Positions 1 through 50,584 of a DNA stretch of 50,584 nucleotides are shown here, piece by piece. The notes beneath the pieces were generated by a model, which made no database searches, was not told where the DNA came from, and saw nothing but the letters and a program-made list of their open reading frames with translations. This stretch comes from Thermoanaerobaculia bacterium (GTDB lineage Bacteria; Acidobacteriota; Thermoanaerobaculia; UBA5066): NCBI GenBank assembly GCA_022071945.1, contig JAJVIN010000044.1, positions 1-50,584 of the forward strand, read 5' to 3'. The stretch's first letter is position 1. Each line of letters opens with the position of its first letter. The position numbers and the translations under genes are program-made.

Positions 1-127
1 CTTCCGCAACAGATAACCTCCGCCGCTTCGGTTATCCCCGCCCAGACTGGCATCCTGAAGACCCCTCGGGCAAACAACCGCCTCTGCATCAAAGATTTGC
101 GACCGGTGGAAAAGAGCCGCTCCCATC
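1..127. other. Contig-edge segment that breaks the 5' end of the surface-protein gene
   Basis: The downstream reading frame cannot be extended through this stretch: in that frame there are stops at 14-16 and 56-58. The protein encoded just downstream begins in the middle of a choice-of-anchor Q domain, so a long N-terminal part should lie here and does not. The other frames give no recognisable protein. The bases around 33-60 resemble the start of a dispersed repeat of the kind that often ends contigs. The likeliest reading is an assembly junction; a real insertion or a broken gene is possible. Confidence 0.4.
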
Positions 128-3100
128 GTGGGGGCGACTACGGGCAACGTCCTGAACACCAACGCCCTTCTGGCCTCGCTCGCGAACTACGGCGGCCCGA
201 CGGCGACGCACGCCCTGCTGCCCGGAAGTCCCGCCATCAACGCGGGCGCGGCGCCGTCGGAAGTTCAGCTCGTGATGATCGGAGGCTCTGCGGGAACGTT
301 CACGTTGACGTTCAACGGACAAACGACAGGGGCCCTGGCCTACAACGCCACGGCCGCCGCCGTCCAGGCTGCTCTGACGGCACTGTCTTCGGTGGGCCCC
401 GGAAACCTGGTCGTGAGCGGGGGGGCGGCTAACTATGTCCTCATCTTCCAGGGGGCGCTTGCCGGATCGAACCAGCCGCAGAGCACTGGTGCAGGGGTTG
501 GCGGGGCGACTGTCAATGTCCAGACCCTTGCGGACGGCGGAGCACTTGGCGCGGACCAGCGAAATATCGCGCGCCCGCAGCAGGGGACGCCGGACATCGG
601 GGCGTTCGAGTCGCGCGGTTTCACGATTGCAGTATCGGGCGGGAACAATCAGTCGGCGGCCGTCAACACGGCCTTCGGCGCGCCGCTCTCTGTGGCCGCT
701 GCGAACACATTCGGCGAACCGGTGGACGGAGGGCGGGTGACGTTCACGCCGCCCGGGAGCGGAGCGAGTTGTACGGTTGCAGGGAATCCCGCCACCATCG
801 CAGGGGGCACGGCCACGAGCGGAACGGTGACGGCGAATGGAATCGCTGGCGGTCCGTTCAACGTTTCAGCCGCCGTGCAGGGAGCAAGTTCTGTGAACTT
901 CTCCCTGACGGTTCTGCAGGGCCCCACGACGACCGCCATAACGAACGCCGCATCTCTGGCGTCGACACCCACCGTCGTTGGTCAGTCCTACGCGGTGAAC
1001 GTCTCGGTTTCTGGAACGGGAACGCCGACGGGTACGGTGACGGTCTCGGATGGAACCGGAGCGACGTGTAACATCACGCTCTCGGCGGGGTCGGGGAACT
1101 GCAATCTGACGAGCACCAGTGCCGGTGCGAAGACGATCACGGCAACGTACGGAGGAAGCGCCAACTATCTTGGCAGCAGCACCACGGCGTCCCACACGGT
1201 CAACCAGGCGAGCACGACGACAAGCATCACGAACGTGGGGGCCCTGGTCTCGACTCCGACAGTGGTCGGGCAGAGCTATGCGGTCAACTGGTCCGTGACC
1301 GTGAACTCGCCGGGCTCGGGTACGCCCACGGGCAACGTGACGGTCAACGACAGCACGGGCGGCACCTGCACGGCGCCAGTTTCCGCCGGGACGTGCAATC
1401 TCGTTTCGACGACCGCAGGTTTCAAGACCATCAGCGCCTCTTACACCGGAGACATCAACTACGGCGCAAGTGCTACGGCAGGCGCCTCTCACACCGTCAA
1501 CAAGGCCGACACGACGACCACCATCACGAACGCGGCCGCGCTCGCGTCTCCGACACTGGTCGGTCAGTCGTATGCCGTGAACTGGTCGGTGACGGTCAAC
1601 GCTCCTGGTGCCGTCGGTGCCGCGCTCACGGGAAACGTCACGGTTTCCGACGGGACCGACTCGTGCACGGCGGCGGTTTCTGCCGGGACGTGCAACCTCA
1701 CGTCCACGACGCTGGGCGCCAAGACGATCACGGCGACGTACGCGGGAGATGCTAACTACAACGGCTGCACCTCTTCCGGCGTCCCTCACACCGTCAACAA
1801 GGCGGACACCACGACAACCATCACGAACGCGTCCTCTCTGAATTCGACTCCCACAGTCGTCGGCCAGAGCTATGCGGTCAACGTGTCCGTGACGGTCAAC
1901 CTGCCCGGGACGGGAACTCCGACCGGAACGGTCACTGTCTCGGACGGAACCGGGGCCACGTGCGGCGTCACGCTTTCTGGCGGCACGGGGAGTTGCAATC
2001 TCACGAGCACAAGCGCCAGTGCGAAGACGATCACGGCCGCCTACGGAGGGGACGCGAACGTCAACAGCAGCACGGGGACGGCGTCCCACACGGTCAGCAA
2101 GGCCAGCACCACTCTTGGCGGCCTGACTGATAGTCCTGATCCGTCCGTCGTGGGGCAGTCCTACGCGGTGGGCTTCGTCCTTTCGGTGAACTCACCGGGT
2201 GGGGGGACGCCCACCGGCACAGTGACCGTCGATGACGGCGCGGGCGGCACGTGCACCGCGACACTTCCGGCGACCTCCTGCAGCCTCACGAGCACCGTGG
2301 CGGGCAACAAGACGGTCACGTTCACCTATAACGGTGACTCGAACTACAACGGGTCGAGCAACACGGCCGGTCACGCGGTCAACAAGGCGAACACGACGGT
2401 GGCGATCACGAACGACGCACCGGATCCGTCGGTGATCGGTCAGAACTACGCGGTGACGGCGGGCGTGACGGTGACCTCGCCCGGAAGCGGCACGCCGACC
2501 GGCACGATCACGGTGACCGACGGAACCAATAGCTGCCTGATCACGCTGCCGGCGACGAGCTGCAATCTCCCGAGCACCTCGGTGGGAGCGAAGACTCTCA
2601 CCGCCACGTACAGCGGGGACACGAACTTCAACGGGAGCGGTCCGTCGGCTGGTGTGCCGCACACCGTCAACAAGGCCGATGCGACCACGACGATCACGTC
2701 GGACAACCCCGACTCCTCGGCGGTTGGGCAGACTGTCACGGTGAACTTCACCGTCGCGGCGACATCGCCGGGAGCCGGTACCCCGACGGGTAACGTGACG
2801 GTGACGGTCTCCGGAGGAGCCGAGACCTGCACGGGAACGCTTGCTGCCGGCGCGGGCTCTTGCACCCTGGCCCTGACGACACCGGGCCCAAGAACGCTGA
2901 CGGCCACCTACGCGGGAGACACGAGTTTCAATGGAAGCACGTCCGTGGGCGAGCCTCACACCGTGGTGGCCCCGCCAACGATCGCGAAGAGCTTTACTCC
3001 GGCGACGGTTCTCCTGAACCAGCCGTCGACCTTGACGATCACGGTGACGAATCCGGGCACGAACCCGACAGGGTTGACGGGGATCGGCATGACGGACGCC

Positions 3101-5383
3101 TTCCCGGCGGGACTAGCGGTGGCGGCGACTCCGTCTGCGGCGAACAGCTGCGGTGGAACGTTCGTACCGGCGGCCGGGGCGACGACCATCACACTCTCGG
3201 GAGGCGCGATCGCGGCGCCCGGAGCGAGCTGCGCGGTGAGCGTGGCGGTGGTGGCGACGACGACAGGAACGAAGACGAACATCACGGGGAACGTGACGTC
3301 GACGGAAGGTGGAACGGGCGGGACGGCGACAGCCGTTCTGACCGTCGTGCCGCCTCCGACTGCGGTGGTCTCGGGTACGGCAACGATCTGCGCGGGCCAG
3401 AGCACGACGATCACGGCGGTTCTCACGGGAGCGACACCCTGGACGGTGACGTGGTCGGATGGAGTCGTGCAGAACGTGACGGCGTCTCCGGCCACCCGGA
3501 CGGTCTCGCCGACCTTCAACACGGCCTACACGGTGACGTCCCTGACCGACGCGAACTACAGCAACATCACGACCGGACTGACGGGATCGGCGGTGATCAC
3601 GGTGAAGCCGACACCGTCCTCGGTCATCACATCTGCCTCTTCGGTCTGCTCCAACTCGATCGGGAACGCGGCCTCGGTGCCCGATGCGGGCCCGGGAGCG
3701 ACGTACCTCTGGGGCGTTGCGGGCGGAACGGCGACGAGCGCACTCAATGGCAGATCGATCACGTACACGGCAGGCGCATCTGGAAACGTGACACTCACGG
3801 TGACGGTGACGCTGAACGGGTGTCCGTCGACGGGGACGAAGGTCGTGCCGATCGACGTGGTGCCGACCGCTCCGGTGCCGACGGCGCCGGCGAACGGGGG
3901 CACCTACCAGGGGAGCCACGTCTCCTGGACGCACGCGGGCAACGCGGTGTACGACGTCACCTTCGACACGGTGAACCCGCCGCAGCGGATCCTGGCGAAG
4001 GGACTCGTGAACAACTTCGAGGCGGCGATTCCGGTGTGGTTCCCGGGAGTCACGTACTACTGGCAGGTGGTGGCGCGGAACGCGTGTGGCCAGACGGCCT
4101 CGGCGGTTCAGACGTTCACGGCCGGAAGCTGCGCCTGGAGCGGACAGGCTCCGGTCTTGATCGCGCCGATTGCCAACGCGACGAACCAGAACACGGCGAC
4201 GACGTTGCAGTGGACGTCGGTGCCGGGCGCGGCGCGATACGACATCTATCTCGGGACGACGTCAACCAACGTCACGCTCTACCGGACGATTCCGTCACCT
4301 CAGCTGTCGACGACGGTGAGGCTGGCGGGCGGGAAGACGTACTTCTGGAAGGTGGTGGCGACGCCGGTGTGCGGAGCCTCCGGAGCGGCGTCGTCGGCGA
4401 CGCAGAGCTTCACGACGGCGGGGAACGGGTTCACGCTGACGGCGGTGACGCCGGCGTTCGTGAACCGGTGGCAGAGCGGACAGGAACTCTCGGTGACCGG
4501 AGGCGGATTCCTGGCGACGAGCCGTGTCTTCACGGAGTACCAGGAGAACCCGGTCGGTACATTGACACCTTCGATCTTCACGAACTCGTTCTCGACCTCG
4601 ACGAACCTGTTCGAGACGCTGACACCGGAGGCAGAAGCCCCGGCGGCGCGGTATGACGTGGGCGTGACGGACGCTGGCATCGAGGAAGGACGTCTCTTGC
4701 AGAGCCTCGCTCTGCGGGTGTTCACGGACGTGACGGAGGCCGACTGGTACTTCGAGTCCTCGGGACGGATCGCGGATGCTGGGGTGATGGAGTCGGATAT
4801 CGACCCGGCAGCCAGCGGACCGCAGTTCTGGCCGAATGCGACGGTGACGCGGGCTCAGATGGCGGAGTACCTGTCGAAGGCGTACCAGTGGTGGCGGACG
4901 CGGTCGACGGCGCTGCCTGCCGCGAGCTGCACGACACCGGACTTCCCGGATGTGTCTTGCAGCCACCCGAACTGGCTGGCGATCCACTGGATCAAGGCGT
5001 GGGGCGTGACGATCGGAGCGCCGTGCGCGACTGGCGGAGGGAACTGCTTCTATCCGGATAACAACGTGAGCCGGGCGGAGATGGTGACGTTCTTGGAGAG
5101 GCTGCGGCAGGGGGCGATTCTGCCCTCCCTGCTGGGAACTGTGGGACAGACGGATCCCGGATGTGGCGTGGCCTACCCGGGCTGCGTGGGCTGGGCCGAC
5201 CTGCCGTCTGCTGGAGCGATCCAGTGGCCGCGGGCAGAGATGAACGTGGCCTATGCGGACCGGTTGACGGCCGGGTGCGGAGGCACTCTCGGGAATCTCC
5301 ACGCCTGTCCGTCCGACCTGGTCACGCGGGCCCAGATCGGAGCCTTCCTGGCACGTCTCGTGGGGCTCGTGCCGACGCCGTAA
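128..5383 (+). CDS. Giant Ig-repeat surface protein with C-terminal SLH domains (5' truncated)
   Basis: Extracellular protein of 1751 visible residues, probably bound to the cell surface through three S-layer homology repeats. Domain order: second half of a choice-of-anchor Q domain (about 5-39 and 142-163) split by an inserted repeat of the FTLTFNGQTT/ALAGSNQPQ type (about 44-138); an invasin-like Ig domain (165-264); seven Ig-like repeats (265-947); a DUF11-like domain opening with IAKSFTPAT (948-1076); then a C-terminal cassette (1077-1751) of Ig/PKD, two FnIII-like and a TIG-like domain and SLH motifs VTRAQMAEYL, VSRAEMVTFL and VTRAQIGAFL. The GTG at 128 is only the first codon after the last in-frame stop; homology starts at once, so the true start is missing. 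No signal peptide is visible for that reason. The cassette is shared with the pullulanase at 35251-41310. The CDS and domains are certain; the ligand or role is unknown. Confidence 0.9.
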   Translation: MGATTGNVLNTNALLASLANYGGPTATHALLPGSPAINAGAAPSEVQLVMIGGSAGTFTLTFNGQTTGALAYNATAAAVQAALTALSSVGPGNLVVSGGAANYVLIFQGALAGSNQPQSTGAGVGGATVNVQTLADGGALGADQRNIARPQQGTPDIGAFESRGFTIAVSGGNNQSAAVNTAFGAPLSVAAANTFGEPVDGGRVTFTPPGSGASCTVAGNPATIAGGTATSGTVTANGIAGGPFNVSAAVQGASSVNFSLTVLQGPTTTAITNAASLASTPTVVGQSYAVNVSVSGTGTPTGTVTVSDGTGATCNITLSAGSGNCNLTSTSAGAKTITATYGGSANYLGSSTTASHTVNQASTTTSITNVGALVSTPTVVGQSYAVNWSVTVNSPGSGTPTGNVTVNDSTGGTCTAPVSAGTCNLVSTTAGFKTISASYTGDINYGASATAGASHTVNKADTTTTITNAAALASPTLVGQSYAVNWSVTVNAPGAVGAALTGNVTVSDGTDSCTAAVSAGTCNLTSTTLGAKTITATYAGDANYNGCTSSGVPHTVNKADTTTTITNASSLNSTPTVVGQSYAVNVSVTVNLPGTGTPTGTVTVSDGTGATCGVTLSGGTGSCNLTSTSASAKTITAAYGGDANVNSSTGTASHTVSKASTTLGGLTDSPDPSVVGQSYAVGFVLSVNSPGGGTPTGTVTVDDGAGGTCTATLPATSCSLTSTVAGNKTVTFTYNGDSNYNGSSNTAGHAVNKANTTVAITNDAPDPSVIGQNYAVTAGVTVTSPGSGTPTGTITVTDGTNSCLITLPATSCNLPSTSVGAKTLTATYSGDTNFNGSGPSAGVPHTVNKADATTTITSDNPDSSAVGQTVTVNFTVAATSPGAGTPTGNVTVTVSGGAETCTGTLAAGAGSCTLALTTPGPRTLTATYAGDTSFNGSTSVGEPHTVVAPPTIAKSFTPATVLLNQPSTLTITVTNPGTNPTGLTGIGMTDAFPAGLAVAATPSAANSCGGTFVPAAGATTITLSGGAIAAPGASCAVSVAVVATTTGTKTNITGNVTSTEGGTGGTATAVLTVVPPPTAVVSGTATICAGQSTTITAVLTGATPWTVTWSDGVVQNVTASPATRTVSPTFNTAYTVTSLTDANYSNITTGLTGSAVITVKPTPSSVITSASSVCSNSIGNAASVPDAGPGATYLWGVAGGTATSALNGRSITYTAGASGNVTLTVTVTLNGCPSTGTKVVPIDVVPTAPVPTAPANGGTYQGSHVSWTHAGNAVYDVTFDTVNPPQRILAKGLVNNFEAAIPVWFPGVTYYWQVVARNACGQTASAVQTFTAGSCAWSGQAPVLIAPIANATNQNTATTLQWTSVPGAARYDIYLGTTSTNVTLYRTIPSPQLSTTVRLAGGKTYFWKVVATPVCGASGAASSATQSFTTAGNGFTLTAVTPAFVNRWQSGQELSVTGGGFLATSRVFTEYQENPVGTLTPSIFTNSFSTSTNLFETLTPEAEAPAARYDVGVTDAGIEEGRLLQSLALRVFTDVTEADWYFESSGRIADAGVMESDIDPAASGPQFWPNATVTRAQMAEYLSKAYQWWRTRSTALPAASCTTPDFPDVSCSHPNWLAIHWIKAWGVTIGAPCATGGGNCFYPDNNVSRAEMVTFLERLRQGAILPSLLGTVGQTDPGCGVAYPGCVGWADLPSAGAIQWPRAEMNVAYADRLTAGCGGTLGNLHACPSDLVTRAQIGAFLARLVGLVPTP
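920..2968 (+). repeat. Seven tandem Ig-like repeats of about 97 codons
   Basis: Repeat units begin near 920, 1208, 1505, 1802, 2102, 2387 and 2675, giving periods of 285-300 bases. Each starts with a TTTxITN-type strand, has VVGQSYAVN and GTPTGTVTV in the middle, a Cys pair around TC...CNLTST, and ends in SHTVNKA or close variants. This is the bacterial Ig-like domain 3 pattern of adhesins and surface fibres. Unit 5 (2102-2386) and units 6 and 7 drift from the others in their first strand (DPSVVGQ instead of STPTVVGQ), so there are two subfamilies. Tandem copies may also collapse in assembly, so the copy number could be higher in the genome. Confidence 0.9.
3356..5383 (+). repeat. Shared surface-display cassette, copy 1
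   Basis: Codes for 675 residues from [16 protein letters not shown] to the stop. The same order of domains and many identical stretches recur at the end of the pullulanase (35251-37272, opposite strand, 673 residues). Both have WSDGVVQNV, VKPTPSSxIT, [33 protein letters not shown]-like and HPNWLAIHW segments. The homology ends sharply at PTAVV in both proteins, next to unrelated upstream domains. Confidence 0.9.
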
Positions 5384-5408
5384 CCGTTCGAATCACCCGA
5401 AACCTCTG

Positions 5409-5444
5409 GGCCCCCGTTCTCCATGGGAGGACGGGGGCCTTTCT
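5409..5444 (+). terminator. Rho-independent terminator after the Ig-repeat gene
   Basis: A GC-rich hairpin with a 13-base arm (GCCCCCGTTCTCC) pairs with GGAGGACGGGGGC across an ATGG loop with one G-T wobble, and is followed by CTTTCTCATT. It starts 26 bases after the stop codon. Confidence 0.8.
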
Positions 5445-5461
5445 CATTCGCCAAAGGCCCC

Positions 5462-5590
5462 GTCCTGGCTCGCTCGAGCGTGGCCGCACCTCGTGATCTT
5501 CGTCCGGACGCCGGGGCAGCTACGGGAGCGAAGATCTTCGTGCGCGAGGAGCCGTTCGAGGGGAAGACCATCGCGGTGTGGGACATGTGA
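5462..5590 (+). other. Possible coding remnant ending in KTIAVWDM
   Basis: An open stretch ends with TGAKIFVREEPFEGKTI-AVWDM and a TGA at 5588-5590. The composition looks protein-coding (hydrophobic and charged residues alternate) but there is no supported start, and the terminator at 5409-5444 lies just upstream. It may be the tail of a lost gene, together with the SLH remnant that follows. I do not recognise the family. Confidence 0.25.
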
Positions 5591-5612
5591 ACCGCCTACC
5601 CACTCCCCGTTC

Positions 5613-5681
5613 GACCCGGTCACGCGGACCCAGACCGGTGCCTTCCTGGCGGGACTCGTGGGGCCCGTCTCGACGCCGTAG
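5613..5681 (+). pseudogene. Remnant of an SLH C-terminus
   Basis: The bases read DPVTRTQTGAFLAGLVGPVSTP and a TAG stop. This matches the very end of the protein at 128-5383 (VTRAQIGAFLARLVGLVPTP) almost position for position, also at the DNA level, 300 bases further on. Nothing upstream in the frame belongs to an SLH protein. It is a duplicated or deleted paralogue of which only the last 22 codons survive. Confidence 0.7.
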
Positions 5682-5756
5682 CCAAACGTCCTCCTCGCGG
5701 CCGGAAAGCCCCCGCTCGAATCGGAAGATCAGAGGCTCTGTCTTTCGAGCCGCGGC

Positions 5757-5785
5757 TTGGTTTCCGATTGAGGAAAGGGTAAGGT
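5757..5785 (+). promoter_or_regulatory. Candidate sigma-70-type promoter for rnc
   Basis: TTGGTT at 5757-5762 and TAAGGT at 5780-5785 are separated by 17 bases, 17 bases before the rnc ATG. Both boxes are imperfect. The leader would be only about ten bases. Confidence 0.35.
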
Positions 5786-5801
5786 CCCGCCCAACGGAAA
5801 G

Positions 5802-6566
5802 ATGGCGCGGGACAAGACCTCCTCGAGGATTCATGCATCGCGGGCGAGTGCCAGCTCGAGCGACGTCGTGAGCGGTCTCTCGGATCGGCTCGGGTACGAG
5901 TTCCGGAATTCTGGGCTGCTTCGGCGGGCCCTGACGCATCCGTCGTTCAAGAACGACCCGGGAAACTCCGCCGAAGAGGACAACCAGACCCTGGAGTTCC
6001 TGGGCGACTCGATTCTGGGTTTCCTCGTCGCGGAGATCCTCTGTCGCCACTTTCCAGACCGGGACGAGGGCTTTCTCTCCAAGATCCGGTCGCAGCTGGT
6101 GGGTGCGAAACACCTCACGCACCTGGCGCGCGGATTGGGGCTCGGCCCCCTCATCAGGCTCGCTCGGGGAGAAGAGATGGCAGGCGGCAGGGAGAAGACC
6201 TCCGTCCTGTCCGACGCACTCGAGGCCGTCATCGCCGCGACCTATCTCGATGGAGGTCTCGACGCGGCCCGCGGAATCGTGACCGCGCTCTTCGAGGACG
6301 AGATCTTCGCGCTGAACCCCCAGGACGTGGAGAGCCTCGACGAGAAGTCGACGCTGCAAGAGCGGTCCCAGGCTGACGGGCTCGGGCTGCCCCAGTATCA
6401 GCTGCTTTCCGCGGAAGGTCCGGACCACGCCCGGACGTTCACGTACGAGGTGACGTACCCGGACGGAACGACGGCCCGCGGGAGCGGGCCGTCGAAGAAG
6501 CAAGCGCAACAGGCCGCGGCCCGGGCGCTTCTGGCCATGCTCGGGCCGCGAAGGACGTCAGCGTAG
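5802..6566 (+). CDS. rnc: Ribonuclease III
   Basis: Endonuclease that cuts double-stranded RNA in rRNA processing and mRNA decay. The 254 residues contain the RNase III signature NQTLEFLGDS (catalytic E65 and D69), the second acidic pair in LSDALEA (D138, E141), and a C-terminal double-stranded RNA-binding domain (about 180-248) with the GPSKKQAQQAAARALL helix. Length is slightly above the usual 220-250 because of a Ser-rich N-terminal stretch of about 22 residues; a GTG at codon 23 would give a more standard start, and the SD at 5802 (GGAAAG directly before the ATG) is poor. Its last codons overlap the end of the convergent gene at 6558-9449 by nine bases. The usual partners era, lepB or acpP are not adjacent. 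Confidence 0.96.
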   Translation: MARDKTSSRIHASRASASSSDVVSGLSDRLGYEFRNSGLLRRALTHPSFKNDPGNSAEEDNQTLEFLGDSILGFLVAEILCRHFPDRDEGFLSKIRSQLVGAKHLTHLARGLGLGPLIRLARGEEMAGGREKTSVLSDALEAVIAATYLDGGLDAARGIVTALFEDEIFALNPQDVESLDEKSTLQERSQADGLGLPQYQLLSAEGPDHARTFTYEVTYPDGTTARGSGPSKKQAQQAAARALLAMLGPRRTSA

Positions 6567-9449
6567 CCGGTCAGCAGAAGGAACGGTGCTGCGGCCCTCG
6601 AAAACCGTCGTCGGGAAGGGGCCCCAAGTGCGTGTTGAGAAGAGGGACAATCCATCGCGCATTCCGCCAGGAACTTCAGTGGGGGCCGGTAGCGGATGTG
6701 GGCTGACAGCGGGGGAGCCGAGGATTGAGATGACACCATTCGCCACGAGGTCGCCGTCGCCTCGTAATCCGTCGCAGACGTGCAAGAGGATTCCTGGCTG
6801 TCCCGTGTCCCTCAGGATCTCCATCCCGGTCTTGCCATCGAAGCCAAACTCGTACCAGTGAGGGAACTGGCGCTGAGGAGTCGCGCCATGAATGAGGAAG
6901 GCATCAATTGCGGCGTGAGGTGAGAGGTGGAAGAACACCCGCGAGCACTGTCCCGGAGTGATGTCCCGGATGGAGAAGGCGATGGCTCCAGCCGGAGTCG
7001 CGTAGCCGGATGGAGCCTCAGAAGGGAGGGGCAGGGGCCGGACACCTGTCAGAACTGGTCCCTCACTGGGAGGCGCTTCGGAATCCACGGCTACGGTTGC
7101 ATAGATACCACTTGTCGTCTGGAAAGACGCGACTCCTGCCTGCTCGGAGTCTCGTACCGTGTCGGCATTGCCGTCGCCCCCGTCCGGTGCCCCGTCCTCC
7201 ACGGAGCTTTCGATCCCGTCGAAGTCCCCGTCGGTGAGGCTCAAGAGAGACTCATAGAGCCCGCTTTGTGTCCCGAGCACAAGGTGACTTGGTTCCGAGG
7301 GATCGATCGCGATGGACCAAACAGTGGTTCCCGTGGGAAGCCCTCGGTTGAAGGCCCTCCAGGTCTGACCGCCGTCGTAGGAGCGGTAAAGGCCGCCACC
7401 GGTGCCGAGATAGATCTTCATCGGGTCACCGGGGTGGATCGCGCCGCACTTGGGAGCATCGGGAAGGCCCGAGCCAAAGGGAGTCCAGGAGAGGCCGCCG
7501 TCGATACTCCTGAACAGCGGGACGGGACCGGCGGCGGTGAGGGCTCCGCAGGCGTAGAGGGTCGTCGGGGTTCTCGGATGAACAAGAAGGCACCGAGGTG
7601 CGACCCCGGAGGGGATGCCGTCAGAGACCAGCGTCCAGTTGGCGGCCTCGTCCAGGCTACGCCACAGGCCGACCCGGCCACCCGAGAGGCTGAGCGTGTT
7701 TCCGAAGAACAGGCCCGTGGGAGTCGTCGGCACGGCCGCCAGGAAAGATGGCCATGGACCTCCCTCGCTGAAGCCTGCAGCCGAAGGCAGCACGGAGACC
7801 CCACCGTCCGTGGATTTGTAGATCCCGGCCCCGAGGACCCCCCCGAGCTCGGGGGCCACGAGATAGACAACGAACGGGTCCTTGGGATCGTAGGCTATCC
7901 CCCAGGGCTCGGAAAGCGAGTCTTCCTGATACTTCCTCCCCGGGTTGGGCGCTCTCTTCCATGTGAGGCCGCCGTCGACCGATCTCACGAGGCCTGTATC
8001 GAGGAACGTGTATCGAGAATCCCTGGCGGCAGGGTAGGCACTGGTGAGAACGGTCGATGGATCGCTGGGATGAATGGCAATGGCGCTCCCCATGGGCGGG
8101 TGAGAGCCGGCGTAGATCTTCTCGAACGAGGCGCCGCCGTCGAGGCTGCGCAAGAGGCCTTCGTAGAATGATGCCCAGAGGACCGAACCGGTGGAGGGAG
8201 CGAAGGCGAGGCCCTGTGACCGGTCGATACGAAGAGCTCTGAGCCCGCCGTCCGCCTGTCGCCACGTGACACCGTTGTCTGTTGTGCGGAGAACGCCGCC
8301 GTTCATGACGGAATAGACCGTGTGGGAATCGGCATCCAGGGCGAGCAGCCGCTCATCGCGGAACCCGGAGGACACGACCGTCCAGGTCAGCCCTCCATCG
8401 GTGCTTCGTACGATGTTCCTCTGGGTCCAGTAGTCGAGCTCTCCGGGGGCCGGGTCGCTCGCCAGGCCCCAGAAGCTCCCGTCCGCTGGATTCACGCTGA
8501 ACGGGCCGGTCAGGGTCGACCTTGCGTCCGAGACCCTCTGCCAGGAGTCGCCGCCGTCCTCGGTCTTATAGAGTTGCCACGCCAGGCCGGCGAGCGCGTA
8601 GAGCCGCGCAGGCGATTCCGGATGATGCGTGATCCAGAATGCGTCGTAATAGGTATTGCGGCCGGATGTCCGTCCCGGTAGACCCGTGTTTACGGGTACC
8701 CATGTGGATCCCCCGTCTGTGCTCCTGAAGACTCCGAACTTCGACGTGACAAACAGCCTGGTTGAGTCTCCCGGGATGAGGACGAATGATGTGATGTTGC
8801 CGTCCGCGCCGGAGGGAAGCCCGGACTCGGCCGCTGTCCATGTCTTGCCATCATCATCGGATCGAAAGAACCGCGCCGAGGATAGGCCGGCCCAGGCGGC
8901 ATAGACCCTGCCGGGTGTTGCTGAGTCGAACTCGAAAACGACGGGTGCGAAGCCAGAATTGCTGCCTCCACTCCAGCCCGTGGTTGTTTCCCAGGAGAGG
9001 CCTCCATCCACGCTGCGGATGACCCTCTTCTGAGCCCCGCTTCCCTGTTGGTCCGCGGCCAAGACGACACCAGATCGTCCGCCCTTGACCCCGATCCCAA
9101 TGTACAGGCCCGAAGCCTGTGTGACGCGAAACCAGTGACCCCCTCCATCGACGCTCTTGAAGACTCCGGCGCCGAGAGTCCCCGCGTAGAGGGTCCCCGG
9201 GATGGAGGGATCGCACGCCAGTGAATAAACCGAGGAAGCGCCATCGGGTCCGAGCGGCGTCCATTCATTGATGCCGGCAGGGCCGGACCGGCCTTCGAGC
9301 TTGAACACGACTTCTTCGTGTCTCGGAGGAGGTAGCGTCTGCCCGACGACGGTAGCGGCCGTGAAGACAGCAAAGAGGCAGCTGTGAACCATCCCCCATC
9401 GTGATGATGACGAGCAAACGGGCCTTCTCAATTGAGTCCTCACATCCAT
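6558..9449 (-). CDS. Secreted Asp-box (BNR) propeller protein with choice-of-anchor U domain
   Basis: Extracytoplasmic protein of up to 963 residues. I count 13 Asp-box motifs of the RSVDGGLSW type between about residues 70 and 730, enough for two stacked beta-propellers as in VPS10/sortilin-like and glycosidase-like families. After the linker DGDFDGIESSVEDGAPDGG comes a choice-of-anchor U domain (about 750-930) with WYEFGFDGKTG and HVCDGLRGDGDLVANG. The N-terminus has a signal peptide; the ATG at 9392 (MVHSCLFAVFTAATVVGQ) fits a signal sequence better than the ATG at 9449, and neither has a clear ribosome site. The catalytic residues of a true sialidase are not recognisable, so no enzyme activity is claimed. 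No IPTL/VPxxxW sorting tail follows the anchor domain. Convergent with rnc. Confidence 0.88.
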   Translation of the reverse strand: MDVRTQLRRPVCSSSSRWGMVHSCLFAVFTAATVVGQTLPPPRHEEVVFKLEGRSGPAGINEWTPLGPDGASSVYSLACDPSIPGTLYAGTLGAGVFKSVDGGGHWFRVTQASGLYIGIGVKGGRSGVVLAADQQGSGAQKRVIRSVDGGLSWETTTGWSGGSNSGFAPVVFEFDSATPGRVYAAWAGLSSARFFRSDDDGKTWTAAESGLPSGADGNITSFVLIPGDSTRLFVTSKFGVFRSTDGGSTWVPVNTGLPGRTSGRNTYYDAFWITHHPESPARLYALAGLAWQLYKTEDGGDSWQRVSDARSTLTGPFSVNPADGSFWGLASDPAPGELDYWTQRNIVRSTDGGLTWTVVSSGFRDERLLALDADSHTVYSVMNGGVLRTTDNGVTWRQADGGLRALRIDRSQGLAFAPSTGSVLWASFYEGLLRSLDGGASFEKIYAGSHPPMGSAIAIHPSDPSTVLTSAYPAARDSRYTFLDTGLVRSVDGGLTWKRAPNPGRKYQEDSLSEPWGIAYDPKDPFVVYLVAPELGGVLGAGIYKSTDGGVSVLPSAAGFSEGGPWPSFLAAVPTTPTGLFFGNTLSLSGGRVGLWRSLDEAANWTLVSDGIPSGVAPRCLLVHPRTPTTLYACGALTAAGPVPLFRSIDGGLSWTPFGSGLPDAPKCGAIHPGDPMKIYLGTGGGLYRSYDGGQTWRAFNRGLPTGTTVWSIAIDPSEPSHLVLGTQSGLYESLLSLTDGDFDGIESSVEDGAPDGGDGNADTVRDSEQAGVASFQTTSGIYATVAVDSEAPPSEGPVLTGVRPLPLPSEAPSGYATPAGAIAFSIRDITPGQCSRVFFHLSPHAAIDAFLIHGATPQRQFPHWYEFGFDGKTGMEILRDTGQPGILLHVCDGLRGDGDLVANGVISILGSPAVSPHPLPAPTEVPGGMRDGLSLFSTRTWGPFPTTVFEGRSTVPSADRLR

Positions 9450-9560
9450 CGTTCAGGGTTCGCGTTTCCCCTGGATTCCGGTTTCGACCGTGCGAGGTCA
9501 CAATCGAGAAACGCGATCGAACAGTGTACCGGACGCCGGAAAGAGTGGCGACCAGGGACC

Positions 9561-11348
9561 TCAGCGTAGCCGGGTCAGGAACTTCACCGGCGGTTCGAAG
9601 CCGACCACCCGCTCGCCCTTCTCCTTGCCGTCGGGGCCCAGGAAGACGATCGTCGGAACGCCCTTGATGTCCCACTGCTTCTTCACCGCGTCGACGGTCT
9701 CCGACGTCTTTGTCAGATCGCCCTTGAGGAGAACCCAACCCGAGAGCGCCTCGGCGACCTTCGGGTCGCTGAAGGTCTTCTCGTCGAGCTCCTTGCAGGG
9801 CAAGCACCAGTCGGCATAGAAGTCGATCATGACCGGCTTGCCGGCGGCTTTCGCTTCGGCTACGGCGTTGTCGGAGTACGGCTGGAAGGGGAGCTTTGCA
9901 TGCGTTACCGGCCAGCCGGCGTAGACCCCGCCCGCCAGGAGGACGAGACCGAGCACAACCTTCACCGAGCGGAACCACGAGAGGTTCGCTCCCGCCTTCT
10001 CGAAGGCCAGGAAGTAGAGGCCGCCCACCACGAGCGGGGCGGCCAAGAGATAGCCATAGAACTTCTCGGGGATCAGCGCCCTGAGGAAGTAGACCGCAAG
10101 GGCGACGAGAACGAACCCGAAGACCTTCCGGATGGCCACCATCCACTCGCCCGACCGGGGAAGTTTCTGGATGCTCGTGGTTGCGATGCCGAGGATCAGG
10201 TACGGGAGACCGAGCCCCATCGCCAACGTGAAGAAGAGCCCGAAACCCAGGGCGGCCGATTTCTGCTCGGCAACGTAGGTCAGGAGGGAGAGGACGAACG
10301 GCCCGATACAGGGCGCCGCGACGAAACCGACGAAGAGGCCCATGATCCCGGCACCGAGCACTCCACTCCGGCCCTGGGCCTTGTCAGTGATGAAGTGGGG
10401 AACCTGGATCTCGAAGAGCCCGAACATCGAGAGGGCGAGAGCGAGGACGATGGCGGCGATCCCGATCAGGACGGCCGGCTTTTGCAGCCAGGCCCCGAAC
10501 AGCGATCCGGAAAGAGCCGCCACGACGCCGAGGACGGAATAGGTGACGCTCATTCCGAGGACGTAGGCGATCGCCAGCGTGGCCCGTTTGGACGCCTTCC
10601 CGGCCGCCTGGCGGCCGAAGAACCCGAGAGTGATCGGGATCAGCGGATAGACGCAGGGAGTGAGGTTGAGAGCGAGACCCGAGATGAAGACGATGCCGAG
10701 AATGAGCAGCAGAGACTTCCCGGCGAAAGGATCCTTGCCCGCTTGCGGGAGAGCGGGCGGCTGACTGGCCGCCGCGCCGGGCTTCGCTTCCGCCGACGCC
10801 GTGGCCTGAGGAAAGACCGTCTGGTTGACGGCGGCTTCCGCCGTACCGGCTGCCGCGAGATTCAGCGTCAGCTCGGCCGTCGTCTCGGCCGGCGGAAGGC
10901 ACTGCTGGTCATTGCAGGATTGGTAAGCCAGGGTCGCCTTGATCACCGTCGGCCCCGGTGCCGCCGTGGATGCAACCGTCCCGGTGAGACGGAAGACCGT
11001 CTTCCCTTCGTAGACCGCAACGGGCTGTTCCGAGAAGGTGAACTTCTTCTCTTCGTGCGCCGGGTACGTCACCGGCCCGAACTCGATCCCGGACGCGGGT
11101 GCCAGCTTGAGCTCTGTGGGGATCAGGTAGTCCTCTTTCGGCGTGTGGCTGTTGATGTGCCAGGTTGCCCCGATCTCGGCCACAACGGCAATCTCGACCT
11201 TCGAGCCGGCCGCCACGGGATCCTTGCTGGCGAAGGCCTGCAGGGTGAGGACTTTGGGAGGACCGCCGTCCGGTTGCTGCGCCCGGGCGCCGAGGGATGC
11301 GGCGAGGAAAAGCAGGGGAGAGAGAAGGAAGACGAGTGCTTTTTTCAT
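9561..11348 (-). CDS. dsbD: Thiol:disulfide interchange protein DsbD
   Basis: Inner-membrane reductant carrier that moves electrons from cytoplasmic thioredoxin to periplasmic thiol proteins. All three parts are present in 595 residues: signal peptide (1-23, ending ARAQ), N-terminal alpha domain with the redox pair C145/C150 in YQSCNDQQC, eight-helix CcdA-like membrane domain with C232 (NLTPCVYP) and C347 (AAPCIGPF), and a C-terminal thioredoxin domain with C515/C518 (DWCLPCKEL). The length matches E. coli DsbD. The gene stands alone; no cytochrome c maturation genes are close. The start ATG is followed by Lys-Lys, typical of a signal sequence. Confidence 0.96.
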   Translation of the reverse strand: MKKALVFLLSPLLFLAASLGARAQQPDGGPPKVLTLQAFASKDPVAAGSKVEIAVVAEIGATWHINSHTPKEDYLIPTELKLAPASGIEFGPVTYPAHEEKKFTFSEQPVAVYEGKTVFRLTGTVASTAAPGPTVIKATLAYQSCNDQQCLPPAETTAELTLNLAAAGTAEAAVNQTVFPQATASAEAKPGAAASQPPALPQAGKDPFAGKSLLLILGIVFISGLALNLTPCVYPLIPITLGFFGRQAAGKASKRATLAIAYVLGMSVTYSVLGVVAALSGSLFGAWLQKPAVLIGIAAIVLALALSMFGLFEIQVPHFITDKAQGRSGVLGAGIMGLFVGFVAAPCIGPFVLSLLTYVAEQKSAALGFGLFFTLAMGLGLPYLILGIATTSIQKLPRSGEWMVAIRKVFGFVLVALAVYFLRALIPEKFYGYLLAAPLVVGGLYFLAFEKAGANLSWFRSVKVVLGLVLLAGGVYAGWPVTHAKLPFQPYSDNAVAEAKAAGKPVMIDFYADWCLPCKELDEKTFSDPKVAEALSGWVLLKGDLTKTSETVDAVKKQWDIKGVPTIVFLGPDGKEKGERVVGFEPPVKFLTRLR

Positions 11349-11395
11349 CTGATTCCGGTCTCCGCGGATCCCGGTGAGAGCCGGGTAAGACGCGG

Positions 11396-11424
11396 TTGAC
11401 TATTTTACGGGTGCCCCTTATAAC
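11396..11424 (+). promoter_or_regulatory. Promoter of tRNA-Phe
   Basis: TTGACT at 11396-11401 and TATAAC at 11419-11424 with a 17-base spacer are near the sigma-70 consensus. Initiation near 11431 would leave about 49 bases of leader before the tRNA. It lies in the gap between dsbD (minus) and the tRNA (plus). Confidence 0.75.
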
Positions 11425-11479
11425 AACGCGGCACGGCGCGCATGGCTCTGGCAAATCGCGTGCCGCAAGGACCCGGATC

Positions 11480-11555
11480 GGCCAGGTAGCTCAGTTGGTA
11501 GAGCACGCGCCTGAAAAGCGCGGTGTCGGCGGTTCAATTCCGCCCCTGGCCACCA
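11480..11555 (+). tRNA. tRNA-Phe (anticodon GAA)
   Basis: A 76-base cloverleaf: acceptor GGCCAGG pairs with CCTGGCC, D-arm GCTCAGTTGGTAGAGC, anticodon stem CGCGC/GCGCG around loop CTGAAAA (anticodon GAA), T-arm with GGTTCAATTCC, discriminator A and an encoded CCA (11553-11555). The anticodon assigns phenylalanine. A good promoter lies 56 bases upstream. No clear terminator follows, so it may be co-transcribed with def. Confidence 0.97.
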
Positions 11556-11669
11556 CCTCCTCCCGGGCTCTTTCAGTTTCCCCCGCCCCTCGGCTATCCT
11601 GATGCCGGTTGGCCGCGTCAGGTTTCGTGGCCGAAGTGTTCTGTTCTTCTCTTCCAGAAGGAGTCTCTC

Positions 11670-12179
11670 GTGGCGATTCTCAAGGTTGTCAAACTCGGCG
11701 CTCCCGTCCTGCGTGAAAGAGCTTCTGAGATCGAATCTCATGACCTGAAGAAGGGGCGCCTGAAGGCGTTCTTCGAGGACCTTCTCGAGACGATGGACGA
11801 GTACAACGGAACGGGACTGGCGGCTCCGCAGGTCTCGACCCCGCTCCGGGTTCTCCTCTACATGGTTCAGCCCGAACGCCGCAGCTCGGGGCTCACGATC
11901 CCGCCGACGATCCTCGTCAACCCGACGTTCGAGGTGCTCGACCCGGCCGAGATCGAGGACTTCGAGGCGTGCCTCTCCGTCCCGTTCCTGGCGGCGAAGG
12001 TTCCGCGGCCCAAGAAGATCCGGGTTCGAGCCCTGGATGCGGTCGGCAAGCCTCTCGACTTCATAGCCGAGGACTTCCATGCCCGGGTGGTCCTGCACGA
12101 AAGCGACCACCTCGACGGGACCGTTTATCTCGATCGCGTGAGGGACAAGGCTTCCCTTCGATACACGATCGACTTCTAG
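11670..12179 (+). CDS. def: Peptide deformylase
   Basis: Removes the formyl group from the N-terminal methionine of new proteins; an Fe/Zn enzyme of the cytoplasm. 169 residues. Motif 1 GTGLAAPQ is at 47-54, motif 2 EACLSVP at 99-105 with metal ligand C101, motif 3 HESDHLDG at 143-150 with ligands H143 and H147 and catalytic E144. Motif 2 normally reads EGCLS; the Gly to Ala change is unusual but is not at a metal ligand. The start is the GTG at 11670, chosen because AGAAGGAG lies seven bases upstream and the protein then begins MAILKVV like other deformylases; longer openings would run through the tRNA. fmt is not adjacent. The next gene begins six bases after the stop. Confidence 0.95.
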   Translation: MAILKVVKLGAPVLRERASEIESHDLKKGRLKAFFEDLLETMDEYNGTGLAAPQVSTPLRVLLYMVQPERRSSGLTIPPTILVNPTFEVLDPAEIEDFEACLSVPFLAAKVPRPKKIRVRALDAVGKPLDFIAEDFHARVVLHESDHLDGTVYLDRVRDKASLRYTIDF

Positions 12180-12185
12180 ACGGGC

Positions 12186-12428
12186 ATGACCTCGGAGGAC
12201 CCCGCCGCCCCCCTCGACAAGAAGGCTCTCTTCCTTCTGAAGTACAAGCCCGTCTGCATCTGCAACGCGATCCGGTACCCGCGCGTCGCGACCGCCATCG
12301 AGGAGGGGGCCAGGAGCGTAGAGGACGTGGCACGTGCCACCGGCTGCACGACGGGCAGCTGTCACGGGGATCGATGCACCCCCGTCATTCGTGAAATGCT
12401 CCGGGCTCGCGAGGGCCGGAAACGCTAG
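12186..12428 (+). CDS. BFD-type [2Fe-2S] ferredoxin-like protein
   Basis: Small protein of 80 residues with the cysteine pattern of bacterioferritin-associated ferredoxin-like domains: C24-x-C26 in KPVCICNAI and a second pair in GCTTGSCHGDRC (C59, C64; C54 also present). The CHGDRC spacing of four residues is closer to the BFD domains fused to amino-acid dehydrogenases (CQGRxC) than to E. coli Bfd (CxxC). The fold between the pairs (TAIEEGARSVEDVARATG) fits. It follows def by six bases and precedes nuoB, so it may be expressed with the complex I genes. Partner and role are unknown. The 51 bases that follow hold a perfect GGTCTC/GAGACC hairpin (12445-12460). Confidence 0.85.
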   Translation: MTSEDPAAPLDKKALFLLKYKPVCICNAIRYPRVATAIEEGARSVEDVARATGCTTGSCHGDRCTPVIREMLRAREGRKR

Positions 12429-12479
12429 AATCCTGCGGTCCTCTGGTCTCCCCGGAGACCCAAGAAAGGGAAGGCCGTC

Positions 12480-13190
12480 ATGACCAAACCCTCAGACACC
12501 TACCGGCCGCCCGTTGCCGGCCAGATCGAAAAGCCCCTCGGGCCCGGGATGCCGTCCACCTCCGGCTTTGACTTCCTCACGACCAAGCTCGACCTGCTCG
12601 TCCAGTGGGCCCATTCGAACTCCCTGTGGCCGCTGCCTTTCGGAACGGCCTGCTGCGCCATCGAGTTCATGTCGGTCGTTTCCTCGCACTACGACCTTTC
12701 CCGGTTCGGGGCCGAGGTCGTGAGGTTTTCCCCGCGGCAGGCCGACCTCATGATCATCGCCGGAACCGTGACGGACAAGCTCGCCCCTGTGCTTCGCAAG
12801 ATCTATGACCAGATGACCGAGCCGAAGTGGGTGATCGCGATGGGGGTCTGCGCCTCGACCGGCGGCTTTTATCGCGGGTACCACGTGGTCCAGGGAGTCG
12901 ACGAGATCGTCCCGGTGGACGTCTACGTTGCCGGCTGTCCGCCGACCCCCGAGAATCTGATGCACGGGATCATCGAGTTGCAGAAGAAGATCCAGTCCGG
13001 CGAGCTCGCTCGGCATCGCGAGGCCAAGACCCTGATTCCGATTCGCGTCGGACAGGATCCCCGGATCGAGATCCCGGCCTACTCGAAGGGCGTCATGGCG
13101 CCGGACCGGCCTGGCCTCCCGACGTTCCCGGTGATTCCCGCCCGGGCTGAATCCGAAGCTCACGTGCCCCAGACCGGAGAGAAGAAATGA
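12480..13190 (+). CDS. nuoB: NADH-quinone oxidoreductase subunit B
   Basis: Subunit of the peripheral arm of respiratory complex I that holds cluster N2, the last iron-sulfur centre before quinone. In 236 residues the four ligands are visible: C58 and C59 (GTACCAIEF), C124 (MGVCAST) and C153 (VAGCPPTP). The protein has a long C-terminal tail (about 180-236) rich in Pro, beyond the usual 160-200 residues. ATG at 12480 follows AAGGGAAGG. Its TGA overlaps the ATG of nuoCD by four bases, so the two are translationally coupled. nuoA, which normally precedes nuoB, is missing here. Confidence 0.96.
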
Positions 13191-14923
13191 CCGCCCAGAC
13201 CGCTGCCCAGCCCGCGGTTTCGTTCGCCCCGCTCCTCGAGAAGAAGTTCGGCGGCGCCATCCGGCCCGAGCCGGGTCCCAAGAGTGACATTCCCACTGTC
13301 GGCTGCGATGCCGCCACGCTGAAAGACCTGGCCCTCTTCCTCAGAGACGATCCGAACGCGAAGTTCGACCTTCTCCTCGACGTCGTCTCGATCGACAGGT
13401 CCCGCCTCCCGGCCGCGATGCGGCCCCGCGACGGCCACCGCTTCGGGCTGAGCTACCTTCTCTACTCGACGAGACACAACCAGCATCTGCGCGTTCGCGT
13501 GGGGGTCCCCGAGGCGGACCCGAAAGTTCCGACGCTCGTCGACACCTGGCCGGCCGCGAACTGGTTCGAACGCGAAGCCTGGGACCTGATGGGAGTGACG
13601 TTCGAGGGACACCCGAATCTCAGACGGCTCCTGACCCACAACGGATTCGTCGGGCACCCGCTCCGCAAGGACTACGAGGCCAGTCAGCGCTGGCTGTGCA
13701 CCGAGGAGGATCTCCTCAAGACCGAGCTCGCCGCCAGGACGGAGGTCGAGGAAGACATCTTCGAGACGATGACGCTGAATTTCGGGCCGTCTCACCCCGC
13801 CACTCACGGGACCCTTCGCTGCGTCTTCCGTGTCGACGGGGAGAAGATCGTCGCGGCCGAGAGCGAGTGCGGATACCTCCACCGCAACTTCGAGAAGATG
13901 GCGGAGGAGCACACCTTTACGCAGGTCATTCCCTACACCGACCGGCTGAACTACTGCTCGCCGATGATCAATGGCAATGGCTACGCGCGCACCATCGAGC
14001 AGATGCTCGGGATCGAGGTGCCGCCGCGCGCCCGGGCTGTCCGCTCGATCCTCGCGGAATTCAGCCGGATCATGGACCACATGGTCTGCGTCGGGACGAA
14101 CCTCGTCGACCTCGGCGCCCTGACCAACTTCTGGTACGCCTACCAGGCGCGAGAGCAGATCTACTCGCTTCTGGAGGCCTGTTGCGGCGCCCGCCTCACG
14201 TCCTCCTACGCCCGGATCGGCGGGCTCTCCAACGACGTGCCGGCCAACTTCGCCGACTGGTGCCGGACGCTCTGCCGCGAGATCGAGGATGAGCTGAAGG
14301 AAATCGACGGGCTCATCACGAAGAACCGGATCGCTCACAAGCGGATGCGGGGAACCGGGTACATCAGCAAGGCCGACGCGATTGCCTACGGCTTCACGGG
14401 CCCCTGTCTGCGGGCTTCCGGCGTCGGTTACGACGTTCGCAAGGATGCGCCGTACGACTTCTACGATGAGGTCGACTTCGACGTCCCCGTTGCCGACGGC
14501 GGCGACAACTTCGCGCGGTATCTGGTCCGGATGGAAGAGATGCGTCAGTCCATCCGCATCATCGAGCAGCTCGTCAAGAAGCTCCCGGGCGGACCCATCG
14601 TCTCGGATGACTACCGCGTCGTTCTGCCGCCGAAGGAGATGGTCTACAACGAGATGGAGGGCCTCATCTACCACTTCAAGGTCGTCTTCGAGGGGATCAA
14701 GGTCCCGCCTGGCGAGATCTACTCCTTCACCGAGGGTGGAAACGGTGAGCTCGGCTACTCGCTCGTCTCCGACGGCTCCGGACGGCCCTACCGGCTCAAG
14801 GTGCGGCCGCCCTGCTTCCCGCTGTTCGCCGCCTTCGAAAAGATGGTCATCGGCGGGATGGTGTCCGACGCCGTGGCCACCCTGGGAACCCTCAACATCA
14901 TCGCAGGAGAGCTCGACCGCTAG
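13187..14923 (+). CDS. nuoCD: NADH-quinone oxidoreductase subunit C/D fusion
   Basis: 578 residues joining the 30-kDa (NuoC, about 20-180) and 49-kDa (NuoD, about 195-578) peripheral-arm subunits. NuoC part: [19 protein letters not shown] and [18 protein letters not shown]. NuoD part: [53 protein letters not shown], and the C-terminal [14 protein letters not shown] region that lines the quinone pocket. Fused NuoCD is known from enterobacteria and several other phyla. The ATG overlaps the end of nuoB by four bases (ATGA). nuoI follows after 26 bases; nuoE, F, G and H do not appear between. Confidence 0.95.
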
Positions 14924-14949
14924 GGCGGGAGAGATAGAGGACGGGAAAG

Positions 14950-15678
14950 ATGGCAGCCAGAGTCGTCAACGTCTCCGCCCCCGAACAGACCTTCCTGGAG
15001 AAGATCTACCTCATCGAGGTCGCCAAGGGAATGATCCGCACCCTCGGTCACTTCTTCCGCAACGCTCCACGGACACTTCTCCACGAGGTCCCCGTCATCG
15101 GGAAGAAGCTCGTGGCCAAGCTCGGCATCCCGACGATCCACTACCCGGAGCAGAAGCGGGATTACTCCGACCGGTTCCGCGGCCGGCACATCCTGAAGAA
15201 GAGGGATGACGGCACGCTGAAGTGCGTCGCGTGCTACATGTGCCAGACGGCCTGCCCGGCCGACTGCATCCACATCGAGGCCGGCGAGCACCCGAACCTC
15301 GCCTACGAGAAGCACCCGGTCGTCTTCGAGATCGACCTCCTGCGCTGCGTGATGTGCGGGTTCTGCGTCGATGCCTGCCCGAAGGACGCGATCTGGATGA
15401 CGCGCGACTACGAGCTCTCCTTCTTCACGCGCCAGAGCGCGATCTACGGGATCCCCGAGCTCACGGAGAAGCCTTCGGACACGGCGTCTGACGGTCCCGG
15501 GTACGGGTACCGTCCGTACTACGGGCAGAGCCCGATGAAGAAGGCGGGCGAGTTTCAGCCCTCGGGCCTCGCCCTGCTGCCGGTGCTCGACCTTCGAGCC
15601 AAGGCGATCAACAGAATGCCGCCGCCGCCGCAGGCCCCCAAGCCGGCTCCGGCTCAGGCGGCGAAGCCGGCGGCGTAG
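14950..15678 (+). CDS. nuoI: NADH-quinone oxidoreductase subunit I
   Basis: Peripheral-arm subunit carrying clusters N6a and N6b. Two ferredoxin motifs are intact: C92/C95/C98...C102 in CVACYMCQTACP and C133/C136/C139...C143 in CVMCGFCVDACP. The 242 residues exceed the usual 160-180: the tail after about 205 is Pro/Ala-rich and of low complexity. The ATG follows GGGAAAG. This is the last gene of the nuo run; a palindromic repeat begins directly after its stop and the next gene is phosphofructokinase. nuoH, normally upstream of nuoI, is absent, so the remaining subunits must be encoded elsewhere or be lost. Confidence 0.95.
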   Translation: MAARVVNVSAPEQTFLEKIYLIEVAKGMIRTLGHFFRNAPRTLLHEVPVIGKKLVAKLGIPTIHYPEQKRDYSDRFRGRHILKKRDDGTLKCVACYMCQTACPADCIHIEAGEHPNLAYEKHPVVFEIDLLRCVMCGFCVDACPKDAIWMTRDYELSFFTRQSAIYGIPELTEKPSDTASDGPGYGYRPYYGQSPMKKAGEFQPSGLALLPVLDLRAKAINRMPPPPQAPKPAPAQAAKPAA

Positions 15679-15751
15679 GGGCCCGCACCCGGGCCCTCAC
15701 CCGGCCTTCGGCCACCCTCTTTCGCGAGCGCGGGAGAGGCTGAGGGTGGCC
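15679..15751. repeat. Palindromic intergenic repeat after nuoI
   Basis: Two adjoining inverted repeats: GGCCCG-CACC-CGGGCC inside 15679-15695, and GGCCACCCTC (15710-15719) with GAGGGTGGCC (15742-15751). The 17-mer GGGCCCGCACCCGGGCC recurs exactly at 18061-18077, after the next gene. The second hairpin resembles the dispersed CCCTCxCCC...GGGxGAGGG elements of many GC-rich genomes. It could act as a REP-type element or as a transcription end for the nuo genes. Confidence 0.55.
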
Positions 15752-15783
15752 CGCCCATGGCGGCGGGCAAGGAGCGAGACGTC

Positions 15784-18033
15784 ATGTCCAACGAGCGTGT
15801 GAGGCGGCTTGCCATTCTGACCAGCGGCGGGGATGCCCCCGGAATGAACGCGGTCGTGCGCGCCGCCGTGCGGACGGCCCTCGAGAGGGGAGCCGAGATC
15901 TTTGCCGTTGCCGAGGGATTCCAGGGCCTCGTGGATGGAGGGGACCGGATCCGGAAGATGTCCTGGAACTCGGTCGGGGGCATCTTGCAAAAGGGCGGGA
16001 CGAGCATCGGCACGGCCCGCTGTCAGGCCTTCCGGACGCGCGAGGGCCGGCTCGTGGCGGCGAAGAACCTCATCGCCGAGAGGATCGACGGACTGATCGT
16101 CGTGGGTGGCGACGGGAGCCTCACCGGAGCCGACACGTTCCGCCGCGAGTGGACCGGGCTCGTGGCCGAGTTGACGGCCCAGGGGGCCGTGCCAGCCGAT
16201 ACGGCGCAGCGGTACCCGAGGCTCTCCATCGTCGGTCTGGTCGGCTCGATCGACAACGACTTCGCCGGGACCGACATGACGATCGGGACCGACACCGCCC
16301 TCCACCGGATCACCGAGGCGATCGACGCCCTGGCGAGCACCGCGGCGAGCCACCAGCGGTGCTTTGTCGTGGAAGTGATGGGGCGCGATTGCGGCTATCT
16401 CGCCCTGATGAGTGGCCTTGCGACGGGCGCGGGCTGGGTCTTGATCCCGGAGGCGCCTCCGGACGTTCCCGACTGGGAAGAGCGGATGTGCGAGGTGATC
16501 CGCGAGGGGCACAAGGCGGGCCGCCGCCACTCGACCGTGATCGTTGCCGAGGGCGCCCGTGACCGTGACGGGAAGCCGATCGAGGCCGAGTACGTGAGGA
16601 AGACCCTTCAAGAGAAGCTGAGTCTCGAGGTGAGGACCACCGTACTCGGTCACGTTCAGCGTGGCGGAGCGCCCAGCGCCTTCGACCGGATCATGGGCAC
16701 GCTTCTGGGGTTCGCGGCCGTGGAGGAGCTCCTCGACGCCGATCCGGATTCCCCGCCGTGCGTCCTGGGGATCCACGAGAACCGCGTTCACCGCACACCC
16801 CTGATGGAGTGCGTCGAGAAGACCCGCTCCGTCGGACTCGCGATCAGGGAGCACGACTACGAGAGAGCCATGGACATCCGGGGGCAGAGCTTCCGGAGCG
16901 CGTTCAGGATCCACAAGACCCTCGTTCGCGCGCTGCCGCACACGCCTCAGGCTGGACAGAGACGCTTCAAACTCGCGGTCATCCACGCGGGAGCGCCGGC
17001 GCCGGGCATGAACACCGCCGTAAGGGCGGCCGTGAGGCTCGGGATCGACCAGGGGCACTCGATTTTCGGGATAAGAAACGGCTTCGAAGGGTTCGTCGAG
17101 GGTGAGGTCACCCCGCTCGACTGGATGAGCGTGCACGGCTTCGTCTCCGCGGGCGGAGCGGAGCTCGGGACGAGCCGGCTGGTTCCCTCGGCCTCCCAGG
17201 TGGACGAGCTCGCGAAGGTCATCGAGAAGAACGACATCCAGGGCCTCCTGATCATTGGAGGCTGGGCGGGGTACGAAGCCGCGTACCGGATGCTCCAGGC
17301 CCGGCCGCGCCTAGCCGCCCTGAAGCTCCCCATCGTCTGTTTCCCAGCTGCCATCGACAACAACCTGCCAGGCACCGAGTACTCGATCGGCGCCGACACG
17401 GCGCTCAACTCGATCGTCGAGGCGGTTGACAAGATCAAGCAATCGGCCGTCGCCTGGCGGCGATGCGTCGTGGTCGAGGTGATGGGCCGCCACTGTGGCT
17501 ACCTCGCGGCCCTGAGTGCCCTGGCATCAGGTGCCGAGAGGGTCTACACGCACGAGGAAGGGATCACGATGGCCAAGCTCGAGGAGGACCTGCGGCACCT
17601 CGTCGCCGGGTTCTCGGAGGGCAAGCGGCTCGGACTGATGATCCGGAACGAGAACGCCAATCCGGTCTTCACGACGAGCGTCCTGAGATCTCTCTTCGAG
17701 GAGGAGGGCAAAGGCCTCTTCGACGCTCGCGAGGCGATCCTGGGACACCTCCAGCAGGGAGGCAACCCCACTCCCTTCGACCGGATCCAGGCCACTCGGA
17801 TGGCCGCGCGCGCCATCGAGTACCTGGTGGAGGAACAGGCGAAGGAGAAGCCGGCGGCGAGCTACATTGGCCACAGAGGCGGGCGCCTGCAGTTCTTCCC
17901 GCTCGAGAAATTCCCGGAAGAGGTGGATCTCGAGCATCGGCGTCCGAAGAGTCAGTGGTGGCTGTCCGTTCTCCCGGTCCTGCGGATCCTGGCTCAGCCT
18001 GGTCCGACTCGACAGGTACCCCCGGGCGAGTAG
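15784..18033 (+). CDS. Eukaryote-type two-half 6-phosphofructokinase
   Basis: Phosphorylates fructose 6-phosphate in glycolysis. 749 residues form two PFK halves in tandem. The N-terminal half (about 5-390) keeps ATP-type catalytic motifs: GGDGS at 108-112 (Gly at 111 marks ATP rather than PPi use), GSIDND with D157 and D159, VEVMGRDCGYLAL, and VLGHVQRGGAPSAFDR. In the C-terminal half (about 395-735) GGDGS has become GGWAG (492-496), so it is probably catalytically silent and may carry effector sites; it still has PAAIDNNLPG, VEVMGRHCGYLAA and LGHLQQGGNPTPFDR. This layout, and phrases such as GGDGSLTGAD and GTDMTIGTD, are those of animal and fungal PFK-1; ordinary bacterial enzymes have one half of about 320 residues. 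The ATG at 15784 is preferred over 15757 because AAGGAG lies upstream and MSNERVRRLAILTSGG fits the family. Repeats flank the gene. Confidence 0.94.
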   Translation: MSNERVRRLAILTSGGDAPGMNAVVRAAVRTALERGAEIFAVAEGFQGLVDGGDRIRKMSWNSVGGILQKGGTSIGTARCQAFRTREGRLVAAKNLIAERIDGLIVVGGDGSLTGADTFRREWTGLVAELTAQGAVPADTAQRYPRLSIVGLVGSIDNDFAGTDMTIGTDTALHRITEAIDALASTAASHQRCFVVEVMGRDCGYLALMSGLATGAGWVLIPEAPPDVPDWEERMCEVIREGHKAGRRHSTVIVAEGARDRDGKPIEAEYVRKTLQEKLSLEVRTTVLGHVQRGGAPSAFDRIMGTLLGFAAVEELLDADPDSPPCVLGIHENRVHRTPLMECVEKTRSVGLAIREHDYERAMDIRGQSFRSAFRIHKTLVRALPHTPQAGQRRFKLAVIHAGAPAPGMNTAVRAAVRLGIDQGHSIFGIRNGFEGFVEGEVTPLDWMSVHGFVSAGGAELGTSRLVPSASQVDELAKVIEKNDIQGLLIIGGWAGYEAAYRMLQARPRLAALKLPIVCFPAAIDNNLPGTEYSIGADTALNSIVEAVDKIKQSAVAWRRCVVVEVMGRHCGYLAALSALASGAERVYTHEEGITMAKLEEDLRHLVAGFSEGKRLGLMIRNENANPVFTTSVLRSLFEEEGKGLFDAREAILGHLQQGGNPTPFDRIQATRMAARAIEYLVEEQAKEKPAASYIGHRGGRLQFFPLEKFPEEVDLEHRRPKSQWWLSVLPVLRILAQPGPTRQVPPGE

Positions 18034-18060
18034 GCGGCAGCCCCGTCACGGCGACGGTAC

Positions 18061-18077
18061 GGGCCCGCACCCGGGCC
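18061..18077. repeat. Second copy of the 17-base palindromic repeat
   Basis: GGGCCCGCACCCGGGCC, identical to 15679-15695; a GGCCCG/CGGGCC hairpin with a CACC loop, followed by TGCTTT. It lies 28 bases after the phosphofructokinase stop and may serve as its terminator. Confidence 0.6.
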
Positions 18078-18160
18078 TGCTTTCCGTGGAGGACTGTCGG
18101 CTCCGGACCGGACTGTGCACGTGATACGCTCTGATTCTCAAGGGAAGGGATGTTGAGGCC

Positions 18161-19702
18161 ATGCACCGGATGGATTCGTTTGAGCGGAGTGTGCACCGAC
18201 CTGCTCGGGAGGATCAGAGCCGGGATGCCGGATCCCACGTACTGCCCGAATTGCTCGTCTCGCGGACGGCAAGAGACTCCTTGTTCGAGTTCCTCGCTTT
18301 CCTTCGCCTTCCAAACGACTCGGTCATCGCAGAGGACATTCAGCGGAATGCGGACTGGGTCGAGGACGCGTTCAGGCGCCGCGGATTCCTGACGCGCCAG
18401 CTGCCGAACCAGGGGCGGCCCCTTGTCTTCGCCGAGTACGGCCAGAGAGATCCGCGGCGCGGAACCATCCTCTTTTACTTTCACTTCGACGGTCAGCCCG
18501 TGATTGCGGAGGAGTGGTCCCAGGAGAGCCCCTGGATTCCCGTCCTGAAGGAGCGGGTTTCGGATGGCGGCTTTCGACCCGTGGGTGTTGAACGGCTGAA
18601 CGCGGCCGAGATCGACCCGGAACTGAGGGTTTTCGCGCGCTCGGCGGCGGACGACAAGGGTCCCATCATGAGCTTTCTCTCGGCCTTCGATGTCTTGAGA
18701 GAGGCCCGGCTCGAACCGGCGATCAATGTTCGAGTCCTGCTCGACAGCGAGGAGGAACGGAGCTCCCCGAACCTCCTTGATGTGGTGACCGCCCACCACG
18801 GCCTCGTGGAGGCCGATGGGCTGGTGGTGCACGACGGTCCGATGCACATCAGTGGGAACCCGACCCTCATCTTCGGAAACAGGGGTCTCGCGACGGTGAC
18901 ATTGACGGTATTCGGTCCGCGCAGGGACCTTCACAGCGGGAAGTTCGGGAACTACGTCCCGAATCCGGTGCAGCGCCTGGCGTCGCTCCTCGCCTCGATG
19001 AAAGACGATGATGGCCGGGTGACCATTCCCGGCTATTACGAGGGTGTGAAGCTCTCGATCGAAGACAAGGAGATCTTGAAAGCGATCGGTGACGACGAGG
19101 CTGCCCTGATAGGCCGCCTCGGAATCGCAAGAAGTGAGTGTGTGGGAGAAACCTACCAGGAGGCGCTCCAGTACCCGGCTCTCAACATCCGGGGTATCGC
19201 GGCGGGAGGGGTAGGAGAGAAATCCTCCGCCATCATCCCGCGCCAGGCGGTGGCCGAGCTCGATTTGAGGAGCACCCCGGAGGTCGAAAGCTCACATCTT
19301 CTGGGGCTGATCGAGGATCACATCCGGAACAGGGGCTACCACATCGTTCGGGGAGAGCCGACCGAGGAGGAGCGGGCCGCTCATGACAAGCTGATCTCGA
19401 TCGAGCTGAAGGCCTCCATGAACGCGGCTCGAATGTCCATGTCGTCGCCCATCGGCATTTGGGCGTTCCACGGCCTTCAGTCGAGTTGTCACGCTCCGGG
19501 CATGCGCCCTGTCCGGCTGCGTATGATGGGTGGGACTGCCCCGACGGGCGTGATCGTCGGGAAGTTGTCGTTGCCCTTTGTGATCGTGCCCCTGGTGAAT
19601 CCGGACAACAGTCAACACAGCCACGACGAGAACCTCAGGATCGGGAATTACGTGGCGGGGATTCGGACCGTCCTCGGCCTCCTGCAGACCCCTTATCCCT
19701 GA
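18161..19702 (+). CDS. M20 family metallopeptidase (carnosinase/dipeptidase-like)
   Basis: Cytoplasmic zinc hydrolase of the ArgE/DapE/CNDP group, 513 residues with no signal peptide. Metal and catalytic motifs are visible: FHFDGQP (first His ligand), RSAADDKGP (bridging Asp), DSEEE (catalytic and ligand Glu pair), and the C-terminal HSHDENLRIGNY segment. The dimerisation (lid) domain contains LHSGKFGN. The size and the ADDKG motif are those of CNDP-like dipeptidases rather than short M20D aminoacylases. Substrate cannot be read from sequence. The ATG at 18161 has TTGAGG upstream; an ATG at 18173 is an alternative. The 114 bases to the next gene (convergent) hold nothing recognisable. Confidence 0.9.
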   Translation: MHRMDSFERSVHRPAREDQSRDAGSHVLPELLVSRTARDSLFEFLAFLRLPNDSVIAEDIQRNADWVEDAFRRRGFLTRQLPNQGRPLVFAEYGQRDPRRGTILFYFHFDGQPVIAEEWSQESPWIPVLKERVSDGGFRPVGVERLNAAEIDPELRVFARSAADDKGPIMSFLSAFDVLREARLEPAINVRVLLDSEEERSSPNLLDVVTAHHGLVEADGLVVHDGPMHISGNPTLIFGNRGLATVTLTVFGPRRDLHSGKFGNYVPNPVQRLASLLASMKDDDGRVTIPGYYEGVKLSIEDKEILKAIGDDEAALIGRLGIARSECVGETYQEALQYPALNIRGIAAGGVGEKSSAIIPRQAVAELDLRSTPEVESSHLLGLIEDHIRNRGYHIVRGEPTEEERAAHDKLISIELKASMNAARMSMSSPIGIWAFHGLQSSCHAPGMRPVRLRMMGGTAPTGVIVGKLSLPFVIVPLVNPDNSQHSHDENLRIGNYVAGIRTVLGLLQTPYP

Positions 19703-19816
19703 ACGGGAACGAGTCAAGTCTCCTCGGAAGGGCAGAGGAGATCAATCTCGGCGGGCCGTCGAAAGAGCTGTGCTCCCGGGGGGATGGCGCACCCGGGAGT
19801 TGTGCCCGGGCGCGCT

Positions 19817-20437
19817 TCAGACCTTCGTCTGGCCCCGGATCTTTTCTCTTTCGGCCACGATGGCGGACGAGGAGATCAGGAGTTTCGTCGTCTTCGTCTC
19901 GACCCGTTTCTCGAGGACGGCCTGAGTCGCCTCATCGCCCGCCAGGAGGCCGGTCCAGACCACCTTGAATCCGTCCTTGGAGACGCGAGGGGTCCCCCAC
20001 TCCCCGCTCAGGTGCCGGGCCAGGGCGTCGAAGCCCGTCACCTGGAACTCGAGCATGACGGCCTGGAACCGGCCCTGGTAGAAACCGTAGAGGATCGAAT
20101 TGGCAACCGCCGGTCCGACTCGGAGGATGTCGTTCTCTCGCTTGTAGAGGGCGTCGTCTCCCGCCTCGTGGACCTTTGCCATTCCGTCCGCTGGCGGCTG
20201 TCCCCACCTCATGTCCCGGAATCCGGGGACGACGTTTGTCGGAACGTCGGGTCCCTTGAGATCCTCGGGCCGTATTCCGGCCATCGTCTCGCGCTCTCTT
20301 CGGGCCGCGGCCGCGACGGGGCGCTGGCCCTTTGTCGCGGCCTTGGCCTTCTCCTCCTGCATCTTGTTGTAGAAGAGATACGCGCCAACCGCGGCGGCGA
20401 CGAAGAGCAGGAACGAGAGAATCGTAAGAAGACTCAT
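19817..20437 (-). CDS. Membrane-anchored protein of unknown function
   Basis: 206 residues. One N-terminal transmembrane helix (about 3-23, ILSFLLFVAAAVGAYLFY) is followed by a Lys/Ala/Glu-rich stretch (25-52) and a compact domain (about 70-190) starting GFRDMRWGQPP. The FRxxxWG opening recurs in several uncharacterised periplasmic proteins, but I cannot name a family. The middle DALYKRENDILRVG...ILYGFYQGRFQAVMLEF looks like an alternating beta/alpha domain, probably outside the inner membrane. It lies 76 bases downstream of the DUF6600 gene in the same direction and may share its transcript. Confidence 0.75.
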   Translation of the reverse strand: MSLLTILSFLLFVAAAVGAYLFYNKMQEEKAKAATKGQRPVAAAARRERETMAGIRPEDLKGPDVPTNVVPGFRDMRWGQPPADGMAKVHEAGDDALYKRENDILRVGPAVANSILYGFYQGRFQAVMLEFQVTGFDALARHLSGEWGTPRVSKDGFKVVWTGLLAGDEATQAVLEKRVETKTTKLLISSSAIVAEREKIRGQTKV

Positions 20438-20513
20438 CGAATAGGGCCTCGCATCTTTCCTGGAGTCTAACGAAATCCGCGGTCAGACCCAATTTCGGTC
20501 CGCGGCTCCCCCT

Positions 20514-22544
20514 CTAACGCCCGGGATCCTTGGTGGCCTCGGGTTTCGGCTGCTTTTTCGGCGGGGCCTCGAGCGTCTCGGGCTTCGCTTCGGGTGCCTT
20601 TTCCTTTTTGGGAGGCGGCTTGAGCTCGCGATTCTCCACGGGCCGCTGCTCCGGCTTCGGTTCTGGCTTCAGCCTCTGCTGTTCGATGGGCGGGTCGCGG
20701 CGGATCGGTTCGGTCCGGAAACGCTCGTCAGGCGGCGGGGGAACGTTGACCCTCGGCGGTTCCTTGATCTTGCGTTCCCGTTCCGGCAGGACCTGAGGCG
20801 TGTCCGCCGGGCGAGACTCCGGAACCCTCTCCCGCTCTCTCGGCGAGGCCGTGGGGCGCTCGATGGTCACGGGCCGGGAATCCGTGTGTACCGGGGCGCG
20901 CTCGGCCGGCGGTGGCCCGAGAGTCTCGTTCGACGGGCGAGAGATCGAGGGAGATTCACTCCGGGACGGGACCGTGATCGGGGCGACCTGACGGGATGGA
21001 ATCGAGTTCTCACGCGGGCTCAAGACGATGCCGCCAGACGGGGACCCGGCATCTCGCGAGGGGACAACGCCTGTTGACGGACGGCCTGTCCTTGCTTCGG
21101 GCTGGAGCCTCTCCCACTCGACGGGCGCGCCCGCGTTGTTGCGGATGATCTTTTCCTTCTCGGAGAAAGGCAGAGGCGCCGGAGCCGGGGGCTTCCGGGT
21201 CACGACCACCCGGCCGGCCGAGGCAGCCGGAGGCCGGCTGACCGTCCGGCCAGTCTCCCGGATCCGGATCGATTCGTTCGTGGGGAGGATCGGCAGAGGT
21301 CCGCCGAAGACCGGTCCGGTGGAAACCTGCCGGACGATGCCCCGGTCACGCACCACGTCGCGGTCGACGACCCGGCCTCCCGCGAAGACGGTCCGGTCCA
21401 CGACGATGACCCGAGAGCGGTGCACGAAAGTGATGTTCGTGATGTTCACGTTGATTCTGGGTCCCCACCAGCGGACGAACGGGTCGCGAGGAGACAGCGG
21501 GAACCAGCCGACATAGCCGCCGCCGCCCACGGAGATCGAGACCGAGAAGCCCGGTCCGCCGCCCACGAAGGCAACGAGGGCGGGAGCGTACCGGTATGTC
21601 CGAACGGAAGGGGCGACCGGGACCCAGTACCAGCGATCCCTCGACACCACCCAGCGTCCATAGTGATAGGGGGCCCAGCCCCAGGGTTCGGACGAGAGCC
21701 ACGTCCAGCCCCACGGGTCTTGCCAGATCCAGCGTCCCGAGTAGTACGGGCGCCAGTCCCTGCCGGCGACGGCTGGAGTCCAGGCCCACCCGTAGCTCGG
21801 GATGTGCTCCCAGCGTCCGTATTCATCGAGGTCCTCGAGGCCCTCGATCGAGGGGTTGACATAGGTCGCCGCACGGACGTTCCGGTAGCGCCGGCTTCGC
21901 GTGTCCACCCACCGGTCCCACGCGTCCGCCCTGCCGGCCGCGTAAACGTCGTACCGGGGCCTCTCGAAGCCATCCACGCTCATCTGGTCGCCCGCCTCGA
22001 GCAGAACCTCTCCGCCTCCGGCCGAGACCAGGGCAGAGCCGCTCCAGACCGTCACGGTCGTGTTTCCGTAATTGTCGACGTCGATCCGGTAATAGCCCGC
22101 CGTCCGGAACATCACGGACACGTTCGGGGTCGCAACCTCGAACATCTCGTCGTACCGCAGGTCGCGGAGCCTGAAGGAAGCGGTGCCGAGAGTGACGGAA
22201 TACTGTGTGAACGTGTCCGTGAGCGTCAGCGCGGCGAGATCCGTGTCGGGCGCCACGAAAACCCGGGAGCTGCGGGTCTGCAGTTCGAGCCGGGAATCAG
22301 GATGGGTGTACAGACGGTCCCCCTGGGTCATCGGGAAGTTCACCAGAGCGGGCTGCCAGTCGTCCGGGTCATCGCCCCGGTTGTACGAGGCATATCCGGA
22401 GATGTAGGCCACCCTGGCGACCGCCTGCCGGATGCCGTCGTCGTCCTCTACCCAGCTCTGCGCCTCCGCCCGTGGCGCTGGAAACACGAGAAGGGCAAGA
22501 AGCGAAAGAAGCGTCGTGATCAATGAGGTCTTGGTGCGGGACAT
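20514..22544 (-). CDS. FecR-like/DUF6600 secreted protein with a disordered tail
   Basis: 676 residues with a signal peptide (1-28, cleaved after AEA). A FecR-like beta domain (about 55-190) has TQGDRLYTHPDSRLELQ and AGYYRIDVDNYGNTTVTV. It is followed by the Trp/Tyr-rich DUF6600 block (about 205-350) with repeats such as YSGRWIWQDPWGWTW and YGRWVVSRDRWYWVP. From about 400 to the end the chain is low-complexity, rich in Pro, Arg, Glu and Lys, with no Cys, and probably unfolded. Such proteins are common in Acidobacteriota and related phyla; no function is established. The ATG at 22544 has GGGAGG seven bases upstream. Divergent from terC. Confidence 0.88.
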   Translation of the reverse strand: MSRTKTSLITTLLSLLALLVFPAPRAEAQSWVEDDDGIRQAVARVAYISGYASYNRGDDPDDWQPALVNFPMTQGDRLYTHPDSRLELQTRSSRVFVAPDTDLAALTLTDTFTQYSVTLGTASFRLRDLRYDEMFEVATPNVSVMFRTAGYYRIDVDNYGNTTVTVWSGSALVSAGGGEVLLEAGDQMSVDGFERPRYDVYAAGRADAWDRWVDTRSRRYRNVRAATYVNPSIEGLEDLDEYGRWEHIPSYGWAWTPAVAGRDWRPYYSGRWIWQDPWGWTWLSSEPWGWAPYHYGRWVVSRDRWYWVPVAPSVRTYRYAPALVAFVGGGPGFSVSISVGGGGYVGWFPLSPRDPFVRWWGPRINVNITNITFVHRSRVIVVDRTVFAGGRVVDRDVVRDRGIVRQVSTGPVFGGPLPILPTNESIRIRETGRTVSRPPAASAGRVVVTRKPPAPAPLPFSEKEKIIRNNAGAPVEWERLQPEARTGRPSTGVVPSRDAGSPSGGIVLSPRENSIPSRQVAPITVPSRSESPSISRPSNETLGPPPAERAPVHTDSRPVTIERPTASPRERERVPESRPADTPQVLPERERKIKEPPRVNVPPPPDERFRTEPIRRDPPIEQQRLKPEPKPEQRPVENRELKPPPKKEKAPEAKPETLEAPPKKQPKPEATKDPGR

Positions 22545-22583
22545 GTTCGTAGCCTCCCGATGACATCGATGCCAAGTCCGTGC

Positions 22584-22599
22584 CTGATTGTTGAATCAG
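22584..22599. promoter_or_regulatory. Palindrome in the divergent DUF6600/terC gap
   Basis: CTGATT-GTTG-AATCAG is a perfect 6-base inverted repeat midway between two divergent genes, in the least GC-rich part of the gap, so it may be an operator. A TTGTCA box lies next to it on the minus strand but no convincing -10 follows. The rest of the gap holds only a CCCC/GGGG hairpin (22660-22671). Confidence 0.3.
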
Positions 22600-22722
22600 T
22601 GACAAGTATCACGCTGACGGGGTTCGCCTCACCCTGCATCGTAACTCCTGTCCCGGTCCCCCCGAGCGGGGATCCCGGTCCTCTGAGAGAATCGCTGGGC
22701 ACCGCCTTCTTGGAGGATTGGA

Positions 22723-23475
22723 ATGGGCTGGATCTCGGATCCGCAGGCCTGGATCGGTTTCTTGACGCTCGCCGCCCTCGAGCTCGTCTTGGGTATCGAC
22801 AACATCGTGTTCATCTCGATCCTGGTCGGCAAGCTCCCCGCCGAAAAGCAGCCCTCGGCCTATCGGATCGGCCTCGGTCTGGCCCTGATCACGCGAATCC
22901 TGCTGCTCCTGTCGATCACCTGGGTCATGAGTCTCAAGTCGCCTCTCTTTTCTCTCCTCGGCTGGACGCTGACCGGGCGCGATCTCGTCTTGGTCGTGGG
23001 CGGGCTCTTTCTCGTGGCCAAGAGCACCCACGAGATCCACGACAAGCTCGAGGGGGCCGAGGGGCAGCGGTCGGCGAAGGCCTCGTCGGCCTATGCGGCA
23101 GTTCTCATCCAGATCATGTTCCTCGACATCGTGTTTTCCCTGGACTCCGTGATCACGGCGGTCGGAATGGTGTCGCAAGTCGGGGTCATGATCGCGGCGG
23201 TCGTCGTCGCCGTCATCGTGATGATGTTCGCTGCCCGGAGTATCGGGGAATTCGTCCACCGGCACCCGACCGTGAAGATGCTCGCGCTCGCCTTCCTCCT
23301 GATGATCGGCGTCATGCTCATCGCGGACGGGCTCGGTCACCACATCCCGAAGGGTTACGTTTACTTTTCGATGGCCTTTTCGCTCTTCGTCGAGATGCTC
23401 AACCTGAAAGCTCGCGCGAAGTCGGAGCCGCTGAAGCTCCGTGACTCGTACACCCCCGAGAGTCCTCTCCCGTGA
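22723..23475 (+). CDS. TerC family integral membrane protein
   Basis: 250 residues with about seven hydrophobic helices. Diagnostic Asp-containing helices are present: LELVLGIDNIVFISIL (18-33) and LDIVFSLDSVITAVGMV (about 130-146), the intramembrane residues proposed to bind metal. TerC/Alx/YkoY proteins export manganese or act at the Sec site to metallate proteins; which applies here is unknown. A ribosome site TTGGAGG lies seven bases before the ATG. I found no yybP-ykoY (Mn) riboswitch in the 178-base leader. Confidence 0.95.
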   Translation: MGWISDPQAWIGFLTLAALELVLGIDNIVFISILVGKLPAEKQPSAYRIGLGLALITRILLLLSITWVMSLKSPLFSLLGWTLTGRDLVLVVGGLFLVAKSTHEIHDKLEGAEGQRSAKASSAYAAVLIQIMFLDIVFSLDSVITAVGMVSQVGVMIAAVVVAVIVMMFAARSIGEFVHRHPTVKMLALAFLLMIGVMLIADGLGHHIPKGYVYFSMAFSLFVEMLNLKARAKSEPLKLRDSYTPESPLP

Positions 23476-23546
23476 TCCGAGCGGCCTCCCAAGCGAGGTC
23501 GAGAATTCAGGGTTACCCTGATGCCATGGAGAAGGAGTGAACCGGC

Positions 23547-24242
23547 ATGAGCAACACTCGGTGGGCGCCCCTGGTGGTCGCAACCTCGCTTTTCCTTTCC
23601 ACGGCCTGCTGCCCGAAGGCCGGGCTCACGCCCCCGCCGCGAGCTCCTCTCGCCGTCGACGTCACGGCAGAGCCGGGGCCGGCGACCGTCTATCTGGGCC
23701 AGACTTCTCTTGGCTCGACTCCCTCGCAGGCCCGCTTGAACTCGCTCTCGGAGGTCGCGGCCCTCTCCGCCCGGCGCGGGGACGAGGTCCCCATGGAACA
23801 GCGTGTCCGGACCGTTTCCGAAAGCGAGTACCAGGTGCTGTTCCGGTTCACCGGGGAGCCGACAGCGGTCGCGAAGAAGCTGGGCTTGACGCGAGTCTTG
23901 GTCTTCGACTTCTCGGACCGGGTTCTCTTCGACTTCGGCAAGTCGGATTTGAAGGCGGAGTCCTTGCCGATTCTCGCCCGGCAAGCGGCCGTCCTTCGCG
24001 ACTCGTTTCCCGGCGTCGAGGTCTACGTGTGCGGCCACACGGACGACGTCGGAGGCGAGGAACCCAATCTGAAGCTCTCGCTCGCAAGAGCCGAGGCCGT
24101 GGCGGGAGAGCTCGAGAAGGACGGCCTTCCGAGATCACGGATGCGCATCAGTGGCCTCGGGGAGGGCTTCCCCATCGCCCCGAACGAATCGGATGCGGGC
24201 CGGGCGATGAATCGCAGGACCGAGCTCGTCCTGCCCCGGTGA
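23547..24242 (+). CDS. OmpA/MotB-type peptidoglycan-binding lipoprotein
   Basis: 231 residues. Signal sequence with a lipobox (LSTAC, lipidated Cys about 21), so an outer- or inner-membrane lipoprotein. Residues about 37-60 (VDVTAEPGPATVYLGQTSLG) look like one PEGA-type strand pair. The C-terminal OmpA domain (about 125-231) contains RVLFDFGKSDLK, GHTDDVGGEEPNLKLSLARA and NRRTELVL, the diaminopimelate-binding pattern. SD AAGGAG is nine bases before the ATG. The kinase gene follows after 34 bases, probably on the same mRNA. Confidence 0.93.
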   Translation: MSNTRWAPLVVATSLFLSTACCPKAGLTPPPRAPLAVDVTAEPGPATVYLGQTSLGSTPSQARLNSLSEVAALSARRGDEVPMEQRVRTVSESEYQVLFRFTGEPTAVAKKLGLTRVLVFDFSDRVLFDFGKSDLKAESLPILARQAAVLRDSFPGVEVYVCGHTDDVGGEEPNLKLSLARAEAVAGELEKDGLPRSRMRISGLGEGFPIAPNESDAGRAMNRRTELVLPR

Positions 24243-24276
24243 CAGCGGAAAGGGCCGGCAGAGCGCCGGGAACGGG

Positions 24277-25977
24277 GTGAACGCTGTGACCTTCGACTCA
24301 CCGGATCAGCGGATCAAGGCGCTCGTCACGGCCCTTGACGGGCGGTACGAGTTCCTTTCGCTTCTCGGCGAGGGCGGATTCTCGAACGTCTACTCCGTCA
24401 GGAACGTGGGACTTGGTCGAGTCGAGGCTCTCAAGGTCCTCCTCCACTCGCCGGGCGGACGTGACGCTTCGGAGTTCGCGATCCGATTCGAGCAGGAAGC
24501 CCGCATCGTGGCCTCGCTCGACCATCCGAACATCGTCAAGGTCTTCGACTTCGGGACGTCCGCCGGAATCCACTGGTTCTCGATGCAGTTCATACCAGGC
24601 GCATCGCTCTCCCAGAAGATCGACAACCACGCCCCGATGTCCGAGGCCCAGGCGGTCGAGATCCTCTTACCCGTTCTCGATGCCCTGGAATACGCCCACC
24701 AGCGAGGGATCGTCCACCGCGACCTCAAGCCCGCGAACATTCTCTTCGATGCCGACGGGCGTCCATACGTGACCGATTTCGGCCTGGCAAAGCCGAAGGG
24801 AAGCCCGGGCTTGACGAAGACGAACGTCTTGATGGGAACCCCTCACTTTCTGGCTCCCGAGCAGGTCCGGGGCAAGACACTCGACCACCGGTCCGATCTG
24901 TACTCCCTTTCCGTGACGCTCTACGAGATGCTGACCGCCACCACTCCTTTCTCGGCGTACGACGGAATGGAGGCCGTGGTGGCCAAGCTCAGCCACGACC
25001 CGCCTCCGGCCCGGCAGCTCCGTCCGGAGCTGGCTCTTTCCTTCGAGGGTGTTCTGCTTCGGGGGCTCGCCCGGAACCCCCAGAACCGCTTCCAGTCCGC
25101 CCGCGAGATGGCAAACGCCCTCGAGCGAGCCCTGGAGCGACGGGAGGAGTGGCTCTCGATCGAACGCGTCCCTGACTCGGATACCGAGATCATCTTCGAC
25201 GAGACCGTGTTCGAGCCGGATGCCGGGGAGGCCGGACCGCCGGGGCCGGCCGATCCGGGCCGGGCGTTGTCGCGAGAGGCCTCGCCCCCGGGCACGTTCC
25301 GTCCCTCGCGTCCGCCTGAGGAAAGGGGGCCCGTCTCCCCGCCCAGAGCGGCATCCAGCGTCGTCCCGGCTCTTCCGCCAGAGTCCCCGGCCTCCAGGAC
25401 GTCGCGAGGCCTGCAGCTTTTCGCCATGGCGGCCTTGTCGGGGATCGTGATGGTCGTCCTGGGTGTCGTCCTGTCGAGGCGGCCTCCGGTGTCTTCGCCC
25501 GAGTTGTCCCTTCCGGCTCGGCCCGAGCGGGCCCCCGAACCCCGCGTGAGTACTCCTCTCCCCGAGCCGGCCCAGGCCGAGGCGTCCTCACCTTCGCGGG
25601 AGACTCCCGGTCCGCAGCCGACCCTGGCACCGGTTCCTTCGCCGTCGCCGCGAGCGGTGGCGGTTCCTGACGAGCGACCGGCTCCCCCGCGTCCCTGGAC
25701 CCCGCCCGTGCAGGTTTCGGACGGGGATCCCGAGAGCCTGGCGGGGATGCCTGAGGCGTGTGCCGGCAAGGCCGTCCCCGCGACCGTCATCGTCGGGGCC
25801 GATGGAGCGGTGAAGTCGGTGAGGTCCCTCTCGAAGGAGAATCGCGAGTGCTGGACGGCCGCGGAGAGGTACCTCAAGACCCTTCGATTCGAGCCCGCGC
25901 GAGCCCAGGACGGCTCGCCGGTGGAGTCCCTGCCCCTCGCGGTGTCGGTCACACTCGGCACGAGCCGAGCCCCCTGA
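24277..25977 (+). CDS. Transmembrane Ser/Thr kinase with a TonB-C-like domain
   Basis: 566 residues. Kinase domain about 24-290 with an intact active site: Gly loop GEGGFSNVY (31-39), K53, HRDLKPAN with D149, DFG at 167-169, APE at 193-195, and an arginine before the catalytic Asp (RD type). A Pro/Ser-rich linker (300-375), a transmembrane helix (about 378-398), a second Pro-rich linker, and a C-terminal domain (about 490-565) follow. That last domain reads ATVIVGADGAVKSVRSL...LKTLRFEPARAQDGSPV, which resembles the TonB C-terminal fold (GRVxxxxVxxS, FxPAxxxGxPV). It lies in the periplasm if the kinase is cytoplasmic. GTG at 24277 is used; GTG at 24286 is possible. Confidence 0.93.
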   Translation: MNAVTFDSPDQRIKALVTALDGRYEFLSLLGEGGFSNVYSVRNVGLGRVEALKVLLHSPGGRDASEFAIRFEQEARIVASLDHPNIVKVFDFGTSAGIHWFSMQFIPGASLSQKIDNHAPMSEAQAVEILLPVLDALEYAHQRGIVHRDLKPANILFDADGRPYVTDFGLAKPKGSPGLTKTNVLMGTPHFLAPEQVRGKTLDHRSDLYSLSVTLYEMLTATTPFSAYDGMEAVVAKLSHDPPPARQLRPELALSFEGVLLRGLARNPQNRFQSAREMANALERALERREEWLSIERVPDSDTEIIFDETVFEPDAGEAGPPGPADPGRALSREASPPGTFRPSRPPEERGPVSPPRAASSVVPALPPESPASRTSRGLQLFAMAALSGIVMVVLGVVLSRRPPVSSPELSLPARPERAPEPRVSTPLPEPAQAEASSPSRETPGPQPTLAPVPSPSPRAVAVPDERPAPPRPWTPPVQVSDGDPESLAGMPEACAGKAVPATVIVGADGAVKSVRSLSKENRECWTAAERYLKTLRFEPARAQDGSPVESLPLAVSVTLGTSRAP

Positions 25978-26007
25978 TCGCCTCTCGGGCGCTGGGGTGT
26001 GGGGCCG

Positions 26008-27057
26008 CTACTGGAGAAACATGGCATCTCCGTAGCTGAAGAACCGATAGCCCAGCCCGACCGCTTCCTGATAGGCCGTGAGGACCTTTTCGCGCCCGGC
26101 GAAAGCCGAGACGAGCATCAGGAGCGTGGAGCGGGGAAGGTGGAAGTTCGTCAGGAGCGCATCCACGACCGCGAACGAGAAGCCCGGCGTGATGAAGACG
26201 TTGGTCTCGAAGGGCCCGGGAACGACCGATCCGGCGTTTGCCAGGGCGACGCCCTCCAGAGTCCTGACGGTGGTCGTCCCCACGGCCACGACGCGGCGGC
26301 CGTCCCGCTTTGCCTGCGAGAGCGCGGAGGCAGTCGCTTCCGGAATCTCACCCATCTCCACGTCCATCCGGTGGTCTTCCACCCGGTCGGCCTTCACGGG
26401 TCTGAAGGTCCCGATTCCGACGTGGAGGGTGACGGGAGCGATCTGGATCCCCTTTTCCCGGATGGTCTCGAGGAGTTCGGCGGTGAGATGAAGGCCGGCG
26501 GTCGGGGCGGCGATGGCCCCGGGTTCCCTGGCAAAAACCGTCTGGTAGTCGACGCGGTCCTTCTCGTCGGCCATGCCGCCGGGGCGGTGGATATAGGGCG
26601 GGAGCGGGGGGGTTCCGAGATCGAGGAGACGGGTCGAGATGAGGTCGCCTCGAAACCTCACGCGGTACTGGCTTTCGTGGACTTTCGAGAGGACCTCTGC
26701 CGAGACGCCGTGCCCCATGTCGAAGACCCTGCCGGGCTTGACCCGCCGGCCGGGCTTGGCGAGGCAGTCCCAAACCTCGGTCTCCTGGCTCGAGAGGGTC
26801 GCGACCCGGCAGACCAGGAGGAACTCGGTCCTCCGCTCTCCGTCATCGGTGCCGAAGAGACGTGCGGGAATGACCCGCGTGTCGTTCAGGACGAGGAGGT
26901 CGCCCGGGTCGAGGAGGGAAGGGAGATCCTGGATCGACCGGTGCGACCGATCCCCTGAGTGACGGTCGAGGACGAGGAGCCTGGATGTCCCCCGGGGCGC
27001 TGGGCGCTGGGCGATTGACCCGGGTGGAAGGTGGTAGTCGAAGTCCGAGACGTTCAC
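26008..27057 (-). CDS. queA: tRNA preQ1(34) S-adenosylmethionine ribosyltransferase-isomerase
   Basis: Adds the ribosyl part of AdoMet to 7-aminomethyl-7-deazaguanine in tRNA to make epoxyqueuosine. The 349 residues match the family length. Conserved blocks: [20 protein letters not shown] (6-25), [74 protein letters not shown] and [13 protein letters not shown] at the end. It is divergent from pyrR with 90 bases between starts. No tgt or other queuosine gene is near. Confidence 0.97.
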
Positions 27058-27104
27058 GCCTCCGATTGTGCCTCCGGCGCGGTCCGGGCAGTCGTGGGCC
27101 CTCG

Positions 27105-27133
27105 TTGACGCCGGTCCCTCTCGCGTGTAACGT
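27105..27133 (+). promoter_or_regulatory. Candidate promoter of the pyrR-pyrB-pyrC operon
   Basis: TTGACG (27105-27110) and TAACGT (27128-27133), spacer 17. Start of transcription would fall near 27140, eight bases before the pyrR ATG, so the leader would be almost absent and too short for a PyrR attenuator. The -10 box is weak. Confidence 0.4.
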
Positions 27134-27147
27134 GAGTTGGATCACCT

Positions 27148-27819
27148 ATGGCGCATGCTGCAGGGACCTACCGCAAGCTCCGACTCATGGATCCCACCGC
27201 GATGACCCGGGCGATTTCACGGCTGGCCCGGGAGATCGTCGAGACGGAGGGGGGGACCGAAAACCTCGCCCTCGTCGGCATCCGGACGCGTGGCGTTCCC
27301 CTGGCTCAGAGACTGGCCGAGGAGATCAACCGGCACGAAAAGGTCAGGGTGCCGGTCGGGGTTCTCGACATCACGCTCTACCGGGACGACTTGACGACCA
27401 TTTCCCACTCGCCGGTCCTAAAGAGGACAGAGCTCTCTTTTGGCGTCCAGGACCGGAACATCATCCTGTGCGACGACGTGCTGTTCACGGGACGCACGGT
27501 CCGCGCGGCGATCGACGCCGTCCTCGATTTCGGGCGTCCTCGCCGGATCCGGCTCTGCGTGATGGTGGACCGGGGCCGCCGGGAGCTCCCGATCGAGAGC
27601 CAGTTCGTCGGAAAGAAGATCTCGACATCCGCCTCGGAAATCGTCTCCGTGACGTTCCGGGAAACCGACGGGGAAGACGATGTTTGGCTTCTCGACCGGG
27701 ACGAGGTCAAAAAGACCCGGACCGCGCCCGCCACATCGACTCGCTCCGTCAAGAAGGCTTCGAAAAAGGCCGCCGCCAGAAAGCCAACGGCGCCGCCCAG
27801 GGCATCGAAGAAAGCGTAG
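27148..27819 (+). CDS. pyrR: PyrR-type bifunctional pyrimidine regulator/uracil phosphoribosyltransferase
   Basis: Type I phosphoribosyltransferase fold, 223 residues. The PRPP loop [16 protein letters not shown] lies at about 108-123; [29 protein letters not shown] and [11 protein letters not shown] are PyrR signatures. PyrR binds pyr mRNA leaders in Bacillus and has UPRT activity. Here a Lys/Arg/Ala-rich tail (about 189-223, four clusters such as [12 protein letters not shown]) extends past the usual 175-185 residues. It heads an operon with pyrB (29-base gap), pyrC and a receiver-domain gene, but no antiterminator leader is seen before it. Confidence 0.95.
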
Positions 27820-27848
27820 CCGTTCGCCGGGCTTTTGGAGGGCAGACT

Positions 27849-28802
27849 TTGAGCGCGTCCAAACCCGCCGCCACCACTAAGCTGGGGAAAGATCTCCTCG
27901 ACATCGACTCCCTGACGAAGGACGAGATCCAGCTCTACCTGGATACCGCGGAGTCGATGTGGGAGATCAACAAGCGTTCCATCAAGAAGGTACCGACCCT
28001 AAGAGGAAAGCTCGTCGCGAACCTCTTCTTCGAGTCCTCCACAAGGACTCGTTTTTCCTTCGAGATCGCCGAGCGGCGCCTCTCGGCGGACTCGATCTCC
28101 TTTACCGCGGCGGGCTCCTCCGTCTCGAAGGGAGAGACCCTCCTGGACACGGCGAAGAACCTGATGGCGATGGCTCCGGACGCGATCGTGATCCGGCATC
28201 AGAGATCCGGCGCTCCCCACATGCTCGCCCGGGAGCTCCCGTGCGCGATCGTCAACGCGGGGGACGGCGCCCACGAGCATCCGACTCAGGCCCTCCTCGA
28301 TGCGTTCACGATAAGGAGAAGGAAGGGGAGGCTCGCGGGCCTGCGCGTGGCGATCTGCGGCGACGTCCTGCACAGCCGCGTCGCCCGCTCGAACGTCAGC
28401 CTGCTGACCAAGATGGGGGCCGACGTGACTCTCTCGGGCCCGAGGACCCTGATGCCGGTGGGGGTCGAGCAATACGGGGCCCGCTGCGTGAATCGGATAG
28501 AGGCCGCCGTGGAAGACGCGGATGTCGTCATGATGCTGCGCGTCCAGAAGGAGCGGGGCGGCGGACTCGGTTATCCGAACGACCGCGAGTTCTTCGAGCT
28601 CTTCGGGCTGACGCCGGAGAGGCGCCGGCTGGCCCGCCGCGACGCGATCGTCATGCACCCTGGACCGATGAATCGCGGAGTCGAGATCGACTCGTCCGTG
28701 GCCGACGGCCCCGATTCGGCGATTCTCGATCAGGTCGAGGCGGGCGTCGCGATCCGGATGGCCGTGCTTTACCTTTTGATCGGGTCGAGTGGAGAGGAAT
28801 GA
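27849..28802 (+). CDS. pyrB: Aspartate carbamoyltransferase catalytic subunit
   Basis: Joins carbamoyl phosphate and aspartate in de novo pyrimidine synthesis. 317 residues. The carbamoyl phosphate loop [13 protein letters not shown], the [10 protein letters not shown] segment, the [12 protein letters not shown] region and [12 protein letters not shown] are present. The start is TTG at 27849: GGAGGG lies six bases upstream and the protein then begins [10 protein letters not shown], which agrees with family length. The frame is open far upstream into pyrR and queA antisense, which is not coding. No pyrI regulatory chain is adjacent, as in many class B/C enzymes that pair with PyrC. Confidence 0.96.
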
Positions 28803-28851
28803 GGGGAGGGGGCCGGGGTTTTCCGGGCTCCTCTCTTCTGGGAGGAATGGA

Positions 28852-30186
28852 GTGACCGACAAGCCGATCCTGATCGCGGGGGGAAGAGTCGTCGATCCTT
28901 CCCGCGGCGTCGATCAAGTCCTGGACGTCTTGATGAAGGACGGAGTCATCGCCCGCGTGGGGGAGAGGATTGCCGCGCCCAAGGGAGCGGACGTCTTCTA
29001 TGCCGAGGGCCTTGTCGTCGCGCCAGGATTCGTGGATCTGCACGTCCACTTCAGGGAGCCGGGATTCGAGCACAAGGAGACGATCGCCACGGGAACCGCC
29101 TCGGCAGCCGCCGGGGGCTACACGACAGTCTGCTGCATGGCCAACACGGATCCCGTCATCGACGATGCTCCGGCTGTCGCTTTCCTGGTCAGGAGGATCC
29201 GCGAGACCGCCAAGATCAGAGTTCTGCCCATCGGGGCCGTCACGAAGAATCTGGAAGGCAAGGAACTGTCGGAGATCGGATTGATGAAGGCGGAGGGGAT
29301 CGTGGCGATCTCCGATGACGGAAAACCGGTTTCCAACGGACAGCTGATGCGGCGGGCCATGGAGTACGCCTCGATGTTTTCCCTGCCGGTCGTTGTCCAC
29401 GCCGAGGATCCTCACCTGGCCCAGGGCGGCGCCATGAACGAGGGGCTCGTCTCGACGCGGCTGGGGCTCCCTGGGATGCCGAATGCCGCCGAGAGCGCCA
29501 TGGTCGCCCGGGACTTGCAGATCGCCGCCCTGACGGGAACCCCGCTCCACTTCGCGCACGTCTCAACCAAGGAGAGCCTCGCCCTCATCCGGCAGGCTCG
29601 CGCCTCCGGGGTCAAGGTCACCTGCGAGGCCACCCCGCATCACCTCACCCTCACCGACGACGCCGTGTCGAGGTCGCGGTACGACACGAACTACAAGATG
29701 AACCCGCCTCTGCGGACCGAGGAAGACCGGCAGGCTCTGGTGGATGCGCTCAACGACGGGACCATCGACGCGATCGCCACGGACCACGCCCCGCACCACC
29801 CGGACGAAAAGGCCCTCGAGTTCGCCGACGCGCCGTTCGGCATCATTGGGCTCGAGACGGCCCTCCCTGTCCTCGTCGATGCCTTTCTGCCGGCGAAGGT
29901 TCTGTCGGTCTCGCGCCTCGTGGAGCTTCTTTCGACCTCGCCCTGCCGGGCCTTCGGGCTTCAGGGAGGGACGCTGGCCGAGGGAGTCTCGGCTGATGTG
30001 GTCGTCTTTTCGACCGAGAACAAGACCACCTTCACGGCGGAAGCCCTCGAATCCAGGTCGAGAAACACGCCCTGGCTCGGACGCACGCTCAGGGGCCGGG
30101 TGGAGCGGACGTACTTCGGGGGCCGCGAGGTCTACCGGTACGACGAGAGCCGGCGCCGCCCTGCTGCTGCTCCCGCATCACGATGA
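28852..30186 (+). CDS. pyrC: Dihydroorotase
   Basis: Zinc amidohydrolase that closes carbamoyl aspartate to dihydroorotate; 444 residues, the long type I form. Metal site: DLHVHFREPG (HxH), VVHAEDP, LHFAHVST, and the catalytic Asp in ATDHAPHH. The carboxylated-lysine position is not identified with certainty. The start is GTG at 28852, with GGAGGA five bases upstream; it starts MTDKPILIAGGRVVDP as in homologues. pyrB ends 49 bases before. Its TGA (30184-30186) overlaps the ATG of the receiver gene (30183). PyrB/PyrC pairs of this kind form complexes in Aquifex; that is only a possibility here. Confidence 0.96.
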   Translation: MTDKPILIAGGRVVDPSRGVDQVLDVLMKDGVIARVGERIAAPKGADVFYAEGLVVAPGFVDLHVHFREPGFEHKETIATGTASAAAGGYTTVCCMANTDPVIDDAPAVAFLVRRIRETAKIRVLPIGAVTKNLEGKELSEIGLMKAEGIVAISDDGKPVSNGQLMRRAMEYASMFSLPVVVHAEDPHLAQGGAMNEGLVSTRLGLPGMPNAAESAMVARDLQIAALTGTPLHFAHVSTKESLALIRQARASGVKVTCEATPHHLTLTDDAVSRSRYDTNYKMNPPLRTEEDRQALVDALNDGTIDAIATDHAPHHPDEKALEFADAPFGIIGLETALPVLVDAFLPAKVLSVSRLVELLSTSPCRAFGLQGGTLAEGVSADVVVFSTENKTTFTAEALESRSRNTPWLGRTLRGRVERTYFGGREVYRYDESRRRPAAAPASR

Positions 30187-30626
30187 TGATCGCCGTGGAA
30201 ACTCCGCTGGATCCCTCTGCCGCTCCCGTCTCCGCGCCCGCTCCGAAGGCGCGGAAGCGGATCGTCATGGTGGATGACTCCTCCCTCTGCTCCGAGTCCT
30301 GGCGCGCGGTTCTGACCTGCAGATACGGCGAGAAGATCGACTTCGAGAGCTACCAGGACCCCATAGAGGCCGTGCGGCACTTCGGGCCGGACATCGATCT
30401 CCTGCTCTTGGATCTGGAACTCCCGGTTCTCGATGGCCGGAAGCTCCTGGCCATCGCCAAGGACCGCGGCGTCCCCTGCCGCCGGATCGTCATCCTCTCG
30501 GGTCACCACGCCGATGAACTCCACCAGCTCTTTCCCCCCAGCTCCTGCCTTGCGGTCATCAACAAGACCGAACAGAACCAGCAGCAGGCCTTCTTCATGA
30601 TCCTCGACAGCATCATGAGGAAGTGA
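30183..30626 (+). CDS. Stand-alone response-regulator receiver protein
   Basis: 147 residues. After an Ala/Pro-rich N-terminus (1-24) comes one CheY-like domain: acidic pair D31/D32 in IVMVDDSS, phospho-acceptor D77 in LLLLDLELP, switch Ser106 in ILSGHH, and K128 in INKTEQ. There is no output domain and no kinase gene near. The ATG at 30183 overlaps the pyrC stop by four bases (ATGA), so it is translated by coupling; an ATG at 30186 is an alternative start. What it signals to is unknown. Confidence 0.88.
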   Translation: MMIAVETPLDPSAAPVSAPAPKARKRIVMVDDSSLCSESWRAVLTCRYGEKIDFESYQDPIEAVRHFGPDIDLLLLDLELPVLDGRKLLAIAKDRGVPCRRIVILSGHHADELHQLFPPSSCLAVINKTEQNQQQAFFMILDSIMRK

Positions 30627-30628
30627 CG

Positions 30629-30644
30629 TCCGCCGCCCGGCGGA
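30629..30644 (+). terminator. Hairpin after the receiver gene
   Basis: TCCGCCG-CC-CGGCGGA starts two bases after the stop codon, between convergent genes. No U-run follows, so factor-dependent ending or a 3' stabilising hairpin is likelier than a standard terminator. Confidence 0.35.
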
Positions 30645-30723
30645 GAGCGGACTTCGTTCCGTCGCGATGGAAGGCGGCTGGACGGGGGGGCAAGTGGTGG
30701 AGGACCGGAGAGGGCTGAGGGTC

Positions 30724-32037
30724 TCAGGGCCTCGCGAGGAGATCGAAGGCAATGGCCGCGAGTGCCTTCGTCCCGGTCTCGATCGACGGCTTCCGGTCCG
30801 GAGCGAACAGGGACGAGTGCAGGGAAGGAAGCGGGGTTCCTGAAGCCGCAGCCCGGCGGTGCTGCTCGGGTTCCACTGTTCCGACCCAGAAGAGAACAGA
30901 GGGGACGCCGGCCTTGCCGTACTGACTGAAATCCTCCCCGACCATCACCGGCCTTGTCTCCACCACGTTCGAGGCGCCGAGAATCCGGGAGAGGGAGTCC
31001 TTCGCGCGGGCCGACAGGGCCGAATCGTTGGAACCTGACGGAGTCCCCTCCGAAACCGTGATCGAGGGGTCCCGCGGCGCGCCCGCGGCGGCCGCTTCCG
31101 CCCGGGCGATTCTGGCGATCCCCGCCAGGAGCTCCCGGCGTACCTCATCACGATAGGCGCGGACCGTGATCTGCAAGTGCGCCTCGTCGGGAATGACGTT
31201 GTGCTTCGTGCCCGCCTGGAAAGCCCCGACCGTTATCACGGCGGGCTCGAGAGGGTCCTTCTCTCGAGAAACGAGTGTCTGAAGGGCCAGCACGGTTCGC
31301 GAGCCGATCACGACCGGGTCGACCGTCCTGTGCGGGTAGGCGCCGTGTCCCCCGCGTCCAAAGATGCGGACGTCGACCGAGTCGACGCTGGCCGTGACGG
31401 GACCGGGAGCGAGCCCGGCCTGGCCGGCTGGCAGGTCGGCGGAGGAGTGAAACGTGATGGCGAAATCGGGCTTCGGGAACCGGCTGTAAAGACCGTCCGC
31501 GAGCATGGCCGCGGCTCCCAGTCCCCGCTCCTCGGCGGGCTGCGCGATGAAGACAAGGGTTCCTCTCCACGACGGCCGGGCACTCGACAGGAGCATCGCC
31601 GCGCCCGTCCAGGCCGTCATGTGAAGGTCGTGACCGCAGGCGTGCATGACGGGCACTCCATCGGGAGACTTGATCTGGCTGGCGTAAGGAAGCCCCGTCT
31701 TTTCTTCGACGGGGAGCGCGTCCATGTCCGTCCGGATGAGGACCGTCGGCCCCTTCCCGTTCGTCAGGATTCCCACGACCCCGTGACCGCCCACCTTGCG
31801 GGTCACCGTGAACCCCAGGGCTTCGAGCCGGCTGGCCATCTTCGCCGCGGTCTTCTCCTCGAGAAGCGAGAGCTCGGGCGTCTGGTGAAGATCGATGTAG
31901 AGAGCCTCCAGCTCCGGGTAAGACTTCTGGAGGGGAGCAATCAGGACATCCATGGCGCGGGGAGATGCCGGGTCCTTGCCGTGGGCGGATTTGGGAAGAA
32001 GAAGGCAGATTCCGGCCGCGAGGGCGAGTCGCTTCAT
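30724..32037 (-). CDS. Secreted M20D amidohydrolase
   Basis: Zinc amidohydrolase of the IAA-amino acid/hippurate hydrolase group, 437 residues with a signal peptide (1-20, ending AHG), so probably periplasmic. M20D landmarks: PELSLLEEKTA, IRTDMDALPVEE, MHACGHDLHMT (Cys and His metal ligands), AQPAEERGLGA (catalytic Glu), FGRGGHGAYPH in the lid domain, GTKHNVIPDEA and GEDFSQYG. The first HxTPELS block shows the intact family pattern. The natural amide substrate is not predictable. It lies 24 bases downstream of the GGDEF receptor gene, same strand. Confidence 0.93.
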   Translation of the reverse strand: MKRLALAAGICLLLPKSAHGKDPASPRAMDVLIAPLQKSYPELEALYIDLHQTPELSLLEEKTAAKMASRLEALGFTVTRKVGGHGVVGILTNGKGPTVLIRTDMDALPVEEKTGLPYASQIKSPDGVPVMHACGHDLHMTAWTGAAMLLSSARPSWRGTLVFIAQPAEERGLGAAAMLADGLYSRFPKPDFAITFHSSADLPAGQAGLAPGPVTASVDSVDVRIFGRGGHGAYPHRTVDPVVIGSRTVLALQTLVSREKDPLEPAVITVGAFQAGTKHNVIPDEAHLQITVRAYRDEVRRELLAGIARIARAEAAAAGAPRDPSITVSEGTPSGSNDSALSARAKDSLSRILGASNVVETRPVMVGEDFSQYGKAGVPSVLFWVGTVEPEQHRRAAASGTPLPSLHSSLFAPDRKPSIETGTKALAAIAFDLLARP

Positions 32038-32061
32038 CGATTGATCCTCACAGATCGAATG

Positions 32062-35000
32062 CTAGACGATGGGAAGGTCGTCGCCCGCCGCGACCTCTCG
32101 GCCAGCCCAGCGGTGCCGGCCGCCCTGCTTGGCGGCATACAGGGCCGAGTCGGCGGCCGCGACGAGGTCTCGAGTTCTGATCTCGTCCGTCGGCTGGATC
32201 GTGGCGATTCCGGCGCTGACCGTCAGGACCTTGAGCTCGTAAGGCGACGAGCGGTGCGCGAGCGAAAGCCGGTCGACGGCTTCGAGGAGCTGGGCCGCCA
32301 GGGCTTCCGCCGACGTTCTGGAGGTCGCGGGCAGAAGGATCGCGAACTCCTCCCCGCCGATCCGCGCGACGAGGTCGCCGGCGCGGCGAAACGTCGTCCT
32401 CATCGCGTCCGCCACCTTCCTCAGACACTCGTCACCGGCCGGGTGGCCGTACGAGTCGTTGTAGAGCTTGAAGTGGTCGACATCGACCATCAAGAGGCTG
32501 AGAGGCTCCTTTGCGCGCAGGGCCCGTCGCCACTCGGAATCCAGCGAGGACTCGAAGTGCCTCCGGTTGGCGAGACCCGTCAAGGGGTCGAGAAGGACCA
32601 TCTTGGAAAGCTGCGCGTTGGCCTGCTGCAGCTTCTCGTTCGTGAACTCGAGAGACTCCTTCGCGTCGGAGAGATCCGCGGTTCTGCGCTCGATCTGACG
32701 CTCGAGGTCCTCGCTCCGGTGCCTCAGCCGCCGGACCCTCAGGACGACGAGCACGCTCACGGCCGCTGCCAGCATGAGGCCGGCGAGGGCGATGAAGCGG
32801 CCTCGCTGATAGAAGTGTGGCCGGATTTCGAAGTCGAGCCGGGCCGCGGCGTCGTTCCAGCCTCCCTTTCGGCCTCTCGCTCCGATCCGGAGCTCGTACC
32901 GCCCGGGCGGCAGTGCCGTGTACGTCGTCGACCTCGAGGCCTCGCACGGCCTCCAGTCGTCGTCGAAACCCGTCAGCTTGATCCGGCAGCCGGAGCTCTG
33001 CGGGTCCCGGAGGCTGAGGATCGCGTATCGAACACTGACCCTCTTGACCCCAGGTCCAATCTCGACAGGGGGAGTGATGGCGACTTCTTCCCCGTCGACC
33101 TCGAGAGCTTCGATCACGGCCGGCGGCGAGGCCGAGGCGAAAGTCAGCCGGCGGGGGTCGACGAGCGCGACACCGGCCGATGTCGCGTACCACAGACGGC
33201 CGTCGCGGGCCCTCACTGCCGAGGGCTGAGACCCGCCGTTGCATTGCCGGCTGGGCATGCCGTCATCCCTGCCGAACGTCTCCGAGGGAACCGGGTCCTT
33301 CCGTCCCCGGACGACCTCCTCGAGATCGAATCTGGGAACTCTCCGGATTCCCTGGTTGCTCGAGAGCCACAGGTGAGCCTGGTCGTCCTCCAGTATGGAA
33401 AAGACGAGGTCGCGGGGCAGCCCGCTCCGGTTTCCGAAGACGAAGAGCCGCCCCTCGGACAGCCGGCAGAGCCCCGCGAGAGTGCCGATCCAGAGCGCCC
33501 CATTCCCGTCCTCGTAGAGGGAGAAAACCTGAGGGTGGGGGAGTCCCTCGGCTGTCGAGATGAAGGAGAACTCGCCGTTTTCCAGACGGCCGAGTCCCCC
33601 GAAGGTGGTCCCGAAAAAGAGAGCGCCCCGCCGGCTCTCCAGGAGCGTGAGGACCGTGTTCGTGCTTGCCACCGGAGACCGGAAGATCGTCCACTTGCCT
33701 TGCCGGAACCTGGCCAGCCCGTTGTTCGTACCGGCCCAGATGTCGCCGTTTCGGGCCGCGATCAGACAGCGGACGTAGGCATTCGGCAGGCCCTCCGCGA
33801 TGCCGAAGGAGGTGACGCGGTCCCCTTCGAGTCTCAGGACACCGCCGCCCGCGGTCCCGACCCAGATCGCGCCGTCAGGGCCTTCCGTGATGGTGCGGAT
33901 CAGCTTCGCCGGGGATCCGCCGGGTAAGGGAACTTCCACAAAGGCCCCGTTCATGAGCTTCTGGAGCCCGCCCCCATCCGAGCCGGCCCAGATCGTTCCC
34001 CGGCTGTCCTCGAAAACCGTCCGAACGAACTCGCTCGCGAGCCCGTCGCGCCGCGTGAATGGTAGAAACGCCCCGTCCTTCAGCCGCTCGAGCCCTCCGT
34101 TCGTCCCGGCCCAGAGATTTCCCTCCCGGTCTTCCGCCAAGGCTCTGACCACATCATTGACGAGCCCCTTCCGGCTGTCGAGGACCGTGAAGACTCCGTT
34201 CCGGAACCTGTGGAGACCGCCTCCCTCCGTTGCGACCCAGAGATTGCCGTCGCGGTCCTTCAGGAGCCTCACGATTCGGGTGTTGGCGAGGCCCTCGGTC
34301 TCGCCGTAGTTCGTGAACGTGCCATCCTTGTAGTGCTGCAGGCCGCCGTAGGTGCCGACGAACAGGCCGCCTTCCTGGTCAGCCATCAGCCCAGAGACAG
34401 TTGCGTGCAGGAGTCCATCCTTCGTCGAGATGTTCTGCCATTTCCCGTCCCGAAACCGGAAGAGGCCGCTGCCGTCCGTCCCCGCCCAGAGGCTGCCATC
34501 GCTCGTCTCGGTGAAGTCCCGCACGATGCTGACACCCGACTCGGTCCGGGCGTCGAGATCCGACGGCAGGATCCGGCCATTCTGCATCCTGGCCAGCCCC
34601 TTGTGCGTACCGAGCCAGACGGTTCCCTGACGGTCCTCGAAGATGCTGAAGACGCTGTCGCCCGGGAGCCCGTGCTCGGAGGTCCAGTTCTCGAAAACGC
34701 CATTCCTCAGCCGGAGGACACCCCCATAGGTCGTACCGATCCAGAGGGCGCCCGAGCGGTCCTCGAAGAGACTCACGATCCCGTTCTGCTTCAGAGCCGG
34801 TGTGTTCTCCCTGTTGAAGACGCGAAAGTCTGTTCCATTGAATCGGACGAGCCCTTCATACGTGCCGATCCAGAGATATCCGGATCTCGCGGCCAGGAGC
34901 GCGTTCACAGTCGACTGCGGGAGCTCCTCGCGCCAGGATGTGCGCACGTACTGCGAGACGGGCCTGAAGGGATCGAGTGCCCGGGCGCCCGGCCCCGGCA

Positions 35001-35085
35001 GGAGAGAGAAGCCGAAAAGTGCCAGCCCAAACGCCAGGACACGGCGGAACGGACTCTGTACCTCGGGTTCTCCTGGGCCGGACAT
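32062..35085 (-). CDS. Propeller/Y_Y_Y-type sensor diguanylate cyclase
   Basis: Membrane receptor of 1007 residues that should make c-di-GMP. N-terminal signal sequence, then a periplasmic double beta-propeller of about 24-residue two-component-regulator repeats (about 45-650; LWIGTYEGLVRF, LWAGTNGGLERL types), a Y_Y_Y Ig domain (about 690-755), one transmembrane helix (764-784), a coiled coil (about 790-825) and a GGDEF domain (828-990). The active site reads GGEEF (908-912), with DVDHFKLYND upstream, so it should be active; RAGD, five residues before GGEEF, is an intact inhibitory I-site. Hybrid histidine kinases with this sensor are common in Bacteroidota; the GGDEF version is frequent in Acidobacteriota. 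It lies downstream of the pullulanase, and sensing of glycans is an inference. Confidence 0.93.
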   Translation of the reverse strand: MSGPGEPEVQSPFRRVLAFGLALFGFSLLPGPGARALDPFRPVSQYVRTSWREELPQSTVNALLAARSGYLWIGTYEGLVRFNGTDFRVFNRENTPALKQNGIVSLFEDRSGALWIGTTYGGVLRLRNGVFENWTSEHGLPGDSVFSIFEDRQGTVWLGTHKGLARMQNGRILPSDLDARTESGVSIVRDFTETSDGSLWAGTDGSGLFRFRDGKWQNISTKDGLLHATVSGLMADQEGGLFVGTYGGLQHYKDGTFTNYGETEGLANTRIVRLLKDRDGNLWVATEGGGLHRFRNGVFTVLDSRKGLVNDVVRALAEDREGNLWAGTNGGLERLKDGAFLPFTRRDGLASEFVRTVFEDSRGTIWAGSDGGGLQKLMNGAFVEVPLPGGSPAKLIRTITEGPDGAIWVGTAGGGVLRLEGDRVTSFGIAEGLPNAYVRCLIAARNGDIWAGTNNGLARFRQGKWTIFRSPVASTNTVLTLLESRRGALFFGTTFGGLGRLENGEFSFISTAEGLPHPQVFSLYEDGNGALWIGTLAGLCRLSEGRLFVFGNRSGLPRDLVFSILEDDQAHLWLSSNQGIRRVPRFDLEEVVRGRKDPVPSETFGRDDGMPSRQCNGGSQPSAVRARDGRLWYATSAGVALVDPRRLTFASASPPAVIEALEVDGEEVAITPPVEIGPGVKRVSVRYAILSLRDPQSSGCRIKLTGFDDDWRPCEASRSTTYTALPPGRYELRIGARGRKGGWNDAAARLDFEIRPHFYQRGRFIALAGLMLAAAVSVLVVLRVRRLRHRSEDLERQIERRTADLSDAKESLEFTNEKLQQANAQLSKMVLLDPLTGLANRRHFESSLDSEWRRALRAKEPLSLLMVDVDHFKLYNDSYGHPAGDECLRKVADAMRTTFRRAGDLVARIGGEEFAILLPATSRTSAEALAAQLLEAVDRLSLAHRSSPYELKVLTVSAGIATIQPTDEIRTRDLVAAADSALYAAKQGGRHRWAGREVAAGDDLPIV

Positions 35086-35176
35086 GAATGATCCATTATG
35101 CCAGCAAGGCCGCTCGAGGATGTCGGGGAGCCCGCCAGGGTTCTGTGAAGAGCGCTTCTCGTGCCCTGAAAAGAAC

Positions 35177-35204
35177 GAGCCCCCCTCTACCGCGAGGGGG
35201 GCTC
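35177..35204 (-). terminator. Rho-independent terminator after the pullulanase gene
   Basis: A perfect 11-base stem (GAGCCCCCCTC/GAGGGGGGCTC) with a 6-base loop; read on the minus strand it is followed by GTTCTTTTC. It lies 46 bases past the pullulanase stop and before the next minus-strand gene, which therefore needs its own promoter. Confidence 0.85.
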
Positions 35205-35250
35205 GGACCGTGGTTGAGAGCTCGGTTTCTCTGGGGAAACGAACTCGGGA

Positions 35251-37272
35251 TTATGGGTTGGGAACGAGGCCCAGCGAGCGAGCAAGGAGCTCGGCGATCT
35301 GGGCGCGGGTCACGACATCGAAAACGCATCCGGTGAGGCCGTTGCCTGGCGTGCCGGCACATCCCGTCGTCAGACGGTCGGCGAAGGCGACGTTGAACTC
35401 ACGGCGCGGCCACCCGGCCGTCTTCAGGCCTGGATCGGTCCAGCCGGAGCAGGTCGGGTAGGGTTGAGAGCAACCCGGGTCGATCTCTCCGACGCTGGAA
35501 AGAAGGGATGGGAGGGCGGCTCCCTGCTTGAGGCGCTCGAGGAAGGTCATGATCTCGGCCCGGTTGACCGCGTTGTCAGGCAGGTAGCAGAGACCCTGCG
35601 GACAGGGACTGCCCGCCGTGACGCCCCACACCTTGAGCCAGTGGATCGCGAGCCAGTTGGGGTGGCTGCACGGAACGTCGGCGAAATCGGGTGTGACGCA
35701 GGTTGCGGGCGGGATGGCCGTGTTCCGGGTCCGGTTCCACTGGTAGGCCTTGCCGAGGTACTCCGCCATGAGAGCGCGGGTCACGGCGGCCGCCGGGAGG
35801 AACTGGGGAGCGGCGGCTGCGGGGTCGGCGTCGGATTCCATGATGCCGAGATCGCCGATGAGGGCCGTCGACTCGAAGTACCAGTCGGCTTCCGTGACGT
35901 CGGTATAGGCCCTGAGGGCGAGACTCGAAAGGAGTCTGCCGTCCTCGAGGCCACCCGTCGTCACGCCCGCGTCATACAGGCCCGCGGGAGCCAGGAGATT
36001 CGGCGTCAGCCCGGCCACGAGACTTGTGGGCGTGGAGAAGGAGTTGACGAAGACGGACGGGGTCAAGGTTCCCGCGGGCGTACCGTTCCGGTCGGTGAAC
36101 ATCACGCTCTGGGCCGTGAAGCCCGTTCCCGAAAGGGAGAGCTCTGTGGGCTCCCACCGATTGACGAAGCCCGGGGCCAAAGCGCTGAGGCTGAGGGAAC
36201 TCCCGGCTGTCTCGAACGAGGCCACGGACGAGGAAGCTGCCGCGGAGGTTCCGCAGACCGGAACGGCGACAACCTTCCAGTAATAGACCTTCCCCGAGGC
36301 GAGGTTGAGACGGAGGCTTGTCTGGGGGGCGGGCACCGACCGGTAGCGGAGGAGGCTCGCGGGGCTCGATCCAACGTAGATGTCGTAGTGGGCCGCGGCC
36401 AGGACTTCAGCCCACTGCACGAGAAGGGTCGAAGGCTGGGTCGTCGCGCCCGGAGGCGGCGAGATCAGGGCCGGAGACTGGCCGGTCCACGAGCAGGCAC
36501 CAGCCGTGAAGCTCCAGACCGGGGACGGGGCCGTTCCGCATCCATTCCTGGCGACGACCTGCCAGTAGTAAGTCACGCCCGGGAACCAGGCGGGAAGCCC
36601 GGTGGCGAAGTTGTTGACGAGGCCGGACGCCAGGAGCTTCTGCGGCGGGCTGACCGTGTCGAGGTAAACGTCGAAGGTGGCGTTGCCCGGGTGAGTCCAG
36701 GAAACAAAGGAGCTCTGGGTCGTGCCTGCGTTCGCCGGGATCTGCGGGACGGGGGCCGCGGGGGTCGTGTCGATGGCGATGGTTTTGGAACTCGTCGACG
36801 GGCATGCGTCCTTCGTGACGGTGACCGACAGGACGAGGCTGCCGGGGCTGCCGGCGGCGAAAGTGATGGATCGTGTCCCCGCTCCCGACGTGATGGTGGA
36901 GCCGGCGGAGATCGTCCAGGAGTACGTGGTCCCCGGTCCGCCGTCTGGAACGGAGGCGGTGTTTCCGGTGGAGCCCGTGCAGACCCCGGACGGGGCCGTG
37001 ATGAGAGAGGAGGGTGTCGGCTTGACCGTGATGACGGCCTGGCCGCTCAGTCCGGTCGTGGAATCCGCGTAGTTCGCGTCGGAGAGTTTCACGACGCTGA
37101 AGACCATGTTGAAGGTGGGAGACACCATGCGAACGGCCGGAGAGGCCGCGACGTTCTGGACGACGCCGTCCGACCACGTCACGACGAAGGGGCCCGTTCC
37201 CGTGAGAGTAGCGGTGATGGGTGTCGACTGGCCCGCGCAGATGGTGGCGGAACCCGTGACGACGGCGGTCGG
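35251..37272 (-). repeat. Shared surface-display cassette, copy 2
   Basis: Codes for residues 1347-2019 of the pullulanase and pairs with 3356-5383 on the plus strand. SLH motifs here read [20 protein letters not shown] and [10 protein letters not shown]. The copies have diverged at many positions, so the duplication is old or is held by selection on a common function. Confidence 0.9.
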
Positions 37273-40200
37273 GCGCATGCTGCAGACGAAGACCGCGGCC
37301 GTGCGGCCCGGAACCGTGAAGGAGCCGGCGCCGCGGTTGTAAGACGTCTGGCCCGCGAGGCCGGGCTCCCAGTTGGCCACCTGGTAGGGGTGGAGGGTGA
37401 GCGGCTTGCCGGAGAGGGTCCCCTCGGAGAAGGTCCGGGAGACCTTGTCGGCGTTGATCACGACGACCGCGAAGGGGTAGCTGCCCGGGGAGACCACGGA
37501 GCAGCCGCCGAAGCCGGCGGGGTCGTTTTCAGCGAGGCTGTAGGCGAGAACGCCCGGAATCTGGGCCGGGCCGCCATTGTAGAAGCGCAGCTTCTGCCCC
37601 ACCTCGGCCTGGGTTCGCAGGCGGAAGAGCTGGGAGCTCCTGCGGACGTTGAGGATCTCCACCATGTTCGCAACCGACCGGGAGATGTTCACCGGCAGGG
37701 GCTTCAAGGACGGGTTGGCCAGAAGGGGCTGCATGACGGGCCAGTTGGACTGGTTGTCACCCGCCGGCGGGAGCCCCACCCCCCAGTTGTTGGACTGGTA
37801 GGTGAAGTCCAGCTTGTTGAACCAGTCGCCCGAGTTGTAGCTGTTGCGGTCCAGCGACTTCGAGCGAAGCATCTCGTCCCCGGCGTGGAAGAACGGGATG
37901 CCCTGACCGAGCCCGAGGATCGCCATGCCGAGCTTCTGGATCTTGACGCGATCCTCGAGACTCGTGGCAACGGGAGCTTTGAGCTGGATGGCGTCGAAGA
38001 TCGTGTCGTTGTCGTGGGCGGATATGTAGTTGATGAGCTCCTGCGGGTCGAGCGTGTAGCCCGACTGCTGCCCGTTGTAGTCGAGCTGCCACCCCTCGAT
38101 GAGGTTGTTGTTGGAGTCGATGAAGGTGAAGCCCGTCTTCAGACCGCCCGCCATCGAGATCTTCACCCAGTCGGTCATGTGGAGAAGGCGGAGCCTCTGA
38201 TCGTTCAGGGGGCCCTGATTGGTTGCGTTGGGGTCGGTGAAGAGGCCGGTGATGAACCCCTGTTCCTGGATGCCGGAGAACGGACCGCCTCCGCGCACGC
38301 CGTCCCGGATCCGGTCGTTGAACGAGCCGATTCCGGTGCCAGCCATGTTGGCCTGGATGGCGTTGACGCCCCGGGCGTTGTTGGCGACTTCACCGAAGTT
38401 CCAGGCCTCGCCATAGAGGTAGATCTTCGAGCCGTCGACGCCGTCCGTGGCCGGGGTCAGCGACTGGAGCTTTGCCTTGATGTTCAGCATGTTCGACTTC
38501 ATGTGGTGGCCCATCAGGTCGAAGCGGAATCCGTCGACCTTGTAGGCGGTGGCCCACATTGTGAGCGAGTCGATCATGAGCCTTTCCATCATGGCGTGCT
38601 CGCTGGCCGTGTTCGGACAGCAGGAACTCGTCTCGATGGAACCCTCCAGGTTCAGGCGGTGATAGTAGCCAGGGACGACGCGGTCGAGGACGGCTGCTTG
38701 ATTCTGGCCGGCGGCGATGGTGTGGTTGAAGACCACGTCCATGACCACCCGTAGGCCGATGTTCGACAAACCCTGGACCATCTGGCGGAACTCCAGGATC
38801 CTGAGCGGACTATCGGGCACCGTCGAGTAACTCCCCTCGGGAGTGCTGTAGTGCCGGGGGTCGTATCCCCAGTTGAATCCGTCTTCACTACGGTAGTGCG
38901 AGACGGCTTCCTGTTGAAGGGTGGAGTCCGAAGGGTACTGGCCGAGGTCCCCATATGGGGAAGGGTAGAGATTCGGGCTGCCATTGGCCGGGGTCCACTG
39001 GCTCTTGTCCTCCCCGACGGATCCGATGTCGAAGACCGGGAGGAGGTGGACGTGCGTGAGTCCGGCCTGTGCGAGGCGTCTCAGGTGGCTCATGCCGTTC
39101 GACCCGGGTAGGCTGAAGGCGGCGAAAGTCCCCTTCATCTCGACCGGAACCGAGGGGTCGTGGGCGCTGAAGTCCCGAACGTGCAGCTCGTAGATGGAGA
39201 TGTCCTCGGGGGCGTCGAGAGGCGGTTTGACGAGCGCATCCCATCCGGCGGGCTTCAGGGCAGGGTCGTTCAGGTCGATGATCTGAGTGAGGGCGCCCCA
39301 GAAGGACAGGCTCGTGGAATAGGGGTCGGTGACCCAGTTGGTCTCCACGTTGTTCGTGCTGGGTACCCAGACCCTGACCCGGTACAGGTAGTACTTGCCG
39401 TACCAGCCCGGATCCCCCGTGACGCTCCAGATGCCGGCGGCGGCGTCGAGAGTCATGGGGATGGCGAGGAAAGTGGTCGAGGTGGATGTGTCGTAGAGGA
39501 TGAGGTCGATGGTCTGCGCCGTGGGCGCCCAGACCCGGATCGTCGGGACACCCGCGGAGAACGAGAGGCCGAGCGGACCCGTGTACGTGTAGTAGTCGTC
39601 GAGAACGCCCGGAATCTGCAGGGACGTGGCGTCCACGAGGACGCTCGAGGGGCTGACGATGGAGACCGCTGTCTGTCCCTTCAGGAAGGGCTTGGCCGTC
39701 GCAACGTCCGCGGGAGCGATGCGGAATGCCTTGTAGGCAGCCAGGTGCGGGAACTTCGCGACGATGTTGGCGGGGGGACCGGCGGGGTCGAGGGTCAGGA
39801 TGACCGAGGAAGTCTCCCCCGTCACCCCAGTACCCGTCAGGGCGAGACCGCCGTTTGCGGCGTAGTGGAGTTTGATGGCCGAGCCATTCGGGTAGGCGGG
39901 CGGACTCCAGAGGATGAGGTCACGCGCGACCCAGTGAGCCTTGGCCTTGGCGAGGTTGCCAGCCGGAGCGCCAGAGGCGGAGATCGTCAGGATATGCGTC
40001 GTGGCGTTGTAGCTGAAGAACATCTCCGTGCAGGCCGAAGGAACGGTGAAGACGATGTTCCCCCCACCCGGCACGCCGCCGTCACCATAGTTCTCGCTCC
40101 AGCCCTCGTTGATGGCGACTTTCGTCTGGTAGGTTCCCGCGGGCAGAACGCTCGTGGAGAAAGTGTAGATCCCGTCACCGTCCGGATCCTGGAGCCAGGA

Positions 40201-41310
40201 GCGCAGGCATTCGGGCTGCCAGTCTCCGGGGCAACCCATCTCGCTCTGGAAGTCGCCGGCGGCGGTGGCGATCGTCTTGTTCTTGTTGTCGGTGATCCAG
40301 TGAGTGGCGTGGCTGTAGTAGAACTTCACGTTTGTCGTGGAAGCGAGGCTCAGAGTGATGTTCGCCCCGTTCGGAGTGGCGTTCGCGCCGTAGTTTTCCG
40401 TCCACGAGTCGTTCAGGGCAGCCTTGTATTCCCAGCTTCCCGCTGGGACGCTCCAGGTCGCCTGCCAGACCTGATCGGTGCTGTCGTACGTCAGGTGCGT
40501 CGACGCACAGGTCGGGTCCCAGTCGCCCGCGCAGCCGAGTTCGCTCTGCAGGCCACCAGCGATCGTCACCGACGCCGGTTGCGGCGGGATGGCGGGCCCT
40601 GCCGCGGTGATCGTCAGGATGTGCGTCACGGAGTTGTACGAGAACTTCATTCGGGCGCAGTCGGACGGAACGGTGAAGGGGATGTTCGCGCCGCCCGGCG
40701 CTCCGCCAGCGCCGTAGTTCTCTGCCCAGTCCTCGTTGATGGCGACCTTCGCCTCGTAGTTGCCGGCCGGGAGGCCCCCCGTCACGAATTCGTAGATGCC
40801 GTCATTGTCGGGGTCTTGCAGCCAGGACCTCAGGCAGGAAGGACTCCAGTCATCCGAGCAACCGAGCTCGCTCTGGAAGCTTCCGGGAACGGTCGCGATG
40901 ATCGAGTTCGCACTGGACGTGATCCAGTGTGTCGCATTGTCGTAGTAGAACTTGACGCTCGTCGAGGCGCCGAGGTTCAGCGGGATGTTGGCGCCATCCC
41001 GGACTCCGCCGGCACCGTAGTTCTCGGCCCATGAACCGTTCAGAGCCGCCTTGTACTCAAAGCTCCCGGCGGGAACGGTCCACGTTCTCTGCCAGACCTT
41101 GTCCTCGCTGTCGTAGTTGAGCTGGCTCGCGGTGCAGGCGGGGTCCCAATCCCCGGCGCACCCCAGTTCGGACTGTAGCGAGCCGGCGACCGTCACACTC
41201 GAGGGCTCCGCCCCTGGTGCCGGCCCGGCGCCGGCGAGGAGGATGAAAAGAAAAACGGCTGGCACAACAGCCAGCCGCAACAGCTTCGACGGAGGAGTCT
41301 TCGTTTCCAT
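35251..41310 (-). CDS. Surface-anchored multidomain pullulanase with SLH domains
   Basis: Debranching enzyme that cuts alpha-1,6 bonds of pullulan and starch outside the cell. 2019 residues: signal peptide (about 1-30, ending PGAEP); four X25-like modules (38-445); a pullulanase N-domain (about 450-560); a CBM48-like domain (about 575-690); a GH13 catalytic domain (about 700-1170) with [28 protein letters not shown] (nucleophile D931), YGEAWNFGE (acid/base E968) and HDNDT (D1100); a beta domain to about 1345; then the SLH display cassette (1347-2019). Typical bacterial type I pullulanases have about 700-1100 residues. SD-like GGAG and GGAGG precede the ATG, with a TATAAT box and a palindrome upstream. 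The S-layer-type ending suggests the enzyme stays on the cell surface. Confidence 0.96.
39976..41199 (-). repeat. Four X25-like starch-binding-type modules in the pullulanase
   Basis: Two pairs of modules of about 100 codons, in alternating type (A-B-A-B). Each has a QSELGCxxDWxP opening, a Trp-rich middle and an ENYGAxxxPxGANI segment. B-type modules carry SWLQDPDxDGIY. The A-B pairs are closest to each other across the array, so the pair was duplicated as a unit. X25 modules accompany amylopullulanases; carbohydrate binding is an inference. Confidence 0.85.
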
Positions 41311-41335
41311 GGACCTCCACTCCCTTCGACCTGCG

Positions 41336-41364
41336 ATTATAACGCGTTAACGCGATTTTCGGTT
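41336..41364 (-). promoter_or_regulatory. Candidate pullulanase promoter
   Basis: Read on the minus strand there is a perfect TATAAT (41336-41341) 26 bases before the ATG; the position 17 bases further upstream holds only AACCGA (41359-41364), so an activator or a different sigma spacing may be needed. The spacer contains the palindrome at 41343-41354. Confidence 0.5.
41343..41354. promoter_or_regulatory. Candidate operator CGCGTTAACGCG
   Basis: A perfect 12-base palindrome inside the pullulanase promoter spacer, next to AACGCGTT, which is itself palindromic. LacI-family regulators of maltose and starch genes bind AT-core/CG-flanked palindromes of this size. No regulator gene is in the window. 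Confidence 0.4.
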
Positions 41365-41531
41365 ATGGGTCGGAAAATGATCCTCTGCTGGAGAGGACGC
41401 AGGGGCGGGGAAACTGGATCGAGCTCAGGTTCTGAACACGGCTGATCGACGGGAGGCCATCGGAGAGGATGGGTCTGTTCCAGGATTCCTCCGCTGGGGG
41501 TCCCCGGGGGTGCGGGTGACGCTCGGAGCTG

Positions 41532-43016
41532 TCAGAGGGGAAGTCCGCGGACTTCCCGGGCGCGGCGGTAGGCGTCGGCGTACTGGCCCGCCGAGTGGTC
41601 CCAGGAGTTGTCGACGGCCATGCCGTTGAGGACCATCCGGTGCCAGATGTCGCGCTGGAAGAAGACGTGCTGGGCATGCAGCACCTCGGCCGCGAGGGCG
41701 CCGGGAGAGGCGTACTCGAAGTGGAAGCCGTTGGCGGAAGCCAGATTGTGGCCGTTGTAGGGGATGACGGAGTCGGCGAGACCGCCCGTTCTCCTGACGA
41801 TGGGGAGAGTTCCGTAGGCCAGGGCGTACATCTGAGTGAGGCCGCAGGGCTCGAATCTCGAGGGCATGACGAAGGCATCCGAGCCGGCTTCGATCCGGTG
41901 GGAGAGGGCCTCGTCGTAGCCGAGGAAAGCCCTGAACCGGCGCGGGTTGTGAGCTTCCAGGAGCCTCATCGCTCCCTCGAGAGCGGGTTCGCCGGAACCG
42001 AGCATCACGATCCGGATTCCCCGTCGGATCAGCTCGGGGGCGGCTTCGAGGAGAAGGTCGAAGCCTTTTTGATCGGTGAGGCGTCCGATGGCGCCGACGA
42101 TCATGCCGGGATCGGCGGGCTCGAAGCCGGCGAGGTGGCAGAGGTAGGCCCGGCAGTCCGCCTTTCCCCGGAGGTCTTCCGCGGAGTAGTGGGAGAGGAT
42201 GTACCGGTCTGTCGCGGGGTTCCACTCGGTCGTGTCGATTCCGTTCAGGATGCCGAGGATCCGGTCTGCCCGTATCCGGAGGATCCCGTCCAGGCGAGCT
42301 CCGCCCTCGGGGGTCTGGATCTCCCACGCGAAGGTGGGCGAGACGGTCGTGATGATGTCCGCGGCGCAGATGGCGCCCTTCAGCAGATTCAGGGCCCCGT
42401 CGAACTCGATCTGCCCTCCCCAGGCGACGTCGGCGGGCAGGCCGAGGGCCGGAAAGAGCTCCATCCCGTAGATTCCCTGGTACGCGATGTTGTGGATCGT
42501 CAAGACGCTCGCGACGTCGTCGAACCAGCGATCCCTCCAGCTGCTCCAGGCGGTGAGCATGGCTCCCAGGGCGGGGTGCCAGTCGTGGCAGTGCAGGATG
42601 TCCGGCTTTCGGCCGATCCGCTTCATCCCCTCGATGGCGGCCCGGACGAAGAGTCCAAAGCGCCAGAGGCCATCGTCGATTCCCGAGTCGCTCGGAGCGT
42701 AGAGCCCGCCCTGCCTGTGGAAGAGGGGATCGTGCGCGACGAAGTAGACCGGCACGTTGCTTCCGGGAAGGGTGCTCTTGAGGATGCCGACACCGTACGG
42801 CTGGCCCATGATGCCGATGACGAACGGGTCGCAGGCCTGCTCGGGCCACGTGAGGCGCTTGCGAAACCACTGGGCGGCCGAGAGGTGGAAGGGCAGCCAG
42901 ACATCGGTGTCCTCCCCACGGGCGGCCTGGGCCTTGGGGAGCGCCCCGGCGACGTCGCCGAGCCCCCCGGTCTTTGCATACGGGACACACTCGGCGCTCA
43001 GATGGCTGATTTTCAA
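41532..43016 (-). CDS. glgA: Glycogen synthase (ADP-glucose type)
   Basis: GT5 enzyme that extends alpha-1,4-glucan from ADP-glucose. 494 residues, usual length. KTGGLGDVAGALPKA (K15) binds ADP-glucose; HCHDWHPALG, GSGEPALEGAM, and the C-terminal SRFEPCGLTQMYALAYGTLP and RRTGGLADSV blocks are conserved, with the catalytic Glu in SRFEPCG. The start is TTG at 43016, chosen because AAAGGAGA lies six bases upstream and the product begins MKISHLSAECVP; the frame is open for 290 codons further but that is antisense. TTGA overlaps the stop of the Memo gene by four bases. A 20-base palindrome spans its last codons. glgC and glgB are not in the window. Confidence 0.95.
   Translation of the reverse strand: MKISHLSAECVPYAKTGGLGDVAGALPKAQAARGEDTDVWLPFHLSAAQWFRKRLTWPEQACDPFVIGIMGQPYGVGILKSTLPGSNVPVYFVAHDPLFHRQGGLYAPSDSGIDDGLWRFGLFVRAAIEGMKRIGRKPDILHCHDWHPALGAMLTAWSSWRDRWFDDVASVLTIHNIAYQGIYGMELFPALGLPADVAWGGQIEFDGALNLLKGAICAADIITTVSPTFAWEIQTPEGGARLDGILRIRADRILGILNGIDTTEWNPATDRYILSHYSAEDLRGKADCRAYLCHLAGFEPADPGMIVGAIGRLTDQKGFDLLLEAAPELIRRGIRIVMLGSGEPALEGAMRLLEAHNPRRFRAFLGYDEALSHRIEAGSDAFVMPSRFEPCGLTQMYALAYGTLPIVRRTGGLADSVIPYNGHNLASANGFHFEYASPGALAAEVLHAQHVFFQRDIWHRMVLNGMAVDNSWDHSAGQYADAYRRAREVRGLPL
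41538..41557. repeat. Perfect 20-base palindrome over the end of glgA
   Basis: GGGAAGTCCGCGGACTTCCC lies three bases before the glgA stop (41532-41534) and codes for its final residues REVRGLP. On the minus strand it could form a stem at the 3' end of the seven-gene cluster; CCTCTGAC follows with no U-run. It may act as an mRNA end structure or bind a protein. Confidence 0.5.
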
Positions 43017-43870
43017 CTCGTCTCCTTTGTCGTTTCCCAAAGGACGGAGGCATAGCCGACCACGCGTTCGTCGCCCTCTCCGGAGTCGGCGGAATCTCCG
43101 TGTGCCAGGAGCACGGCGCGGGTGGGGGGGAGATGCCTGAGGGCTTCCAGGAGGACAGTCGCGGGCAGGACCCCGCACATCGAGATCCGTTCGCGGTGGA
43201 TCACGCGGTGGAAGAGCTCCTCGGGATCTCCGGAAAGGAGCGCATCCAGGGCTCTGAGGTCCTTGAGGTGGTTCTCCTTGCGGTGGAGGTAGTGGTTCAG
43301 GTCCGAGGAGACGGCGAGGGCGCAGCGCTCGCCCTTTTCCTCGAATTTCTGGATGGCCCGCGCGAGGCCGCGGCCGGCGGCGAGGCAGAGGGAGAGATCG
43401 GGCTCGGAGAAGGAGAGGCAGGCGATCTCGATACCCGGGTGAACCATCTGCAGGTAGGGGAGGAGCACCTCGAGGGAGTGCTCCTTCTCGTGAGCGACAT
43501 CGTCGAAGGACGCCTCCGGGACGGAGGACGCGAGGAGGTCCAGGAGAGCCCGGTTCGTCCAGACGGGCCCGAGGGGTGTCTCCCACGAATTCGCGTTCGA
43601 GAGGGCGATGCCCGAGCCGGTTCCGCGGTGGTTGGGCCCGAGCAGGATGACGAACCCGGGCCAGTCGATGGATGCCACCGCTGGTCCCGCGATGTGCCCC
43701 GCGAAGATGTGCCCGGCGTGGGGCAGAAGAACGGCTCGCCAATCCAGCACGGACCGGCGGGGACGGTGGTGCGGCTGCATGAAGCCCGAAAGGGACTCCC
43801 GCAGCCGGACCGGATCGCTTTCGTAAAACAGGCCAGAAACGGCCGGGCGCCGGGTTTCTCGGCTTCTCAC
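43013..43870 (-). CDS. Memo-family protein (AmmeMemoRadiSam B)
   Basis: 285 residues of the Memo fold, related to non-haem iron dioxygenases. Landmarks are RRPAVSGLFYESDP (7-20), LLPHAGHIFAG, LGPNHRG, EKEHSLEVLLPYLQMV, SSDLNHYL and a C-terminal VGYASVLW. The AmmeMemoRadiSam set usually joins Memo with AMMECR1 and a radical SAM protein; neither is beside it here. GTG at 43870 is used: it overlaps the previous stop by four bases (GTGA) and gives a family-like N-terminus; a longer start at 43942 would run 76 bases into the neighbour. Activity is unknown in bacteria. Confidence 0.88.
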   Translation of the reverse strand: MRSRETRRPAVSGLFYESDPVRLRESLSGFMQPHHRPRRSVLDWRAVLLPHAGHIFAGHIAGPAVASIDWPGFVILLGPNHRGTGSGIALSNANSWETPLGPVWTNRALLDLLASSVPEASFDDVAHEKEHSLEVLLPYLQMVHPGIEIACLSFSEPDLSLCLAAGRGLARAIQKFEEKGERCALAVSSDLNHYLHRKENHLKDLRALDALLSGDPEELFHRVIHRERISMCGVLPATVLLEALRHLPPTRAVLLAHGDSADSGEGDERVVGYASVLWETTKETS

Positions 43871-44772
43871 TTTCCCGGCGCGGCCGGGACCGCATCCCTG
43901 TTTTCGACGATCACGACGATTTCGGCGGTTCTTGGTCCGCACGTTGCCTTGATCGTGGTGCTCCCCTTGGCGAACGCTCTCACCTTTCCTCCCGAGGCGA
44001 CCGCGGTCTTCGGGTCGGACGAGGCGTAGACGACGGCCACGTCATCGATGGCGACTCCATCGGGAGACTTGGCGATGACGTTGAGGGTCTGGACCCCCCC
44101 GGTCGGGAGATAGATCAGGGTTGGGTGGACGATGAAGGTGTCGATCTCACGGAACAGGATCCTCAGGTCCGCCGAGCCCCCGATCTCACCCAGGGTCGCC
44201 GAGACGCTGACCCGGCCCTCGGCAAGGGCCGTGACGGTACCGTTGTCGTCGACGGTGGCGATGTTCGCGTCGGTCGTGGCCCACTTGGGTTTCAGATCGG
44301 TCGGATGGTCCTTGGTATCGAGGACCTCGGCCACGAAGGAGACCGTGTCCCCCTTCTTGCCCGCCAGAGTCGTCCGCGGCGGAGAGACCGTGATGGTCCT
44401 GACGTCGATCACCTCGACCGTCGAGGTTCCGGAGAATCCCGCGTGCTCCGCCGTGATGATCGTCTTGCCGGCCCCCACGGACTTCACGATGCCGTTTTCG
44501 ACGGAGGCCACTTTCGTCTGGCTCGAGGCCCAGTTGATGGGCAGCCCGGGAATCGGCTGATCCTTCTTGTCGAGAACCTGTGCAGCGATCGAGCCGGACT
44601 TCTGGAGTCCGTAGAGTGTCAATTTCGGCGGCGTGGTCTTCACCGTCGCCGGCTTCTGGCCACAGCCGTAAAGTCCGAGGACGCCCGCGGTCAAGACGGG
44701 GATCCACGGCCACACCCGGCCCCGATTCGAGTTTCGAGACGTCAGCATTCCACGAATTCTAGCGTTCCTCAT
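43867..44772 (-). CDS. Lipoprotein with three Big2-type Ig domains
   Basis: 301 residues. N-terminal hydrophobic segment with a lipobox (LGLYGC, Cys about 37). Three bacterial Ig-like 2 domains follow (about 50-120, 125-205, 210-295), with repeated VASVENGIVKSVGAGKTIITA, IATVDDNGTVTALAEGRVSVSA and AVASGGKVRAFAKGSTTIKA patterns. Big2 domains occur in adhesins and cell-wall proteins. The ATG at 44772 overlaps the mtgA stop by 14 bases and has GAGGAA seven bases upstream. Translation coupling to mtgA suggests an envelope function. Confidence 0.9.
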   Translation of the reverse strand: MRNARIRGMLTSRNSNRGRVWPWIPVLTAGVLGLYGCGQKPATVKTTPPKLTLYGLQKSGSIAAQVLDKKDQPIPGLPINWASSQTKVASVENGIVKSVGAGKTIITAEHAGFSGTSTVEVIDVRTITVSPPRTTLAGKKGDTVSFVAEVLDTKDHPTDLKPKWATTDANIATVDDNGTVTALAEGRVSVSATLGEIGGSADLRILFREIDTFIVHPTLIYLPTGGVQTLNVIAKSPDGVAIDDVAVVYASSDPKTAVASGGKVRAFAKGSTTIKATCGPRTAEIVVIVENRDAVPAAPGK

Positions 44773-45541
44773 CGGAAAGTTCCTCGTCTTCCAGAGGTTC
44801 CAGGGAGGGTTTCTCTCGGCGGGCGCGGGCGGCGATCTTCTCCGCGCGGGCCGCGAGCCGGGCCGGGTCCCGGGCGAACCTTGCAGGGGAGGGGATCATG
44901 GCCGCCAGGCGGGCCGACTGCGCGGGGTTGAGCTGGCTCGCGGGGATGCCGAAGTACTTGCGCGCGGCGGCCTCGCAGCCGTAGGTGGTCTCGCCCCATT
45001 CGATCGCGGAAAGGTAGATCTCGAGAATCCTCGCCTTGCCGAGGACGAGCTCCATCGTGATCGCGATCGCAGCCTCCCGTGCCTTCCGGAACATCGATCT
45101 CTCCGGAGAAAGGTAGAGGTTCTTGGCGAGCTGCTGCGTGATCGTCGAGGCGCCCAGACGCCGCTTCTTCCCGCGCGCCTCCTGCTTCTTGTTGTATTCG
45201 CGGGCCTTGGCGATGGCGTCTGGATCGATTCCCCGGTGAGTGAAGAAGCGGGCGTCCTCGGCGGTGATCACGGCGCGAATGAGGTGGGGAGAGACCCTTG
45301 AAAGTGGCACGGGCCGCCGGTCGATTCTCGCCGGCTTCCCTTCTTTCTCGAGCCGGTCTTTTCTCGCCTCGATGAAGGCCGTGGACCCAGGGTCGCGGAC
45401 GCGCAGGAGGAGAATCGCCGGGACCGGGATCACGTACCCGAAGACGGCGAGAAAAAGCAGGGCGCCAAACCCGAGGGAGAAGCGCCGCCACTTCTTCCGT
45501 CTGTTCACGAGAATGCCCGCTGCGGAAGGCCGATCAGCCAA
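44759..45541 (-). CDS. mtgA: Monofunctional peptidoglycan glycosyltransferase
   Basis: GT51 enzyme that polymerises lipid II into glycan strands. 260 residues. One N-terminal membrane anchor (about 21-44), then the catalytic domain: AEDARFFTHRG (catalytic E95), GASTITQQLAKNLYLSPERS (129-148), KARILEIYLSAIEWG (second Glu E174) and GCEAAARKYFG. No transpeptidase domain follows, so it is monofunctional. The C-terminus is rich in Arg and Glu. It overlaps the previous gene by eight bases and the next by 14 bases. Confidence 0.96.
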   Translation of the reverse strand: MADRPSAAGILVNRRKKWRRFSLGFGALLFLAVFGYVIPVPAILLLRVRDPGSTAFIEARKDRLEKEGKPARIDRRPVPLSRVSPHLIRAVITAEDARFFTHRGIDPDAIAKAREYNKKQEARGKKRRLGASTITQQLAKNLYLSPERSMFRKAREAAIAITMELVLGKARILEIYLSAIEWGETTYGCEAAARKYFGIPASQLNPAQSARLAAMIPSPARFARDPARLAARAEKIAARARREKPSLEPLEDEELSDEER

Positions 45542-46889
45542 CGACCTCCGTCAGCGCGGCGCGAAGTCTCTGGACTCCGAGAAGGGCATCCTCCTTGGTG
45601 AGGGTCAGGGGGGGACGCAGCCGGATCGCCTTCTCGCCCGAGGCGAGGCCCATCACGTTGTGCTTCTGGAGCCAGGAAGCGAGCACCTTGCCCCGGGTCG
45701 CTCCATCGGGAAGGTCGAAGGCGATGAAGAGTCCCCTGCCTCGGATGTTCGTCATCTTGCCCGGGAACTCGAGCGAGAGCTCGAGGAGCTTGCCCATGAG
45801 GAACTCACCCACGACGCGCGTGTTTTCCACCAGGTTCTCCTCGACCATGATCTCGAGGAACCGGCGGCACCTCACCATGTCGACGAGGCTGCCGCCCCAC
45901 GTCGAGTTGATGCGCGAGGAGACGGTGAAGACGTTGTCCGGCTCCTGGTGAATCCGGTCGTTGGAGGCAAAGCCGCAGACCTGGGTCTTCTTCCCGTACG
46001 AGAACATGTCGGGTTCGACTCCGATCCCCTGCCAGCCCCACATGTGGCCCGTCAGTCCCATTCCGGTCTGGACCTCGTCGACGAGGAACATCATGTCGTT
46101 CTCGTCACAGAGCTCTCTCAGCTTCCGGAAGAACTCCGGCCTGAAATGGTTGTCTCCCCCCTCGCCCTGGATCGGCTCGACGAGAAGGGCCGCGATGTCG
46201 TCCCTGTTATCGGCCAGGGCCTGTTTGATCTGGGCAATGGCGAGCTCCTCGCGGGAGATCGTCGCCTCGAGGCTCTCGGGGGTGAGGGGGAAGGTCAGCT
46301 TGGGGTTGACGATTCTGGGCCACTGGAACTTCGGGAAGTACATCGTCTTCCGCGGGTCGGCGGTGTTCGTGACGGAGAGCGTGTAGCCCGACCGGCCGTG
46401 GAAGGCCTGCTCGAAGTGGATGATCTGCGTGCCAACCTCGCGGCGGTACCCCTTCTTGAAGTTCCTCCGGATCTTCCAGTCAAAGGCCGCCTTCATCTGG
46501 TTCTCGTTGGCGAGGGCCCCGCCCTCGATGAAGAACATGTGCCGGTTGTGCGAGTCCGGGACCGCGAAACGGGAAAACGTCTCGACGAACTCGGCCATCT
46601 GCTGGGTGTAGATGTCGCTGTTCGCCGGCTTCGTCACCGCCGCCCAGGCCAGCTCCTCGAGGAACTCAGGCGTCGTCATCTTCGGGTGGTTGTACCCGAC
46701 CGGACACGTCGCGAAGTTCGAGAAGAAGTCCAGGACCTCGACGCCGTGAAGCGAGTCGAAAACAAAGTTCCCGTGGGATCTTCGGAGATCCATGACGATG
46801 TGGTATCCGTCCACGAGGATGTGTTTACTCAAGGAGTCCAGGACGTTCTTGGGCTCCACGTGCACGCGAGTGGGCGATGCGGTCGACAT
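45534..46889 (-). CDS. lat: L-lysine 6-transaminase
   Basis: Class III PLP enzyme that moves the epsilon-amino group of lysine to 2-oxoglutarate, giving 2-aminoadipate semialdehyde (which cyclises to piperideine-6-carboxylate). 451 residues, family-typical. SGYTLSVTNT, LLVEPIQGEGGDNHF, MMFLVDEVQTGMG and SYGKKTQVCG (PLP lysine K300 or K301) mark it; the FFSNFATCPVGYNHPKM opening is that of Lat rather than ornithine or GABA transaminases. Known Lat proteins serve in cephamycin synthesis and in stationary-phase mycobacteria. Here it sits inside a group with a GT1 and an Asn-synthase-like gene, with no dehydrogenase for the semialdehyde nearby. Confidence 0.93.
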   Translation of the reverse strand: MSTASPTRVHVEPKNVLDSLSKHILVDGYHIVMDLRRSHGNFVFDSLHGVEVLDFFSNFATCPVGYNHPKMTTPEFLEELAWAAVTKPANSDIYTQQMAEFVETFSRFAVPDSHNRHMFFIEGGALANENQMKAAFDWKIRRNFKKGYRREVGTQIIHFEQAFHGRSGYTLSVTNTADPRKTMYFPKFQWPRIVNPKLTFPLTPESLEATISREELAIAQIKQALADNRDDIAALLVEPIQGEGGDNHFRPEFFRKLRELCDENDMMFLVDEVQTGMGLTGHMWGWQGIGVEPDMFSYGKKTQVCGFASNDRIHQEPDNVFTVSSRINSTWGGSLVDMVRCRRFLEIMVEENLVENTRVVGEFLMGKLLELSLEFPGKMTNIRGRGLFIAFDLPDGATRGKVLASWLQKHNVMGLASGEKAIRLRPPLTLTKEDALLGVQRLRAALTEVVG

Positions 46890-46962
46890 GAATCCTCCGG
46901 AGCGCGGCGACAGTATTCCTCTGCCGCCCCAATGGCGAGCCGGTCACCGCAACGGCCGGATT

Positions 46963-48171
46963 CTAGCAGCCCGGTTCCGGCTCTCTGGATCCAGTCACGA
47001 GGCTCTCGACGAGCCGGGCCGCCGCCTCCGCCCCGTCCTGGCGCCGATACGAGTCCTGCACGCGGCGCGCCGCGGTCCGGATGGGCGAAGCTTCCTCAAG
47101 AAGGAGCTTCAGGGCCGAGCGGGTTTCCGCCACGCTCGACTGGTAGAGGTCGAGAGCGAGCCCCGCCCCACTCCGTTTGAGGAAGAACGCCTGGAGGGGC
47201 TGGTCGTTGCAGACCGGACTGATCAGGAGCGGGACCCCGTGAGAGAGCGCCTCCATCACCGAGTTGGCCCCGCCGTGGGTCACCATCGCCGAGACCCGTG
47301 GGAGGAGCGCCAGCTGCGGTGCGTACCGGACCGCGATGACGTCCCCCGGAAACGGGGAACCCGCGAGATCACCCGCGCTGAGAATGACCTGAACTCCGAG
47401 CGTTCTCGCGGCCTCGGTCACTTTCCAGAAGATCTCGGGCTGGTAGGAGATCTGGCTTCCGTAAGAGACGTACAGGAGGGGTTTGTCTTTCGAGAGCCTC
47501 TCCCACGGGAACCCGGGCTCGTCTCCGCGGAGGCGCTTGGGAAGGGATGGTCCGACGAGCCTCACCCCGGGTGGGACCTCAATGCCAGAGACGTACTCGG
47601 TGGTCGAAAAGACCGTGGTGAAAGTGGAGGGCAGAAAGTCACAGACGCGGAATCTGGGTGTCAGACCCAGGCCAGCGAAGAGCTGGTCTCGTTCCTCGGC
47701 GTGTGATCGGATGTTGTGGAGGTGCGGGACGTCGAGGTCTTCCGGAGTGACCGGGTTGAGGGAGGACGAGACCGCGCCAAAAGGGATCCTCTCGAGGTGG
47801 GCGGCCAGAATCACCTGGTAGAGCATCGGATCGGTCGCGATCGCGTCGGGCGCCGAAGCGCGCAGCGCGGCGCGCACCGGTTCGATCTGAGCGGGGACCG
47901 GGTCGAGCAGGAGACCGCGGATCCAGCCCCGCAGGCAGTGCGGGTTCCGCACCAGATCCGCGAGCTCGGGTCCAGAGGTCGCCAGTGCCGGCCGTGCCAG
48001 GCTCGAGAGGGGCTCGAGGACCTCATCCGCGAGCGCCTCCATCTGGGGCGACGCCTCCGGAACGGCGAGCCACAGGACCCGGTGACCACGATCCTTCAGC
48101 TTCTGGGCGAGCGGGGCGAGCGGGTTGACGTGGCCCTTTTCGGGACTGGAGGCGAGAAGAAATCGAGCCAC
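46963..48171 (-). CDS. GT1 (UDP-glycosyltransferase/MGT-type) glycosyltransferase
   Basis: Cytoplasmic GT-B fold enzyme of 402 residues that decorates small molecules. The N-terminal half opens with FLLASSPEKGHVNPLAPLA, the acceptor-binding loop with the presumed catalytic His (H14). The C-terminal half has the nucleotide-sugar signature THGGANSVMEALSHGVP (H299) and a following SPVCNDQPLQA segment. This is the pattern of natural-product (macrolide, glycolipid) glycosyltransferases. The donor and acceptor are not predictable. The gene starts seven bases after the Asn-synthase-like gene, probably in one operon. Confidence 0.92.
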   Translation of the reverse strand: MARFLLASSPEKGHVNPLAPLAQKLKDRGHRVLWLAVPEASPQMEALADEVLEPLSSLARPALATSGPELADLVRNPHCLRGWIRGLLLDPVPAQIEPVRAALRASAPDAIATDPMLYQVILAAHLERIPFGAVSSSLNPVTPEDLDVPHLHNIRSHAEERDQLFAGLGLTPRFRVCDFLPSTFTTVFSTTEYVSGIEVPPGVRLVGPSLPKRLRGDEPGFPWERLSKDKPLLYVSYGSQISYQPEIFWKVTEAARTLGVQVILSAGDLAGSPFPGDVIAVRYAPQLALLPRVSAMVTHGGANSVMEALSHGVPLLISPVCNDQPLQAFFLKRSGAGLALDLYQSSVAETRSALKLLLEEASPIRTAARRVQDSYRRQDGAEAAARLVESLVTGSREPEPGC

Positions 48172-48178
48172 GTGGGTC

Positions 48179-49531
48179 TCAGAGAGAAGCGGAAAGGAGC
48201 CTCAGGGAATGGAGCCGGAAGAGCGTCCGCTCGGACTCGGCGGAGTAGGGGCCGTCCCTGAGGGCGGAGACGTGTCCCTCGATGGTGGCCCGGTCCAGAC
48301 CGGCCAGAGCGAGGGTATCTCTGTTGGCCGGGAGCGAGGCGAACTCGTCCAACCAGGCCGCCCGGACGTGCTCTTCCGCTGAGGAGAGAGACAAGGGCCG
48401 GGGGAACTTCCGAAGGAGCCGGATCTCGTCGGGTAACAGAGAGCTCACGGCCCACCTCAGAACGAGCTTCCCGAGATTCCCATCTGTCCTCAGGTGCATG
48501 GGTAGGGCAGAGCCGAAGTCGACGATCCGCTGGTGCAGGTAGGGAGCGTAAACCGAGAGCCCGTGAGCCTGCGCCGGCCGGACCTCGGCGGGCACGGTCA
48601 GCTCGGGCAGAACCTCGCGAAAGACCCGGGCCTGTCCAGAGGAAAGGGGTGTGGCGGAACCAGGTGGTGCCCACGCGCGAAGAGACTGCGGATCGCCGGC
48701 GAAGACCTCGTCGGCGCCGAGACCGCTGATCACACGGTTGAAGCCGTCCGCCGCGATTGCGTGGAATGCCTGGAACTTGGCGGCGGGAAGCGGACTCCAG
48801 CCAAGATCTTCCATGGCCCTCACCGTGGCCGGAAAGACGGCTGGCAGCTCCTCGGGGATGATCCGGACCGTCTTCCATGAAGCGCGTGCCCGGGCGGCCG
48901 TCGCTTCGGCGCGGGCCAACTCGGCATCGTCGCCGGGCAGCCCCGTGTGGAAGGTGTAGGCGGTGAGCGGACCGAGTCCTGCTTCGGCGGCGATCATGAG
49001 AAGGGCTCCGGAGTCGAGGCCGCCGCTGAGAAGAAAGGCTGTCTTGCGAGGCTCGAAAGAGGCCCTGACGGCTTCCGCCAGGAGGGATTTCAGAAGACGG
49101 GCCCCTCCCTGCGGGTCGACAGGCCCCGATGCAGGCTGGAAAAGGGGAGCCTTCAGGGCCCTCGAACAGGTGACACTTCCTGGGTCGCTTCTCAGAGAGA
49201 AACCGGGCCGCAGCTTTCGGATCAACTCGAAGATCGAGGATCCCGGCTGGAGCTCTCCGCGAACGGCGCGCCGCACCCGGAGGGTGTCGAGACGTCCGGG
49301 GAGCTCGGCTGCCAGCCGGACCATCCGCGCCGAGGAACCCGCATGAAGGAGGTCCTTGCCGAGCAGGTAGAAAATGCGGCGAATGCCTAAGAGGTCGCAG
49401 CCGAGGGCAAAGCCGCCGTCGCGAAGAGGAAAGGAGTCGATCCAGCCCGAGAGCGAGGCCGTGCTGTGAGGTACGCCGTCGCCGGCGGCCGGATCCTGAC
49501 TTGGTCCCTGGAGACTCACCTCGTTGACCAT
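48179..49531 (-). CDS. Asparagine-synthase-like ATP-dependent amide ligase
   Basis: 450 residues. The C-terminal half is an AMP-forming synthetase: PP-loop SGGLDS (169-174), a SGLGADEVFAGD block (about 267-278) and RKFPRPLSL. The N-terminal about 130 residues look like a reduced glutaminase domain; the Cys2 nucleophile of true asparagine synthases is absent (it starts MVNEV), so it does not use glutamine as AsnB does. Such degenerate forms make lactams in lasso peptides and beta-lactams, or adenylate carboxylates in other pathways. ATG at 49531 has GCAGG six bases upstream; its first 66 bases overlap the radical SAM gene on the other strand. First of a seven-gene row. Confidence 0.88.
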   Translation of the reverse strand: MVNEVSLQGPSQDPAAGDGVPHSTASLSGWIDSFPLRDGGFALGCDLLGIRRIFYLLGKDLLHAGSSARMVRLAAELPGRLDTLRVRRAVRGELQPGSSIFELIRKLRPGFSLRSDPGSVTCSRALKAPLFQPASGPVDPQGGARLLKSLLAEAVRASFEPRKTAFLLSGGLDSGALLMIAAEAGLGPLTAYTFHTGLPGDDAELARAEATAARARASWKTVRIIPEELPAVFPATVRAMEDLGWSPLPAAKFQAFHAIAADGFNRVISGLGADEVFAGDPQSLRAWAPPGSATPLSSGQARVFREVLPELTVPAEVRPAQAHGLSVYAPYLHQRIVDFGSALPMHLRTDGNLGKLVLRWAVSSLLPDEIRLLRKFPRPLSLSSAEEHVRAAWLDEFASLPANRDTLALAGLDRATIEGHVSALRDGPYSAESERTLFRLHSLRLLSASL

Positions 49532-50272
49532 TGCAACCTGCGTTGCCGGGAGTGTTGCACGATTTCGCCGTTTCTTCCTCCCTGGTCAGTCGACCCCACG
49601 GACCTGGAAGACGACCTGCGCAGGGCCGCCGAGGTCCTTCGGCCGAGTCTCTTCAAGCTGACCGGAGGGGAGCCCCTGCTCCACCCTCGACTTCTCGAGT
49701 GTGTCGAGGCCGTGAGAAGGTCCGGGATCTCCCCTCAGATCTCCCTGACCACGAACGGCTTTCTCCTCCTGAAGGCTCCACGCGCCCTCTTCCGCGCGTT
49801 GGACCGGATCACCCTTTCCGTGTATTCATCCGCCCCGATACCGGAGCGAGTCCTCGCCCGTATCCACGACAGGTGCGACGAAGCCGGGGTGCTCCTCAAT
49901 GTGAAGGAAGTGAGCGAATTCCAGGTCATGACGCCCGAGGAGGTGCCGCAGTCTCGAGAGGCAGCGCTTCAGACCTTCTCGAGCTGCTGGATGAGGGAGC
50001 GGTGTCATCTGCTCTATCGGGGGAGCTTTTACACGTGCACGCGGCCCCCTCACCTGGCGTCTCTTTACGATCTGGATGTGTCCGACGGCGTTCGCCTCGA
50101 CGGACCGAACCTCCTGGATCGCGTCCTGGAAACGCTCGAGCGCGAGGCGAGCCTCGAGTCTTGCCGCTACTGCCGCGGCACGACCGGACCCTACCGAACC
50201 CACCAGCAGATAAGAGGGGACACGGATCTGGCGGGGGAGAGCGAACGCGAGAACGCCTCGTCTGGGGCGTGA
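49466..50272 (+). CDS. Radical SAM enzyme with a C-terminal Cys-rich (SPASM/twitch-like) region
   Basis: 268 residues. The AdoMet cluster motif is C23-x3-C27-x2-C30 in HCNLRCREC; LTGGEPLLHP (65-74) and SLTTNGFLLL complete the core. A second Cys group (C174, C180, C191, C233 and C236) fits one auxiliary Fe-S cluster, as in peptide-modifying SPASM or twitch enzymes. GTG at 49466 is preceded by GCGAGG seven bases upstream; no later start keeps the SAM site intact. The first 66 bases overlap the antisense start of the Asn-synthase-like gene. No precursor peptide gene is visible in the 91 bases before the next feature. Confidence 0.9.
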   Translation: MRYAVAGGRILTWSLETHLVDHCNLRCRECCTISPFLPPWSVDPTDLEDDLRRAAEVLRPSLFKLTGGEPLLHPRLLECVEAVRRSGISPQISLTTNGFLLLKAPRALFRALDRITLSVYSSAPIPERVLARIHDRCDEAGVLLNVKEVSEFQVMTPEEVPQSREAALQTFSSCWMRERCHLLYRGSFYTCTRPPHLASLYDLDVSDGVRLDGPNLLDRVLETLEREASLESCRYCRGTTGPYRTHQQIRGDTDLAGESERENASSGA

Positions 50273-50363
50273 TCCCCAGCCGCTCGCTGTCTGGACCCGC
50301 GAGTGGACGGTGGAACCCGACGCTCTTGTCGCCTTGATCTCGCGACGGGAAGTCCTCTCGCCT

Positions 50364-50584
50364 TCAGGGCGGGGTGGCAGGGAGAAGCCCGAGGTCTCCC
50401 AGCTCGGGGAGCCGCCGGCCCGATCCCTCGCTCCTTGCGTGTCCGCCGAATCGCCATCGATTGTGGTCGATCCACCGGTCGATGAAGGCACGGCTCCCCA
50501 GGATCACGCCTTCAGAGAGGTATCGAATCCGGTGCCGGAGGGCGGCTCCCGCGGGCAGATGTCCCTCTTTCGCCTCGACTTCGG
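50364..50584 (-). CDS. C-terminal part of a REP-associated (RAYT) transposase, cut by the window end
   Basis: The minus frame is open from the last bases of the window to a TGA at 50364-50366 and gives 72 residues: LRHRIRYLSEGVILGSRAF, then FGGHARSEGSGRRLPELGDL. This is the C-terminal pattern of IS200-like RAYT proteins (LRxRVRYFxDGxVLGSRxFV...FGxxRxxGxRxL...LRDL). The catalytic HUH and Tyr motifs lie beyond the window. RAYTs are domesticated, usually single-copy and linked to palindromic REP elements. Confidence 0.7.
   Translation of the reverse strand, partial: EVEAKEGHLPAGAALRHRIRYLSEGVILGSRAFIDRWIDHNRWRFGGHARSEGSGRRLPELGDLGLLPATPP

Follow-up and report, generated by a model that had tools for sequence, protein, structure and literature searches.

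A patchily distributed cassette of radical SAM, asparagine synthetase-like and GT1 glycosyltransferase genes in Acidobacteriota and Verrucomicrobiota, a candidate for tailoring a carbohydrate-containing small molecule

The window analysed here is the whole stretch of 50,584 nucleotides, which makes up an entire contig (C43) in a draft assembly of 6.17 Mb from a Thermoanaerobaculia bacterium (Acidobacteriota). Towards its right end we identified the following features:

45534-46889, minus strand: L-lysine 6-transaminase (LAT; TIGR03251, 588.8 bits, cut-off 520.8)
46963-48171, minus strand: GT1 glycosyltransferase of the macrolide/YjiC/OleD/CalG group (UDPGT, E 1.8e-17)
48179-49531, minus strand: asparagine synthetase-like (AsnS-like) ligase, a glutaminase-less ATP-pyrophosphatase of 450 aa (PF00733, E 2.9e-34)
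49466-50272, plus strand: twitch-domain radical SAM enzyme (rSAM) of 268 aa, sister group of SpeY/HygY (PF04055, E 1.1e-10)
50364-50584, minus strand: C-terminal part of a RAYT/Y1-type transposase, left over where the contig ends, assigned by eye, with no profile match for this part

These profile matches bear out the four enzymes named in a preliminary description of this DNA where it had placed them, except that the range given there for the whole set, 46963-50272, encloses rSAM, the AsnS-like ligase and GT1 but leaves LAT just outside, about 74 bp downstream of GT1 on the same strand. The head-to-head layout noted there was likewise recovered: the AsnS-like and rSAM genes are divergent and their 5' ends overlap by 66 bp (AsnS ATG at 49531, rSAM GTG at 49466), residues 1-3 from the GTG start being identical in a relative. 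The cassette proteins share 35-61% identity with those of a second acidobacterial genome (G005), which speaks for the genes being coding. As had also been remarked, no precursor peptide, transporter or peptidase gene is present at the cassette; the window stops at 50584 and so lacks the right flank.

Our cassette searches covered about 1,850 genome look-ups. Of 396 acidobacterial genomes, only two have orthologues of rSAM and of the AsnS-like ligase, and they are the same two for both: the window genome and G005, a member of its family; the remaining matches are weak and not orthologous. The GT1 orthologue is found in these same two genomes out of 61. LAT, which had been proposed as a fourth member of the set, behaves differently: it is present in 44 of the 61 relatives, occurs almost throughout the class, and keeps 70-80% identity among members of the family. 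In G001, G002, G003 and G008 a GAF-like gene lies upstream of LAT with no cassette in between, and in these four relatives, the ones that we inspected, LAT lies together with mtgA, lipoprotein and glgA genes. The cassette is thus inserted between LAT and the GAF gene, which adjoin each other in cassette-free relatives, and LAT is a housekeeping neighbour outside it.

The block lying between the GAF and LAT genes in G005 and in the window genome, where it is spread over contigs C27 and C43, comprises a MoxR-like ATPase, an M48-like protein, a 184-aa protein, a PaaK-like AMP ligase, rSAM, the AsnS-like ligase and GT1; in G005 it additionally ends with a PIG-L gene, which is missing from the cassette of the window genome. 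Both contigs end in Y1/RAYT-like transposase sequence (by eye at window positions 50364-50584 on C43, and at L078 10979-11174 on C27). C27 breaks off after the N-terminal half of a Y1_Tnp gene that adjoins the PaaK-like gene, and this repeat probably broke the assembly. A search for an exact overlap between C43 and C27 found none, so their adjacency is deduced from synteny and from the transposase sequence at both ends. The PaaK-like AMP ligase, whose window-genome copy lies on C27, is 47% identical between the two acidobacterial genomes. We did not count it in the cassette, as it is translationally coupled to the MoxR/M48-like genes and the verrucomicrobial loci described below do not have it; that it is a part is possible.

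A first lead outside Acidobacteriota came from a scan of genome collections, which returned a piece of an rSAM gene from Verrucomicrobiaceae (record L036). Among 387 genomes of Verrucomicrobiales we found one rSAM fragment and four full orthologues, with E values between 1e-73 and 1e-80; a phylum-wide verrucomicrobial sample that had no positive control yielded no further copies. Three loci are complete (G456, G503 and G536) and consist of a seven-gene operon coding for rSAM, a glutaminase-less AsnS, a full AsnB, GT1, GT2, a 263-282-aa protein and PIG-L, mostly joined by ATGA-type stop/start overlaps. The fourth (G620) is cut at a contig end after rSAM, AsnS and AsnB. Since the cassette of G536 has other genes around it, a common genomic setting cannot account for the linkage of these genes. 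Neither LAT nor PaaK is present in the verrucomicrobial loci. The grouping put forward in the preliminary description therefore recurs outside the window genome as far as rSAM, the AsnS-like ligase and GT1 are concerned (in G005 and in the three complete verrucomicrobial loci, with rSAM and AsnS also on the contig-edge fragment of G620), but not for LAT. Concerning the 263-282-aa protein, no family match was found; a reading by eye of its 268-aa version as a ROK/ASKHA-type kinase (DVGQ..K, NDAELAA, GFGVGGA) found no support from profiles or PDB sequences and was dropped.

In two Verrucomicrobia (L179 8125-17559; L180 7597-17576) the operon is flanked by genes for nicotinate phosphoribosyltransferase (NAPRT) and a nicotinamidase-like protein; Nudix and ADP-ribosylglycohydrolase-like genes lie close by, and in G456 the NAPRT and rSAM genes overlap by 4 bp. 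Truncated rSAM remnants occur in two verrucomicrobial genomes (L036 2168-2293; L182 9791-10159), where genes for ADP-ribosylglycohydrolase, a macro-domain protein or NAPRT are close; this hints that the operon has decayed.

The rSAM protein aligns over its full length with PDB entries 7wzv, 7wzx and 7x0b, entitled 'Twitch Radical SAM Dehydrogenase SpeY' (E 5.6e-41). Its predicted structure (pLDDT 89; an earlier model built on two sequences was set aside at pLDDT 47) superposes end to end on SpeY with a Z score of 32.6 and an rmsd of 1.6 over 254 residues. The next-best structural match is BtrN (Z 15.7), and radical SAM enzymes of RiPP pathways reach Z scores of about 11-13. The cysteines of the RS cluster, C23-C27-C30 (CxxxCxxC), are invariant in 26 aligned rows, as are, among 26 aligned relatives, the four putative ligands of the auxiliary cluster, C174, C191, C233 and C236; this bears out the auxiliary Cys group noticed at the outset. 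One auxiliary cluster is what defines a twitch domain (PMC9012708). By sequence and predicted fold, rSAM thus goes together with SpeY, HygY and BtrN, enzymes acting on carbinols of small molecules. Judging from its neighbours only, it would act on a carbinol carbon of a sugar or cyclitol.

Two further cysteines bear on the likely chemistry. The six cassette enzymes all have Cys at position 180, which aligns with Cys183 of a HygY-like enzyme from a Streptomyces (SAT1) plasmid, and with Ser183 of SpeY. We take position 183 to be the catalytic Cys of HygY, which donates the hydrogen atom, and Cys180 would then be the putative donor in the cassette enzymes; for HygY, exchange of the Cys for Ala is reported to turn one outcome, epimerisation or dehydrogenation, into the other. 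Epimerisation may therefore be the likelier outcome, with dehydrogenation as the alternative; the argument is suggestive only, since a Cys at this position is also common in phage relatives. The second residue, Cys31 (CxxxCxxCC), is invariant in the six cassette enzymes and confined to them, being absent from the known enzymes. In the tree, the six form a clade of their own (96/93) standing beside, and not inside, the separate SpeY/HygY clade (100/99). Given this separation and the invariant extra Cys31, their chemistry may differ from that of SpeY and HygY.

Relatives of rSAM are found in several other contexts. The plasmid relative, which is full-length, lies in a hygromycin-B-like cluster, adjoining APH(7'')-Ia, DegT aminotransferases and a phytanoyl-CoA-type dioxygenase. 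We also observed relatives on 213 IMG/VR contig stretches (80 loci kept, L086-L165), of which about 20 are nearly full-length; these are phage-borne HygY/SpeY-like twitch enzymes. Another acidobacterial rSAM, in the SpeY/HygY group and with the Cys, adjoins a sulfatase gene (L040 9078-10247 and 7652-9046). MAGs of Anaerolineaceae and Desulfobacteraceae (L033 8716-11804; L035 8697-11778) share another conserved cassette, whose three genes code for a glycosyltransferase-like protein, a twitch rSAM (CNLNCKGCSHFAP) and a methyltransferase.

The AsnS-like ligase of the window carries the PP-loop motif of ATP-pyrophosphatases, LSGGLDS at residue 168, together with SGLGADEVF at 269. Of the glutaminase domain only the C-terminal half is left, and the glutaminase deficiency proposed from the start is borne out by the lack of a Pfam GATase domain and of the N-terminal Cys2 of glutamine-dependent asparagine synthetases. 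The AsnS-like proteins as a group retain LSGG[LI]DS and a C-terminal Lys and Arg, and lack Cys2. Glu348 is a residue of known role in AsnB; the aligned position holds Leu or Ala in Acidobacteriota and Asp in Verrucomicrobia. This domain content excludes glutamine hydrolysis by the protein itself, so that an external amine or ammonia would be needed. Searched against plasmids, it gave no match. GT1 aligns best with natural-product glycosyltransferases of the OleD/YjiC/CalG type. The closest named solved relatives of PIG-L are the teicoplanin (Orf2*) and Dbv21 pseudoaglycone deacetylases.

We consider it somewhat probable that a small molecule with a carbohydrate part is tailored by a small cassette of patchy distribution, with GT1, the AsnS-like ligase and rSAM at its core, the product being most likely an aminoglycoside- or pseudo-disaccharide-like glycoside. 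In the order of steps that we infer, GT1 would take an NDP-activated sugar, probably one with an N-acetylated amino group, and attach it to a hydroxyl of the acceptor, and PIG-L, where present, would take off the acetyl group. The 5'-deoxyadenosyl radical of rSAM would then abstract hydrogen from a ring carbinol carbon. Either Cys180 would return a hydrogen atom from the opposite face, giving epimerisation as in HygY, or an electron would pass to the auxiliary 4Fe-4S cluster, giving a ketone as in SpeY and BtrN, the chemistry of the last being taken from PMC9012708. Finally, the AsnS-like ligase would adenylate a carboxylate with ATP and couple it to an amine, perhaps that of the freed amino sugar, to form an amide. 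Within the cassettes, to which this inspection was confined, there are no genes for sugar-nucleotide synthesis, cyclitol or aminocyclitol formation, resistance or export, so that a whole aminoglycoside would be beyond the cassette alone; it resembles part of such a pathway and falls short of the gene content of a complete one. We found no known pathway that matches this gene set, as the preliminary description had supposed, nor any account of such a cluster in a literature search whose reach took in little of the subscription literature.

A rather unlikely alternative is that the cassette acts on a glycan or glycolipid of the cell surface instead of a diffusible small molecule: GT1 and GT2 would build the glycan, PIG-L deacetylate it, rSAM alter sugar stereochemistry, and AsnS/AsnB turn a sugar acid into its amide or add an amino acid. 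Elsewhere in bacteria, enzymes of the AsnB type amidate sugars of the cell surface, the more distant twitch enzymes of L033 and L035 adjoin glycosyltransferases and methyltransferases, and the lack of exporter and resistance genes fits too; however, GT1 falls in a natural-product group, PIG-L is closest to pseudoaglycone deacetylases, and no polymerase, flippase or lipid-carrier transferase lies nearby. That the product derives from a nucleotide or NAD, with rSAM perhaps acting on ribose, seems improbable: the NAD-salvage genes that flank two verrucomicrobial operons, the 4-bp overlap with NAPRT and the remnants at similar loci in two further genomes speak for it, but neither G536 nor the two acidobacterial genomes show such a context. 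Even less credible is the suggestion, made at first sight, that rSAM and the AsnS-like ligase mature a RiPP whose precursor is encoded elsewhere. Both superfamilies are used in RiPP pathways, and models of macrolactam and lasso cyclases gave weak cross-matches, but the fold sides with SpeY far more closely than with RiPP enzymes, there is no PqqD-like leader-binding domain, peptidase or precursor gene in the window cassette, and the mostly overlapping verrucomicrobial genes leave a precursor no space. Finally, a supply by LAT of a lysine-derived aminoadipate-semialdehyde or pipecolate-type unit to the ligase can practically be dismissed, since LAT, despite its same-strand position downstream of GT1 and, in G005, beyond PIG-L, is conserved with or without the cassette, is split from its GAF partner by it, and is missing from the verrucomicrobial loci.

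Twitch enzymes that epimerise or oxidise carbinols have been described for only a few aminoglycosides, from actinobacteria and Bacillus. Under the glycoside-tailoring reading, a sister subfamily linked to GT1, PIG-L and a glutaminase-less AsnS in two other phyla would point to glycoside chemistry that we have not found described there. We put forward more tentatively that Acidobacteriota and Verrucomicrobiota make a new class of glycoside natural products or surface sugars by pairing, in a way not described before, this radical SAM sugar epimerase subfamily (CxxxCxxCC) with a glutamine-independent AsnS-like ligase. The cassette is a compact gene set for expression, and Cys180 and Cys31 offer a natural test of the choice between epimerase and dehydrogenase.

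Among known systems, SpeY of spectinomycin biosynthesis (PDB 7wzv) shares with the cassette enzyme its whole-protein fold, the RS and auxiliary cysteines and a conserved C-terminal CxxCxG/HxQ motif, but identity is about 30% and the cassette enzyme has Cys180 in place of Ser, the extra Cys31 and a clade of its own. HygY, the hygromycin B epimerase of Besandre et al. (2021, doi 10.1021/jacs.1c05727) as cited in PMC10991966, has the same fold family and a Cys at aligned position 183. The SAT1 cluster also has a glycosyltransferase adjoining its rSAM; in contrast, the window cassette has no aminotransferase, dioxygenase or resistance gene, and the SAT1 stretch no annotated AsnS-like ligase. BtrN, the 2-deoxy-scyllo-inosamine dehydrogenase of butirosin biosynthesis (PDB 4m7t), matches in its twitch fold and four-Cys auxiliary cluster, but with only 15% identity. 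Compared with asparagine synthetase B, beta-lactam synthetase and CarA, the cassette ligase lacks the glutaminase half and differs at the Glu348 position, but retains the SGGLDS PP-loop and the C-terminal Lys. Lastly, although the cassette of the window genome has no PIG-L, the PIG-L of the other cassettes finds its closest named solved relatives in the deacetylases acting on the pseudoaglycones of teicoplanin and A40926.
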